Positions 1 to 64,000 of a stretch of DNA of 64,000 bases are shown in pieces. This DNA is from Dichotomocladium elegans (Eukaryota; Mucoromycota; Mucoromycetes; Mucorales; Lichtheimiaceae). Position numbers and translations under genes: made by a program. The stretch spans positions 310,001 through 374,000 of the forward strand of contig JAIXMN010000029.1 in assembly GCA_025716815.1 (NCBI GenBank), written 5' to 3'. The notes beneath the pieces are model-generated. The model saw only the letters and a program-made list of their open reading frames with translations, had not been told where the DNA came from and ran no database searches. Numbering within the stretch: position 1 is the first letter of the stretch; each line of letters starts with the position of its first letter.

Positions 1-351
1 AAAAGCAAGAAGGGTCTGGTCCGTAGATCGGGGACGTTGTTGCGTCCTGATGGTGGCCTATGCTCCCGGAACACAAGAGCAGAGGATGCAGTCGCTTCGG
101 TAAGTCCCTTGCATGCCAATCTTCCGGTGATCTATGTGCAAAGAGATCGTGCCCAAAGCAATGTTGTTGACACCTCGGTGTCGTTCTGCATATCTACTTG
201 TCAGCTGTCGCTATTGGAATCTTTAATCGGCATATATTCATATTATGTCCAATGTCTTGCCTGGATATACCCTTTTTTCTTAGTATACATGCTGCAATGG
301 AAGGTGTTTTTGGGGTTAATCCATGGCGAAGAACAGTACCTTGTTTTATAG
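1..351 (+). CDS. 3' end of an unidentified membrane protein gene (partial)
   Basis: An open frame runs from base 1 to 99 (basic, then ending in EDAVAS) and meets a GTAAGT donor at 100. An acceptor (ttgtcag) at 203-204 leads in the same phase into 205-351, which ends in TAG. The second exon is very hydrophobic (about 45 residues, starting LSLLESLIGIYSYYVQ), suggesting one or two membrane segments close to the C-terminus. The 5' part lies outside the window. I do not recognise the family. The intron is inferred from splice signals and conserved phase; reading straight through is also open, so splicing is not proven. Confidence 0.5.
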   Translation, partial: KSKKGLVRRSGTLLRPDGGLCSRNTRAEDAVASVSPLHANLPVIYVQRDRAQSNVVDTSVSFCISTCQLSLLESLIGIYSYYVQCLAWIYPFFLVYMLQWKVFLGLIHGEEQYLVL

Positions 352-550
352 GCATGATTCTGTTTGGCTTCTTTTGTATCACCATTGTCAGTGCTCAAGA
401 CCGGACCCTCAACACGTTTCTGACCCCGCCCTCTTGTTTAATCCCAATCAGGAATTTGACCTCTCCCTTTTCCCCCCCCCCAACTCTCCTTCTTCCTCTT
501 AACGCTTCTATCTTCCTTTATTGCCTTGTCACAGACAGTGATACATATAC

Positions 551-1570
551 ATGCATATTCATTATTTATTTATCCTGCTAGTTTGGGCTGCACTGGTTGT
601 GCTGGCCCGACTTGAACCAGGGGAAATAGACGACTTGATGAACAAACAAGAACAGTTCGCCAAACGAGGTTGGTTCGGTTTCAACCCGCTCTATTCGTAG
701 CAAATTCTCATTTTCCTTCATCGAACCTGTAGCCCCTCAAGGTACGAGCCACCTGACCTAACAACAATCATATCTTAGACGAAGGCGCCTTCCTCACCCG
801 CCCAATCTGATAGTCGATCAAGGACCGGGGCCGTCGTCCTCCTCTGCGGCAGCGCCGGCGCCAGCGCCAGCATCACCAGCTAGTTCACAACCTAGTCCTT
901 CGTCTGGTAGTGCTGTCTCCCAGAGTGATGGGTTGGGTAACATCCCTACCTCCTCCAGTATCGGAAATACCGTTAATCCCGGCAGCGTATCTTTTGTGAT
1001 TCCCACCGGTAGCGGGTCTGTCTCGCCCCTTTACCGGATCGATCAGCGCGAGAATGTCACTTTCTCATGGGAATATGAATCTGTGCTCATTAAGCCCATC
1101 AACCTCACCCTCGCTGCCGTAGGCCCCAATTCGGTCACATACACCATCACAACTCTCGCAGGCGGTGCAGTCAGTGCAACGTGGAATATCGCCAATGTAC
1201 CTCAGAACTCACCACTGATGCACGGTTATTACGCGATTCAACTCTACGATCAACGAGGTCTCTCGGCATCGGAATCTCCCGGATGGCTCTCGCCGCAAAC
1301 CAGTTTGACCATTGCATTTTACTCCGGAGAGACTTACGCAAACGCCACCAGTACTAAAGGTAACGTTTTTCCTCTAAAACGGGTGTGCTGTATGTGTATG
1401 CTATATATGGGCGGCCTGGTGTTGATGTGAGGCGTTGCTGTTACGGTGATGTAGGGAACGACTGTCCGCTTTGTTACTACGACGCAGCATCAACGCTCAA
1501 GGCGTACAGTACTGTCTTTATTATTGCTGTCGTGACCTCATGCTTTTTCATTTACGGTATCCTTTACTAA
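551..1570 (+). CDS. Secreted or GPI/TM-anchored DUF7137-like protein
   Basis: Likely exons are 551-668, 814-1359 and 1455-1570, joining in phase to about 259 residues. The N-terminus (MHIHYLFILLVWAALVVLA) is a signal peptide. It is followed by a Ser/Pro/Ala-rich linker and a beta-rich region with a GSVSFVIPTGSG block, typical of the fungal extracellular family annotated DUF7137. The last exon has a CPLC motif and a C-terminal hydrophobic helix ending at the stop (TVFIIAVVTSCFFIYGILY), so the protein is probably membrane- or wall-anchored. The exon 2/3 junction (AAAG/gtaacg to gatgtag/GG) is clear. The first acceptor is uncertain: 813 keeps phase, while a better branch point (ctaac) precedes an AG at 777-778. 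Its biochemical role is unknown. Confidence 0.75.
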
Positions 1571-2545
1571 CAAAGAGCGCGAGGACAATCATTGGTGGGT
1601 TGTGAGTCATCGACATTTACTAGAGGAGGAGGAAAATAAACACCACATCATTGGATAATGCACTTTTATCCAGGATATGCGGTGTATGTTGTTTGTGTTG
1701 CATGCATTGAGCAACTGAAAAAAAAGGGCGGGTCAATCGGACTTGGCCGTTTTGAACGCCAAACAAAATGATCGAAGAGGGGGGTGGATAGATGAGCCAT
1801 GCTCAAGACAGATCATAATTGACCTGACTTCGGCAAACGGGAAATACGATGTCTGCCCACATGATGAGAACTCAGCTGCGTTTTATTAAAACATGCCCTT
1901 CCACCCTCTCCCGCTTTTGATTGCCTAACCATTAAAAATAGTGTGGGAACCGGGATTATAGAGGTTCAGAGGAGAAACAACATGAATGGCATCAGACTTT
2001 TTCATATCTTAACATGGACAGAAGATTTCTCCATGCTCGGGTGACACATTCCTCTCCAATCCTATTGCCTTGCTGTTGTTGTTGCTATGATCTTTTCCTA
2101 TATCGTTCGCAGCTAGTTGAGCATAGTGATCCCCAGTATTGAATTGGTACGGACATATGTGGGCTGACGAACCCTCCTTACCTTTCGGGTCTCTTACAGG
2201 ATCGATGCGCACTTGTCGCTAAAATGGTGTAGTCGAGTAGAAACGCGTGCAGGTATGTGTATGTGCGTGTGCAAAAAAAAGAAGCGCAGAGAAATATAAG
2301 GTTGGAAGTGCAGGAGAAAAGGAAAGAGGTCTCTCACTCTTATCTGAAAAAGAGAGGGTGTTACCTTCCTGTCCGGGGATGGGTCAGACGATGACCTTGA
2401 AGGTTTTTTTTTTGGGGGGGGACATGGATCATTAGATAAACGCAACAACGCACATCTTTTTTTTTTTTACCTTTTCTTTTCCCGTCGCTCTTCTTTACTT
2501 CTCCCAAACGACTGACCGAGAAAACCTTCTGCTTGTCGGGTTGAA
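1571..2545. other. Intergenic, no gene seen
   Basis: AT-rich sequence with short homopolymers and no frame showing coding character. It separates the DUF7137-like gene from the Ecl1-like gene and presumably holds the latter's promoter. Confidence 0.5.
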
Positions 2546-3027
2546 ATGGAGCTGAATATTTGCCTTTACTGCGAAAAACGGTTGCTAGACGACGTATGTA
2601 TTCCAATCGTACATGGGTGATATTAACGATATGGCCTGTCAACAACAAAGAGAAAGAATTGCTATAATTCGCTTTTATGCGGTATGAAGATTGATGTACG
2701 TTCGACTTTTATATACAGACAATGCCTTTCTGCTCGTCTACCTGCCGAGCGAGTGAAGAAAACAAGGTATCCACCTTAACATCAGGCATTGACATGGAAA
2801 CGCGACTGTTTACAACAACAAGCATCAGCCATCGTCGCTGTCGTCGCCGAGTCATCTCTGCTACAATCAGCAGCCCTAATAACCCGTTGACTTCCTATCA
2901 CCATAAGAGTACGCCACTCTCACGCGTTTCATCTACCTCGTCTGCTCTCTCGGATGACGCGCCATTGTTTTATTTCGCTTGCAAGGATAATAAGCCGGCG
3001 TCGAGCATGATGTTGCTGCTGCACTAG
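2546..3027 (+). CDS. Ecl1-family zinc-binding protein (extender of chronological lifespan)
   Basis: Two exons, 2546-2593 and 2719-3027, join in phase 0 across a GTATGT...tacag intron to give 118 residues. Exon 1 (MELNICLYCEKRLLDD) carries a CxxC pair and exon 2 opens with FCSSTCRASEENK, the second Cys pair. This short N-terminal four-cysteine motif followed by a long Ser/Thr-rich tail is the pattern of the Ecl1/2/3 family (Pfam Ecl1), small fungal zinc proteins linked to nutrient-limitation response and lifespan in fission yeast. The tail contains several Ser/Thr runs and no other domain. Exon 1 is only 16 codons, so an ORF scan would miss the first zinc ligands. The family call rests on motif pattern, not alignment. 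Confidence 0.72.
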
Positions 3028-3471
3028 CTCTACTGTATATGTCGCATTTACCGTCCTGCCGTGCTTCGTTGAGGTTTGTATATCTGCGCAGGCACTTTTA
3101 TCCAACCCCTGCCCATCTTTTTGGCCATGTCTATGATCTGTATATGCGCGTTTCTTTTTCTTTCTTTTTTCATCATTCTATCATTTGACCTCCCATAGTT
3201 TCCATATTATCCTCACCATCCACTTGCTCACTTACTCATATATATATGTTCATCTCGCCTACTGTGTATCCATGAGCTACCGCTATCTTTATGATTTTTT
3301 TTGTTGTCTTGATCTTTAGCCCCATTTGCTGTATTAAAGATATTTTTGTTGTTTTATAGCGATGGTGAGGATATACTGTAGGCTTTGGATGTACCTCCCA
3401 TCCCGGGATAGCTCACTGGAACGCGGAAGGAAATAAAAGCACACAAACACACGTGCACGCATATATATATC

Positions 3472-3516
<45 letters not shown>

Positions 3517-5405
3517 CTTTCATTGTGTCAGGCTACAGTAGTGGGGTGCAATTTTCAAAAGTTCTACTGCCTGTAGACCTGTCACGGGCAGATTGGTGGC
3601 TGCCTGACATGCCATCTAAGGGTAAGCATGCAACATACAGCACCGTAAACTCATGACCCATCTGCAAACCTCGACCTATCAATCTCCTGTTCTAAGGGAT
3701 CTCGTCGCCCATCGGCGGTCCGTCTTGTTTGATTTGTCGCAGCTATCCATATCTCTCAATATATCAAGCTATGTAACTCCATTGTTATCGGCCGTGGTGT
3801 GTGTGTGTGTGTGTGATTCGCAGATGCAGACATCTGAATAGGCTTTGATACTGAGTCCAGGCGATTACGTTAGAGCGTAAAGAGACTGATATTTTCGAAT
3901 TCATGCGAATGAGGACAAAACCGAGTCTCTCTACCGTAATCTGATCGATGCTTCGTGTCATTATTTAACACCTCGCCCTTGATATGTAACCATTTGCTCC
4001 TCGCGCTTTGCTGTTGATAAACCAACAAAAAAATACGTATCGGGGTTAGACGAGGATCATCAAGACATTCAAACTGCCATCATCCGCATTATCATTATAG
4101 ATAGCTACACTGCCATCATCAACTAATAGCCTTTCTCATGTTCATCGTATATCCGTTTTAAACTTCAAGGCAACCCGTGATCATGGCCAAGTCTGAGTTC
4201 TCAGAAAAAAATCTTATTTTAGCAGCTCATTTGGGTTCTGTGGTGCTTTGGGGGATAATTTTAGAGGAATTACTCTATACCAAATATCATGATATGTAGT
4301 GAGGAAAGACGATCATCTTGAAGCAGCTGCAGAGCCATACATAGATCCAATAAATGGATAGATAACCAGGCAGAGTACCTCGCGTCCGTTGTATATTAGT
4401 ATTTCGTATCAGTGATGTCAAGTGGTTGGGACCAAGGACATCCTTATAGCGGGCCGGTTGTACGTAGTATGTAGGTTTAAAGCGTTTAGAACGGATCACT
4501 TTGAGTCTTTCAACTTGTGCATCTTTTTTTCCTTCCCCCTTCTACGACCCTTATTGACTTTATTGAGTTATGTAGTGATATGGTTCAGGGTTTTGAAAGA
4601 ATGAGGGTTTCAAGTTTCTTTTGAATACGTAAAGTAAGTCGAGCTATGTTACGTATGTATGGATACAGGTTGACTTGAAAGAAAGGTGAGACAAACGATC
4701 TGCTATGAACTATATCGTCCGAAAGTGGCAGACGATGTGGTGTCCGTACCAAATCATAAAAAGGAAAACCTACAGAACTGTTCCAATACTTTCATGCAAT
4801 ATTTCGTGCTTATTTCAGCGCTGTGTGTGTGTCTATTGCAGCAGTGGTAGCAATAGCTGCTGCTCTGACGAAATATTGCATCTTATTGGTTTTGCAAAAC
4901 AACTTCGCAACTGCGATCACGCTAACGTGGGGCACCACAACTTCCCAGGGTTAGTGGATCCTATTTTTGAAGTTCATTGAGACACGTGTTTTAAATCCGC
5001 TCTCCTATTGAGGAAAGGGGACATGCAGTAACGGGGCAAGTGGAGTGTTATAGAGGGGATAGAAGGGGATAGAGAATATTTCGGGATGTCGGATGTAATT
5101 ATATTTACAGCCCTTAAAGTTCGGAAGAGCGAAAAAGATGTGGATGAGTGTGTTTAGTAAATGCAACTAACCGAGATGATATCAAGCCATGTGTAGCATT
5201 TTTGTAAGGATCTACTCCTACTGGGTATTATTTTTTATACTCTGTGTAATTTGTGGGCTGCTACCATAGAGAAAAAAAAGAAAAAGGATATATAAAGATA
5301 TGTTTTAAGTCATTATGTACGTGAGCGTGTAGCATGCTTGTTGTTTTGTTATGTGCGAAACAATAATAGGACAAATGCAATGATTGTGGATTACATGTTT
5401 GAATG
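3028..5405. other. Intergenic, no gene seen
   Basis: About 2.4 kb with no convincing coding frame on either strand. It contains the (TA)n(TG)n microsatellite at 3461-3516 and a short GT run near 3797-3814. The open frame at 4705-4980 has no recognisable composition or motif. Confidence 0.45.
3461..3516. repeat. (TA)n-(TG)n compound microsatellite
   Basis: Alternating TA for about 33 bases passes directly into about 20 bases of TG. Purine-pyrimidine alternation of this length is slippage-prone; no further role is visible. Confidence 0.9.
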
Positions 5406-6865
5406 CTAGTGCTGTTGCTGATCCGCAAACGGATTCTCCTGTTTCTCGTGTTCGACTTCGATCTTGATCTGTGCTTCGGAGGAAGTGGCTCTAGCCCTAT
5501 CATGTTCTTTCTCGGATTCGCCCATAGGAGCACCCAACCCTTCGCCCTATCGCATGGTTTATTTGTAAGGAAGACCTGTTTTTCAAACGAATTATTCCCT
5601 CGTTGACTTACGTTTGTAAACGTGCGAGTACCCCATGCCGTGACGTGTAGCGTGAACAATGCATAGATCTTCATGATTGCAAAGTAATAGTTAAAGATGA
5701 GCCACATCGGAAGGACCCAAATGTCCTTTGGTCGCCGAACAAAGTGCGGTATGAGCTTCACGAAGCGGGTGACCAGAAGCCAGGAAATGTACGAGACCGC
5801 AATGTTCCAACCCGGCAGGGGCGGGTTGGTCGGACCTGCGTTTTTTTCCTGAAGCGATGAAAAGACGCAAACAAGAACTGGGCCTGCGAGAAGCGTGAGC
5901 GGATTGAAAAGTTTGTCCACCATCGTGAAGGCAACGTATGGATGGCGGTGCCATATATAACGCTCGGTGAACAAGGAGCGAAAATCCGAGCGCCAAGTGT
6001 TTCTTGTCCAGCGAAGGACCTGCTTGAGGAATCGCCAGTTGTTCTTGAAGGTCGAGTAGAGCTCAGCCTCGGAGCAGACCTGGGCATAGGTATTCCAGCC
6101 GTGGGAGCACATCCAGCGCGTCAGGAACTTGTCATCTCCGGAATTAAGCGGATACTTTCCGAGCCAGTAATCATTAGTAAAGCAATGCTGGAAAGCCGGA
6201 TCTTTGAGAATCAGGGTGCGGTAAGCAGCAGTGCGGCCCGATAAACAGCAAATGCCGCCATCGATGTGGGTGGAGGCCGCAATCTCAATGTTGCGGCTGG
6301 TTAGACGAAAGCCGGCGAGAATCTCCCACAGTGTCTGGTGGCCATTAGGATCGACAGCGTGGACTGTCTGTGATGTGCCGACACCGCCCATTTTTAGGTC
6401 TTCAAAACATGCGAGGATGTACTCGAGCATCGTTGGTTTCCAAATCGCGTCGTCGTCCGCAAACACAAGGATCTCGGTTGTCGTCGCATTCACTCCGGCC
6501 ACCATCTGGAGTCGCTTGTTCGCTTTGGGGACGGTCAGGACCCGAATCCGTGCGGGGTCAACTTGTTGCGCAAGTTCCTCGAGCGGTCCTCGCATCTGCG
6601 TCTCCGTGATAATGATAATCTCTTTGGGTTTACATGCTAACCAGCTGCGGGCAGCTATTTTGAATTCTTCGCCCGCATCGATGGTCGGCACAATGATTGT
6701 CACGTCCTGATCCGGTCGGTAAGTCGGGTTTGGCTTTGGGCGTCGGGGCTCGTAAGTCAACCAGGCAATGATACGAATCAGATACCATAGATATCGATAA
6801 AAGCCGATAATGCCTAGAGGTAAAAAGAAGGGCAGTAATCCCAAATCATCCGTAAGATACAGCAT
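5406..6865 (-). CDS. Family 2 glycosyltransferase, Cps1/hyaluronan-synthase-like polysaccharide synthase
   Basis: Exon 1 is 6865-5612; a GTAAGT donor and a gcgatag acceptor lead to exon 2, 5546-5406, joining in phase 0 to 464 residues. The N-terminal hydrophobic segment is followed by the GT-A core: DVTIIVPTIDAG, the FADDDA metal-binding DxD-type motif, GDDKFLTRWM and the QVLRWTRNTWR (Q/RxxRW) motif of processive GT2 enzymes. Several C-terminal membrane helices follow, and the spliced tail is hydrophilic and ends ADQQQH. The enzyme probably sits in the plasma membrane and polymerises a surface polysaccharide from a UDP-sugar; the substrate is not evident. Reading through the intron gives a longer unspliced frame that looks unlike protein after the last helix, which supports the intron. 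Confidence 0.85.
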
Positions 6866-8941
6866 TGGGTGGATTCAAAGCGTCTGAATTGGAGAGGAAA
6901 GAGGAAAAGGTGAGTGGTGAAAAAAAGAGCGTAATGGAGGAAAGAAATGAAGGAGGGAGAGTGAAGAGCATTTGCTGAAAGATCAGATGTAATTTTTATT
7001 ATAAACAAGGATGTAGGTACCTTAGGGGGTTGACTCATCAAGGAAGCTGTTGCTTTATTTTTGGAGCTAGTATAGTAAATGAACACGATTGCTGTAAGCT
7101 CGAGAAGCTACATAAACATCTGCTTACTCTGCATATCATATACATCGCAGCAGCAGCAGCAGCAGCAGCAGCAGAAACAGAAAAGACTGTATCAGAAACC
7201 TTGTCGAAATCGAGCTGAGGAGATCTACCATAAATGCCTGCAAAGCGAAACGAGCGGTGCATTTTTTTGCGCTGTATGCCTTTTTAACAGCCTATCATTG
7301 TGTGATACACAATATTTTTCTTCCCTTCCATTTTAACTCTGTCTATCCCTGCGGCATTATTGTGCCATCCAGGGTAAACTACGGCGCACATAATAAAGTA
7401 GGTTTGTGGAGCTGATGGCGATCAAGACAGTTAGGAGAAACCAATCAAAACGAGCATGGCAGATGAGAAAAATCATCTTGTTTCTTCGCTACTCTATCTG
7501 GATTTGGTATCCAAGATGGGAATATCAGTTCCTAAGAAACAAGAAGCAGGGCTGTAGAACGATCGTTTGTTGTTGAGCACGATACACGCATTTCTTAGTA
7601 GTCCATTATCCTCCCCACCCCCACGGAGTCACCATCAACAGAGAGAGAGAGAGAATCTCAGGGGGGAATTAAAGGGTTTCTGTTTTCTTTCTATTGATAG
7701 AGGAGATCCTAAAAATACAAGAGATATCACAAGGAACATGCGGACACACACACACACGCACACGCACACGCACGCACCTCATATTTTTCCACCACAGATG
7801 AAACAGAAAATGACATGCCTGTATATGTGAGTCTGAAGGTGTGGGTGGTTGGGGGTGGGTGGGCGGAGGAAGGCTGTAAGACTCGCAGGCAAAATAATAC
7901 AGTATGGTCATACGCAGACAGCAACAAAATCATCGTATGAAACGCAAAAGTGATTATCCACTTCTTGAAAACGATACCATCTTATGTAAATTGCTACATC
8001 TTATATTCTTTGTGTCCTTACTCTTTGATTTTTCCTTGTTGCTCATTCATGAACATCTTGGAATAGTAGGGATTTGAAATCGCTGCATTGGCGTTAACGT
8101 TGCGGTTGATAAGTCCCGTCCAATGCATCATCTTGATTGCACAAACACAATCAATCATTTTCGTTATCGAATTCTTCATCATCATAGGCGATATCAGAGA
8201 ATATCAAAAATGCCGTTCGTACGTAAAGAAGAGGAAAATGATATCATTGTATTACAAATCGTCAATAAACAGAGTTGTAGCGGGAGAAAGACAAAATGAA
8301 GTATATAAATTGATGGAGAGTTCTGGGGAAGAGAGAGAAAAACCAGGAGACAAGAATAGGAGAAAATGCCATGGTAGAGGCGTGGGCGTACGGGCATTGA
8401 CAAGTCGTGAGGACAACGGTCTAAATTAGCTGAGTGGATGTGCGAATTGGAAAAAATATCGTCTGGAGAAAGGAAGGAACCGTTTGAAATATGAGAAAAA
8501 CGAAAAAGAAGAGATTGAGAGCGCGAGAGAGAAGAGCAAGGGACAAGTGCTTCGCATTTCGTTTTCCAAAAGGCTACAGCCTTTCTAGAACAATCTTAGT
8601 GATGCTCTATTGCAAGTGTCCGCCGATACCAACGGCATCAGTTTCTTTCTCTCTTTTCCCCGCCTTCAGTCTCTCTCTCTCTGTGTATGTGTGTGTGTAT
8701 GCCCCTTTCTCGTAGTGCTTTCCATTGTCAGACCGAAGGTAAAACGAATAGCCAAAGGAGGGGAACGGTCACCCAAAAGAGATATGCGACACGGCCTGGA
8801 TTTTTTTCATATGACTCTATGGTTCGACTGAGCAATATTGCAGGATGAAAACTTGTACCTACACGGTAATTAGTCGCCAAGCGCGTTTCCGATGAATTAG
8901 TATAACCCAACGATCAAAAGAGGCGTGAGCTGGCGTGTTCA
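6866..8941. other. Intergenic with simple repeats, no gene seen
   Basis: About 2 kb between two minus-strand genes. It includes an (AGC)n run at 7147-7175, an AC/GC-alternating run near 7744-7776 and TC/TG-rich stretches near 8668-8700. Open frames here are short and translate the repeats. The part next to 6866 is the likely promoter of the glycosyltransferase gene. Confidence 0.45.
7147..7175. repeat. (AGC)n trinucleotide repeat
   Basis: About nine tandem AGC units in non-coding sequence. Similar AGC/CTG runs occur inside genes at 50859-50890 and 62014-62051. Confidence 0.9.
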
Positions 8942-11572
8942 TTACCTCCAATTACTCTTCAAATCCTCCTCAGCGTCGATCATTAGCATATCGATATCCT
9001 GGATAGCAGCTGGAACCACGGCTCCCTGTCCAACAACCGAGGCAGCCGAAAATGTATGACGCTGTGAATGGTTTCTGGATGGCATAGTGGTATGCAGCGG
9101 TTGTAAGAGCTGCCGATAGTTATGTGGAGAATTAGATAGGGTATCATTGAAATGGGTGAGTCCTTGACCCTGCTGTTGGATCTCATCCAGATCATCTTCA
9201 TTATTGGCCACCTGAGGCGGTGGTTGCATGTCGTGCTTCACCAAGAATTCGTTCAAGCAGACGTTAAGATCATGAGGCAGGCCTTGATAGTTATGGTCGT
9301 TGGAGCGCAGCACGCGTATAACTCTATGGATCATGTGCTTCGCATGTTCACGGCTTACTGTGTCTGTCGTGAGAGCATTGCGGCAAAAAATGGTAGATGC
9401 ATGATAAATGGATGTGATGAACTGCTGATACACACACCAGCCGTACTTTTCCGTGATCAGCTCTGTAAGAACAACGATTCGATTTGCTGCATCGGTGCAA
9501 ATTGCATGTGATCTATCCACGCGTTGCTGCGGCAGAATCGGAGTAGACGCAGGTGACGGAGGCGAAGATGATGACGACGATGATGACGCGAGCCCGATGC
9601 TGGGTGCAGAGCCAGAAATGGGACTGAGAGATAATGGCACATCAAAATAGGGTGGAGTGAACGAGGGCGACAGATGTTTTCCCAGGAACGTCTTGTGGAG
9701 CACAATCCACTGTGTTTGATACTGCAGCATCAACAATAAGGCTGCTTGATCTTGTAGGATCTCGGGCGGGATGGGATGACGATCACGTGGAAACCGTTTG
9801 GACGGAATTGACACTGATATTCTCGGCTGCGGGTCGACACGGTAGTATTCCGGAAGCCGATCAAACCAGCGCGCAAGTGAAACTTCAATGGCCTGAATAC
9901 GCTTAGCCCATCGTAGCGGTAACTCTCCACCTGTCGCTGGAATGTAGTTCTTCGAATATTGCTGTTCGTACTCCCGCAATACAGGGGTCGTTTGTTTCAT
10001 GAGTCGCATCAGCTCCAGCAGATGGACAAAGTATGTCTCCTTCACGACCATGTTGTCATCACAGCCCGCCTCGCCATTCTCATGAAGCAACTTATTGAGT
10101 TCAATCATCTCGTAGAAGTCGATATCACAATTCTCGTCCATGACTACGAACGTGTCACCCGAGTAGATTGCTGTAGTGATGTCGTTGTAGTAGAGAACCA
10201 TAAAAAGCTTCATATATTGCTTGCGCATTATTCGATCCTGCGGCAGCCTACTGCGGTGGAGCATATCCATCTCGAGCATCATCCGAAAGGCAAGGCTCGT
10301 GTAGATACGCGCCTGAGAATGCCGCTTGCACACCGTACAGAACATTGCCAAATTAAGCAATGTCTCCAGTGTGGCACAGTCGGGCGAATCAAAGAATTCC
10401 ATGAGGGACTCTCTGGCCCGATCGTAATAGTAATAAGCAATATCGAGCGCGTTGTTGCACGCTGTATTGTCATGCCGAATCACATGAAGAAATACAATTG
10501 CTAATCCCGAATCAATGCAGACCTGATTACGCTTGGGATCACCAGATCGGTCCCAGAACGAATACCAATCGCACGTAAACTTGGGGTGCAAGCAGTCCCA
10601 AAACAACTGACCGATGTAATTGAGTACGCTTGGCGATACATCTTCGGTGAGGCGACTAAGATTCATTTCGCAGTGCTTATATTTCTCCAGACAGGTCTGA
10701 GGTCTTCGCCCAATCGCAATGTGCCAATATTCGGTAGATGGGTCCGTCGCGAGCGGATCAATCCAGACCGACACGCTCCTTGACATCGACGTGCTGGGCG
10801 ACGGGGTGGCGTCATCCATCATTGCCTCGTCAGCAGGATATTCTTTGTCGTTCATGGGCAGTGTTGATGAGGCTGATCCTGGTTCGTCTGCAAGCACACT
10901 GATTTTACGCACAGCCTCGACGAGCTGATCAATAGATCTGATGTTAGTCTCGAGTCGCAAGGAATTTCCCGGCTGAAAGGAGAGTGTCCATTGCATTGTC
11001 GAAGGATCAGCTTCCGTGGTTGTCGATTGCTGCTGTTGAATTTGATGTTGTGGTACTAAAGACGGCTGTTCTTTTTCCGGTAGTCCTGTTGCCAAGCTTC
11101 CAGATATCTGTGGCGGCCTTGGTGCCAAGACTGCTGGTGCCTGTGGTGGAACTGCGTCGAGCTCTTTCCGCTTACTGTCCTCTTCGTTTCTTAACTCCTG
11201 TTTTCGTTTCTGAAAATGCTGCGATGCTTTGTCCAGTTCCTTTGTCATGCGTGCGAGTACAGGTGTCGTCTTTTCAATCCATGATTCAATCTCGTAAAAT
11301 GTGATTTGTAGCGATTCAAAATCATCTTGTTGTGCTTTCTTGGCAGTCGAGGTGGTCACAGTAGACGTGCTGTATGTAAGGGGCGATGATTTCGAGGATA
11401 GTCGACTTTGTTTCGAGCGCTTGTTGCTGGAAGCCGTTCTAGGATGAACATCGGCCTTTGACGACGCGGAGGAAGACGAGGACGAGGACGGGGAGGATGA
11501 ATGATGGATATTAGCCGGAGCAGAAGAACGGCTATGGTTCTTTGCACCGTTGGCCATATCCATAATTAGCAT
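8942..11572 (-). CDS. Fungal-specific transcription factor domain protein lacking a Zn2Cys6 cluster
   Basis: A single 2,631-nt exon encodes 876 residues from ATG at 11572; an in-frame ATG also follows three codons later. The N-terminus is Ser-rich and basic (nuclear-signal-like), then a coiled-coil-like segment (residues about 85-135) with TRMTKELDKASQHFQKRKQEL character. The centre matches the fungal transcription factor 'middle homology region' (IGQLFWDCLHP, WYSFWDRSG, AIVFLHVIRHDNTACNN, ARIYTSLAFRMMLEMDMLHR). No CxxCx6C binuclear zinc cluster is present, so DNA binding, if any, must use another surface, an upstream exon or a partner. The C-terminal third holds a polyserine stretch. It probably acts as a transcriptional regulator; its targets are unknown. 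Confidence 0.8.
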   Translation of the reverse strand: MLIMDMANGAKNHSRSSAPANIHHSSSPSSSSSSSASSKADVHPRTASSNKRSKQSRLSSKSSPLTYSTSTVTTSTAKKAQQDDFESLQITFYEIESWIEKTTPVLARMTKELDKASQHFQKRKQELRNEEDSKRKELDAVPPQAPAVLAPRPPQISGSLATGLPEKEQPSLVPQHQIQQQQSTTTEADPSTMQWTLSFQPGNSLRLETNIRSIDQLVEAVRKISVLADEPGSASSTLPMNDKEYPADEAMMDDATPSPSTSMSRSVSVWIDPLATDPSTEYWHIAIGRRPQTCLEKYKHCEMNLSRLTEDVSPSVLNYIGQLFWDCLHPKFTCDWYSFWDRSGDPKRNQVCIDSGLAIVFLHVIRHDNTACNNALDIAYYYYDRARESLMEFFDSPDCATLETLLNLAMFCTVCKRHSQARIYTSLAFRMMLEMDMLHRSRLPQDRIMRKQYMKLFMVLYYNDITTAIYSGDTFVVMDENCDIDFYEMIELNKLLHENGEAGCDDNMVVKETYFVHLLELMRLMKQTTPVLREYEQQYSKNYIPATGGELPLRWAKRIQAIEVSLARWFDRLPEYYRVDPQPRISVSIPSKRFPRDRHPIPPEILQDQAALLLMLQYQTQWIVLHKTFLGKHLSPSFTPPYFDVPLSLSPISGSAPSIGLASSSSSSSSPPSPASTPILPQQRVDRSHAICTDAANRIVVLTELITEKYGWCVYQQFITSIYHASTIFCRNALTTDTVSREHAKHMIHRVIRVLRSNDHNYQGLPHDLNVCLNEFLVKHDMQPPPQVANNEDDLDEIQQQGQGLTHFNDTLSNSPHNYRQLLQPLHTTMPSRNHSQRHTFSAASVVGQGAVVPAAIQDIDMLMIDAEEDLKSNWR

Positions 11573-12259
11573 GAATTGAAAAAGCTACACTATATACACA
11601 AGCGCACGAACGTATAGATGTGGGAAGGGGGGAAAGAAGAATTTTTTCTAAAAAAGAGAACGAGAAAGAGAAAGAGAGAAATGTCAGCTAAGTAAGGCAG
11701 GAACGCGGTGCATGTATTAATGAGGAAGAGTGCATTTGGGATGACTCTTTATTCAATCAGGTCGGATATGATTGGTTCGTTTCCAGACATGCTGACTCAC
11801 CCGCGCGATTCTTTAGAGGTGCCTGTTTCGATACGATGCGTTTATGGTGCACATCGATATTTGCGCGAATAGACTGCTTGTGGAGCATGCGCACGAATAT
11901 ATGTAATCCATGATGCTGCGGATGATGTGCGTGTTTGAATAAAATGACAAACTTAGCATATTTGTGGGGTATGCAACGTTTTACAGTATGCCAATGAGAG
12001 CGAGGCTTTCCAGTAGAGTTTATCTTTTTGTTCGGCGAAGCATCAGAACAATAATCCATGCATTTTTGTTGCTACATTGGTGACCGCGTACGCGTTCCTC
12101 CATGGAAACCTCTTATTTTTATCTTTTTAGGTTGCACGACAGAATACCTTAAAAGTGACAGAAAAGGCAACATGTTCCAAAGACACAAGGAGAAGCCGAA
12201 TCATACATCCATGATCAAATAGATCAATCTCCGCGCTGGAGACATGGGGATTTCCCTCC
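11573..12259. other. Intergenic, no gene seen
   Basis: Sequence upstream of the minus-strand regulator at 8942-11572. It is AT-rich, has an AGAGAAAGAG-rich stretch near 11656-11678, and contains no supported gene. Confidence 0.45.
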
Positions 12260-13918
12260 CAGTGTAACATACTTGACGGGGTTTGAAATACTTTATTTTC
12301 AAAAAATAAATTCCGTGAGAGAGGAAATCAATGTCGCATGGATAAAGAAGGCCGTTAGCTAACAAAAAAATAAGCCCCCTACTTACTCTTCGAATTACCC
12401 CGAAGGTAGATATCTATGTCATTGAGATAACAATGGCTGAAGAAGGAAGAAAGAAAGGATCCGGTGCTGCTGAGCGTCGATGGCGGAAGAATTTAGAGGA
12501 AGGAACGCGGAGGGGTGACAGCGGATCAACGACAATACCAGCAACAGAAGCAGACGAAGACAAAAGCACCTCGACAAAGCCATGGTTGGAGACCTGCGTG
12601 GGTGCATCCAAATCACCGTCCTACATCCTCTCGTCTAGAGGCACTTGAGTTAGGCTGATATCAATATCTACAGAGGATCCGCAATATTAGAAGATTGCGG
12701 AATGGAACAAGCGTAACCTATTGCCTTTTACTTTGCTCTTGACAACTGACTAAAACTGCTCAATCGCATTGAGTTCAGGCGAGTAGGGTGGAAGATAAGC
12801 ACATCGATATCCTCGGCTCTCGATGTATGTAGAGATATCCTCAGCCTTATGGATAGGTGCATTATCCATTACCAAATAATGGCACATTATCATACGTTCA
12901 TACTTATCCGTCTTGTCCATCGTAGCCTTAAGGAAACTCAGATAATGTCCAGTGACAGTTCCTCTGCTCGCAACTTTAGATTGACCTGCCCTCTTTCTTT
13001 TCTTGATTGGCAACTGCGGAAGTCTCAAGCTACATTTAATGATGCCTGATGCCGAGATTGCTCTCAAGATTGTGGTTGTTTTTGCTCTTGTCTTTGGTAT
13101 TGAGACCACTGCAGGATTCCCTTTCTTGGACCATGCCATGTTGCGTATCATATTAATATGGAACCCAGTCGCATCAAGAAAACGCAGCTTTTTCCAAAGT
13201 CGATGTCGGTCCTGTCTCATCTGCGCACCCAGTCAAGGGCGCTCTTGGATCTTCGCAGTGCTATTCCTGTTTACAAGCTGAAACCGATCCATTTTCAATG
13301 ACAAGTAGCATTGTTTTTCATAAATCGATGGAGAGTCGTCTTAGATACTTTGAGAGCCTCATATCTTTGAAGCAGTTGCTCCATCAGCTGCTCTAGGACA
13401 ATAGATGGATTCTCTTCAATCTATTCTAAAATAACGCCCCTACGGTCTTCATTGAGAATATGCGAACGATCGCTTGCTTTAGATTTCTTAAAGATGTTGT
13501 CAGGGTCTTTCTCATACTGTAATGCCCATCTCTGTGCTGAAAGAACATGGATTTCTAGCTATTTTGCACTCAAGACCTTCTCAAACATTCGTTTGAAAAT
13601 CTGTCCTTGCCTTGGTCAGTGCACGCTGCGTAACTGCGCATGATCCCTGCTTCTTTCATCCTTTCGCTTGGGAATGTGTGTGGTAGTAAGATCAGAGTTA
13701 TCTCTGCTACCCAGATATCCAGTGCGAGAACAAACGGATTGCAGAGAGCAACAGCATGACCTTGACGATCATAGTAGAAAAATAAGATTGGTCATTTCAG
13801 AATGTAAAAGTGTATAAAAGAGAAAGAAGCGACATCCTTCAGTGGATGCATGTGACATTTGATTTGTCATCAAGCGTATTCTGGGAAGGGTACGACTTTG
13901 ATTTTTATGGTAATCACT
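12260..13918 (-). mobile_element. Decayed Tc1/mariner-type transposon, copy 1 (Fanzor-less)
   Basis: The left end begins CAGTGTAACATACTTGACGG and the right end, read inward on the minus strand, is AGTGATTACC followed by AAAGTCGTACCC. The right end aligns with the right end of copy 2 near 37.88 kb. Inside are (i) about 150 bp (12260-12408) sharing ordered blocks with the left end of copy 2: TACTTTATTTTC with its hairpin, TGTCGCATG, and TTACCCCGAAGGTA; (ii) about 270 bp of unclear origin; and (iii) a transposase pseudogene on the minus strand. No nuclease motif remains, so this copy looks like an internally deleted relative of copy 2. No clear TA duplication flanks it. Confidence 0.65.
12660..13650 (-). 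pseudogene. IS630/Tc1-mariner transposase remnant (DD34E)
   Basis: The best-preserved part, 13220-12750, contains the first catalytic Asp (FLDATGFHINM), the second in VMDNAPIHKAED, and a YLPPYSPELNAIEQF block with the catalytic Glu. There are 34 residues between the second Asp and the Glu, the DD34E spacing of Tc1-like enzymes. The Trp that should follow EQF is a TAG stop (12750-12752); beyond it SVVKSKVKGN still reads in frame, matching the intact EQFWSVVKNKVKRN at 27.46 kb. The N-terminal helix-turn-helix part upstream (13260-13650) is broken by stops and frameshifts. The enzyme is dead. Confidence 0.8.
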
Positions 13919-13921
13919 CTT

Positions 13922-16530
13922 CTACTTTTTACTGCCGAACCATCCCCCACCACCGCTAGGTTTCTTGTCATCTCCGCCGCGTTCAGATATCTCCAGTTTG
14001 CATAAACGGCGCTTCTTGCCTGCTGCAGTGTCTACAACCACATGTACCCGACCACCGTCCATGACATCGTCTTCTTCATTGGCTTTGGCAATCAAATTGA
14101 CCACCTTGCGCTCAACTTCATACTTTATGCTTCTCGCGCCGTATCGAATGTTGTATCCCTCAGCAAGTACATCGACAACATCAGGATCCCACGTCATCGT
14201 GATGCCGTGGCGTGTGCGTGCCTTTTCTGCCCAACGCCGCAGTTCACGTGCAGTGATCTCGCGAAGCTCATCTTCACTGAACGGTAGGAAAAATAGGACT
14301 TCGTTGATACGACCCAGGAATTCGTCGCGCCGAAAGTGCTCATATAGAATTGGATAGATAGTCTTCTCAATGAATTTCCTGGAGAGCGAGATTTCGCCAT
14401 CATCCACCAGTTCCTGTTCCTCATCGTCATCACTACCTACATTAATTCGGTAGTGATGACGTTTAGGAACGGGTTGCTGCTGCTCCTGTCTGACAGCTCG
14501 CGAGGCTCCAACGCCAACCCCTGTGGCCGTTGCAGTTCCTGTCGTTTGGGCATCACTCGAAACGGACGCTTCTAGCCGCAACAGTTCGGCTTCATCCGCG
14601 ATTTCATGCTGCGCTAGATTAGACGTCATCACGAAGATCGCATCTCGACACTCGACTGTTGTTCCTTTTCCATCTGTAATTCTTCCTTCATCAAACAGCT
14701 GGAGCATAATTGTCAACACATCTGGATGCGCCTATGTTATGTACGATTTTTTTTGCTGGTCAGCGACACAGCGCATCCTAGAGTGTGGAGATCATACTAC
14801 CTTTTCCACTTCGTCCAGTAGCACCACGGCGTTAGGGCCTAATTTGATTGTGTCAATTTGTCGATAAGAGAGTGTTTTTTCATATTTTGCCCTTACACTC
14901 TTTCAGTTTCTCCGTCAATTGACCGCCCTCATCATAACCCTAAAATGACCGTGTATCGGCAGGCGAGATCTAGTAAGTGAACGAAGTAACCTTAGGCATG
15001 TTGTCTCAAAGACATCAAAGACTTTACCACATAGCCAGGAGGCGAACCAATAAAGCGTGAAACATCATGCTAAAACCTAAGCGTTAGGACAAATGACCTT
15101 GTTCCTTTCCGATGTCCCTCTTCACCTTGTGTTGAAATTCGCTCATATCGATACGAATAAAGCCTTTGTCCAGGTTTTTCCCATGAAGATACTCAGCAAG
15201 AGCTTTGGCCAGCTCGGTTTTTCCCACTCCTGATGATCCACAGAACAAAAACACGAGTGGATGATCTTCATCATGCCACCCGTTCTGTTTACGGCGGATG
15301 GCACTTGCGAGGGCATAGATTGGACCCAGCTGACCAACAATTCGTGCCTTGAGCGCATCTTCGAGAGGATGTTTTTTGCGGTATTCCTTCTCACGCTGCA
15401 ATTGCGCCTTGCGTTGCCTTTCATCGTGAGCAGCCTTGTCAGCGGGATACGACTTTTCTTTCGCAAGCAGCATGCTCTCGATTTCATTGTTCTGCTCGCC
15501 CGTAAACCGTTCAACATAGTAGAGATATTCGCGCGGTGTAAGACCGTGTGAGTTGCGGGCGAGCGGATCCGCCATGCTGTCAAGGAGCATCTTGATAACC
15601 TTTGGATTGCAGATGATGACAGCATAATGCAGCGCTGTATACTCACGGTAGTCTCGGTAGGGCAGCAGATCTTCACAGAAATCAATTTGGCGGACATTCG
15701 CGGCCTGATGAGATCGCGGGTAGTAATGGTCTTCTAGATTGGGATCTATGTACAAGACAAGGAGCAGTTAACATACTCCAATTGTAAGCTTTCAGATTTC
15801 GCCTTTCTTGTCGAGACGCCTAACCTGCTCCTTTCTCCAACAAAAACTTGACCATCGCCTCATTGTCTTGAATAACCGCCACTTGCTATACTTGTATTAG
15901 TCGCAGGGCCCAGATGCCCATATTATTCCCCTTCACTTTGTTTACCAAAGGTGTCCATCCATATTGATGGTAGACGTTAGGCGTAAAGTTTGGGTCTTCC
16001 GCCAACCTGTTTTGTCCATCAACTTGAGCTGGGCGGGCTACTATCATTCTCTCCTGTTCGGGTGAAAATGAGGTTGCGTTTTACCTCTTGAGCTGTCGCA
16101 TGTCATTTTGAACAATTGCCTGGCAAATCTGGTCGCCTATTGCTAAATGGCATGGATATGTCGCGCAAACAGAAGTCAATTACTACGAATCCTAGGGTAA
16201 GGTTCCCCCGCTCTCTTCCTTCTTTCTCGTCACAAAAATTCACCCCACCCTCATTTCCTCGCCTGCAGTATGAAGTTTACCTGGGGGTTCGAGTGCATAA
16301 AGTTTTGCATCAGAGCGAAACGTCAGTAAAGTCCCCACAGTCGTAACCACGGCTGCTGCAGTTGCTGTCGCTGTCAACCACATCGGGCGTTGCTGACGGT
16401 GTGCGCTGGTGGCAAAGGCAGCGAACGCCGTACCGATAGGTCGCTGTGGAACACGGCTCGTTGCTCTCACGAGCCGTGCAGGCGATCCAGGCATCGACTT
16501 GCGCAATACCGATTGACACGTTCGGAACAT
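13922..16530 (-). CDS. CLPB: Mitochondrial ANK-AAA+ disaggregase, CLPB/SKD3 family
   Basis: Nine exons join in phase to 660 residues: 16530-16281, 16142-16085, 16006-15946, 15885-15825, 15745-15126, 15069-15028, 14939-14897, 14838-14801, 14731-13922. Exon 1 is a basic, acid-poor mitochondrial presequence with a hydrophobic segment (AAAVVTTVGTLL). Exons 2-5 encode ankyrin repeats (GWTPL, TALHYAVI). Then comes one AAA+ domain: Walker A GSSGVGKTELAKAL, pore-loop region GSPPGYVGYDEGG, Walker B VVLLDEVEK, sensor MTSNLA and a C-terminal small domain (FLGRINEVLFF, YGARSIKYEVERKV). This single-AAA+ plus ankyrin layout is that of animal CLPB/SKD3, a mitochondrial intermembrane-space disaggregase, not of two-ring Hsp78/Hsp104. 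An acidic insert (SDDDEEQE) sits after the sensor. The stop lies 3 bp from a transposon end. Confidence 0.9.
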
Positions 16531-16819
16531 GAGAAGCACTATTTGGCAAGGAAGTAGAAAGAAAATAAGCGGTGCGGCGGCGTATTAATTTGTTCGCGGT
16601 CCATGCTATCCTGTTTAAACCTCCACCTCCATAGAGCTGACTGAGTTTGCCGAACTGCATGAAGATCTTTGTCTCATCCTCTATCCCTGCTCATCGTCAT
16701 AACTTTTGCATAGAACAGATATTCTTTTTATGCTAGATAACACGCGAGAAAGAGGGAGACGGGGGAGATACATGTGCTCATGGGTATATATAAATAGTAC
16801 TCTAAAATGGAAAGAAGGG

Positions 16820-18823
16820 CTACAACGTTGCCTTACTATCAATCAGATGAGCGAGTTCGGCATCTGAATGGTGTCCTTGATGGTCACTTCCAAATGCGGT
16901 AGATAGCGATGCTGTCGTAGGACTTACGGCCACGGAATGGTGGCTTATTGTGTCAACTTCACTGTGGGCAATCGATGCAATGATCCTCTTGCGTTCCACA
17001 GACACCGGACGAAGCTTCTGCTCTCTGCGAGCACGCCAACAAAAGATGAATATTTGAATAATCCCTCGCATCATCGCGATGCCGCTCGTGATACATGTCA
17101 GCAGGATGGATGCGACGGGTGCATGCAGCATAAGCAAGAAGATGGAGATACCAGTATGAGGGGCATCGGCCAGTATAACCTTGATCCAACTGAGGGTGGT
17201 CGAGATCCGCATGTCGATGGGTTCTCGGTAGGCGGACAGGTTGAGCATGCGAATCTCGTAAAGCGCAAAATTGTTCATGTCAAGGGCGCATACGAAAAAC
17301 ACAGGCCACGTACGTCGAATGATTAGGATGTTGAACCGGCGACAACAGTATCTGTACACCCAAATATTGATACCAAGGACAATCACCGTTGACGCCAGCA
17401 TTAGACTAAAGCTGGTCGTGTAGAGTCGCACATTAAGGCCGAGATAGACTATGGTGGTGAGCAGGTTGACGAAGCTGAATAATGAAAAAAAGACACCGAG
17501 CCAGACGCGGAAGGATGTTTGCTGATGACGTTTAAACGCCACATAAACCCAGCCGCACAGGACAATCAACAGGCACACAGCGATCACGATCCATTCGATC
17601 ATGTATCGTGACATCACATCCAGGAACCCAGGGACCAGATTGCAATGATCGCACATGCCCCACGAATTTCCAATACCTGCACAGAGTATAGGATTGTCGC
17701 GAAGGTCGCACGAGGTGGTGTTGGAAAATGCCTCAGGAATATCACCCGATAGCTGGTTGCCAGATAGGTCAATATTTACTAGCTGCGTGCTAGATAGGGT
17801 GGCCGGCAAATCGCCGAAAAGCCCATTGCCCCGCATGTCGAGCATCGTCAGCGGAAGCTGGCTGAGAACATCTTCGTGCAACTGGTCATGCACATTCGCG
17901 TGGTACGATAGAGCCGTCATATGCGTCATGTGACTGATCCAAGAAGGAAAAGTGGACAATGCGCTCCCTTCCACCAGGTTAATCGTGAGTCCAACAAGGC
18001 TTGGAAGACCCGTGCCGAGGGGCTCGAGCCATGCTGATATGTCTTGTGCGGAAGATGGATCCGCATGGACGTGGAGATCAAGGTATGTGAGACGAGTGCA
18101 GTTGGTGGCAATCCATTGAATGATGCCAGGGGAGGAGGATGTCGACGCCATGACGTCAAGCGTGAGGTTAGCCAGTGGCGCACAATCGAAATTACGGGCT
18201 GTTGCCGCCGCCATCATCGGAGATTCGTGAACGAGAAAGGTCAAGCTTTTTAGCTGCGAGAACAATGCCACCAGCCAGCCAGGTGGCCCGCTCTCGGGCT
18301 CCTGCAGATACTCGACGCTGCTGTAGGAAAGGTCCAAATATTCGACACTATTTGGTGCCGTCACGTTCGTAATGTTACCTACGGGTTCTGCAGAAAGCCT
18401 TGAGCCCCGTAGCGTAAGTGCTCTGAGATGCGTAAAGTTCTGGAAAAACTGAGATGTAAAGAACGCTGGACAGCGCGACTGATCCAAGTAGTAGTCGAGT
18501 GTCAGGTTTTCCAAAGCAGTGAGGGCCTGCAGGGCGCCAGCTGTAGCGCCATCACAGACTTGGCCAGCAATCTGACCGTCGTACCTGAGAGTCATGACCT
18601 GGCCTTGAGAGTTGCACCCTGCATAAAAGTACTGGCCCGGAGCGGTGACATTGCAACAATCCGACGCCACCATCGAGCTGCCAAGGAGAAATGTCTGGAC
18701 TTGCTGACATTCAGTGTTGGTAGCTGCACTCGGGTCTGCATCGACTGTAAAGGGCAAGAAAGCCCAGAAGAAAACAATAAAGTCGAGGAGCAGTTGGGAT
18801 CGTAGTCTGGGTCGCTTTGACAT
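16820..18823 (-). CDS. LRR-ectodomain multi-pass membrane protein
   Basis: A single exon encodes 667 residues. Residues 1-30 form a signal peptide (LLLDFIVFFWAFLPFTVDA). Residues about 35-400 are an extracellular region with many N-glycosylation sequons (NVT, NLT, NFT, NIT, NCT) and leucine-rich repeats of plant/fungal type (LVNIDLSGNQLSGDIPEAF at about 349-367), closed by a Cys-rich cap (CDLRDNPILC, CDHC). Hydrophobic helices occur at about 410-430, 440-462, 473-492, 505-524 and 558-596, giving five or six membrane passes. The C-terminal tail is cytosolic with a basic RARREQK start and Ser-rich end. The plan suggests a surface sensor, but I recognise no named family and no kinase or other signalling domain. 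Confidence 0.8.
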   Translation of the reverse strand: MSKRPRLRSQLLLDFIVFFWAFLPFTVDADPSAATNTECQQVQTFLLGSSMVASDCCNVTAPGQYFYAGCNSQGQVMTLRYDGQIAGQVCDGATAGALQALTALENLTLDYYLDQSRCPAFFTSQFFQNFTHLRALTLRGSRLSAEPVGNITNVTAPNSVEYLDLSYSSVEYLQEPESGPPGWLVALFSQLKSLTFLVHESPMMAAATARNFDCAPLANLTLDVMASTSSSPGIIQWIATNCTRLTYLDLHVHADPSSAQDISAWLEPLGTGLPSLVGLTINLVEGSALSTFPSWISHMTHMTALSYHANVHDQLHEDVLSQLPLTMLDMRGNGLFGDLPATLSSTQLVNIDLSGNQLSGDIPEAFSNTTSCDLRDNPILCAGIGNSWGMCDHCNLVPGFLDVMSRYMIEWIVIAVCLLIVLCGWVYVAFKRHQQTSFRVWLGVFFSLFSFVNLLTTIVYLGLNVRLYTTSFSLMLASTVIVLGINIWVYRYCCRRFNILIIRRTWPVFFVCALDMNNFALYEIRMLNLSAYREPIDMRISTTLSWIKVILADAPHTGISIFLLMLHAPVASILLTCITSGIAMMRGIIQIFIFCWRARREQKLRPVSVERKRIIASIAHSEVDTISHHSVAVSPTTASLSTAFGSDHQGHHSDAELAHLIDSKATL

Positions 18824-21077
18824 TAAGATCGAGGAAGAAGCCCTCTCTTGTCTAGCTTATTTTTTTTCTATAAAAAAAAAAGAGAGAGAGAGGCACGCGC
18901 TGAGCCTGTGCAACAGACGAGGTCTTTGCCCATCGAGCCTTAGCCCCGTTTCAATCGTAATATAAGAGGGCTTTTTCTTTAACCTCGGTCAGCATAGTCA
19001 GCTCGCATCATTACTGGTTTCGTTGTATGTGCCGCTGTCTGGATGCGGCGTGTGTTTTGTGAAAGGAAGGATCCCGTTTACCCTCTTGTTGCTCGCGTGT
19101 GAAACGACCTGTCACTCTGATAAAAAAAGCTCTTGGCAAAGCCACGCTTTCACATTCGAGGCTTTTTTTGTAAAAGGCTGTGGGGAGTACATGTATTTAT
19201 TAGCCGCCGTCTCACGTACGAGCAGAGGTGAGCAGGGCTTGCATCCGAATAAAGGAAATAGAAATCATTCGAGACTACGTGCATCCATAGCGCAGCTGTC
19301 AGCAATGGGCCAACTGTCGCAGCCAATTAAAATGAAAGCTCTCCGAAATGGGAAGTCTTATTTTTAGAAAAAGAATTTGAGCCCGTGAACTAGGTCGCTT
19401 CACCCCAAAGGCTTCGTTTTTCTCATGTACTTTCTTCGGATTAACAACAAGAGCCAAAGTATGCTGCGACAAGATTGTAACAAACAATATATATCTTTCA
19501 AGAAGCACGAGGCTTAAGCGCCAGAAAGAAAAGGGCTGGTCCATTGGATGAGAGCAAGAAGGTTCCTTGGGTTTTCTTTATAAGGATGGGTACACGATTT
19601 CCGGAAACTTCTGTGGTATTGATCAATTGTGCCGAAGTTTGATATGGCAGGATTCCTTTGGATTATCGGACACCCTCAACAGTTCATCGAACTTTGCCAT
19701 CGACATGATGACCCAAAGTCATTATACTGTCAAAGGCAGGGATTTACAGTAGGGAGGATGTAGATCGTGACGAGCAACTGATTGTCCATGCAGCATCACA
19801 AAGCATCAAGGAATAATCACCAGCGCCCGGTGGTAGCTTTGATCCGCTGAACATTCTCGTGCGTGGATGATGTTACCAAATCCAGCTCGTGGATGAACCT
19901 TATTTGTTGCGAAATCATGCATCACACACCGGATTGGAGGTGCACTCTTCCGCCTCAATTATGCTTAGCGCTGCACAAGAAATTGGCAATAGATGAAGTC
20001 AAGGAAGAAGATGAATAGGTAGCACTAATATTATCTTTCGTAAGCATGCACTCAAGGACGGAGAAGAAGATGTGGCAAGAGGATGTCAACCGTGGCGTAC
20101 CCCGGGTTTGTCAGACCATCGCAGCCGTAATGTCCTCGCTGCGTGCACCGGACGCACAGACCACGATGACGAATGTTAGCCTAGCCAAGGCGCTCACCGT
20201 GGGCGACGTTGTCAAGCTCCATATCGACAGGTTTGGCGGGGTGGGCAGTGGAGCCGGAACAGACGATTCTCCTGGTCGACAATGTACGGGCTCGTGCCTG
20301 GTTGCGTCAGCGCGTTGATATCGGCACATCGTAGCATAGGTGGCGGCAGTCGTCTGGACTTGCCCAAGGATGGGAGTGGGGCAGGCCCGTGGTGCGGTCC
20401 TCGACGTAATTGCGGACGTCATGATCATCCATACTTATGTGAGGTCTTGGGACTTTTGGAACACAGGGAGACCGAATAAAGTATTTATAAAATAACAGCA
20501 TCCTTTCTCTCGGTCAATATAAACATAAACCATTGTGCTAGTACATAGTTCAGCAGTACGTATTGCCTTCAGCATCGCCAGCAACCATTCAGTGCGTTTC
20601 AATTGGTACATTTGCAGACAGATTACAGTATCTTCTGTGCGCATCTTGTTAGTATATCACAGACTATGCGCGTATATACCCCCAACGCCGCGTGTTCAAT
20701 CGCGCAAGGGACTCACGGAACTCTTCCTGAGTACATATATGACCACCGTCTTTGCGTACAGGAACAGGCGATTGCGAGATCGCATATACCGGATGAGTAT
20801 ACTCGCCATTTGGCGTAAGCCCTGTTTCTTTGTTTTAATTATTATATATCAGCTCTTTTTGTCTCTGATCCATCATCCATCATTAGACAGTCAGAAAAGG
20901 GCTATAGAACGGTTAGGGTGATTTTACAGAGGCGGGAGATGATTTTTCAAAGCGAGCAGCAGCCGCCCCAAAAGAGTAAAGTCACGTGAGGCGGCGTCGG
21001 GGTGGTGGTTTAACGTGAATCTTCCCTCAAATGGGCGGAACTTGAGTAGAGAATACAATGATCTACTTTGGTTGCCG
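18824..21077. other. Intergenic, mostly without recognisable genes
   Basis: About 2.25 kb. The only stretch with coding character is the GC-rich 20046-20480 segment listed separately. The sequence near 20990-21010 contains a CACGTG E-box-like palindrome (tcacgtgagg) beside the 3' end of the GATA-like gene. Confidence 0.4.
20046..20318 (+). pseudogene. GC-rich coding-like segment, probably a gene relic
   Basis: This frame runs 90 codons and has protein-like composition (SLAKALTVGDVVKLHIDRF). Just downstream, a second frame in 20247-20330 reads TILLVDNVRARAWLRQRVDI before a stop, as if one base had been lost or gained between them; 20340-20480 is open in yet another frame. GC content is visibly higher than in the flanks, as in coding DNA here. 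I do not recognise the family. It could be the decayed end of a gene or an unannotated spliced gene. Confidence 0.3.
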
Positions 21078-22385
21078 CTAAGCAGCCGCTCTTGGCTCGG
21101 CGAGATGCTTGAAAAGACGAGACGGTCGCGGCTTACCATACATTTTTAAGCTGTTATGAATATATTTTTAGTACCCACGACGCAAGGATCGTTATGTATA
21201 TCCACTTACTAGCGGCGGCAATTTTGACAGATGTAATTTTTACCATCACCCGCCGGGTACCAGTATCCGGTAAAATTGTGTTTAGTTTGGTGTAGGTGAC
21301 AATGATGGCATTCCAGATTGGCATAGCCCTCCATTGTGCCCTTTGCGTAAATCGATTCGGGTCGTTCATATCCATTTCGATCAAAACTTTGTGGAGGATG
21401 GGAAAAGGGAAGTAAGGATAAAGGTCTCCCCTAGGTGGACAAAACAGTCTTACGTGGAATGCTGGATAGAACTTACAAAGATTTGCAATTGGTACAGCGG
21501 TATTCACCATTACGCTTTCTCGTCCGGGTAAGGTCCACTTTTTTACAGTTCATGCACTGCTTCCGAACACCTATTTCTTCTTCTTTTGGCCTTAAGCAAA
21601 AAAAAAGTTAACGCTGGATATTAGGCGCTTTTCTCCCCCCTCCTCATTCTCCTCTACCATACCGCTCAAAGCAATCCCTGCAAACTATTGTTCCCTTTTC
21701 GATGGTATGAGCTATGTTCTCTTTCAACTCGCGCTTGCAAATTGAGCAGCAAGAAGCCAACTCCGCCTTGGAACCTGCGGGCGATTGCTCTGAAGGGACA
21801 TCAGCGGCGGTGACCATGCCGCTCAATACCTGCGACTGAACGCGTGATCCACGTTTGTCACTGACGGTGTCTTTCCTAAGACCCGTATCAACTGTAGGAT
21901 ATTCACCAGAAGCAGGCAAACTCGCTGCATTTTCGTTACTGCCCCTTGCCAATGGTGCCTGGTTCGGCGGCTGTGAGAGCTGTAAATGTGCAGCATCCTG
22001 GATATCTTTTTTCTTCTTCTCGCACGTCGGGTATCGGTTACTGGTACTGGTCAAAGACAGCGGATCGTCAGTCCTTTGACGTGTCGGGTTGGTATCATTT
22101 ATGGTGTCAGGCGATGCTGTATGAGAAATAGATAAGCCGCTGAATTCTGCTGCAAGTTGCTCCACGCCATCATTCTTCTGCATTGCTTCCATCTCCTGGA
22201 TGAAGCGGTCGTATATATTAGAGTTTGTCACAACCTTTGGTTCTCCCAACCGAGATGTCGCCGGCGGCTTAGGTAACTTTTCGAGCTTTTTTTGCACTGA
22301 TTTTTTAAGAATGCATTAGAGGTGCAAAGCAAAGCTGATGGCCTAGTAAATATAGGATAGAGCTACTTGCGTGCTGCAAAAGCAT
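21078..22385 (-). CDS. Three-finger GATA-like zinc protein
   Basis: Exons 22296-21658, 21570-21477, 21386-21210 and 21150-21078 join in phase, with a short first exon ending at 22367. The first half is low-complexity. Then come three CxxC...CxxC units: CSICKRELKEN...CRDC, CMNCKKVDLTRTRK...CTNC and CHHCHLHQTKHNFTGYWY...CQNC. The last is followed by RRYLKMYGKPRPSRLF, closely like the tail after a GATA-type finger (CNACGLYxKLHGxxRP). So this is probably a nuclear DNA-binding or adaptor protein. The start is ambiguous: an ATG at 22385 is in phase and gives MLLQHA plus an ATG made across the splice junction. A more protein-like frame from ATG 22437 (ATLREQRFLKRIENAF) is one base out of phase beside an A7 run. 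Confidence 0.7.
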
Positions 22386-22547
22386 TCTCAATACGCTTCA
22401 AGAATCTCTGTTCTCTTAGAGTTGCGACTGATGCCATGCTGTGCAAAAGTGCGCATGAATGCGTGCGTGTCCAGCAAACAAAGTTACTGCGAGCGCCCCG
22501 CCCCCACTATTGTCCGTTTCCCACAAAAGCATCGAAGCAGGACTTTC

Positions 22548-22553
<6 letters not shown>

Positions 22554-22584
<31 letters not shown>
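22554..22584. repeat. (CT)n microsatellite
   Basis: About 15 CT units between the GATA-like gene's 5' end and the 3' end of the NPP gene. Confidence 0.9.
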
Positions 22585-22589
<5 letters not shown>

Positions 22590-22619
22590 TATTGGCCGGG
22601 CGAATAAATTACCGAGTCT

Positions 22620-24216
22620 TCAGACTTCCGATCTCAGATGACCCTGCAAGGTACCATTGTTCACCGCAGGTTGCAGCCCCAATATGTTTGCTAATAAGCC
22701 ATACACCTCAACATTGATAAATGGCTCGAGGAGCGTGTTTGGTTCGTAACGGTTGGTGAAATGCGGTCCCTGAGCCACAAAAATAGCACGCGACTGAGGA
22801 TCCAGATTATCATAACCATGAACACCCCTTGGATTCAAAGGGACGCTGGGGTCGGCAGGCACTTCGTTTCGTGTGAGCATCATCCAGCCCGCTTGCGGGA
22901 CCACCAGCAGAGGAGGGATGCGCGGATTGTGACTAAAGTGATATCGGGACGGAATGGACTCACGCTTATAAACTTCAAATTGGGGATGCTTAAGCTGGAG
23001 TCGCTTGAACGCTTCGTACAGCGTATCGGTGTCTTCGTCCTTGTAGGGCCGGATGGCCAGAAGAGGATATGCCTCAATGGAAGAGATCATCCCCAGCTCT
23101 TCGGCCGTCAGCTCATCGTCGTAAAAGATAAGCTGTGATCTATCTGTGGCGGACATGCCGTGGTCGCTCACCACCACAACGTTGACAATATCCTGCAAAT
23201 GCCGCGCTTCAAGACCTCCAAGCAACCGTCCTATACTCGCGTCGGCTGACTTCAAAGCACGCATTGTCTGTATGTATAATAAGTCACAGCACTTCCAGGC
23301 TACTCACCGCTCTGTTCCTCTTTGTCTCAATACCTCTTTTGCATAAGGACCATACTTGTGGCCGGCCTGATCGACCTGGGGAATGTACATGCCGATAAAA
23401 TCAGGACGCTCGTCGGCTGGCAAATCCAACCAGTCTAGCACAAGGTCGACCTTCTCATCGGGCGTCATCAAGTCGTCAAAATCGACGGAAATAGTAGGCT
23501 TCGCATCGTTGTCGAATACGGTGCTGCACCCCGGCCACATAATTACTGCTGACCGCTTATTCTGTCGCACAGCAGTATTCCATATCTTTGTAGCACATCT
23601 GTCTATCAACACTCCATGGAAATAGAGCAGCCTCACCGCCTGAACAAACGTACCGGTTCACCGCCCCACCACTTCTTATTCCAGCTGGCTTCTGGGTGAT
23701 GATAGTCGAATGAATCATTCAGAACAGGGTCATAAAAGTAATTGCCAACAATGCCGTGAGATTCGGGGTATAGGCCAGTGACAAGAGTCCAGTGGTTAGG
23801 AAACGTGATGGGCTATCGGAAACAAGAAATAGAGACAGAAAAAAAAAATCATCATGAGCAACTTCACTGCATATTGGGTTGCAGCAAAACGTTACTGGAA
23901 AGGACGGCGTCATCCACTCGGCTCGAACACCTCTCTCGGCTAAATCCAAGAAAGTCCCGTTATGAGAAAAAAAACCATCGTGACAGGTCTACGCGGGGCA
24001 TTCGCGCTCCTTACCCATTGAATTCATATGCGGTGTCACGGAAATATCCAAGTCGTGGTTGACCGTACCATCGAGTGATATTAAAATCACGGTCGGACGG
24101 AAGTCGTGTGTTCCATTATTGAAAACGGGGTCTAACGCTCTGTTGTCGCTAGGCCACAGAGAGAGAGCATAGCTCAAGCCGCCAAGTCCAAATAACATTA
24201 GGATCGACACCACCAT
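22620..24216 (-). CDS. Type II membrane nucleotide pyrophosphatase/phosphodiesterase (NPP/alkaline phosphatase fold)
   Basis: Five exons join in phase to 434 residues: 24216-24015, 23939-23896, 23812-23654, 23585-23334, 23267-22620. A signal anchor ([18 protein letters not shown]) is followed by [10 protein letters not shown] (first metal ligand), [15 protein letters not shown], then [19 protein letters not shown] carrying the nucleophilic Thr. The other metal sites are seen in [23 protein letters not shown] and GVHGYDN. These are the full zinc ligand and nucleophile set of the NPP family, which hydrolyses nucleotide and phosphodiester bonds in the vacuole or cell surface. The frame stays open upstream of the chosen ATG (YISTKKII) to a possible acceptor, so a further 5' cytosolic exon is likely. 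Confidence 0.88.
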
Positions 24217-24928
24217 GATAATTTTTTTGGTGCTAATGTACTGTCGCTAAAATGGAAACGGAAAACAAAAAGAACAAGCGATTGCATTAAGACTGTGGCC
24301 TCCAGGACAGATGCATATGGAAAGAATGAATAGCGAATGGGAGGTTGAGGGTGGTGGGGGGGGTTGAGAAGCACGCTGAGAGAGAGAGAGAGAGAAAGCT
24401 TTGTGGGTAAGGCGAGGAAAGGGGCTATTCAGGTCTAAACTCCTGCATAATAACATACATGAAAACTTTCGTCTAGAATAGGCAGCGCAGAATTGCCATG
24501 ATCGTTTGAAGAATGGCTGGATGGTTGAATGGCACCATAGTCAGAGGTCGAACTGCCCGCGATTTTCTTGTTTGGAAAGGACATGAGACGCAAAGCATGA
24601 GCTGACCGCTGAAAGTTGCGAAGGCAAAAGCGCCCACGGAAAGGATTATTGAGTTACTTAGTCGACACTCTGATTGGGCGATAAAGGGGTGGGAAAGGGA
24701 TTCTTCCCTAGATGCGCAAGATTGGCTACCTAAGGCATAAAATAAAATACTGCCTTTCGCAGGATTGCTCGAGTGAAACAAGTTGTGTTATTATTACTGT
24801 TACTAATTTACTATTATTATTATTGGTATTGTTACTATTCGTCATGTCTTCATTCGGCGAGGCTCGCAGCGGAAGGATTGTTCACCATTTTGTAGCCCAA
24901 TTGCATGGTATCGATATGCCTCGTAAAG
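24217..24928. other. Intergenic, no gene seen
   Basis: Between two minus-strand genes. It has a GA microsatellite near 24379-24396 and may hold an unrecognised first exon of the NPP gene. Confidence 0.4.
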
Positions 24929-26706
24929 CTAGATAAGGACAGCGTGAGTTAAATTTGGACGGGTGGCAACAGGGGGGTTAATGATGTCTACCAGGTCTCG
25001 GATACCGTCAAGTTCCATGACGAACGGGTCTTTTTCAACTACGTTGGCTATAAATTTTGCATCCATGAGCGGAAAGCGGATATACTGCAAGATGTCGACT
25101 AGCTCAGCGCGCCGCTCGCTGGCCATCATCTTCTCTTCGTCAGACAGTAACAATGGGGGCTCGCTGTTCGCCTTATTATCAGTCATCTCGGTGTGCCCTT
25201 CATGGGGAACACGTTCTGACTTCACCATGGTCACCATGTCTCTTTTGCTTGCGGAGTTGTCATCCAATATAGTATCGCAGTCATCGTTAATGCAAATGCT
25301 GCCGACTACCCTCCTGTCGGATGCCGCAGTTGGGTTTAAGTGCTGATCAGGTTCCGTCTCCGCTGCTGTCGGGTCATACCGAGGATGTCTGTCCGGTATG
25401 TACTTTGCCCAGGCAATCACGTCTTCGTACAGCTCTTCTTCTTTGGGAAGAAAGCCTTCGGATATAGCAAGGGTCATCTTGACCACGTTAGGCTTAGCAT
25501 GTAACCATTGGGGAGTTTTTAAAAGGAGATAGAGCGCATGGCTCACGAACCGTTCACATGCATTCAGGGTTAATGGACAATCGTACGTGTCTGGCATCGA
25601 TTTCATACGTAATCCATCCATTTTGAGGAAAAGCCAGAAATAGCGTGCGCTTGATTTATCTGCTGGGCTTACCTGCAAGATCCCATATTCTCCAGACATT
25701 GAATTCCGTCAGCTCTTGGCGGAGAAACCTGAATGCCTCCTCGCGCAGGGAGCCAAGCTCCAGTCGATCTGCCGCCTTGAGTAACTGCTCTGCTACTGTT
25801 ATGGATGGAATATCAGCATCAAAGGTATAGCAATAACGAAGGATGCGCTCGAAGATGTCGGGCCTGATCCCTTCGATCGTTATCTTCTCCTCGTAAGTCT
25901 CACGCAGACCGCTAGTAAACATGCATTTGAAGTATGAAGACATGGACGAAAGCACCATCTTGTGGCCATAGAATAGTCGCCGGTCTTCGCCCGCCGGTGT
26001 GATATCGCGTACGATAAACTGGATATCGGAAAGCTCAGGAGAATTAAAGTAACTTGCAAAAGGCGAGACACGAGGCCCTATCACGGCCATGCCGGGATCT
26101 ACTTCGGATTTGGTGATGGAAATGATGACCGATACAGAGACATGATCCTGGTTTAAAAATGGACTGAGGCTTGCGAGATTTGCGAGCTTCTCTGTTTGTT
26201 GTTTATCCAATGTTAGTTTAATAGAGTACACTACGGAAAAGGTTGGCGTCTCGAATGATATATTACCAACTCCCCATCTTTTTTTCTCTAGAGGGTAATG
26301 TCTTCATGTAAATAAACACAAGATCCGAAGTCCCTACCTAGCTACATTCGCCCCCCGCCTTACTCTCTGTGAACCATACAGGATCGAGTTCTAAGCCAAG
26401 TCGAAATCAATCGAGTGCCACAAATAACCTTGTATGCTTGCTTGCCCACTCACTTCTTGCAACTCCGAAATCGTAAGTGTTGTAATTGCTCGGGTTTGTG
26501 TTGTTCACCTTGAATGTAACTGCGACCCTTTTCCGAATACCCTTAAGAGACCCTGGGCCAGTGTCTTGGAGCTCAAGGAACAATGATAAAGTCTAAACGA
26601 GTGTTTGTCTGTTTCCTTCGATGTAGTGTGCCATGAAAACTCTATTTTTTTTTACCCCTCTGCTTCGATCCCGGCCGTCATCGTTTTCAAGCCGTCCCTT
26701 GAGTAA
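24929..26706 (-). CDS. MATH-BTB-BACK protein (5' end unresolved)
   Basis: Exons 26706-26656, 26592-26454, 26230-25673 and 25590-24929 join in phase. The first two give a MATH-domain core (GRLENDDGRDRSRG then TLSLFLELQD and AVTFKVNN). The third contains the BTB/POZ domain: PELSDIQFIVRD, FYGHKMVLSSMSSYFKCMF, ILRYCYTFDADIP. The last holds the BACK-like helical region (YDCPLTLNACERFV) and an acidic linker. MATH-BTB proteins are substrate adaptors for Cullin-3 ubiquitin ligases, MATH binding the substrate and BTB binding Cul3; that role is inferred from family. The N-terminal part of the MATH domain and the start codon were not found, so 26706 is the start of the first exon I can support, not of the gene. 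Confidence 0.8.
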
Positions 26707-27309
26707 CTACCATATAGTTCAGCACATCACAAAGTAGACACTTCATCAGATGATAATGCTTGATACTTTGATTAGCCTAGAAATGGGCATACATGCGCGT
26801 GTGCACGTGTGTATTTAGTTCCATGCAAGTAAAATCATGCATCGTTCCTCGGTTAAAAGAAAAAAGAGAGAGAACAGAGCAACAACATCAGGGCATAGAA
26901 CATACCACTTGTGGCCGTCGAGGTATACTGGCGGACTACAATGGTCTACTTGAGTCTCGAGTTTTGACCAGTTTGGTATCCGCCATTGGCAGGAGTAGGT
27001 CGCTTTAATACTACCGACTAAAGTTGCAACGATAGCTCAGCACAAGTCTTTCTTTTTTTTGCAATGACAATTCACAATGTCGATATACTCTCTGTCATTT
27101 GGTTATGAAATGCGGCTTGTGAGCTTCTCGGGTGGAGGAAAGAGGAGAAAGAAAGAGAAAGAAAGAGGGTGGCACAGGACCCATCCTGTTTTCGTCGTTG
27201 TGTGACTACAGCAGAACAAACCCCTTTGCTGACGTTTTGTTATACACCGTTTTCCGTGTCCTAGCAGCTCTGAAGCCGCAAAATCACAAAAATAGAAGTC
27301 GCGCTTTGT
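26707..27309. other. Unassigned sequence upstream of the MATH-BTB gene
   Basis: Probably holds the missing first exon(s) and promoter of the MATH-BTB gene. No exon could be placed with confidence. Confidence 0.35.
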
Positions 27310-27600
27310 CCAGGCATCTTTGCGCATGAGAACAAAGCAAATGTCGCATGAACGGCAGAAGGTCCCGCATAAAAAGAGCCTCCATCTCTAAATACATCGA
27401 GTCTCGAAGATGTCGATACGCTTATCTGCCATCCTATTCACCTGATCTCATTCCTATTGAACAGTTTTGGTCGGTTGTGAAGAACAAAGTAAAACGTAAT
27501 AGATCCTTGGAGAGCAAGACATTGATGACCCGAATCAGTGATGCATCGAATAGCTTAAAGTTGGAACTATGAACCGACTTGTGATAATATACAGAGACCA
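27310..27600 (+). mobile_element. Tc1/mariner fragment, copy 3 (transposase C-terminus)
   Basis: The segment near 27323-27348 (gcgcatgagaacaaagcaaa then tgtcgcatg) matches the 5' region of copy 2 next to 37.78 kb. The sequence then jumps to the transposase C-terminus: 27378-27572 encodes YIESRRCRYAYLPSYSPD, IPIEQFWSVVKNKVKRN and a short basic tail ending at TGA-free TGA-proximal stop at 27572. The central transposase, including both catalytic Asp residues, is missing. This copy alone keeps the Trp after EQF and the natural C-terminus. Orientation is opposite to copies 1 and 2. Confidence 0.7.
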
Positions 27601-29077
27601 TCACGGCATAGATATGGATATGGATATGTTGAGAGAGGAAAAAGAGTGGATATGAGAAGATGTTGGATCCCGGATTTCTTTGAATAGGGTGAACGGATTG
27701 GTGAGATGTAAAGAGCACTACTCCTATATACAATGATGGAGAGTTAGATCGGACCTCAGATAAAAACAAAGAACGAGACTCTATAACTATGACGCATGAT
27801 AGGTCACTTGTTTGATAGCATAGGACAGCTCATCAGCGAAACAGATGGCAAAAAACTTGGTCATGTTTGAGTTCTTTGTAGCTTGCTTATCATTGATAAA
27901 TAATGTACAATTACACGCATGTTCAGCGATATGAGACAACGAATTTGATGCAGAGTGGTTTTAATACACAGCTGGTGGCGCACAACAACACAGACTCTCT
28001 TGCTGTCTCGTAATCAAACAATGTCACTCCGTCTGTCCTATTACCCCTGATGCAATGGTTGGCAGCTAAGTCATCGCCTGTGTGTACCTTGGTCGTCATG
28101 ATGGTAATATGAAAAAAATCAAAGGACGCGTTTAAACTTGTCTGCGACAAAACGGTGAGCTGATAAACAAGAAGAGGATATCATATGAATATGTCACGGT
28201 ACTCGTTTCATCATTGTCCATCACATGGATGACTGATTTCTCGTAAATAATAAAGATTATGAGCGAACTATTTCCTCTTTATCAAATCCATCCGTGGCCT
28301 CGCTTCCATGGGTTATCCGATATGGATTTTATATCGACTTGCTTGTTAGTATTCGAATCCAACACTTTCTGTCCTTTGTAAATTGACCAATCATAGTCAT
28401 GCTTCATGAGCCATGGAAGAGAGGTCAGAACGGAATGGCACCATCCGGTGAGGCCGTGATTTGGTTGCCATCGGGAAGAGCATTCTCCTCTTTATTTAGG
28501 GGGTCTTGCGTTGCCTGTCCTTGCTCCTGGCGCTGCTTCTGGCACACCGCCAATCAGCCGGCATGGTTACCACCATGTGGAAACCTGGATACGCCTGATG
28601 TGAGCCGGGTAGGTAAGTCAAAGTGTAGAGGAGACGTTTTATGTTGACTAACGAAATCGTTTTACCTGATGATACGACAATTTCATAATCTTTGCGACAC
28701 TATTTTATCTTGTATTCGAAATTTATTTTGGAGAATAAAGTACTATACGTATTGCACACATCTGTGACCAATTGAAATCAGTAAAAGCATAAACCATTCT
28801 CGGTCCAGAATGAAGAGCATCACTAGCAGACTATGTATCTTGTACACTTCAGTCCATTGTCAGTGCTGTCTCATCCCGTTTATGGAAATCGGCAGCAAAT
28901 CGCATGTCATTGACATAAGGTTTGGCCGGCATACTGTACCTTAATCTCGGGTACAACACATCGGGTTTAAAAACGTACTACCCTATTTAATTTTCGTGCT
29001 GGATGTCATCCGAAAATGTTAATAATAACGGGAAAATAAGCGGGATTGAACATTGTATAAACAGCGACCTTTTTGTG
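27601..29077. other. Intergenic, no gene seen
   Basis: About 1.5 kb at the 3' side of the ABC transporter gene. A GC-richer patch at 28420-28620 has an 82-codon open frame without recognisable motifs; I do not call it. Confidence 0.4.
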
Positions 29078-32000
29078 CTATCGACGTTCTTTTACAAAGT
29101 ACTTTAGAAAAACAAAGGCGACAATAAAGGTAATACAAATAAATAAGCAAAGTCGCACCACGTCAATCCAGAAGGCCTGACCATTGAATCCAAATCGGGC
29201 CAAGATAATCGGACCCGGGATCTGGATGTCGGCAATGGACTTATCGCGCAGCGTGATGTCCTTTAACTCGTTTACAATAAGCGCTTCATAGCCATAATTG
29301 AAGAAGCTCAAATATTTGAGCCAGCTATCGCAATTACACTCGTTTAGCACCAGGTACCTCGCACTAGCATAATATCTGATCCTTACTTTAAAAACCATGG
29401 TATATGATCTGTGAGCATTTGTTAGCGGGGCCAAAACCAAAGAGAAACAACTCAGAAAAGAAAAAAAACGTATGATCATTTAGACACAAACCTTTGTTGA
29501 GCAAAAAGCCGCCAAAAAGCATGGAAAACAGCATAACCAAACTCGTGAGCAAATTCGCAACGGCTACACTTTTCAACGCTGTTGCGAAACATAAGCACAA
29601 CCCCGCTGCTGCAAGGTTAAACAAGACCAGGACGAGCAAAAAACGTCCAAAGACCGCAAGGGCCGGGTTAAGGCCAATCATATAATAGCTGACGGCACCC
29701 ATCGCTAGGGGAGGCAGCACACGCAGGGGGACCACATCGAAAAGCACCTTGGCACAAAAATAGCTTGCAGGGTTATAGTATCCATTCTCGCGCTCTCGCA
29801 TAAAGAGCACACGTTCGCGACTAAACATGTCCAGGGCACTGGTAGACGCAAAACCAAGAAGGGCGCACATGAAAAAAAGAACACCAAGACGGTTCTGCAC
29901 GCCGGAAAGATCCACGTCGACTTGCCAAAACAAACTACCCAGAAGGACTCCGAGCACAATTGAGCACACAAAGTGGGCAAAGAACAAGAAGGGATTACGA
30001 TACATGTTGATAAAAGTACGCGACGATAAAAGAGACTATCCGAGATGGTAATTTAATATTGGATGCATTACAAAACCGAAAACGCTCTGCTTATTTACCA
30101 GTTCATGCAAGAATCGCACCATAGAAAGAGGAGAGTAGCTGGCTATTTGCGAATCTACCAAGACGGTATACTGAACATTACCAGATGATATTTGCCGAAT
30201 ACGAGCCTGGACGATATTGGCGTATGCTGATGTCTTGAAAGATTGGATGAGATGATAAGAGTGATTCGATTCTCTAAGTTGTGTAAACTCGGATGCATCA
30301 TTACGCTCGCTGCTATTCATCTCTCGCACAGCGTCCGATATAAACTGTCTTGATTCATCAATTGACGGCCGTAATTCATCGAGCAACTGCGTACTCGCGA
30401 TGGATGATGCCCTACTAGGGGGAGACGGATCGTCTTCAATATTTTCTGCATCAGCATCATCAGGTCGTTTCATAGTTAAATCAACTAGATAATATGAGGT
30501 AGATGAATCACACAAACTATAGCGAAAATGGATATGCGCTTCTCAACTTACTGAGATAGTCTGCCACATTATAGTCTTTGGGCACTGGGAAGCCAATGTC
30601 TCGGAAATACTGTGATGTTTGATTCGCGGGCCCAAAATACACCTTGTATCCACCTTTATTACTACAACTCCATTCTTCTCTGCCCACTTCTTCCATATGC
30701 TCACCGTATTACCACCTGAAAGAAGCAGGAGCGAGTCAAACATTTTAAAGATATTAGAACGGGGCTAAGCGATCAATTAGCAAGATGCATTCAAAGCTGC
30801 GGTCTTAAGGTCACATGCCTGATGGATCGTCACAACGACTGTTCGTAAGCCTTGTTTTGTAAGTTTGCGCAGACACTCCATGACGACACCAGCATTGTAG
30901 GCATCTAACCCACTAGTTGGCTCATCCAAAAATAAGAGACTAGGGCTTGTCACCAGCTCTTTGCCAATGCTCACACGCCGTTTCTCGCCGCCACTAATAC
31001 CACGCTGTCCAGGTGACCCAATCATGGAATCAGCAATGGCCTCGAGACCGAGCTCTTGGATGACATCCTCAACGCGTTTCTGCTTTTGGCGGATCGACAT
31101 ATTGCGTGGTAACCGGAGCATGGCAGAGTACATGAGTGTTTCGCGTACAGTGAGGGTGCCCATCAACGTATCATCCTGATCAACGAAACCCGAGATCTGC
31201 TTGAATTGTTGTCGGTTGGGAACCATGCCATTGATTAATATGTTGCCGCTGGCAATTCCACGTTTATGTTTCCGTGATAGTATATCGAGCAAGCTCGACT
31301 TGCCCGCTCCAGATGGACCCATGATGGCAAGCATCTGAGCAGGTTCAACGTAGCCATGCAGATCAGTTAAAATTCTCTTCCCACCTTAATACGCGACCAT
31401 GGGTGATTAAGGTACAGAAATTCTAGACATCAATTCTTTCCAAGGGGTGTATGTCTTACCGACAGTGTAATTGACGTCTTCAAATGTCAAGAGAATCTCT
31501 TTCCGTGCGCCACTCGATATCTCCTCCGCTATGGTTGTATCATCATCGCCCTCTTCTGTTAGCTGAATACGTGATCCATACGTCTGCTGCTGCCGCTTTG
31601 CGGTGATTCTTGTTGCGATATATATAGCGAGACAGGCAATCAGAATGACAGATAGGATGATCGATTCAGTGACTCGAGAAAATATACGATCCTGATTTAT
31701 CATCATATATAACGTAAGCAACTCAGGCCATATCGCTGGTCATCCATCCATAATGAAAATCTTACTATAGGCTTCACATCCAAAAAATCTTGTTCATTCG
31801 CGCATTCGCCGACATCGCAGCTCAACATGATGTTATCTGGAAACACTTTCACAAGGATCGAGTATTCTAATTGACAAGATAAAACCTCCCCATAAGCCTT
31901 TTTGCATAAGACGTCGGCCATTCAAGGCACAACCCGCAGCTCCTCCTCCCGCAATATACTTACCGTTATACCAGCAATCTCTTCCATCTTTACAAAACCA

Positions 32001-32992
32001 TTCTGATGGTCCCTTGACATTTGCCACAAGCTGTGACATATCTGGACGAACGGATTATGGATACGTTCGTATTCTCGTTAACTTGTTACATACCAACTTC
32101 TTTTCCGCACATGAATGCATCTTTCATGCACCCACATTTAGCCTTAGCACATTTTCCATGGACATCGAGGTCACCAGAGGCTAGAGATTCCATGAGTTTC
32201 GTTCCAGGATCACCCCAGCTCTTATCAGCACATGTATGTTTTTGATTGTTCCACAACATACTTGTTTGAGAGCACTCGGACAATGCACAATAAAACTGCT
32301 CTTCCAAATCTTTCCAAAATTGAAATATGCATTCATGCGTTTCCCAATCACATTGTAATGATACGTGTGTATTATCGATCCAAGGAATGTCTACGATAAG
32401 CAGGATATCATTTGAATGAGAGATACTCTTAACATCATCCAAAGCCTTTTCCCTGGATCAAACTTACTTGTGGTATCGCACCAAGCGTGCATGGATTTCA
32501 AGCCGATTGCACTTTTTATACATGTTGCATTGGTCCCCTTGGTAGATACGCAAGACTGATCATTTTGACAGACGTTGCAGTTGACACCACCCCATCTATT
32601 TACTATTAGGACCTGATTGTTTCCTTTCCTCGACTTTTTATTATTCTAAGGAACGGGAGAACGCGCGTTTTACCCATCATCACAAGCACACTGGTCCCCT
32701 TGACGTTTTGGCCGGTCGGGCGCATAAAGGGATCCACAGAGGGGCTCGGCGCAGTCTAGGCCGCCTTTATTAGGGGGGGAGAAAAAGCGAGCGTTAAGCG
32801 AAATATCCTTATTATTTCGAGCATAATGGGCGTTTGCTTACTCCATCCAGCAAGACAATGACATGCTCCGCTGAGGTCGCATGAGCCCCCGTTTGTGCAA
32901 GAGTCAGTTGGAAGCTGGCAATTAAAACATGGCGGGCATTCTTGATGCTCCTGCCGCCTATCGAGAAAATGGCGTCTGTGTGGTGTACTCAT
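29078..32992 (-). CDS. ADP1: ADP1-like ABC transporter of the ABCG/White family
   Basis: A many-exon gene. The N-terminal ectodomain is Cys-rich and EGF-like (CPPCFNCQLP, GSCDLSGACHCLAGW, LDCAEPLCGSLY, GGVNCNVCQNDQSC), then a lumenal region with more cysteines, one membrane helix (SVILIACLAIYIATRI) and a nucleotide-binding domain. That domain shows Walker A GPSGAGKSS (about 31322-31296), signature ISGGEKRRVS, Walker B LLFLDEPTSGLD and switch IHQ. The C-terminal ABC2 membrane domain occupies 30005-29078 (YRNPFLFFAHFVCSIVLG, FFNYGYEALIVNELKD). This order (EGF-rich ectodomain, one TM, NBD, TMD) is that of yeast ADP1, a half transporter of unknown substrate. Several introns are visible (for example after GDQCACDDG and after CDTT), but not every junction was resolved. 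The signal peptide probably lies in an unplaced upstream exon. Confidence 0.85.
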
Positions 32993-33531
32993 GGTCAGAC
33001 GCTGAAACTGTGAGAGAGGGGCACAAAAAACTGCATTCTCAATTAGAAGCACTGTTGTTGGCCAATGGAATTTAATGTTGCGTATCCGAAATTCACAGCG
33101 CAGTGTCGCCCCCTTCCCCTCTCTCTACAATATCCAGTTTTTACTATGGCCATGTAAAAACTTTTGTATGAGATTGCATTAAGAGCTGTTGTTGGCGAGA
33201 GTGAGCTTATGAATCACACCATTTTCCAAGACTAATACTTTATTCTCGATACCGAGTGGGAAGAGGAGTATCAGAAACGCGTATTCCTCGACTATTTTCC
33301 TCCTGCTGGAGCATGGTAGATTGCGCAAGACATGACATATAGTCAGCTGCTGCTGACGGTTCTTGGAACCGATCAGCACTCGTTTGTTGGACAGTATCTA
33401 TAGCCAGCATGCGGGATTGAAAGGGAAGTGAAAATATTGAAGATGAATGAAGACCAAATTGCCGGACATCTGCGATACTGTTCAACTAAATAGTCGCATG
33501 CAACTCTCAGAGTAGACAGACAGCGTCTTTT
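32993..33531. other. Intergenic between the ABC gene and the Fanzor transposon
   Basis: Probably carries the promoter and missing first exon of the ABC transporter. A short minus-strand open frame at 33240-33485 is not supported by any motif. Confidence 0.35.
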
Positions 33532-33784
33532 CAGTGTACGGAAATATTTAGTTATACTTTATTTTCAAAAATAAATTTCGCAAGTGGGGAAAAATTATGT
33601 CGCATGAAAATAAAATAAAATGGCGTATCAAGATGGAAAGGATTTCACATTGATTGGTTGAGAGATTTTAGTCACCAGAAAATATTATCCCTTCCCCAAC
33701 ACTTTAACTTACCCCGAAGGTATCCAGATGTGTGCCGGCGATAACCGACACGGAAAATCATCGCTGTTGGCGACCTCGTCCTGG
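33532..33784 (-). ncRNA. Candidate fRNA (omega-RNA-like) region at the Fanzor 3' end
   Basis: This lies between the Fanzor stop and the transposon end, where TnpB and Fanzor loci encode their guide-RNA scaffold. Two blocks can fold and are conserved in copy 1 at the same place and order. On the minus strand, 33722-33709 reads TACCTTCGGGGTAA, a short stem closed by a C(UUCG)G-type loop (copy 1: 12408-12395). 33575-33558 is TTTATTTT-TG-AAAATAAA, an 8-bp perfect hairpin near the end (copy 1 has one extra A). TGTCGCATG is also shared. Position and conservation are seen; transcription and function are inferred. Confidence 0.4.
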
Positions 33785-36414
33785 TCATCTTCGTCTCACC
33801 CTTCGCTCGTCGGGCTCTGGTGATCTAGCCCTCCTTGCTAGGCGCCTGTCACCACCCGCAGGTGCTCGCCGAAACCTTTCCGGGACCATGCCATCGGCCC
33901 GAAAACTCCTGAGAATATGTATCATATTCAGGCAGGCCGTCATATCACGGTTCCACAATCGCTGCCGAGGAGCGCCCTCTGCCATGCCTGCTGTACAGTT
34001 TTGATTTGAGCATCTGCACAGAATAAGCGACATTAGATTATCATTATTGTTTCAAACTCCTCCCCGAATAAGGCTTCATACCGTAGCAGGCCATGACAGA
34101 TAACGTTTGGATTCTCGGCTCTTCGATAGGGGCGTGGGTTGGGTACCCTCCGGAACGTAGAAAGGCTCTCGGTCTCGCACGCGGGGCAACATCTGCTGGT
34201 CTTGAATTCGTCGATCAAGTATACATCAAAGCGACGTTCGCCTTGCTTGAGAAGTCGCCGGAATCCAACACCGCGGATTGGCTCGTGGTATCGAGTGTTC
34301 GGGGCAGATCTATTACCCATCACAAATACCGCGTGGGAGCCAAACTTGTTGATCAGACCGTCCCTCAGCTTCTCATCTGCTCGTTGTTTGTTGATGTACG
34401 ACGACAGACGGAGCTTTCGGAAAAGAGGTGGGGATCGGGATTATGGGTGGCGGTATTCGCATAGAAGTTCTCGAGAACTTGGGACACTTGGGACCGGACA
34501 AGCAGGAAGCGGTCATAATCGGCACGATCCAAGCTGCGGGAATGCTCGCCAGCCATGCGTGCCTCGGCATGCACTTCACGTTCCCCATTCTTGAGCCTCT
34601 GCAACAACCTGCGGTACTTGTTGGTCTTGCGCACCTTGTCCTGACGAGGTTTGGTATATCGGAACGTCAGACGGGCACCTCGTTCCGGCCTGGAATTCTC
34701 TGAGACGCAGAAAAGGAGGTCCCTCCTCCCAGGGTCGACGGTGACGCACCTACCAGCAATATTCTGGTGTTCCTGTAATGTCAGCATGCTGACATAATTG
34801 GTCTCCTCCTCGACTCCTCGGTACTTTGCTCCGTATGATGGTCGTTGATTGTTCGTCCTCTTGAAAACAGTGACGCCTACTCCATCAGTATGGATTGTGC
34901 CATGGAACTCGATCGTTCCGCCTTCTTGGGGTCTGAAAGCATGAGAGTCGAGGTCCACAACCTCTCCCCACAGAGCCAACTTCTGGCTGATGTCGTGTCT
35001 TGGCCTCTTTAGAATATGCTGTACAAGAATCGTGGTGTCGATCTGCATATAGCAAGGGGCCCAGGATCGGCGAAGCGGAAAACATTGGAAGCTGCGAAGA
35101 CCATTGCGTTGGAAAACATAGGCAAGCTCTATGAACGGCCGGAAGTGGTTGGCTGAACGCGCCTTGGCGTCGCAGTAGATGCTTTGTTTTTGGAACTGGT
35201 ACCCTTGGGGATAAGCATCCAAGACCGGTTGGATCTGGTCGAACGCTTGCCTGAGGAAAGCTGGTTCCGCCGGAATGTCATCCCTCCGCACACCTCGGCG
35301 GGCAATGGCGAGCTTGAAGCCTGTGGCATGGCGAGTGATGGTGTCGTAAATATCCTGGCGGATTTGCTACTCGGTCCAGCCGAGTGCGTCCAGTTCACGT
35401 CTCCTCGCCGCTTTCCGCTCTCGAATGTTCAGGAGAGCATTCACCGCGCGCCGAAGGTGCTGCCCGAACCGCATGTTGATATTGTTGCAGTATGCAACAA
35501 ACATCTTCTTACCTTCGAACGCAGAGAATTGCTGGGAATTCTTGAGCTGCGGCCGTTGGTACTGGGTGGCCTCGAGGTAATCCTCCAAAAACTCGCCGAT
35601 CAGAGCTCGGCACTCGCCGGAAAACCCCCGGGTTGGACGAACTCGCTTGTCGAGCATGGAGAGCCACACCTCAGAGAAGAATTTTTCGTGCAGGAACTGT
35701 TGGAGGTTGAAGTCCGGCTCGCGTTCGCGCTTACGTAGGAAGATGTACTTGGCGAAGCTGTACGCATGGGTTGTTGTCGCATGGACAACAGCGACCAAGT
35801 CCATCAACGGTTGGCAGTAGGCGGGGTTCCAGCGGATGCCTTGTATAGAGGTCTTGACACCTAACATACGGTCAGTGGGCCTGAGGTTGGGTTGGGCAGG
35901 GTTTACGCCCCTCCTCCTGGTGGGGTCGACAGGTTATTCCATGTCTTCACCAGTAGAGGGCTGTGATATTATCTCTTAGCACAAATCTTCTAGTCATGTC
36001 TTATTCCAGAAGCCTTACCGTCTAATGTCGGAATGTGCTTTTGTGTTCTTCGCCTTGGGTTGTATGAGTTGTGTAAGGTGAGAGAGATGTGTAATACGAG
36101 TGTGTTTGTAACGGGTTTTAGAATACGCAAGTGGTAAAGAAAACGGCTTGGTCGAACCTCATTATTTTATAGTAAATCAAGGTCTCCGTTCCAACCTGCG
36201 TGGATGGGGTACTATGAAGTGCATATCATATGATAAGCAAAAATACTCACTACAACGAAATGTTATATAGGTTATCGATTTCAGCCTGTTGGACAGTTAC
36301 CGGAGAGCGGGGTGAGGGGTAGGCACTGCTCAGGGCCTCCTGGTTCATCCGCTGCAACCGACCCTCTAATTGGTGGATGAGTTCAAGGTCACCCTCCTCT
36401 TCAATGTCAAGCAT
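33785..36414 (-). pseudogene. Fanzor (eukaryotic TnpB-like RNA-guided nuclease), two lesions
   Basis: Core coding runs 35880-34082 and, after a 68-nt intron (GTATGA...GTGCAG, 34081-34014), 34013-33785. Visible motifs: RuvC-I VTVDPGRRD (Asp codon 34736-34734); the GNRSAPNTRYHEPIRG block; LIDEFKTSRCCPAC with the Glu that Fanzors use as rearranged catalytic residue (34209-34207) and the first zinc pair; GLLR/CSNQNC, the second zinc pair split by the intron; and LWNRDMTACLNM with RuvC-III Asp (33946-33944). From ATG 35867 the length is about 671 codons, a normal Fanzor size. Lesions: an in-frame TAG at 35369-35367 and a one-base shift near the T4 run at 34421-34424. Upstream, a 55-codon open frame from ATG 36414 and a segment ending SDIR at 36019 (GTAAGG donor, acceptor at 35881) look like N-terminal exons. 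Confidence 0.88.
35881..36018 (-). other. Probable Fanzor 5' intron
   Basis: The donor GTAAGG follows ...GACATTAGACG and the acceptor is CAACCTCAG. Joining gives R-R-P-T-D-R-M-L-G-V-K in an unbroken frame, placing basic residues just before the conserved start of the Fanzor core. A second intron further upstream, perhaps from GTAACT near 36303 to an AAG near 36062, is less certain. Confidence 0.5.
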
Positions 36415-36708
36415 TCATTGCTTGGCAAATGCAATGAATGCACTGTATCCATGTTCCTTTTTAGGGAAACATTCTACTGCTGCATTTTTTCATCCTTGTT
36501 TCCTTTATACATCAACTTTTTGATGGAACAATTGTGCTCATCACAATGTAGCCACGCGGATACCAAACTTTAACAATTTAAAGATAGGAGTGTGCAGCGC
36601 AGACATACTAATTATGGACCATGTATTCATGTCACTTACCCTGGGAACTCTCTAATCTGAAACTCATATACTTAGGAATAAGATACCTTATTCCTCCTCC
36701 TGGGCGCA

Positions 36709-37466
36709 GTGAGGGTGGAAGATAGGCGCATCAATATCCTCAGCTTTATGAATGGGTGGATTATCCATTACCAAATAATGTCCCTTCAGATGTTCATGCT
36801 TATCCATTTCATCCATGGTAGCCTTAAGGAAGCTGAGATAATGTCCAGTGATAGTTTCCTTGCTTGCAGCTGCGGGCTGCCCCGCTCTGTTTCTTCTTTG
36901 GCTAGTGGTCGTGGGAGTCTCAAGCTACATTTAATGATGCCTGATGCCGAGATTGCTCCCAAGATGGTAGCTGTTTTTACTCTTGTATTCGGTACTGTAA
37001 CTACTGCACAAGTCCCTTTCTTGGACCATGCCATGCTGCGCTTCATGTTAATATGGAATCCAGACTCATCAAGAAAAACGCAGTTTTTTCTAAGGTCGAT
37101 GTCGGTCCTGTCCCATCTGCGCACCCAGTCAAGGCGTTCTTGGACCTTTGCATCGCTATTCCTGTCTACAGGCTGAAACCGAGCCATTTTCAATGACAAA
37201 TTGCATTCGGTTTTCATAAATCGATGGAGCGTCGTTTTGGATACTTTGAGACTCTTAAATCTCTGGAGCAGTTGTTCCATCAGCTGCTCTAGGACAATTG
37301 ACGGATTCTCAACAACCCATTCTAAAATAACACTCTTATCCTCTTCGTTGAGAATATATGAACGACCTCTGCCTCTACGTTTCTTAAAAATGCTGTCAGG
37401 GTCCTTTCCGTACTGTGATGCCCGTCGCTGAGCTGAACGAACATGGATTCCTAGCAGCTGATGCAC
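36709..37466 (-). pseudogene. IS630/Tc1-mariner transposase of the Fanzor transposon, inactivated
   Basis: The open part (37466 downward) contains a helix-turn-helix region (SKTTLHRFMKTECNLSLKMA), the first catalytic Asp (VFLDESGFHINMKRSMAWSKKG) and conserved TVPNTRVKTATILGAISASG. It then slips out of frame near 36900; the second catalytic block (HYLVMDNPPIHKAEDI) is readable in the next frame at about 36785-36740. Relative to copy 1, 28 nt are missing between two GAGGATAT repeats, and homology stops after CACCCT at about 36712, so the YSPE...EQFW block with the catalytic Glu is lost. This copy cannot mobilise itself, though its ends might still be recognised in trans. Confidence 0.82.
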
Positions 37467-37931
37467 TCAATACCTTCTCAAACATCAGCTTGAAATATCT
37501 GATCTTGTCATGGTCAGTGTACGCTGTATAACTGCGCTTTTTTCATCCGAATGTCCGTATCCTTTCTCTTGGGAATGTGCGCGGCAGTAAGCTCAAAGTT
37601 ATCTTTGCAAGATATGCTAAGCAGATATTCTGTATGAGAACAAACGGATTGCAGTGAGTACATTTCTTTATTAACGACATGGCCTTGACCATCGTAAAAA
37701 AATAGATTGCTCATTTTTTCAGAATGTAAAGTTTTCTTGAGCGACATCTTTCGCCGTGTATTGCGACATTTGCTTTATCATCATGCGTAAAGATTTCTGG
37801 GCAAAACACGACTTCTATTTTTGTAATCCTGCGACTTCAGAACTGACTGGGGTACGACTTTAATTTTGGAAAACACTGTATGTTACAGAAGGATGGAGGA
37901 GTTGCAGCGCAAAAGTAAACAGAATAATGCA

Positions 37932-39134
37932 CTACCGATGTTGGATAGAAGCGAAAAGTTTTGCAGCCTGAGATATATCCACATTACCACCACTTAAAAT
38001 GATACCGATGCGCTGCAGCTTCTCTTCCTTGATTAAGCGGTGGAATTTATCGTTATACAGAGCAACAGCAACACCGACGGCCGCGCTCGGTTCGATGCAG
38101 ATTTTCATGCGGCCCCATACGAGCTCCATAGCACGGATGATCTGCTCCTCGGTGACTGTAAACACACCATCGACATTGTCCAAAACGACCGAAAAGGCAA
38201 TTTCACCAATACTGGTCAACAGTCCGTCTGCTACGGAGCGAGCACCGATTGCGTTTGTGAGACGCTCCTTTCCATAAAAAGACCGGAAAGCATCATTGAC
38301 ATTCTCTGGTTCTGCAGCAAATACCCGTGTCAATGGACTCAGTGCCTTGGTTGCAATGGTTGATCCAGAGAGCATCCCACCGCCACCGACAGGTACGATC
38401 AGGGCATCCAACGGTGCAGCTCCGAGCGTCGCGACCTGTCCAACCAGTTCCAGCGCAATTGTTCCCTGACCGGCAATCACGTTTGGGTTATTAAACGGAT
38501 GGATAAAGGTGGCTCCTGTTTCTTTGGCTAATTGCGCTGCCTAAAGGTCCATGATAAGTCAAAATAATGCGTGTTCATCATGGAATAGGTGGTCCCTTTA
38601 TTTTTCCCAACCCCTGGTTGCCCTTACAGAAAGAGAAACATACCGTCTGCTCTCGACCTTCTTGAGTAGGCTCGCACTCAACCACGTGAGCTCCATAACC
38701 TCGGACCGCAGCCTTCTTCACCGCCGGGGAATTGTTCGGCATGACCACGTAGGCAGGAATGCCGCGCGCCTTGGCTGCCGAGGCGAGAGCCTGTGCGTGA
38801 TTGCCTGAGGAATGCGTTACAACACCTTTTAACGCATCTGCATCACTCAAGAGCGCTACAGCATTCGTTGCACCACGAATCTTGAAGGCTGCAAAGCAGA
38901 TCGCATTAATGACAACGTTTTGCCGCGCTGCCTTTTTCATCATCATCGTTTCCTCTGTTTATCGAATGAATGCTTACATCCTGTCTTTTGTAACGCCTCA
39001 CACTTGAGGAAGAGTTTCACCGGGGATCCGCTATTTGTAGACGCCAAGCTATCAAGGGTCTCGCACGTGAAAACCGGTGTCCGATGAACGTCGATGCGCG
39101 CAGCAGCAGCCTGAATATCTTCAATAGTAATCAT
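37932..39134 (-). CDS. SRR: PLP-dependent serine racemase / serine-threonine dehydratase
   Basis: Exons 39134-38978, 38888-38644 and 38540-37932 join in phase to 336 residues, the usual length for eukaryotic serine racemase. The PLP lysine lies in SFKIRGATNA, reconstituted across intron 1 (ACAGGAT/gtaagc to gcag/CCTTC). SSGNHAQALA binds the cofactor phosphate environment and PVGGGGMLSG is the glycine loop. The N-terminus MITIEDIQAAAARI and the block GGNVDI near the C-terminus are typical. The enzyme racemises or dehydrates L-serine; fungal relatives (yeast SRY1) act as 3-hydroxyaspartate dehydratase, so the exact substrate is open. The start was chosen at 39134 because upstream sequence in frame has no conserved character. 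Confidence 0.88.
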
Positions 39135-39447
39135 GTCCAGGAGTTGCGAAAAGAAAGGGAGGGGTGAGAAGCGATGGCTTGCGCAGGAGCGCAGCACCAT
39201 TCTTAAGTGAGAGGCTGTGCGACACTGCCCCAAATACGGCTTGCTTGGGAAGACCGGAAGCTTAATACGCTTGGATAACTCTGACACGGTCACGTGTTAA
39301 TGTGTGATCCGCCAAGACCCAGAGCTCAAAAGGCTTTCCGTACGTACGGAGACGGGTCTGCCTCATGCAATGCTCTTCATTCTCCGATTTAGGTAACAAT
39401 TTCCAAATGCCTGGATTGAAATTTCCAGACTGAACCACCTTTCTTCC

Positions 39448-40556
39448 ATGACCGATCCGGCCATAATCTCGATCCAAATCAGTAAGTTTTCTTCTGAAGT
39501 TTTATACGTATTATCTCTCTCTCTGAAGCAACTTTTTCAAGAGAAAAATAGAAAGCGATTTGCACCTACTGCTGTTCGCGGACGTTCAGAGGCGAAACGC
39601 AGGCGATCAGACGAAGACCCTTCAGCTCGCCCAACCAAAGTGTCATGCAATGCCGATGTCATAGAATGCTACATTGATCCCACGAAAGGCTCAATAGAAC
39701 ATGCGGTCACTGAACTAACAGAGGCAGAATCCTTAACAAAATCGACTGTTCCCATTGCCTCCACGTCAAGCGAGATTCGGCCCTTGCAAGATGCGTCTAA
39801 TGCATCCTCCGATGAAATACAATCGATGCCATGCAAGCCGAAAACCATGGATCCGGCAGAAGTGGAAATGATTGTCAGGGATTATCTGTATGAGCTAAGA
39901 AAGAAACGGCCACGACGACGTAAATCACTGGGCATTAGCAAGAGCGCTTTGCTGAAGCGCGCCGAGGAAGAACTCGCCGAGAAGACACGCAAGGCAGCAG
40001 AAGAAGAGAAACTTAAAATAAGTAAGCAACAGGAAAAACAAAAGTAAGATTGTGTATATAGGAAGAGCATGCAGTCAACATAAGTTATGTTAACGTGTAT
40101 GCCTGGTACGCTCCTAGGAACGCTGTCACTCCTCAGGTGAAAATCGTAAACGGCGAGATTGTATTGGATGAAGACTCTCTCTTTCTTGAACTGCAAGAGG
40201 AGAATAGTGTAGCTATACACAGTGAAGGCGAGCCTCGCGAGATACTCGAGATCACGGATGAGAAAGATGCAAGAGAGACCTTGCAATTACTGGGCAGGGC
40301 AAGAACATGGACGAGACCTTGGAGTATCGAAGAAACAGAACTATTCTACGATGTATGTGTATATATGTGTATATGTGATACAATGGCGGGTGATTCGTAA
40401 CTCATGAAAAAATAGCTGTTGCACGAACATGGACTAGCATTTCATAGGATAAGCGACTATATACCAGGACGAACAGCAAAACACGTTCAGAAGAAGTACA
40501 AGAAAGAATGTAACGAGAATCCTATACGAATTCAAGAATGCTTGAAGCCGGTGTAG
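39448..40556 (+). CDS. BDP1: TFIIIB subunit BDP1 (B'')
   Basis: Exons 39448-39481, 39542-40043, 40118-40352 and 40416-40556 join in phase to 303 residues. The N-terminus is basic (KRFAP, EAKRRR). The conserved core begins VTPQVKIVNGEIVLDEDSLF and continues after a variable stretch into the SANT/Myb-like domain (RPWSIEETELFYD / LLHEHGLAFHRISDYIPGRT then AKHVQKKYKKE ECNENPIRI in two blocks). BDP1 with BRF1 and TBP forms TFIIIB, which recruits RNA polymerase III to tRNA and 5S genes. At 303 residues it is much shorter than yeast Bdp1 and consists of little beyond the extended SANT core. Gene ends diverge head-to-head from the serine racemase gene 313 bp away. Confidence 0.88.
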
Positions 40557-41103
40557 TGTAGATATATCATGTAAACAATAATCTTATACCCAACATGTTT
40601 ATGTAATGATGTACAATAAACAGGCATACCTTGCGGCATAAAATTCTGGTAAGAGTATGGTCCTCCGACGAATCTACAGCAAAACCCATGTATATGTGCA
40701 CCTGTCATCAATCAGAGGTAGTGTTGTATCTAACTGTGATATGAGGAGAGACAATAATGCCTTCAGATCCTTCTTTTAAAAGATCAAGTATGAAAAAATT
40801 TGACAGGTCTTTTCTCTCACTCCCCACCCCGAAAAAAAAAAGAGAGAAACAAAAGAGCCGCTGATATTATTTTGAAGCGGAGAGCGACGGGAAGAAGCAA
40901 GAATAGAGAGAGCGAGGGAGATTGGGAGACTAACTAAAAAAACCTTTTCTTTTTCATTTTATCGCTTCGTGTTTACCCACCCACACCGTCCCCCATTCTT
41001 GCTCTACAGGCTTTGACACTTGTACCCTTTTCCAGCAACTGCAGCTACTATTCAAAGGAAACGCGCTCACCCAGAGGACATTGGAGGCGTTTCTGTTTGG
41101 TCC
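40557..41103. other. Intergenic or 5' exon of the PHD-finger gene
   Basis: Pyrimidine-rich sequence at 40960-41036 ending ttttccag resembles an acceptor, so an upstream exon of the PHD gene may lie here; none was placed. Confidence 0.35.
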
Positions 41104-43236
41104 ATGAAAAAGCAATCAGCATCGCAACAGTTATCTGACTCTGAATTATCTTTGCAACTTTCTGATGCGTCAACGTTATCTTCTGATTCGGAACCGGAGG
41201 ATGCACACAACGATCGACGATTTTCGGATACGAAGTCACTCAGCAAAAAGCGATCCACCAATACCAAAACGAAAAACCCCAATCGCCGACGATCCTCCGC
41301 TGGAGAAAAACTCTATTGTGTTTGTCGTAAAGGCTACGATGGCAAGGAATTTATGATTGCTTGCGATGGATGTCAAGGTGAGTTGTTTCACCACCAACAA
41401 CCTGCCCCTTTTTTTTCATTTATAAAAAAAAAAGAGAGAGACCATTACTATCTCGTGAAACTCAAATGAATAATAGAATGGTTTCACGGCCGCTGTGTGG
41501 ATGTCAAGCCAAAATCTGTCACGGACCATTATTTTTGTGATGCATGCAGCAAAGCAAAGTCTCGGAAATCATCAACGGCTGCAACTGGCAAAGGTGATTA
41601 AAAGCAGTGGGTGGTCTGAGGGATTAAAAGATCTCATTACCAACGCAACGCATTCACTAGGCCGAAAAGGAAAAACGAAACGGAAATCCAAGAAGCGCCA
41701 GCAGCCATCACCGTCCCTACCTCCGCCTCCGCCTCCACCCCTTCCTCTTCCTCCATCGATACCGGAAAATGCCACTTCATTATCTTGTGATGAAGAAGAT
41801 CTCGACGATATTTGTCCAGTATGTGACACCGAGTGCACTTGCGGTGTTGAAGTCAAAAATAGCAATGGAGACGGTCTTGTAGCCACAGATCCATGGCAAG
41901 TCACCAACGAAAAGACTGTCGTCGAGCGTGTCGGTGTAGAGGAAGATGAGTCGGAACAACAAAAACAACAACCAGCTGAAGATGTCGAGGTTGATGTCTC
42001 TGACCAAGACTTCCTCTTCGATGACGGTAAAAGCACATCTTATACGTCCAGCATCCATATCGATTCAGGGGACGATGAGGGACTTGAGAAAGAAGAAGAA
42101 GAAGCAATCATCCGCGACATGATGGAAAACGGTTCGGATGACAGTGGTGATACTGATTCTGAGGATGATCTCGACGAAGACGAAGAGGAAGAGGAAGATG
42201 AAGTATATTATTATGCAGATGACACTGATCATGGCGAAGATGATCAGCAAATTGATGATCACGATCCGTATTATCCCCTATATCTCGTCAATGGCTGGTC
42301 AACTTCCGACGAGGAGGAAGAAGAGGACTCGGACAACATGGAGGAGGATCAGGAAGATCCGATCGATCGGTCGGAAGTGGTACTGCCATCCGGGTCCGAC
42401 GACCAGAAAAGGCTATTTGATAGCATTGCGACAGCCTTCATGGAAATTCTGGCGCCGTTAGTTGATTCGTCGACGACAGCAGAAGGGGTTGGTTCGGGCG
42501 ATCATACCGATATGGCCTCATTACTTGGCATAGCTCCTCCAGTAGATCAACTGCATAATCATATAACTCGTAGGCTTTCGCTGCCGAGTAGTGCAGTCAC
42601 GGATGCGGTTACTCATGATCACCCAGAAAAGCTGGCGCTAGAAACACTAAGCGCCATGCCTGTACTTCAGCCTGACCTGTCTCTGCCGCTCATCAAGGAG
42701 GAATCAATGGTAGCAAATGATAGTGCGCCTGCACTTCCACTCATCCCTGATACGACGTCTCTCCAGTATGATGCAAAGCTGCAAGAACATCTACTTGAAC
42801 TCGTTCAAAAGCGATCCAATGCGGCACCTGTTCGACATATTATGCCGAAACCTTCAGAATCTACAGAGACTAGCGATAAGAAACGGAGTTTATCTGATGT
42901 GAGTATCTGTTACATTATCATACAAGCGCTTTCCGCGTGAAGACTCACTAACGATATGCACCTTTCATTGAACAGCCTTGTATGACTGGCAAGAAACCAC
43001 GGTTATCATCCCCACCCTCTTCACCCACTGAGATTGAATCGCCCGTGATACCTGTTTCCATGGATGAACTCGTGGATACGTCGCAGCTTTACACTCGATC
43101 TACATCACGGTCACCCTCTCCAGAACCTGATGAACTTGATACCCAGTTATCACGTGATCTATCACGGTGGCAACGTGTGCCCATTGGTGCATTCAGGCTG
43201 ATGCGTTCTAAAAACAAGCTCTGGCTTGAACGTTAA
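41104..43236 (+). CDS. PHD-finger nuclear protein, Spp1-like reader
   Basis: Exons 41104-41377, 41477-41593, 41661-42898 and 42976-43236 join in phase to 629 residues from the first in-frame ATG. The PHD finger spans the first intron: YCVCRKGYDGKEFMIACDGC then EWFHGRCVDVKPKSVTDHYF and CDAC, with the complete Cys4-His-Cys3 set. This is closest in pattern to Spp1/CFP1 of the Set1/COMPASS complex, whose PHD reads H3K4 methylation. Downstream are a basic stretch, a proline run, a CPVCDTECTCG motif, a long acidic region (many Asp/Glu) and a basic C-terminus. Nuclear chromatin function is inferred. The frame is open 5' of 41104 to a candidate acceptor, so the N-terminus may be longer. Confidence 0.75.
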
Positions 43237-43445
43237 TTTTCATTTCTCATCTACTCCGCCCTCATCCCTCCCATAATCTCTTTCATGCCCAAAAGAAAAG
43301 TTTTTTTTTCTGTTTCTGTAAATCATCTTCATTATACTGTAATCTGCCAACTCACTCTCCCCCCTGAATCATAGCCTTAATATTCCACTGAATTGTAGTT
43401 CAAAAGTGAAGTATAAGGATCATTGTAGTTACAAAACCAACGGAG

Positions 43446-46400
43446 TTACTGTTTTCGTGTGTGCGATTGTTGGGCCAAGAACATGTCAGCAAGAGATTCA
43501 CTGGTCGTTGCATCGGTGATCGATTTATCTTGTCGCGTCTTTAGATATCGCGGAAATCGTAACGACAATCCGCGGGACTCATCAATTTGTCCGATAGCAG
43601 CCTTATGGACGGGACTCACCGTAATGTCTGCGCCTGCAAGCTCGTTTTAAGTACACGTGATCATTTTTTAACATCTCATCGTTCAAATTACCTTTGATTT
43701 CCCACACTTCACACGCATCAAACCAGACTACGTACATACTTGCCTATTGAGTCTAAACAAACAAACAAACAAACAAACCCCCTTTTGCCGCCGCATAATT
43801 ACCATCGGGCTGCAGATTAGTTACATAATCATGCCTCGGGTGTTCTAATATACGGGTTGTGCCCACGTCATTTGTTTCGCTATAAAACTGCTTCATGCTC
43901 TTGTAGAATGCATCGCTGAAGCCTTATACAACTTTTATATTAAGACTACAGAGCGACCCTCGTCCTCCTTCTTCATCATTTAAATTTACCTGACATGCAT
44001 TTGCACACGCTCTCAAACGTGCCATTCTCCGGATTGTAGCACGCAAGAAGGACAGGTGAAAACCATCCAACTTTGCGGCCATTCCCATACCATGCTCCAA
44101 TAGGCTAACCAAAACAAAACAAAAGATTCAGATGAACCTGTGCATCAGTATATCTATCATCTGTTCCATGTACTTTGCTTACCACTAAGTCCAATGAGTC
44201 TCCAATACCCTCTAAATAATCTTTTTTGACTTTGAGCCAGCTCTCGAGCCGCTTATCAGGTTCATAGGTCGATAGGAGTTGTTTCTGCTTTTCCTCGCTC
44301 GGTTGATCCAAAACTTTGACCATCATGCCCTCGCATCCTTGCTTGATACTCTCCTTGAAAAATCTTTCCACCATCTCAAAGCTATCCGGGGATCCAAAGG
44401 CCGTTAGAGAGCATGTGAAGTCAAACACCCCTGGAATACGTTTAAAATGACGAAACAGTCTGTCACGTCGGTCGCGAAAAGATAACCGCAAAAGAGAGAC
44501 GCCGTTGAGATACATGAGATCTAATACAGGGTGTCACATAAGCATCACTCTTGTCAAAAGCAGCATTTCCTTTCTTCCCACCCCATCTCTCCTCATTCTT
44601 CCTGTTTACCAAATGCCATAATACACTATTTCAAGAGTTTAGCAACGTAACTCAAGGGGGGCTTTTCATTCTCCGTTTTTTCTTTTTTCGATTTGCACTT
44701 ACCACGCGCACTTTGATCCCTGAAACCGTTACGTTCTTACGTTCACGGTTGCTGAGGATCTGGAATGGCTGAATCTTGCCTTCTTCGGTCACAGCCACTA
44801 TCTCGGCATCCATGATAAACGATTTAGTCTCCAACTCGCAAATTTCCGGCAGGACGCGAACGATATCGGGGTACTTCTCAGTCATGTCCTAGACAAATTG
44901 CCCCTGAATTATTTTTAATAGGCACCTGATGCTCAGGAATAATACCTCCAGATGCCGACTGTATAACTTGGCATTTCCTTGGTCATCCATATGTATTTGA
45001 GCTCGCTTGAACACAGTACAGCAGGTCATGCATCATTGAAAATTAACCACTTGATTTTTCTTATATACCTGGCCATCGTATTTGCTCTCACAAACGAAAT
45101 GACGAGATGCAAGCTTGATGAAAACGTCTGCCAAGCTTCGTGTGATTTGTCCGAGCATCGGTTTGAGTGGGACCCCTGTGTGAACAGATATGTTGAATGT
45201 TTTTTCCGACAGCTCTACCTCCATCTCACCGCGTTGTCATTTACCCACAGTGATGCCGCATCGCTCGAATATCCGATCGACGTCCCAACGAGTTTCTTTC
45301 AGCCATGGCAACAGCAAGTCCCAGCTGGGACACTGTGCATAGCACTCTTTAAGCACCGCCTGAGCGCGCTGAAATACATCATCAACTTCACCGGCTCGTC
45401 GTATCGCGGGACGGTTGATTAACACGCATGCCCTTGCCAAAGCCAGGAGTACTGTCTTTTCCACAGCCCCTGTTCGAAGATTCCCGACACACGTCCGGAT
45501 CAAGTATCGCGCTTCAGTTCCACTTTGGCATGTCACCAAGAGCCGTTGGACAACGCCGGCCTTTTGGGCAACCATTCCTTTCCCCTTGAGCCGGGCGAGT
45601 ACAACACGCAGCTGATCAAAGACATAGCGTACTCGCAATGATTGGGGCGATCCGGCGATGGTTCTGATATTGGCCTTGATGGCATACGCTACGTCGCCCC
45701 AGTCGCCGTGGTCCTGATAGAGCTTACGCAGCCGGCTTGCAGGCAGACCTCCCGAGACGGCCGAAAGCGCCTTAGTCAAGACCTGAGGTCCAATACCAAG
45801 CTCAACGCCAGAACCGAGGTTGCTGGAGCAGAGCCACAAACAAGGCAAAACGTCGTCGGGGGTGTGAACCATGATGACTTGCAGCATATTGCATAGCACA
45901 TCAATCATGACGATACGCGAAGAGGTATCGCCCATAAGCGCGAAGGCGCTGGCAAGAAAACTGTACGGTGCGCAACGCCTTCCTTTCAAACTCGGCCAAG
46001 TGGAAACCGGGTATGCGTACGGATCAAAATAGAGCGCGTTGGTTGTCAAAGGTTGCGACTGCACGCTCTCGTCACCGGCATTGCCGCCCAAAGAGAGAAT
46101 CGGTGCTGTCTGATATTTTGGCTCAACCGCTTTTCGCGTTTGACTTTGTGCATGTACTGCGAGATCTTTCTGAACATCTATCGTATCCTGTCCAAGTTCA
46201 CTGGTCTTCAACGGGCCGCTGGCGATGGCATCCCCCTGCTGAATGGGGGTGGATCTGAACGATGGCTGCAAGGGCGAACTTATGGAGGAGGCATCCTGTT
46301 CTAATTGCTGCCGTCTCCGCTGGTTATCAAAAAAGTACTTGATTCCCGTCGCAACTGGAGCAATGTCCTTGACATTGCGCTTACGCTTATTGCCTGCCAT
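43446..46400 (-). CDS. ATP-dependent DNA ligase, DNA ligase I (LIG1/CDC9) family
   Basis: The first exon (46400 to about 45245) begins MAGNKRKRNVKDIAPVATG then IKYFFDNQRRRQQ, a PCNA-interacting-peptide-like GIKYFF. It continues through the ligase N-terminal domain (FDPYAYP, VELGIGPQVLTKALS). Later exons carry PLKPMLGQITRSL, the adenylation motif CESKYDGQ (the Lys forms the AMP adduct), IMDAEIVAV, GCEGMMVKVL, LKVKKDYLEGIGDSLDLVV and the OB-fold end SLRFPRYLKTRQDK, ending at TAA (43448-43446). The enzyme seals nicks in replication and repair. Several short introns separate the 3' exons; not all were phased. It could be the CDC9 orthologue or a second LIG1-type ligase such as fission yeast Adl1. 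Confidence 0.87.
43754..43778. repeat. (AAAC)n microsatellite in a ligase intron
   Basis: About six AAAC/CAAA units between two 3' exons of the ligase gene. Confidence 0.8.
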
Positions 46401-48714
46401 GATATGAGAGAATGGGGGGGGCATGACAAAAAAAAAATAATGCCGCTCACTGCCCAACTCTGGATGCGAACAGCCAATCACATGGAATCTTTATGCCGGA
46501 TTTATTAGCCGCAAACCACGCGCAGTCGTGGTGGACTCCCTGAGGAAACTCTATGATAGGATTACGTAAAAAAAAAAAATAACAGCCCCAGCGCTTTTGG
46601 ATCAAATACAAGGGCATGGAGCCGAGTCCATTCGCCCAATGATCCGTCAATGAACATGAACATCGTGCCTCACTTTGAAACCAGGCAAAATGGAACCAGC
46701 CGTGCAAATCACCCTATCCTAAACTACAGTAATGATAAACACAACAGAAATTATACAGCCAGCCGCTGTGGCCTTTAACTAATGTGTGCTTTTCGGAGAA
46801 CAAAACCGTAGCACAGTTTCGATTCAAATCACCGTGACTATAGCAATTGGAACTGCTCTATGTAGAATTCTGTTGTTCAGCTGAATGTTGAACGATTGCA
46901 AATGCACAAGAACCCGGAAGAACAAAATCAAAATCCATGATCTCACATACTTCATGGGTGGGTCCCCGGCATACTATGTATATTGTCGGATAGAAGTGCA
47001 TTATATCTTGATAGACTAGCTGGTACTATCATATCTATTGAAGACCTGTACGCCAACGAACTCCTATGCCAATGCTGCTTTAAGACCATGTATAATTGAG
47101 AATCTAAGCACGTCCAAAAGTCTAACAAGACGTTCTATTGATTTCAGACCCTTTCGGACCATCGTGATCACGCCGCGCATCCTACAAACCTTTCATCACC
47201 GCATAGGATATAAGTATTCCTGATCTACCTGTTTCTATTCTTTGACTGCTGAATCCTGCAGACATCATCTTCCAGATCCTCATTATGATCATATGATACG
47301 CTAAAATATTATTGCCATCGGACCGTTGATGTATTCGTATACATGCTGAGTGCTTGGATGGAAATTATTTTCTGCTACTGGTCACTGCCTATCCTATGCT
47401 AATGCGGCTTATTTTTTAATATTTTGTAGACGTCAATGATATAGAATAAATGCCATTATATGGACGCAGAATACTGTAGCCATCCGTCCGTCCACGCGCC
47501 CGGAGATGTCGTTGCACAGCCTATTTTGGGGTATGTGCGGGTCCTTGCCATGTGTCACTTTGGCGGATAAAGATTTTAAAGCGCGTGGCACCGCATTCGC
47601 ATTAAAGATTTCGTTTACAGGAACTACTGAAAAACAGCAGCAGGATAAAGATGATTCGAGAATGATTGACTGTGTACACGGCATTGGGTTCACCCAGCAC
47701 GAAAGCGCAATGGAGAAAGTGGAAGGAGAGATGAAAAATGGGGAGATGGAGAAGGAGGGGGTAGTTTCCGGTAGGCTTAACGAGGCACTTAAACCGTGTG
47801 CTTGGTCTCACGAAGGACGGCTTTGCTTTGCTAGTCTTCCTACCTGACGGGCTCCAAGTGCAAAAGTAAGCATGCCCGGGTCCGCATTCTGCGGATGTTA
47901 AGGCGATAAAATTACCAAACCTCTTACCTCTAAGGGAATTATGCAGATGACTTATACTGCTTCCGTGTTACTGGTGCCTCAGGTACGACCAGGAGGAGGG
48001 GAACATGGAGCGACTTCCAAATTAGTCAAGTTTTGGTGCTGTGAAGTGATGTCGATCTCTCTCAGATTTCCTGGAAGTGTAAGTTCGGTCATTTAAATAT
48101 GCTTTATATGGGTGCGTTGTTTGAGGCACATGTGCGTGAGATTGAGGGGGTGAGGCAAGTTAGGGGGTGGATAGAAGGTGCAGTTGGTGTGAATTGCAGG
48201 ATTATGCCAGATCAGTGAAGATCAAAAGGTGGGTGGGAAAGCCAAAGGGCATGCTTGAGAGCAGCGTTCAATACATATGCATAGCACTTTCCGGGTTTGT
48301 CAATGTGTGAGGATAATGGACCATTTTCGCGCGTATTTTACCCATATTAGCATTGGAGCTCCGAGGTTCTCCATATTGCCTGTGTCGTGCGTGACGGGTC
48401 CTTTCCCTCTCGCTCCTATTGTTGGAGAGTGAGAAAGAGACGCAGTGCCTTTTTTGCTCGGTGAAGCTTCCACTGACCCTTCTCTTTCTGCTTTCCTCTC
48501 TTACTCCTACCCCGAGGCCTTCCTTCCCCTTTCATTCGTTTTTTTCGAGGACACGAACTTTACCCATCCCGACACTACTCCTGAGCGCTTCTCTTTTCTT
48601 TTTTGAAAATTTCATTCCAGCTGCAACCAAGATCGAGACAGCGAAAAACAGTGAGAAGTGCGGGGGGCTACAAGCATAAGGAACATAGCTCCGTAACAAA
48701 TAATAACCACGACT
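46401..48714. other. Divergent intergenic region, no gene seen
   Basis: About 2.3 kb between the divergently transcribed ligase (minus) and ZDS1-like (plus) genes. Open frames near 47433-47847 overlap on both strands and lack domain or codon signals. The pyrimidine-rich 48470-48600 tract just upstream of 48715 resembles a fungal core promoter or 5' leader. Confidence 0.45.
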
Positions 48715-50854
48715 ATGCCAACAACCACTTTGGCGACTGCGACGTCCGTCTCATTCGGCCGTGATGATTGCTATTCTTCTTTCCGTGCATCCCAAGATGG
48801 TGCTATTGCCAAAACGTCCCTTACTCAGCAACAGTCGGCCGCTAAAACGAAAAATGAATTATCGCATGGCGACGGCGAGAATACGACGGCAGGAGAGAAT
48901 CCTGAAATAGATGATGGTTTCACCAAGAAGTCGGACTCAGGCATCTATTTTGCCATGATCCTCTCCGAGTATCTCGACAGGCAAGCCATGGTCGAGGACG
49001 CTCATGAGAATCAAAAACAACAAAAACTGCTTGAGCCAGTAACAACAACTCGAATGGCAACAGTTCCTGAGACGGATGCACCATCACAACCCTCTGTAAC
49101 CCACTCACCAGAAGTAGGACTAAAGCACAAGATAATGCCGCACAACGACGGCCTGACCACGACATCAACAGCAACAACAACAGCAACAGCAACAACGGCT
49201 GCTTTGTCAGCGGCGGAAGCGCAGGCAAAAGAAGTAATTGCTAGCTTACCAAACTTAATATGGCAAGTCGTTTTTCTCTCGTCTCGCAACCCATCCCCAA
49301 AATGGAGGACCCGTTTCCCCCCCTCTTTTAACCCCTCGACTATCCTCAATTGTTCCGCCTCCATGAATTCTGGGAAGATTTACGCATCATGATAGGGTTC
49401 CTGCTCACAAGCATCCGGAGATTGCACCCAGTGAATTTGTTCATTGGATCCAGCAGCATGGTGCAAGCGCGACGATCCAGAACACTAAAGTGCGTCGGCA
49501 AAGATCAAAATTGTCGAGGTCCATGTCTTATGATGACTTGTTCGAAAATGAGAAGGACAGCAGCACAGCAACAGGTTCAAGCAGCGGAGATGAGCCACCT
49601 GCAAGTCCCAAGGATGACGGGGACTTGATATTGGGCCAAAAGGATGGTAAAGGTTTGAGATGATAATGTTTGATTTTCTCCCATTAGGAGGGGTCTAGAA
49701 GATACGGTGTTAAACTAAACTAATGCAATGATATAGTGGGTAATATGGATGACCGAAAATTGAGTGACGCTGTAGTCGCTCTACCACCGCCACCGCCACC
49801 TCCAGCAATGTCGCCTAGCCGGACACTGCTCCGTCGGTCTGCTGTATCCGCCAGACGCACTACAAGTGAGCCCGGCCAAGATAGAGGTCATAGGAGCCGA
49901 CGACTGCCCCCGCAGCCGCGTCATGCGGTCGATGTGAGCGATCGAAAGATCCAGCCGGTCCCACCAGGAGGCATCCACCTTTACGACAAGCCGGTCAACA
50001 TGAGTGAATGGATTGATCTTGGTGGCGCGAGCTTGGAGTCGGCCGAGTCTGAGCAAGGGATCTTATCTCGGGTGCATGACGTTGAATCAGAGCTTTTATT
50101 GATCATGGACGATAATGCGGCGATAAAGGCAGGTCGAGATGATGATATCGTCAATGAAGCGAAGGAACCAAATTTGGGCATTGCAAACGAGGTGCCGAGC
50201 TCAGACCTATTATCGCTCCCAGAGGTTCTGCCAACGACAATTCGCCCAATGCCACCATCGATTGCCACAGTAACATCAACGGCCTCGTTACCAGTGCGCC
50301 GATTGTCATCCGACGGTGCAGCTCATCAAAAATCAGTGAGAAGATCATCATGGTTCAGTTCTCTCTTAGGAAGCAATGGCAATAATGCGAACAAAAAGAG
50401 GTGGACACCTACGTTACTGCGACGCACGAGCAATATCTCCGACCGACCAAACGAAACACCGCTCCAACTTTCGCGCGTGCACTCGGTAAATTCAGCCATG
50501 GCGACCGCTCCTGAACCAAGTAGCAATAAGAAGCGTGGTCTTACCGCGCTCCTCTCACGTTCGCTTTCGTTGAAGGCGCCTTCGCCAAAAAAGGCGGCTA
50601 GAAATTCAACTCAACGGCAACAGCAGCAAAGAGAAGGAGCAGCCTCGGATGGAATGGCTGTAGCGCCAAAACATTACATCAACAGTTACAGGCTTCCAAT
50701 TCATGTCGAGCGCGCAATCTACCGTCTTTCTCATATGAAGTTAGCCAACCCACGCCGTCCCTTGCATCAACAAGTTGTGATATCGAATTTCATGTTTTGG
50801 TATCTTTCAATCATCAATCCCAACTCGCAACAACAGCAGCAACAACAAAGCCAT

Positions 50855-50892
<38 letters not shown>

Positions 50893-51100
50893 ACAGCCAT
50901 CGCCATTATCCGATACGCATGGTGGAAACACCCCAAATAATACCCGGTGGTCCAACGAGGCCAGCGAAGCCATATTTAGGACACCACATTACCGTACTCC
51001 TAAATTTCCAAGGAAAAGCGCTGTCCGGCGCATGTCCCAAAGCAGCTCAAGCTCCTCTGACGAGGAAGATAATGTGCCATTGAGCTTTTATAGGAAGTAG
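48715..51100 (+). CDS. ZDS1: Zds1/Zds2-family regulator
   Basis: Exons 48715-49262, 49396-49646 and 49737-51100 join in phase to 720 residues. The junction of exons 1 and 2 restores PNLIW/VPAHKHPEIAPSEF, the conserved Zds WVPAH.HPE motif, followed by KVRRQRSKLSRSMSYDDL. The C-terminus has the Zds_C domain: YRLPIHVERAIYRLSHMKL, ANPRRPLHQQVVISNFMFWY. Polyproline occurs near residue 280 and a polyglutamine run (AGC/CAG repeat, 50827-50890) interrupts the C-terminal part. Zds proteins bind and localise the PP2A-Cdc55 phosphatase and regulate mitosis and polarity in yeasts; that role is inferred. Intron 1 uses a GC donor (ATATG/GCAAGT). Confidence 0.88.
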
Positions 51101-51980
51101 ATTAAGAAAAACTAGACAAATGGGTTTCCTCTCGCTCTCTCTGTCTCTCGACCACCCCCGACTTGTTTCCTTCCTTTCCTAACGAGGATGAAGAGAACTC
51201 CCCCTCCTTGATGAACAACGCCCTCCTCAACAATTGCAAAACCCTACCATCAACAACACCCAGGCATTTTTTATATCCATCCACCACGAACGCTGCCCCC
51301 ATTTTCCCCTTCTCTTTTAATAGCAATATTTGTACATTTACCTGTCACTTTCCTCTTCATAAAGATATCTCAAGGATATATCAGACATATGAAAGATTGC
51401 ATATTCGTATATATATGTGTGTGTGTGTGCGGATTTCCGTTGGAGCATATATCCGGTTATTATTGTAGTTCTTCAATAAGTAGAGAGCATTGATCAGTTG
51501 CCAGATATCGACGGAGTGATGCTAACTATCAAGAGATACCAAAATGGAACTCGATCCATTTTTATCTGTTCAAACTAAAGATAACACCACCGTTATCTGT
51601 CCTTTCAATGTTCAACAAAAGAAAAAATGATGGACTCGACGGGATTGGGAGTGGTGGGGAGTAAAGGACTGATGATAGGGCAAGATATTCGCTTCCGGTC
51701 CCATTGTGTTCATGCATATCGGGGGACCGCTCCGTTGGGCCAGCCGATGGAGTTTTGCGGATAACTTTGTTTTTAAAAAGCTGGCGCTCGACTCCCCAAG
51801 TGGGGGTGAGGGCGGGAAAGTAACGCATAGCAGTACTATCCGAAACATGCCAAACCAAAGATGGGTAAGGCTGCATTATTTCTATTTTTTTTTTCTGTAT
51901 ATCACACACTAATCATCACGCGCACGCATACATACACACACGACAGTCCCCCCTTTCTCTTTTTGATCTTCTTTCACCTC
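51101..51980. other. Intergenic, no gene seen
   Basis: Region between the ZDS1-like and Srk1-like genes, both on the plus strand. It presumably contains the 3' end of one and promoter of the other. Pyrimidine-rich leader sequence precedes 51981. Confidence 0.4.
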
Positions 51981-53689
51981 ATGTTCTCTCACATCAAAAA
52001 TCTATTGAGAAACAACAAACAAGTCGACAAGCCTACCACAGCAACAGATCACTTCGACAAACGAACCGCCATCGTCACTGATGCGCACAAGCTTCAAGAT
52101 GCCAAGGCCATTGCCGCCCAGCAGGTCATTGAAAATGAACGCCGGAGGAAAAGTAGAATACCCGTATTTCCAGGTCTTGAGCGGTTTGAGTTGCTGGAGA
52201 AAATCGGCGAGTATGTAAAGGGCTGTCTGCGTGTGTGTGTGTTTTCATATGCAGGTATTCACCCAACCAACTACTGAATCCATACTTAGTGGTGCGTTCT
52301 CCGTGGTCTACAAAGCACGCGACTCAACCACTGGCAAGAATGTGGCGGTAAAGGTAGTGCGCAAACGCGAGGTGGTGGACAAGGTGAGTCTTCGTTGCTG
52401 CTGTGCATATCGATACAGCTTTAACGCGATTCTTTTTTTTCTTTTTGGACCTTGACAGCAAGATCACCTGCATCCAAGCTTAAAAAAGAAACCTCGTGCG
52501 ACAGAGGTACGTAGAGAAAGATGGTCGTCATCATCGTCCTGTATTCATTTTTTTTTTTGATAACATGTAAAAGCGAGCCAATATCCTCAAGGAAGTGCAA
52601 ATCATGCAGAAATGCAAGCATCCCAACCTGGTGTCGCTTGTGCATTTTTCGGAAACAGACGACTATTTTTTCCTAGGGATGGAACTGTGTCCAGGCGGTG
52701 AACTCTTTCATCAGATCGTGAACATGACGTATTTCAGCGAGGAGCTCGCTCGGCACGTCATCACCCAGGTTGCCCATGCTATCCGGTTTCTGCACGAAGA
52801 ATGCGGCATTGTACATCGCGACATCAAGCCCGAGAACATTCTGTTTGACCCGATCCCTATCATTCCATCCCGAGTCAAGCTGAACCACTTTCCAGAAGAT
52901 GACAAGGCGGACGAGGGCGAGTTTAGACCTGGCGTAGGCGGTGGCGGCATCGGCACCGTCAAGCTGGCGGACTTTGGATTAAGCAAGGTGATCTGGGACA
53001 ATGCCACAAAGACGCCCTGCGGGACGGTGGGATACACGGCCCCCGAGATCGTGCGGGATCAGACCTACAGCAAAGGAGTCGATATGTGGGCTCTCGGGTG
53101 CGTCCTGTACACAATGCTATGCGGCTTCCCGCCATTTTATGACGAATCCATCCATGCGCTCACCCGGAAAGTCGCGGGGGGCGAGTACACCTTCTTGAGC
53201 CCTTGGTGGGACCCCGTCTCGGACAGCGCAAAGGACCTGATTAGCCATTTGCTCACCGTCGACCCTGAGCAACGCTACACCATTGACGAGTTTCTGAACC
53301 ACCCATGGGTCACTCAGAAAGAACCGCAACACCCTCAACCGCACATGTTCAAGCATTTTCAGGTGCCATCTCCTGCCCCTGCTGTCGTCACGGATACTCC
53401 TGCCACATCAACCCATCGCCGCAAGGATGTATTCTCTCCCGGCGTTGCTTCGCTCAAGGAAATCCTTGATATCACATATGCAGTCCATCGCCTCGGCGAA
53501 GAAAAAGCAAGAAAGCTAAGCGGTCTAGCAGAGGAGGAGGCAGAGGATCAAGACGATGATGACATGCAAGCACAACGGGTGGATGCTGCCACTGGAGGAG
53601 GGACCAGGAACGGCGGTTTCAACCTCGACATGAAAAAAGCTACACTTTTGAAAAGGAGAAAGAATGCAGTGCCGGTGTCAGCGGCTTGA
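51981..53689 (+). CDS. Srk1/Rck2-type MAPK-activated protein kinase (CAMK group)
   Basis: Exons 51981-52210, 52290-52383, 52459-52506 and 52574-53689 join in phase to 495 residues. Kinase features: LLEKIGDGAFSVVYKA (Gly loop, restored across intron 1), VAVKVVRKRE (Lys), GIVHRDIKPENILF (catalytic loop), KLADFGLSK (DFG), CGTVGYTAPEIV and GCVLYTMLCGFPPFYDE. The long insert between the catalytic loop and DFG, ending EFRPGVGGGGIGTVKL, is diagnostic of the Rck2/Srk1 subfamily, stress kinases acting below Hog1/Sty1 MAP kinase. The C-terminal tail is acidic then basic (KKATLLKRRKNAV), a candidate MAPK-docking or regulatory segment. Cytoplasm-nucleus shuttling is known for relatives, not visible here. 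Confidence 0.9.
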
Positions 53690-53833
53690 ATGGATGATGA
53701 TGATAATAATAATGTTAATGTTAATACGCGTAATTATAGAAGAAATGACAGCAGCAGCAGCAGCAGCAGCAGTAGCAGCAGTGAACTCTAGTCAACGTAG
53801 TATTTCTTTTTGTTCTCTTTTCCCTCGCTTGTT

Positions 53834-55145
53834 TCAGGCCAAGCGCTTGGGCAAGCCTTCTGCATTAAGAAGTGAATCCTCGGCATTCGTCAGGTTGCGA
53901 GGACCATCGTGCGTTTTTGTGTGGAGCAATCGGCTGACGCTGCCCGGAGCAAAGACGGGAATGACCTTCTCATTGAACTTGGGATGGGTCTTGGGGACAA
54001 AGTCCTTACCAAGGACTGTTCCATCGGCCAAGACGTGGTAGGGGTCATTAAAGTAGGTGGCGGCGTCCTTGCCGGGAAAGTAGTGAGCAATGAGCTGGAT
54101 GATCTCGGGCATGTTCTGTTTGGGCGCATAGATGACGGCGTTTGGTCCGGCGTCATAGGTGTAAGCCGCCTTCAGCTTGCCGTCCGGCGAAGAGGCGTTG
54201 TATTCGTGAATGAGGTTGATGATGGCGCGCGAGGTGTCGTTGAGGTACGAGATAGGGGGGTAGGTGTCGAGGCACACGGCGTGGAACTGGTTCGAGTCGC
54301 GCATGGTAAGCTCGGCGAACGTCTCAAAGTCGCGCTCGTGGATGGCCTTCTTCATGGCCGCCATGCGCGCAGGGACCACGCGCAGGCGCTCGGCCATCAA
54401 GGGGCTAGTCTCGATCGTATCCTGCATGCCCTTCGTGGACGATGTGCCCTTCTTGGCGTCCGACACAACGCACACCAACGCCTCCAGCTCGGGCCAGTGC
54501 GTTTCGGGCGCCACCTGGACGGCCAACGAGTCCGAGCCGTCGGCCTGATTGCCCTTCTCCCACGCCACAAAACCACCAAATAGCGAGCGGCACGCACTGC
54601 CCGACCCCTGACGCGCAATGCGCGACAGCTCAGACACACTTACGTCAAGCGCAAATAGCTGTGCGAGGGTATACACGAGGGCCGCAAGCCCTGACGCAGA
54701 CGACGCAAGACCTGCGGCAGTAGGAAAGTTGTTCTCCGACACCACATGCAGCTTGTACGTCGACAACCGCTCCAGCGAAGCATCAGCAGCCTCCATCTTG
54801 GCACGCAATGCGCGCGTTTCACGGAAGCAATTGTGCATGCGTCGGTTCTTGGTAATGTCCTCCTCCTTGCCATTAAGCCAGAGACGGTCCTTTGTGAATT
54901 CCTTGCTCGCAGCAATAGACGTCTTGCTATGCAGAATGTCCTGCGACAGAGTCACCGACAGAGAGTCATTCGTGGGCAGGATGAGCTCCGTATCGCGCTT
55001 GCCCCAGTATTTGATGACCTGATGAAACGAGAAAAAAAGGGACGCCCAAAGAACGAGCATTCAATTGCGTGTCTAGCTGAGCGCAAACGTGCTAGAGCAT
55101 ACTTACGGCAATGTTGACGGGAGCAGTGCAAGTGACGGATTTCAT
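53834..55145 (-). CDS. MVD1: Mevalonate diphosphate decarboxylase
   Basis: Exon 1 is 55145-55107 (MKSVTCTAPVNIA) and exon 2 is 55018-53834 (VIKYWGKRDTELILPTNDSL); together 407 residues, the family's usual length. The GHMP-kinase ATP loop is visible as FPTAAGLASSASGLAALVY, and SACRSLFGGFVAW is the conserved substrate region. DAGPNAVIYA near the C-terminus is also typical. The enzyme converts mevalonate-5-diphosphate to isopentenyl diphosphate in the cytosol, feeding ergosterol, quinone and carotenoid synthesis. The gene converges with the kinase gene, their stops being about 145 bp apart; an AGC repeat lies between them (53749-53783). Confidence 0.95.
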
Positions 55146-55305
55146 GGCGCAATTGTTGAAGTGGAAAAAGGGGGGGTTGGGAGAAGGAAAACAACTGAAA
55201 TCAAAGTTTATTTGATCGGCGTGACAAGCGGAGAATGGGTGATGTACTCCTTTTCTTTAGCGTAGGTCAAAAGAGTATGTATAGCAGTAAAGGGATCACG
55301 TCTTA

Positions 55306-57610
<2,305 letters not shown>

Positions 57611-57938
57611 CTAAAAAGAGGGCAAAGTGTTCCGTTATCGACCCGTGACTTTTGTTTTCCATACTGGGTCAACTCGCTCTACGAGGCCTCCCCCCCAACC
57701 CGTCCCCCGCCCGCACCGGCCACCAGCATCACAGCCCACCCCCCGAAAAGGAGTCCCCATAGCCTTAATCCATTTTTATTGGTCAACAACAATCTTTGGC
57801 TCTGTCTCTAATTCTTTCTATCTCTATCTCTCTGTCCCTGCTTCTCTTCCGCTCGTAATGGGCTTCGTGCTTTCCTGCAAATGTAAGTGGGATGCTCGCT
57901 AAATAGATGAAAAGGCTTCCCGATCATCGCTTTTTAAA

Positions 57939-58511
57939 ATGTTCAGCAGCATGATGAAGATGAGCGATCAGCGAGTCTTTGAACTCAAAAACTATATTGT
58001 AACACAACTTGAGCTACGGGCAGAACCGGAGGAAACGATTTACTCGCTGATTGAAAGCGTCCTAAATAGGACATCTTTGCTTGCTCCCTCAGCCGATCTC
58101 GTCAGCGAGGCAGCGAGGCAATGGTGCGAGGAGTGGAACCGGGAACATTGTGCTGTGTCGCAACAGCAGGCCATGGACATGTTTTTACTGGCCACGAAAG
58201 CGACGATACAAGATCTTGACGAGATGGAAATGCAAGAGGATGACAAGGAAGCGGTGTCAAGAACAGGCGGAGACAGTATCCAGCATATAGTCCCTCTCCC
58301 CTCGGGGACGTTCACCGGTGGAAGGATGTCTGATGATAACGATCTTGATCTATTGGTACCTGTCCCATGGCCCCCGGCCTTGTCGGTTCTCTGGTTCCCG
58401 CCCGTGGCGACGTGTGATCCGATGGACGACAGTGAAGTGATACCACCTACGCTTTGGAATTGTGAGGCCTGTGAAGAGGATAGTGACGATGAAGATCCCA
58501 TTCAGTTTTGA
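57939..58511 (+). CDS. Acidic protein of unknown function
   Basis: A single exon gives 190 residues from ATG 57939; a second ATG four codons on could also serve. The first half is helical (QRVFELKNYIVTQLELRAEP, ARQWCEEWNREHCAV), and the second half is acidic and proline-containing, ending NCEACEEDSDDEDPIQF. No known domain, signal peptide or membrane helix is visible. The frame is uninterrupted with coding-like composition, and the position between two confident genes with its own upstream region supports a real gene. Not recognised. Confidence 0.65.
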   Translation: MFSSMMKMSDQRVFELKNYIVTQLELRAEPEETIYSLIESVLNRTSLLAPSADLVSEAARQWCEEWNREHCAVSQQQAMDMFLLATKATIQDLDEMEMQEDDKEAVSRTGGDSIQHIVPLPSGTFTGGRMSDDNDLDLLVPVPWPPALSVLWFPPVATCDPMDDSEVIPPTLWNCEACEEDSDDEDPIQF

Positions 58512-58699
58512 ATCAGACATATCCGCAGAAGTTCGCTGCATCCATGAGGCAGTAGAGACCCCACTAAAAAAAATAAAATAGCCTTGAATATTTATAAATA
58601 TATTAATATATATAGAAATATATATAAGTGAGTGAGTGTGCCAGCGAGAACACGTTCTCCCTCCCCGCCTTTTCTTGCACATGCTTCTAAGAATACTCA

Positions 58700-59847
58700 A
58701 TGACTCATTCTGCGTTTAACCCGGACTGGAAACAACAACAACAACAACAGCACCAGAGCTCCAGTAAAGGAGATAGTGTGCAGGAAGGAGACGCGTCTAA
58801 ACAAGGCCCACCTGAAGATCAGGACAATGCGAAGAAAAAGAGGATCGGACCGAGGAGGCGGAAAGTAACCCACGGTATAATAATAAGAAAAGGGGGAGGT
58901 TGTCGTGCAGAGTGGAGGCGTTTTTTTTTTCAATAGCTGCATAAAGACCAACGATGCATAACGATCTCTAGCATGTGTCTACTGCCGACGATCCCACATG
59001 ACATGCGATGACGGTAACAAGAGGAAGGGGAGAAACTGCAGGCGCGAAAGCCATAAAGGCTGAAGACGATAAGTGCTGATGCTAAGTACTAACGTGATAG
59101 GGCGGCCTTGTCAACGCTGTATCAAACGCAACATTGGTCACTTGTGTCATGATGAGCCTAAATCTTCTCAGGTTAAACCTGGGAATCGGCGCGCTTCAGC
59201 TACTACTTCAACCACGAAAACAGCCACAAGTGCGAGCAATAGCCATCATCACCGTCTGACGGCCACTGTCGCCACCACTACCTCCTCTTCCTCTTCTTCT
59301 TCTTCTACATCCACTACTACCGTCAACTCTACGTCATCTCGGCCTTCTTCCTTTTCACAACCAAGCAACCCGTATGGACTCAGGGCAACAACGACGCTAG
59401 GTGGACTACCTTTGCAATTCTTTGGACAAATGGGAGCAGGTCAACTCACGTTTGCGAGCGAACAGATGGGGAACGAAATCTCTGTGATCAGGCACGTTTG
59501 GAAACGATTGTTTTTACGCACATATTTATCGATTTCCCCTTAAACAGCAAGTTTTTGGATTCCCTCGGCAAAGGCGATATGAATTCTCTTCTCCAGCAGC
59601 AGCAGCAACAGCAGCAGCTACAACTACAGCAACAACAGCAACAGCCAAGAGTCAATATCACAGAGAAGTTCTATCTCACCGCTGCAGATCCGTCCGACGG
59701 TAAACTAGAAGACCGCCTAACCGAAGTGATCAATGCAAAATACGAGGCTGGCTTCCTAAAACCTTACAATTACGTCAACGGTTATGCACGCCTTCAGAAA
59801 TACATGGATAACAAGTGAGCCTTTTTCTGTCGACAGATGGATAGAGG

Positions 59848-59885
<38 letters not shown>

Positions 59886-60695
59886 GGGGTGGAAGCCAAG
59901 GTCGCTAAACCGGATGAGCACAAGTTTATCAGCGTCAAGTCGGCAGCGTATTTTAAATGTCATGGGCACGTTCAGGCCAGCCTTCCGATCTGTAGCTCAA
60001 TCCCTCACCGATCTAGATTTGATCCTCGTTGAGGAGGCCTTTGAACGATTATTGCTGGTAAACAATGGATATGTCTGTGGAAGGAATCTTTTATTACATA
60101 TCCCAGACACGTCCACTCACTTCCAGTCTTTCTCCTCAGGACTATGATCGAGTATTCAGCTCCATGGGGATTCCCGCGTGCCTTTGGCGCCGCACAGGTG
60201 AGATATACAAGGGGAACAAGGAGTTTGCCTCGTTAGTCAATATCCCTATCGAGACGCTTCGTGAAGGCGCGCTCTGCATCTATGAGTTGATGGCAGAGGA
60301 TGCGGTGGTCAATTATTGGGAGGTAAAGCATGTCATGTATGAAGTAGTGTGTGCGAGAGAAAGAAGAAAGGTAAACTCATATACATATACATATATATAT
60401 ATATATATCTATTATATGTATGAACAAATGCACAGAAATATGGCAACATTGCATTCGATTCTGGACAAAAGGCCGTGCTTACATCGTGTCTATTAAAAAT
60501 CCAAGATCCTATAAAAACATCATTCGTCTCTTGCTGCTTCTCGTTTACAATCAGACGAGACAAGTACAATATACCGGTAAGAAGAGAGACACGAATGAGG
60601 GGCGGGGAAGAAGAAAAAATGTAAAGTTTCATGTGTCAAACGTGTCGATTTAGACAGTCATTGTGGGAAACTTTTTGCCCATCCAACTTCAATAA
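58700..60695 (+). CDS. ERT1: Zn2Cys6-PAS gluconeogenesis regulator, Ert1/AcuK family
   Basis: Eight exons join in phase to 465 residues: 58700-58874, 58972-59013, 59101-59491, 59548-59814, 59901-60057, 60140-60322, 60436-60576, 60654-60695. The zinc cluster ACVYCRRSHMTC...RPCQRC...GHLC spans three exons. A Ser/Thr-rich linker and a polyglutamine run (about 59596-59648) follow. The C-terminal half is the PAS-like domain (MGIPACLWRRTGEIYKGNKE, KYGNIAFDSGQKAVL, RRDKYNIP) ending in VIVGNFLPIQ. Ert1/AcuK/Rds2 factors activate gluconeogenic genes (PCK1, FBP1) on non-fermentable carbon. Intron 3 appears to use a GC donor (ATCAG/GCACGT), which alone keeps the frame. Confidence 0.88.
59850..59882 (+). 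repeat. (GA)n microsatellite in an intron of the Ert1-like gene
   Basis: About 16 GA units lie just before the exon 5 acceptor (gccaag at 59900), an unusual purine-rich stretch where a polypyrimidine tract is expected. Confidence 0.85.
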
Positions 60696-61106
60696 GATGG
60701 GTTGTCTGTATCAAATAATTATATATACAATTTCTTTTCTTTTTTTTTTCTTAAATGGTGGGGCCAAAAGAGAATTGTAGAGTGGTATGGACAAAGAAAA
60801 AGAAAGCATTTATGCAGTAGATATCGAATAGGAATGAATAAATCGGAAGCAATAACTAGAAAAAAAAAGAAAGAAAGCGATGTACTTATAGAATGGGTAT
60901 TTGTATATACGAAAGGTGCCATACAGCAAAAAAAAAGCAAAGCGAAAGATGGAAACGTATCTTCCCTTCCCCCAATCGAAAATGTGGCGAAGCAATGCAA
61001 ACCCGAAATCATACAAATTGGTTGTGTGTGTGTGTGTGTATGTGTACAGTCAATGGATGCCATCGAAAAAAGTCAAGTGATCCATCTCTCCTTCTTTCTT
61101 GTTCAT
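60696..61106. other. Convergent intergenic region, no gene seen
   Basis: Lies between the 3' ends of the Ert1-like and forkhead genes. It is A-rich with a short TG run near 61022-61039. No terminator motif was identified beyond A/T-rich sequence. Confidence 0.45.
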
Positions 61107-63505
<2,399 letters not shown>

Positions 63506-64000
63506 TTTTGTGGGTAGGAAGGAAAAGGAAAAGGGAACTTTCTTGAGCAAAAGAAAAAAGGGTAGCAATAAGGAAGAAAGAGCAAGAGAATATACACGAA
63601 AGAAAAAGTGTTTTTAACCGCGAGTCGTTCGCATGGAACTGGGTTACATGCAGAGGTGGGGGACGGGTGTTGGGGGAACGGCGAGAAGGCTTGTCATGTG
63701 CCAGATATTGTGTTCGCAGTGGCTGGGACGAAACCTCCTTTGCTGTTTGAAGTCTTTTTTTATTTGGGACAAGCGCGCCCCGCCTCCGGAGACAAGCCCA
63801 CTTTCAGAATCAACCAACCCCCGATACCCATCCTCTCCATCAAACTGCCGAGGATATCAACGTATCCGAGAGATTTCCCCATGTGACCAAAAACTTTATT
63901 TCGGCGCGGACTAGTTTGCCACTTGTTTCTAAGCGCATCGGAACCCCGTTCCGGTAAATTGGGATCCTTGTATAACCTCCTCCCCCGATTCTTACAGAGA
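63506..64000. other. Upstream of the forkhead gene, no gene seen
   Basis: Promoter-side sequence to the window end. Open frames at 63608-63914 overlap in two frames and show no motif. Confidence 0.4.

Follow-up and report, generated by a model that had tools for sequence, protein, structure and literature searches.

A broken Tc1/mariner-type element with a Fanzor1 gene in Dichotomocladium elegans, and relatives whose flanks hint at a role in element persistence

Why would a cut-and-paste transposon carry a gene for an RNA-guided nuclease such as Fanzor1? The pairing has been known since 2013, when Bao and Jurka described Fanzor1 in the TA-flanked Tc/mariner elements PUl-1, PGv-1 and PUl-4 (PMC3627910), and the biological role of Fanzor is stated as unknown (PMC10432273). 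We addressed the question at a locus in a 64,000-nucleotide stretch of the D. elegans genome (hereafter the window).

Extent and ends of the element

The locus is an element of the IS630/Tc1/mariner type, in which the remains of a transposase and of a Fanzor1 gene lie in a single unit with a TA on either side. The element runs along the minus strand, with its left end (37878) on the transposase side and its right end (33557) on the Fanzor side.

33557-37878, minus strand: whole element, 4,322 bp, with boundaries common to four near relatives (L064-L067)
37855-37878, minus strand: left-end inverted repeat CAGTGTTTTCCAAAATTAAAGTCG
33557-33580, minus strand: right-end inverted repeat, terminating in TTTATTTTTGAAAATAAAG
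37879-37882, minus strand: left-flank 4-mer CATA (TA plus CA), at the predicted position of the TAM
33555-33556, no strand: TA at the Fanzor-side end (putative target duplication)
33535-33554, minus strand: flank past the right TA, the expected guide position of the Fanzor RNA

A sequence-only reading of the window had bounded the element by CAGTGT at both termini. The boundary at 37878 was correct, but the CAGTGT on the Fanzor side lies about 25 bp outside the element, since six relatives, four near and two of a sister family, set this end at 33557, followed by TA, where it starts with CTTTATTTTC; CAGTGT as both termini was thereby ruled out. With 20 copies of the hexamer in the window, both strands taken together, its presence at 33533 can be put down to chance. 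The two ends of the element differ in sequence, and inverted repeats and TA flanks are present in the window element and in its four near relatives. Comparison of the flanks with the available loci of the genome yielded no usable empty insertion site, so that the TA is taken as a duplication from the form of the ends and from what is known of the superfamily. The guide was placed at 33535-33554 because Fanzor1 reRNAs extend some 15 nt beyond the duplication (PMC10711439).

Identity of the nuclease gene

The Fanzor1 gene consists of two exons, the first of which is broken into three pieces.

35367-35933, minus strand: exon 1, first open piece (part of REC; QQ pair within 35520-35540), terminated by a stop
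34365-35366, minus strand: exon 1, second open piece (WED, RuvC I with VDPGRRD), found by phmmer
34082-34440, minus strand: exon 1, third piece, after the frameshift (RuvC II glutamate in DEFKTS, first zinc cysteine pair, GLLR)
34014-34081, minus strand: 68-bp intron, GTATG...CAG, with a same-site intron in L064-L069
33785-34013, minus strand: exon 2 (second cysteine pair CSNQNC, RuvC III WNRD)
34872-34889, minus strand: TDGVGV, the TDG motif of the WED domain
34719-34739, minus strand: VDPGRRD
34177-34212, minus strand: DEFKTSRCCPAC
34081-34098, minus strand: CHGLLR
33995-34012, minus strand: CSNQNC
33923-33955, minus strand: WNRDMTACLNM

Read in the frame of its relatives, this gene is interrupted by a stop before 35933, another at 35367 and a frameshift at about 34440, and both genes of the window copy, transposase and Fanzor, are broken. 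The set of Fanzor/TnpB motifs noticed earlier on the minus strand was recovered in full, in the order described, and the split between GLLR and CSNQNC corresponds to the 68-bp intron, a GT...AG intron being found at the equivalent place in all six relatives. The PpFz1 protein is continuous across this position, and the L068 exon homologous to exon 2 of the window aligns to PpFz1 (E=0.0016). The published Fanzor1 signature, D-X(125,275)-[TS][TS]-X-X-C4 zinc finger-X(5,50)-RD (PMC3627910), is present in order over several frames of the window (VDPGRRD ... EFKTSRCCPAC ... intron ... CSNQNC ... WNRD) and also in L068, over exon frames of 639 and 97 aa. Both marks described for Fanzor1, the DPG signature and the TDG motif of the WED domain (PMC10711439), are there as VDPGRRD and TDGVGV.

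Could these motifs reflect chance, or a resemblance to something other than Fanzor? The zinc-ribbon model PF07282, taken alone, matches weakly and below its cut-off both in the window piece (E=0.023) and in L068 (E=0.022). Against this, phmmer matched the window piece to two solved Fanzor1 structures, 9cf0 (PpFz1, E=5.8e-48) and 8gkh (SpuFz1, E=6.2e-20), the corresponding values being 8.8e-113 and 1.6e-41 for the open relative L065 and 8.1e-120 and 1.2e-43 for L068. Moreover, L068 has 114 relatives at E values up to 1e-10, and all the named ones are fungal. We regard a spurious resemblance as extremely improbable, and the window protein can be firmly classed, from its sequence, as a Fanzor1, as originally suspected. 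Remains of transposase and nuclease do share the same termini, in the window and in the four near relatives; neither an absence of Fanzor matches nor a pattern in which the two genes never share termini was encountered.

Decay of the transposase

The transposase of the window copy is split over three frames.

37514-37774, minus strand: N-terminal fragment (MSNLFF...), found by tblastn with the L041 transposase
36786-37466, minus strand: fragment carrying the HTH and the first catalytic D (FLDESG); DDE_3 E=6.9e-6 and HTH_32 E=1.3e-4, neither reaching the curated cut-off
37059-37076, minus strand: motif FLDESG
36688-36924, minus strand: fragment with second D (VMDNPP); DDE_3 E=0.0015

The gene had been taken for a DD34E-type transposase, which holds for the open relative L041, where 34 residues separate the second D from the E. 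It does not hold for the window copy, as the match there breaks off ahead of the E: with the L041 transposase as tblastn query, no match to the region of the third acidic residue was found in the window element. Another open relative, L040, matches DDE_3 with E=3.3e-28. In the window and in 4/4 near relatives, the transposase match breaks up into two or three frames and stops short of the third acidic residue, and because of this decay the transposase was probably supplied in trans.

Relatives in the genome and selection on Fanzor

Related ends are abundant, since the right-end 19-mer TTTATTTTTGAAAATAAAG has 319 genome matches and the left-end pattern 364, each at up to one mismatch and with patterns that differ in strictness; right ends showed no surplus over left ends of the kind that numerous RNA-only ghost loci would produce. 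There are at least 126 Fanzor matches in the genome. Two relatives without Fanzor lie in the window itself, where a single deletion relative had been reported.

12291 to about 13915, minus strand: Fanzor-less relative consisting of part of a transposase and a right end; its left end was not found
27245-28740, plus strand: Fanzor-less relative with TA on either side and left flank TATA

No usable left end was found at two further places of the window family (L208 and L209).

A young sister family, hereafter family 2, combines open Fanzors with a mere remnant of the transposase, matched at residues 1-147 only (2/2 copies). A 639-aa open frame is intact in 13/15 fetched copies, and the variants among these 13 comprise 32 synonymous, 17 nonsynonymous and 0 stop changes (p=1.1e-6 versus neutrality). 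Family-2 Fanzors are under purifying selection. The window family, with 68, 104 and 4 changes in the same classes (p=0.003), departs far less from neutrality, and the two families differ in their variant classes (Fisher p=0.0019).

As for the putative guide RNA, the folds of right-end sequences showed nothing significant (z of -1.1, +0.5 and -1.4), nor did a left-end stretch (z of -1.1), and, judged by eye, the number of modules preceding the last 25 bases of the right end varies.

A one-sided flank at insertion sites

Insertion sites display a preferred 4-mer, and do so only on the transposase side: it is mostly CATA in clade A, to which the window element belongs, and nearly always TATA in its sister, clade B. 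Comparing left and right flank sets that are not strictly from the same elements, with right ends put into clades by a crude rule, we found that clade-B left ends have T at -4 in 61/61 and A at -3 in 60/61, versus 31/48 and 34/48 at the right mirror positions (p=1.3e-7 and 3.0e-5), while in clade A the left C at -4 (29/36) and A at -3 (34/36) compare with a mirror G in 2/14 and a mirror T in 10/14 on the right (p=2.6e-5 and 0.044). The TA itself is found at 61/65 left and 48/48 right ends of clade B, and at 36/42 and 14/15, respectively, in clade A. The 4-mer lies where a Fanzor TAM would lie, and in the same register: the CATA of clade A equals the TAM measured for SpuFz1 (PMC10432273) and fits the ATN of PpFz1 (PMC11423790). 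These flanks hint that Fanzor helps the elements persist, which is suggestive but unproven. No earlier report of one-sided flanks was found in the Fanzor literature searched, mostly outside subscription papers.

The residues that read the TAM in SpuFz1 could also be compared. Each of the five Fanzors compared has Q at the positions of Q129 and Q130; counting against the TAM reading, R96 and N133 are kept in neither family, R96 falling in a gappy part of the alignment. R291, which contacts the G opposite the C at -4, corresponds to R in 12/12 readable window-family copies (of 15) and to M in 25/25 family-2-type copies, a contrast that counts as one evolutionary difference.

Proposed mechanism and alternatives

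The window element is a degenerate copy of some age, with Fanzor1 as cargo, and we think it fairly probable that open sisters of this IS630/Tc1/mariner-type element cut the empty site under the guidance of a right-end RNA. In these sister copies, a transposase supplied in trans would insert the element at a TA, and a transcript leaving the Fanzor-side end would become a guide RNA, its guide being the DNA immediately past the TA. Fanzor1 with this RNA would cut the same site when empty, where the left flank xATA is followed by the right flank, on the sister chromatid or in another nucleus, and repair from the filled copy would restore or spread the element. It may also be, though we put this forward tentatively, that insertion sites bear the trace of Fanzor activity in nature, in that insertions whose left flank is the TAM are those that persist, each Fanzor1 subfamily leaving its own 4-mer (CATA or TATA) while its TAM-reading residue changes alongside, which would make Fanzor1 a homing or retention nuclease. 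If so, it would be one that serves a cut-and-paste DNA transposon and is able to support a burst of copies with a dead transposase of their own.

The one-sided 4-mer might instead express the target preference of a transposase acting on two unlike ends, with Fanzor1 as a passenger or a site-independent helper, an explanation that we find possible but somewhat doubtful. It could account for a finding that counts against our reading, the same flank in elements without a detected Fanzor, namely the CATA of five clade-A relatives in which neither a Fanzor nor a right end was detected in the stretch examined (L040, L041, L042, L045 and L050) and the T at -4 in 27/28 clade-B left ends without a Fanzor match (four of the 28 representing one duplicated flank), and left-end clade and Fanzor clade are confounded. 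However, the strict side is the one predicted for the TAM, the clade-A flank is identical to a TAM measured for a Fanzor1, the clades differ at the residue corresponding to R291, the contact to the -4 base pair, and in a recent burst an idle Fanzor would not be expected to stay under purifying selection. Selection says only that the protein matters, and with a role described in print as unknown (PMC10432273), Fanzor1 could be kept for some other purpose, for instance to regulate related elements or to keep them out, in which case retention would be the wrong model; we deem this unlikely, as it does not predict a one-sided flank. With at least 126 Fanzor matches in one genome, and one family both young and under selection, the role of Fanzor becomes testable, because insertion sites predict the TAM of each family beforehand and the right flank gives the predicted guide of each native copy.

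Relation to known systems

The closest solved relative is PpFz1 of Parasitella parasitica (PDB 9cf0-9cf3), with which the RuvC and zinc motifs align. PpFz1 contains an FRI insertion (chain residues about 986-1095) that is absent from the Fanzors described here, L065 having about eight residues opposite chain positions 986-1095. The FRI of PpFz1 is a RuvC insertion that binds cyclophilin. SpuFz1 of Spizellomyces punctatus (PDB 8gkh and others) aligns with L065 over most of the protein, and shares with the window family the arginine at the R291 position and, as its TAM, the usual flank of clade A, in contrast to the TATA flanks and M of the sister clade. No transposase was found inside the Spu-1 repeats (PMC10432273), whereas the window element has transposase remains. 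The mechanism proposed here resembles that proposed for TnpB in IS200/IS605 and IS607, with a guide past the right end, a TAM in the left flank and cutting of the empty site (PMC10711439, PMC10432273), but concerns an element of a eukaryote that is flanked by TA and has a transposase of the DDE type.

Like PUl-1, PGv-1 and PUl-4, the elements described here have Fanzor1, in some cases together with a mariner-type transposase, between inverted repeats flanked by TA, and Fanzor-only elements occur there too (PMC3627910). Unlike them, they live in another host, have hundreds of related ends in one Mucorales genome, and form two clades with distinct left flanks together with a young transposase-defective burst. 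The host of PGv is an algal virus, and that of PUl is an oomycete.

A Fanzor1 gene in a mariner-type element

The plain identification of the locus, a Fanzor gene in a mariner-type element, is a near certainty. Its piece at 34365-35366 matches two solved Fanzor1 nucleases, PpFz1 of Parasitella parasitica (E=5.8e-48) and SpuFz1 of Spizellomyces punctatus (E=6.2e-20), while Pfam PF07282 on the zinc part is weak alone (E=0.023). The locus is a further member of an already described kind: PMC3627910 reported in 2013 TA-flanked elements with Fanzor1, some carrying a mariner transposase and others lacking one, and it lists Fanzor1 families from Rhizopus, Phycomyces and Mucor. The element is arranged as follows.

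37774-36688, minus strand: transposase pieces, first in order on the strand
35933-33785, minus strand: Fanzor pieces, after the transposase pieces
33557-37878, minus strand: whole element, from the left (transposase) end at 37878 to the right (Fanzor) end at 33557

Its ends were set by comparison with four close relatives in the same genome (L064-L067, which belong with the window's copy to family 1 and are ~95-97% identical in matched parts) and two members of a sister family, family 2 (L068 and L069). Ends and flanks in family 1 read TA/CAGTGTTTTC...AAAATAAAG/TA, L065 differing at its start (CGGTG). The sequence-only reading had placed CAGTGT termini at 33532 and 37878; the latter coincides with the boundary common to the relatives, and the former lies ~25 bp beyond the element. 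GCGACA/AAGTCGC-type modules, which by eye have opposite orientation at the two ends and differ in number among copies, occur in the last 160 bases of right ends (L150-L189) and in the left ends of L068 and L069, and look like putative subterminal transposase-binding repeats.

Read in its relatives' frame, the window's Fanzor is interrupted by two stops and a single frameshift, and all three catalytic motifs remain legible. The frame is open over 649 aa in L065 and over 639 aa in L068, where the second exon adds a frame of 97 aa; since L065 is altered in the stretch following the first cysteine pair, an open frame is no proof of a working Fanzor. The GLLR/CSNQNC zinc pair is split, as had been noticed from the sequence, and our comparison reveals the cause, a 68-bp intron. 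Both families have an intron at this place, where the PpFz1 protein is uninterrupted. Another, divergent Fanzor1-like gene, in pieces (L001, G000:C101:757892-761023, minus strand, ~3062-1234), reads through this region as GLLRCTNLNC without an intron, unlike families 1 and 2.

The nuclease, not the transposase, is kept in a young burst

The window's transposase pieces match DDE_3 with E=6.9e-6 and 0.0015, and neither match reaches the curated cut-off. Compared with the 431-aa open transposase of locus L041, the match in the window and in all four family-1 relatives compared is spread over two or three frames and stops at residue 332-353, short of the third catalytic residue (374); in both family-2 copies compared, only residues 1-147 are matched. 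With matches thus broken or incomplete, the elements of both families were probably moved by a transposase from elsewhere.

Among the 15 family-2 loci examined, the median identity between pairs is 99.35%. In the 13 copies whose Fanzor frame is of one length (the other two were left out), variants from the majority comprise 32 synonymous, 17 nonsynonymous and no stop changes, a synonymous excess (binomial p=1.1e-6) over the 31% expected among non-stop changes. In nine family-1 copies including the window's (310 codons), there are 68 synonymous, 104 nonsynonymous and four stop changes; the excess is weaker (p=0.003), and the variant classes differ between families (p=0.0019). From this excess and contrast, we conclude that the nuclease, not the transposase, is kept during the young burst. 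Among the papers listed in the literature searched, none was found to describe selection acting on Fanzor during a burst whose transposase is defective.

Open transposase frames occur in L041/L191 and L042/L190 (~C44:468181-470887 and its C57 counterpart), 98% identical copies with a common left end with CATA and a common right junction lacking the usual repeat and TA. On C57, a 609-aa open Fanzor1 frame (L190, ~1463-3289), with M at the position of SpuFz1 R291, lies beside the L042 element on the opposite strand; no ends of its own were found. L040, L041, L045 and L050 are alike up to the transposase stop and divergent just after it, where L045 resembles L050, much like the elements with the same 5' and different 3' parts noted in 2013.

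Insertion-site flanks are one-sided and clade-specific

The genome (39.4 Mb, 122 contigs) has at least 126 matches to the Fanzor piece (121 of 550 candidates scored; several matches are possible per gene) and at least 152 to the transposase (150 of 2,016 scored). The right-end 19-mer occurs, with at most one mismatch, at 319 places (reversed control, 0), and a degenerate left-end pattern at 364 (control, 1). A 202-aa piece of a neighboring dehydratase is closest to Zychaea mexicana (70% identity), Phascolomyces (68%) and Fennellomyces (66%), and the host is thus a Mucorales-like fungus.

Left ends were located by inner sequence, independently of the flank. The family-2 pattern, with up to three mismatches, gave 131 ends, of which the first 80 of 100 listed were used, together with 16 of another 19 places (one later excluded because its end was unclear) and loci from other comparisons. 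After removal of duplicate flanks, 65 ends belonged to clade B, the sister clade's group (TTTTTC ends), and 42 to clade A, which includes the window's kind (TTTTCC, CAGTG and similar); four and six, respectively, without TA were set aside before base counts. In clade B, the base at -4 is T in 61/61 and that at -3 is A in 60/61; in clade A, the base at -4 is C in 29/36 and that at -3 is A in 34/36. CATA is the left 4-mer of 28 of all 42 clade-A ends. Ten copies are of the window's kind, with CAGTG or CGGTG ends, Fanzor not being established in all of them; nine have CATA and one has CATG. Across the window, TA is preceded by CA in 7.9% and by TA in 7.6% of cases.

The right side, sampled in 63 flanks (40 from 100 listed of the 319, with priority for places close to a Fanzor or left end from the listings, and 23 from other loci), is looser. 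The mirror bases are A at +4 in 31/48 and T at +3 in 34/48 for clade B, and G at +4 in 2/14 and T at +3 in 10/14 for clade A (left versus right, Fisher p=1.3e-7 and 3.0e-5 at positions 4 and 3 in clade B; 2.6e-5 and 0.044 in clade A). None of the papers listed in the literature searched was found to describe one-sided flanks that differ by clade.

This 4-mer has the same side and register as the TAM, the short DNA word that Fanzor needs: in TnpB and Fanzor systems, according to PMC10711439, the guide begins past the right end and the TAM is at the left flank. The clade-A flank is mostly identical to the SpuFz1 TAM, given as CATA in PMC10432273; in PMC11423790, one sentence swaps the SpuFz1 and GtFz1 TAMs and a later passage agrees with CATA for SpuFz1. 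The PpFz1 TAM, ATN in PMC11423790, fits the xATA flank. SpuFz1 R291 touches the G opposite C at -4 (PMC10432273), and at this position, where the alignment is ungapped, family 1 has R in all 12 readable of 15 loci, family-2-type copies have M in 25/25 (15 loci and 10 of 20 further places) and PpFz1 has K. Q129 and Q130 are conserved across all five Fanzors compared, while R96 and N133 are not. The R/M difference amounts to one comparison of two clades and may be coincidental.

At ends without a Fanzor match, a preference of the transposase would explain the flank more simply. L040, L041, L042, L045 and L050 have CATA too, with no nearby same-strand Fanzor among the matches listed and no recognized right end within the stretch examined, and clade-B ends without a Fanzor match have T at -4 in 27/28. 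An open Fanzor adjoins L042 on the opposite strand. Some ends without a Fanzor match may be served in trans. On these sequence comparisons, we rate the chance that the one-sided flank is a TAM at a little under one half.

The left ends of L118, L123, L124 and L139 share one flank (CTGTA) and each lie within ~11 kb of a contig end; they are perhaps one insertion multiplied via duplication of contig-end DNA. Judging from the flank beyond its right end, L029, a family-2 element, seems to have inserted beside an older mariner-type relative, at that relative's left end.
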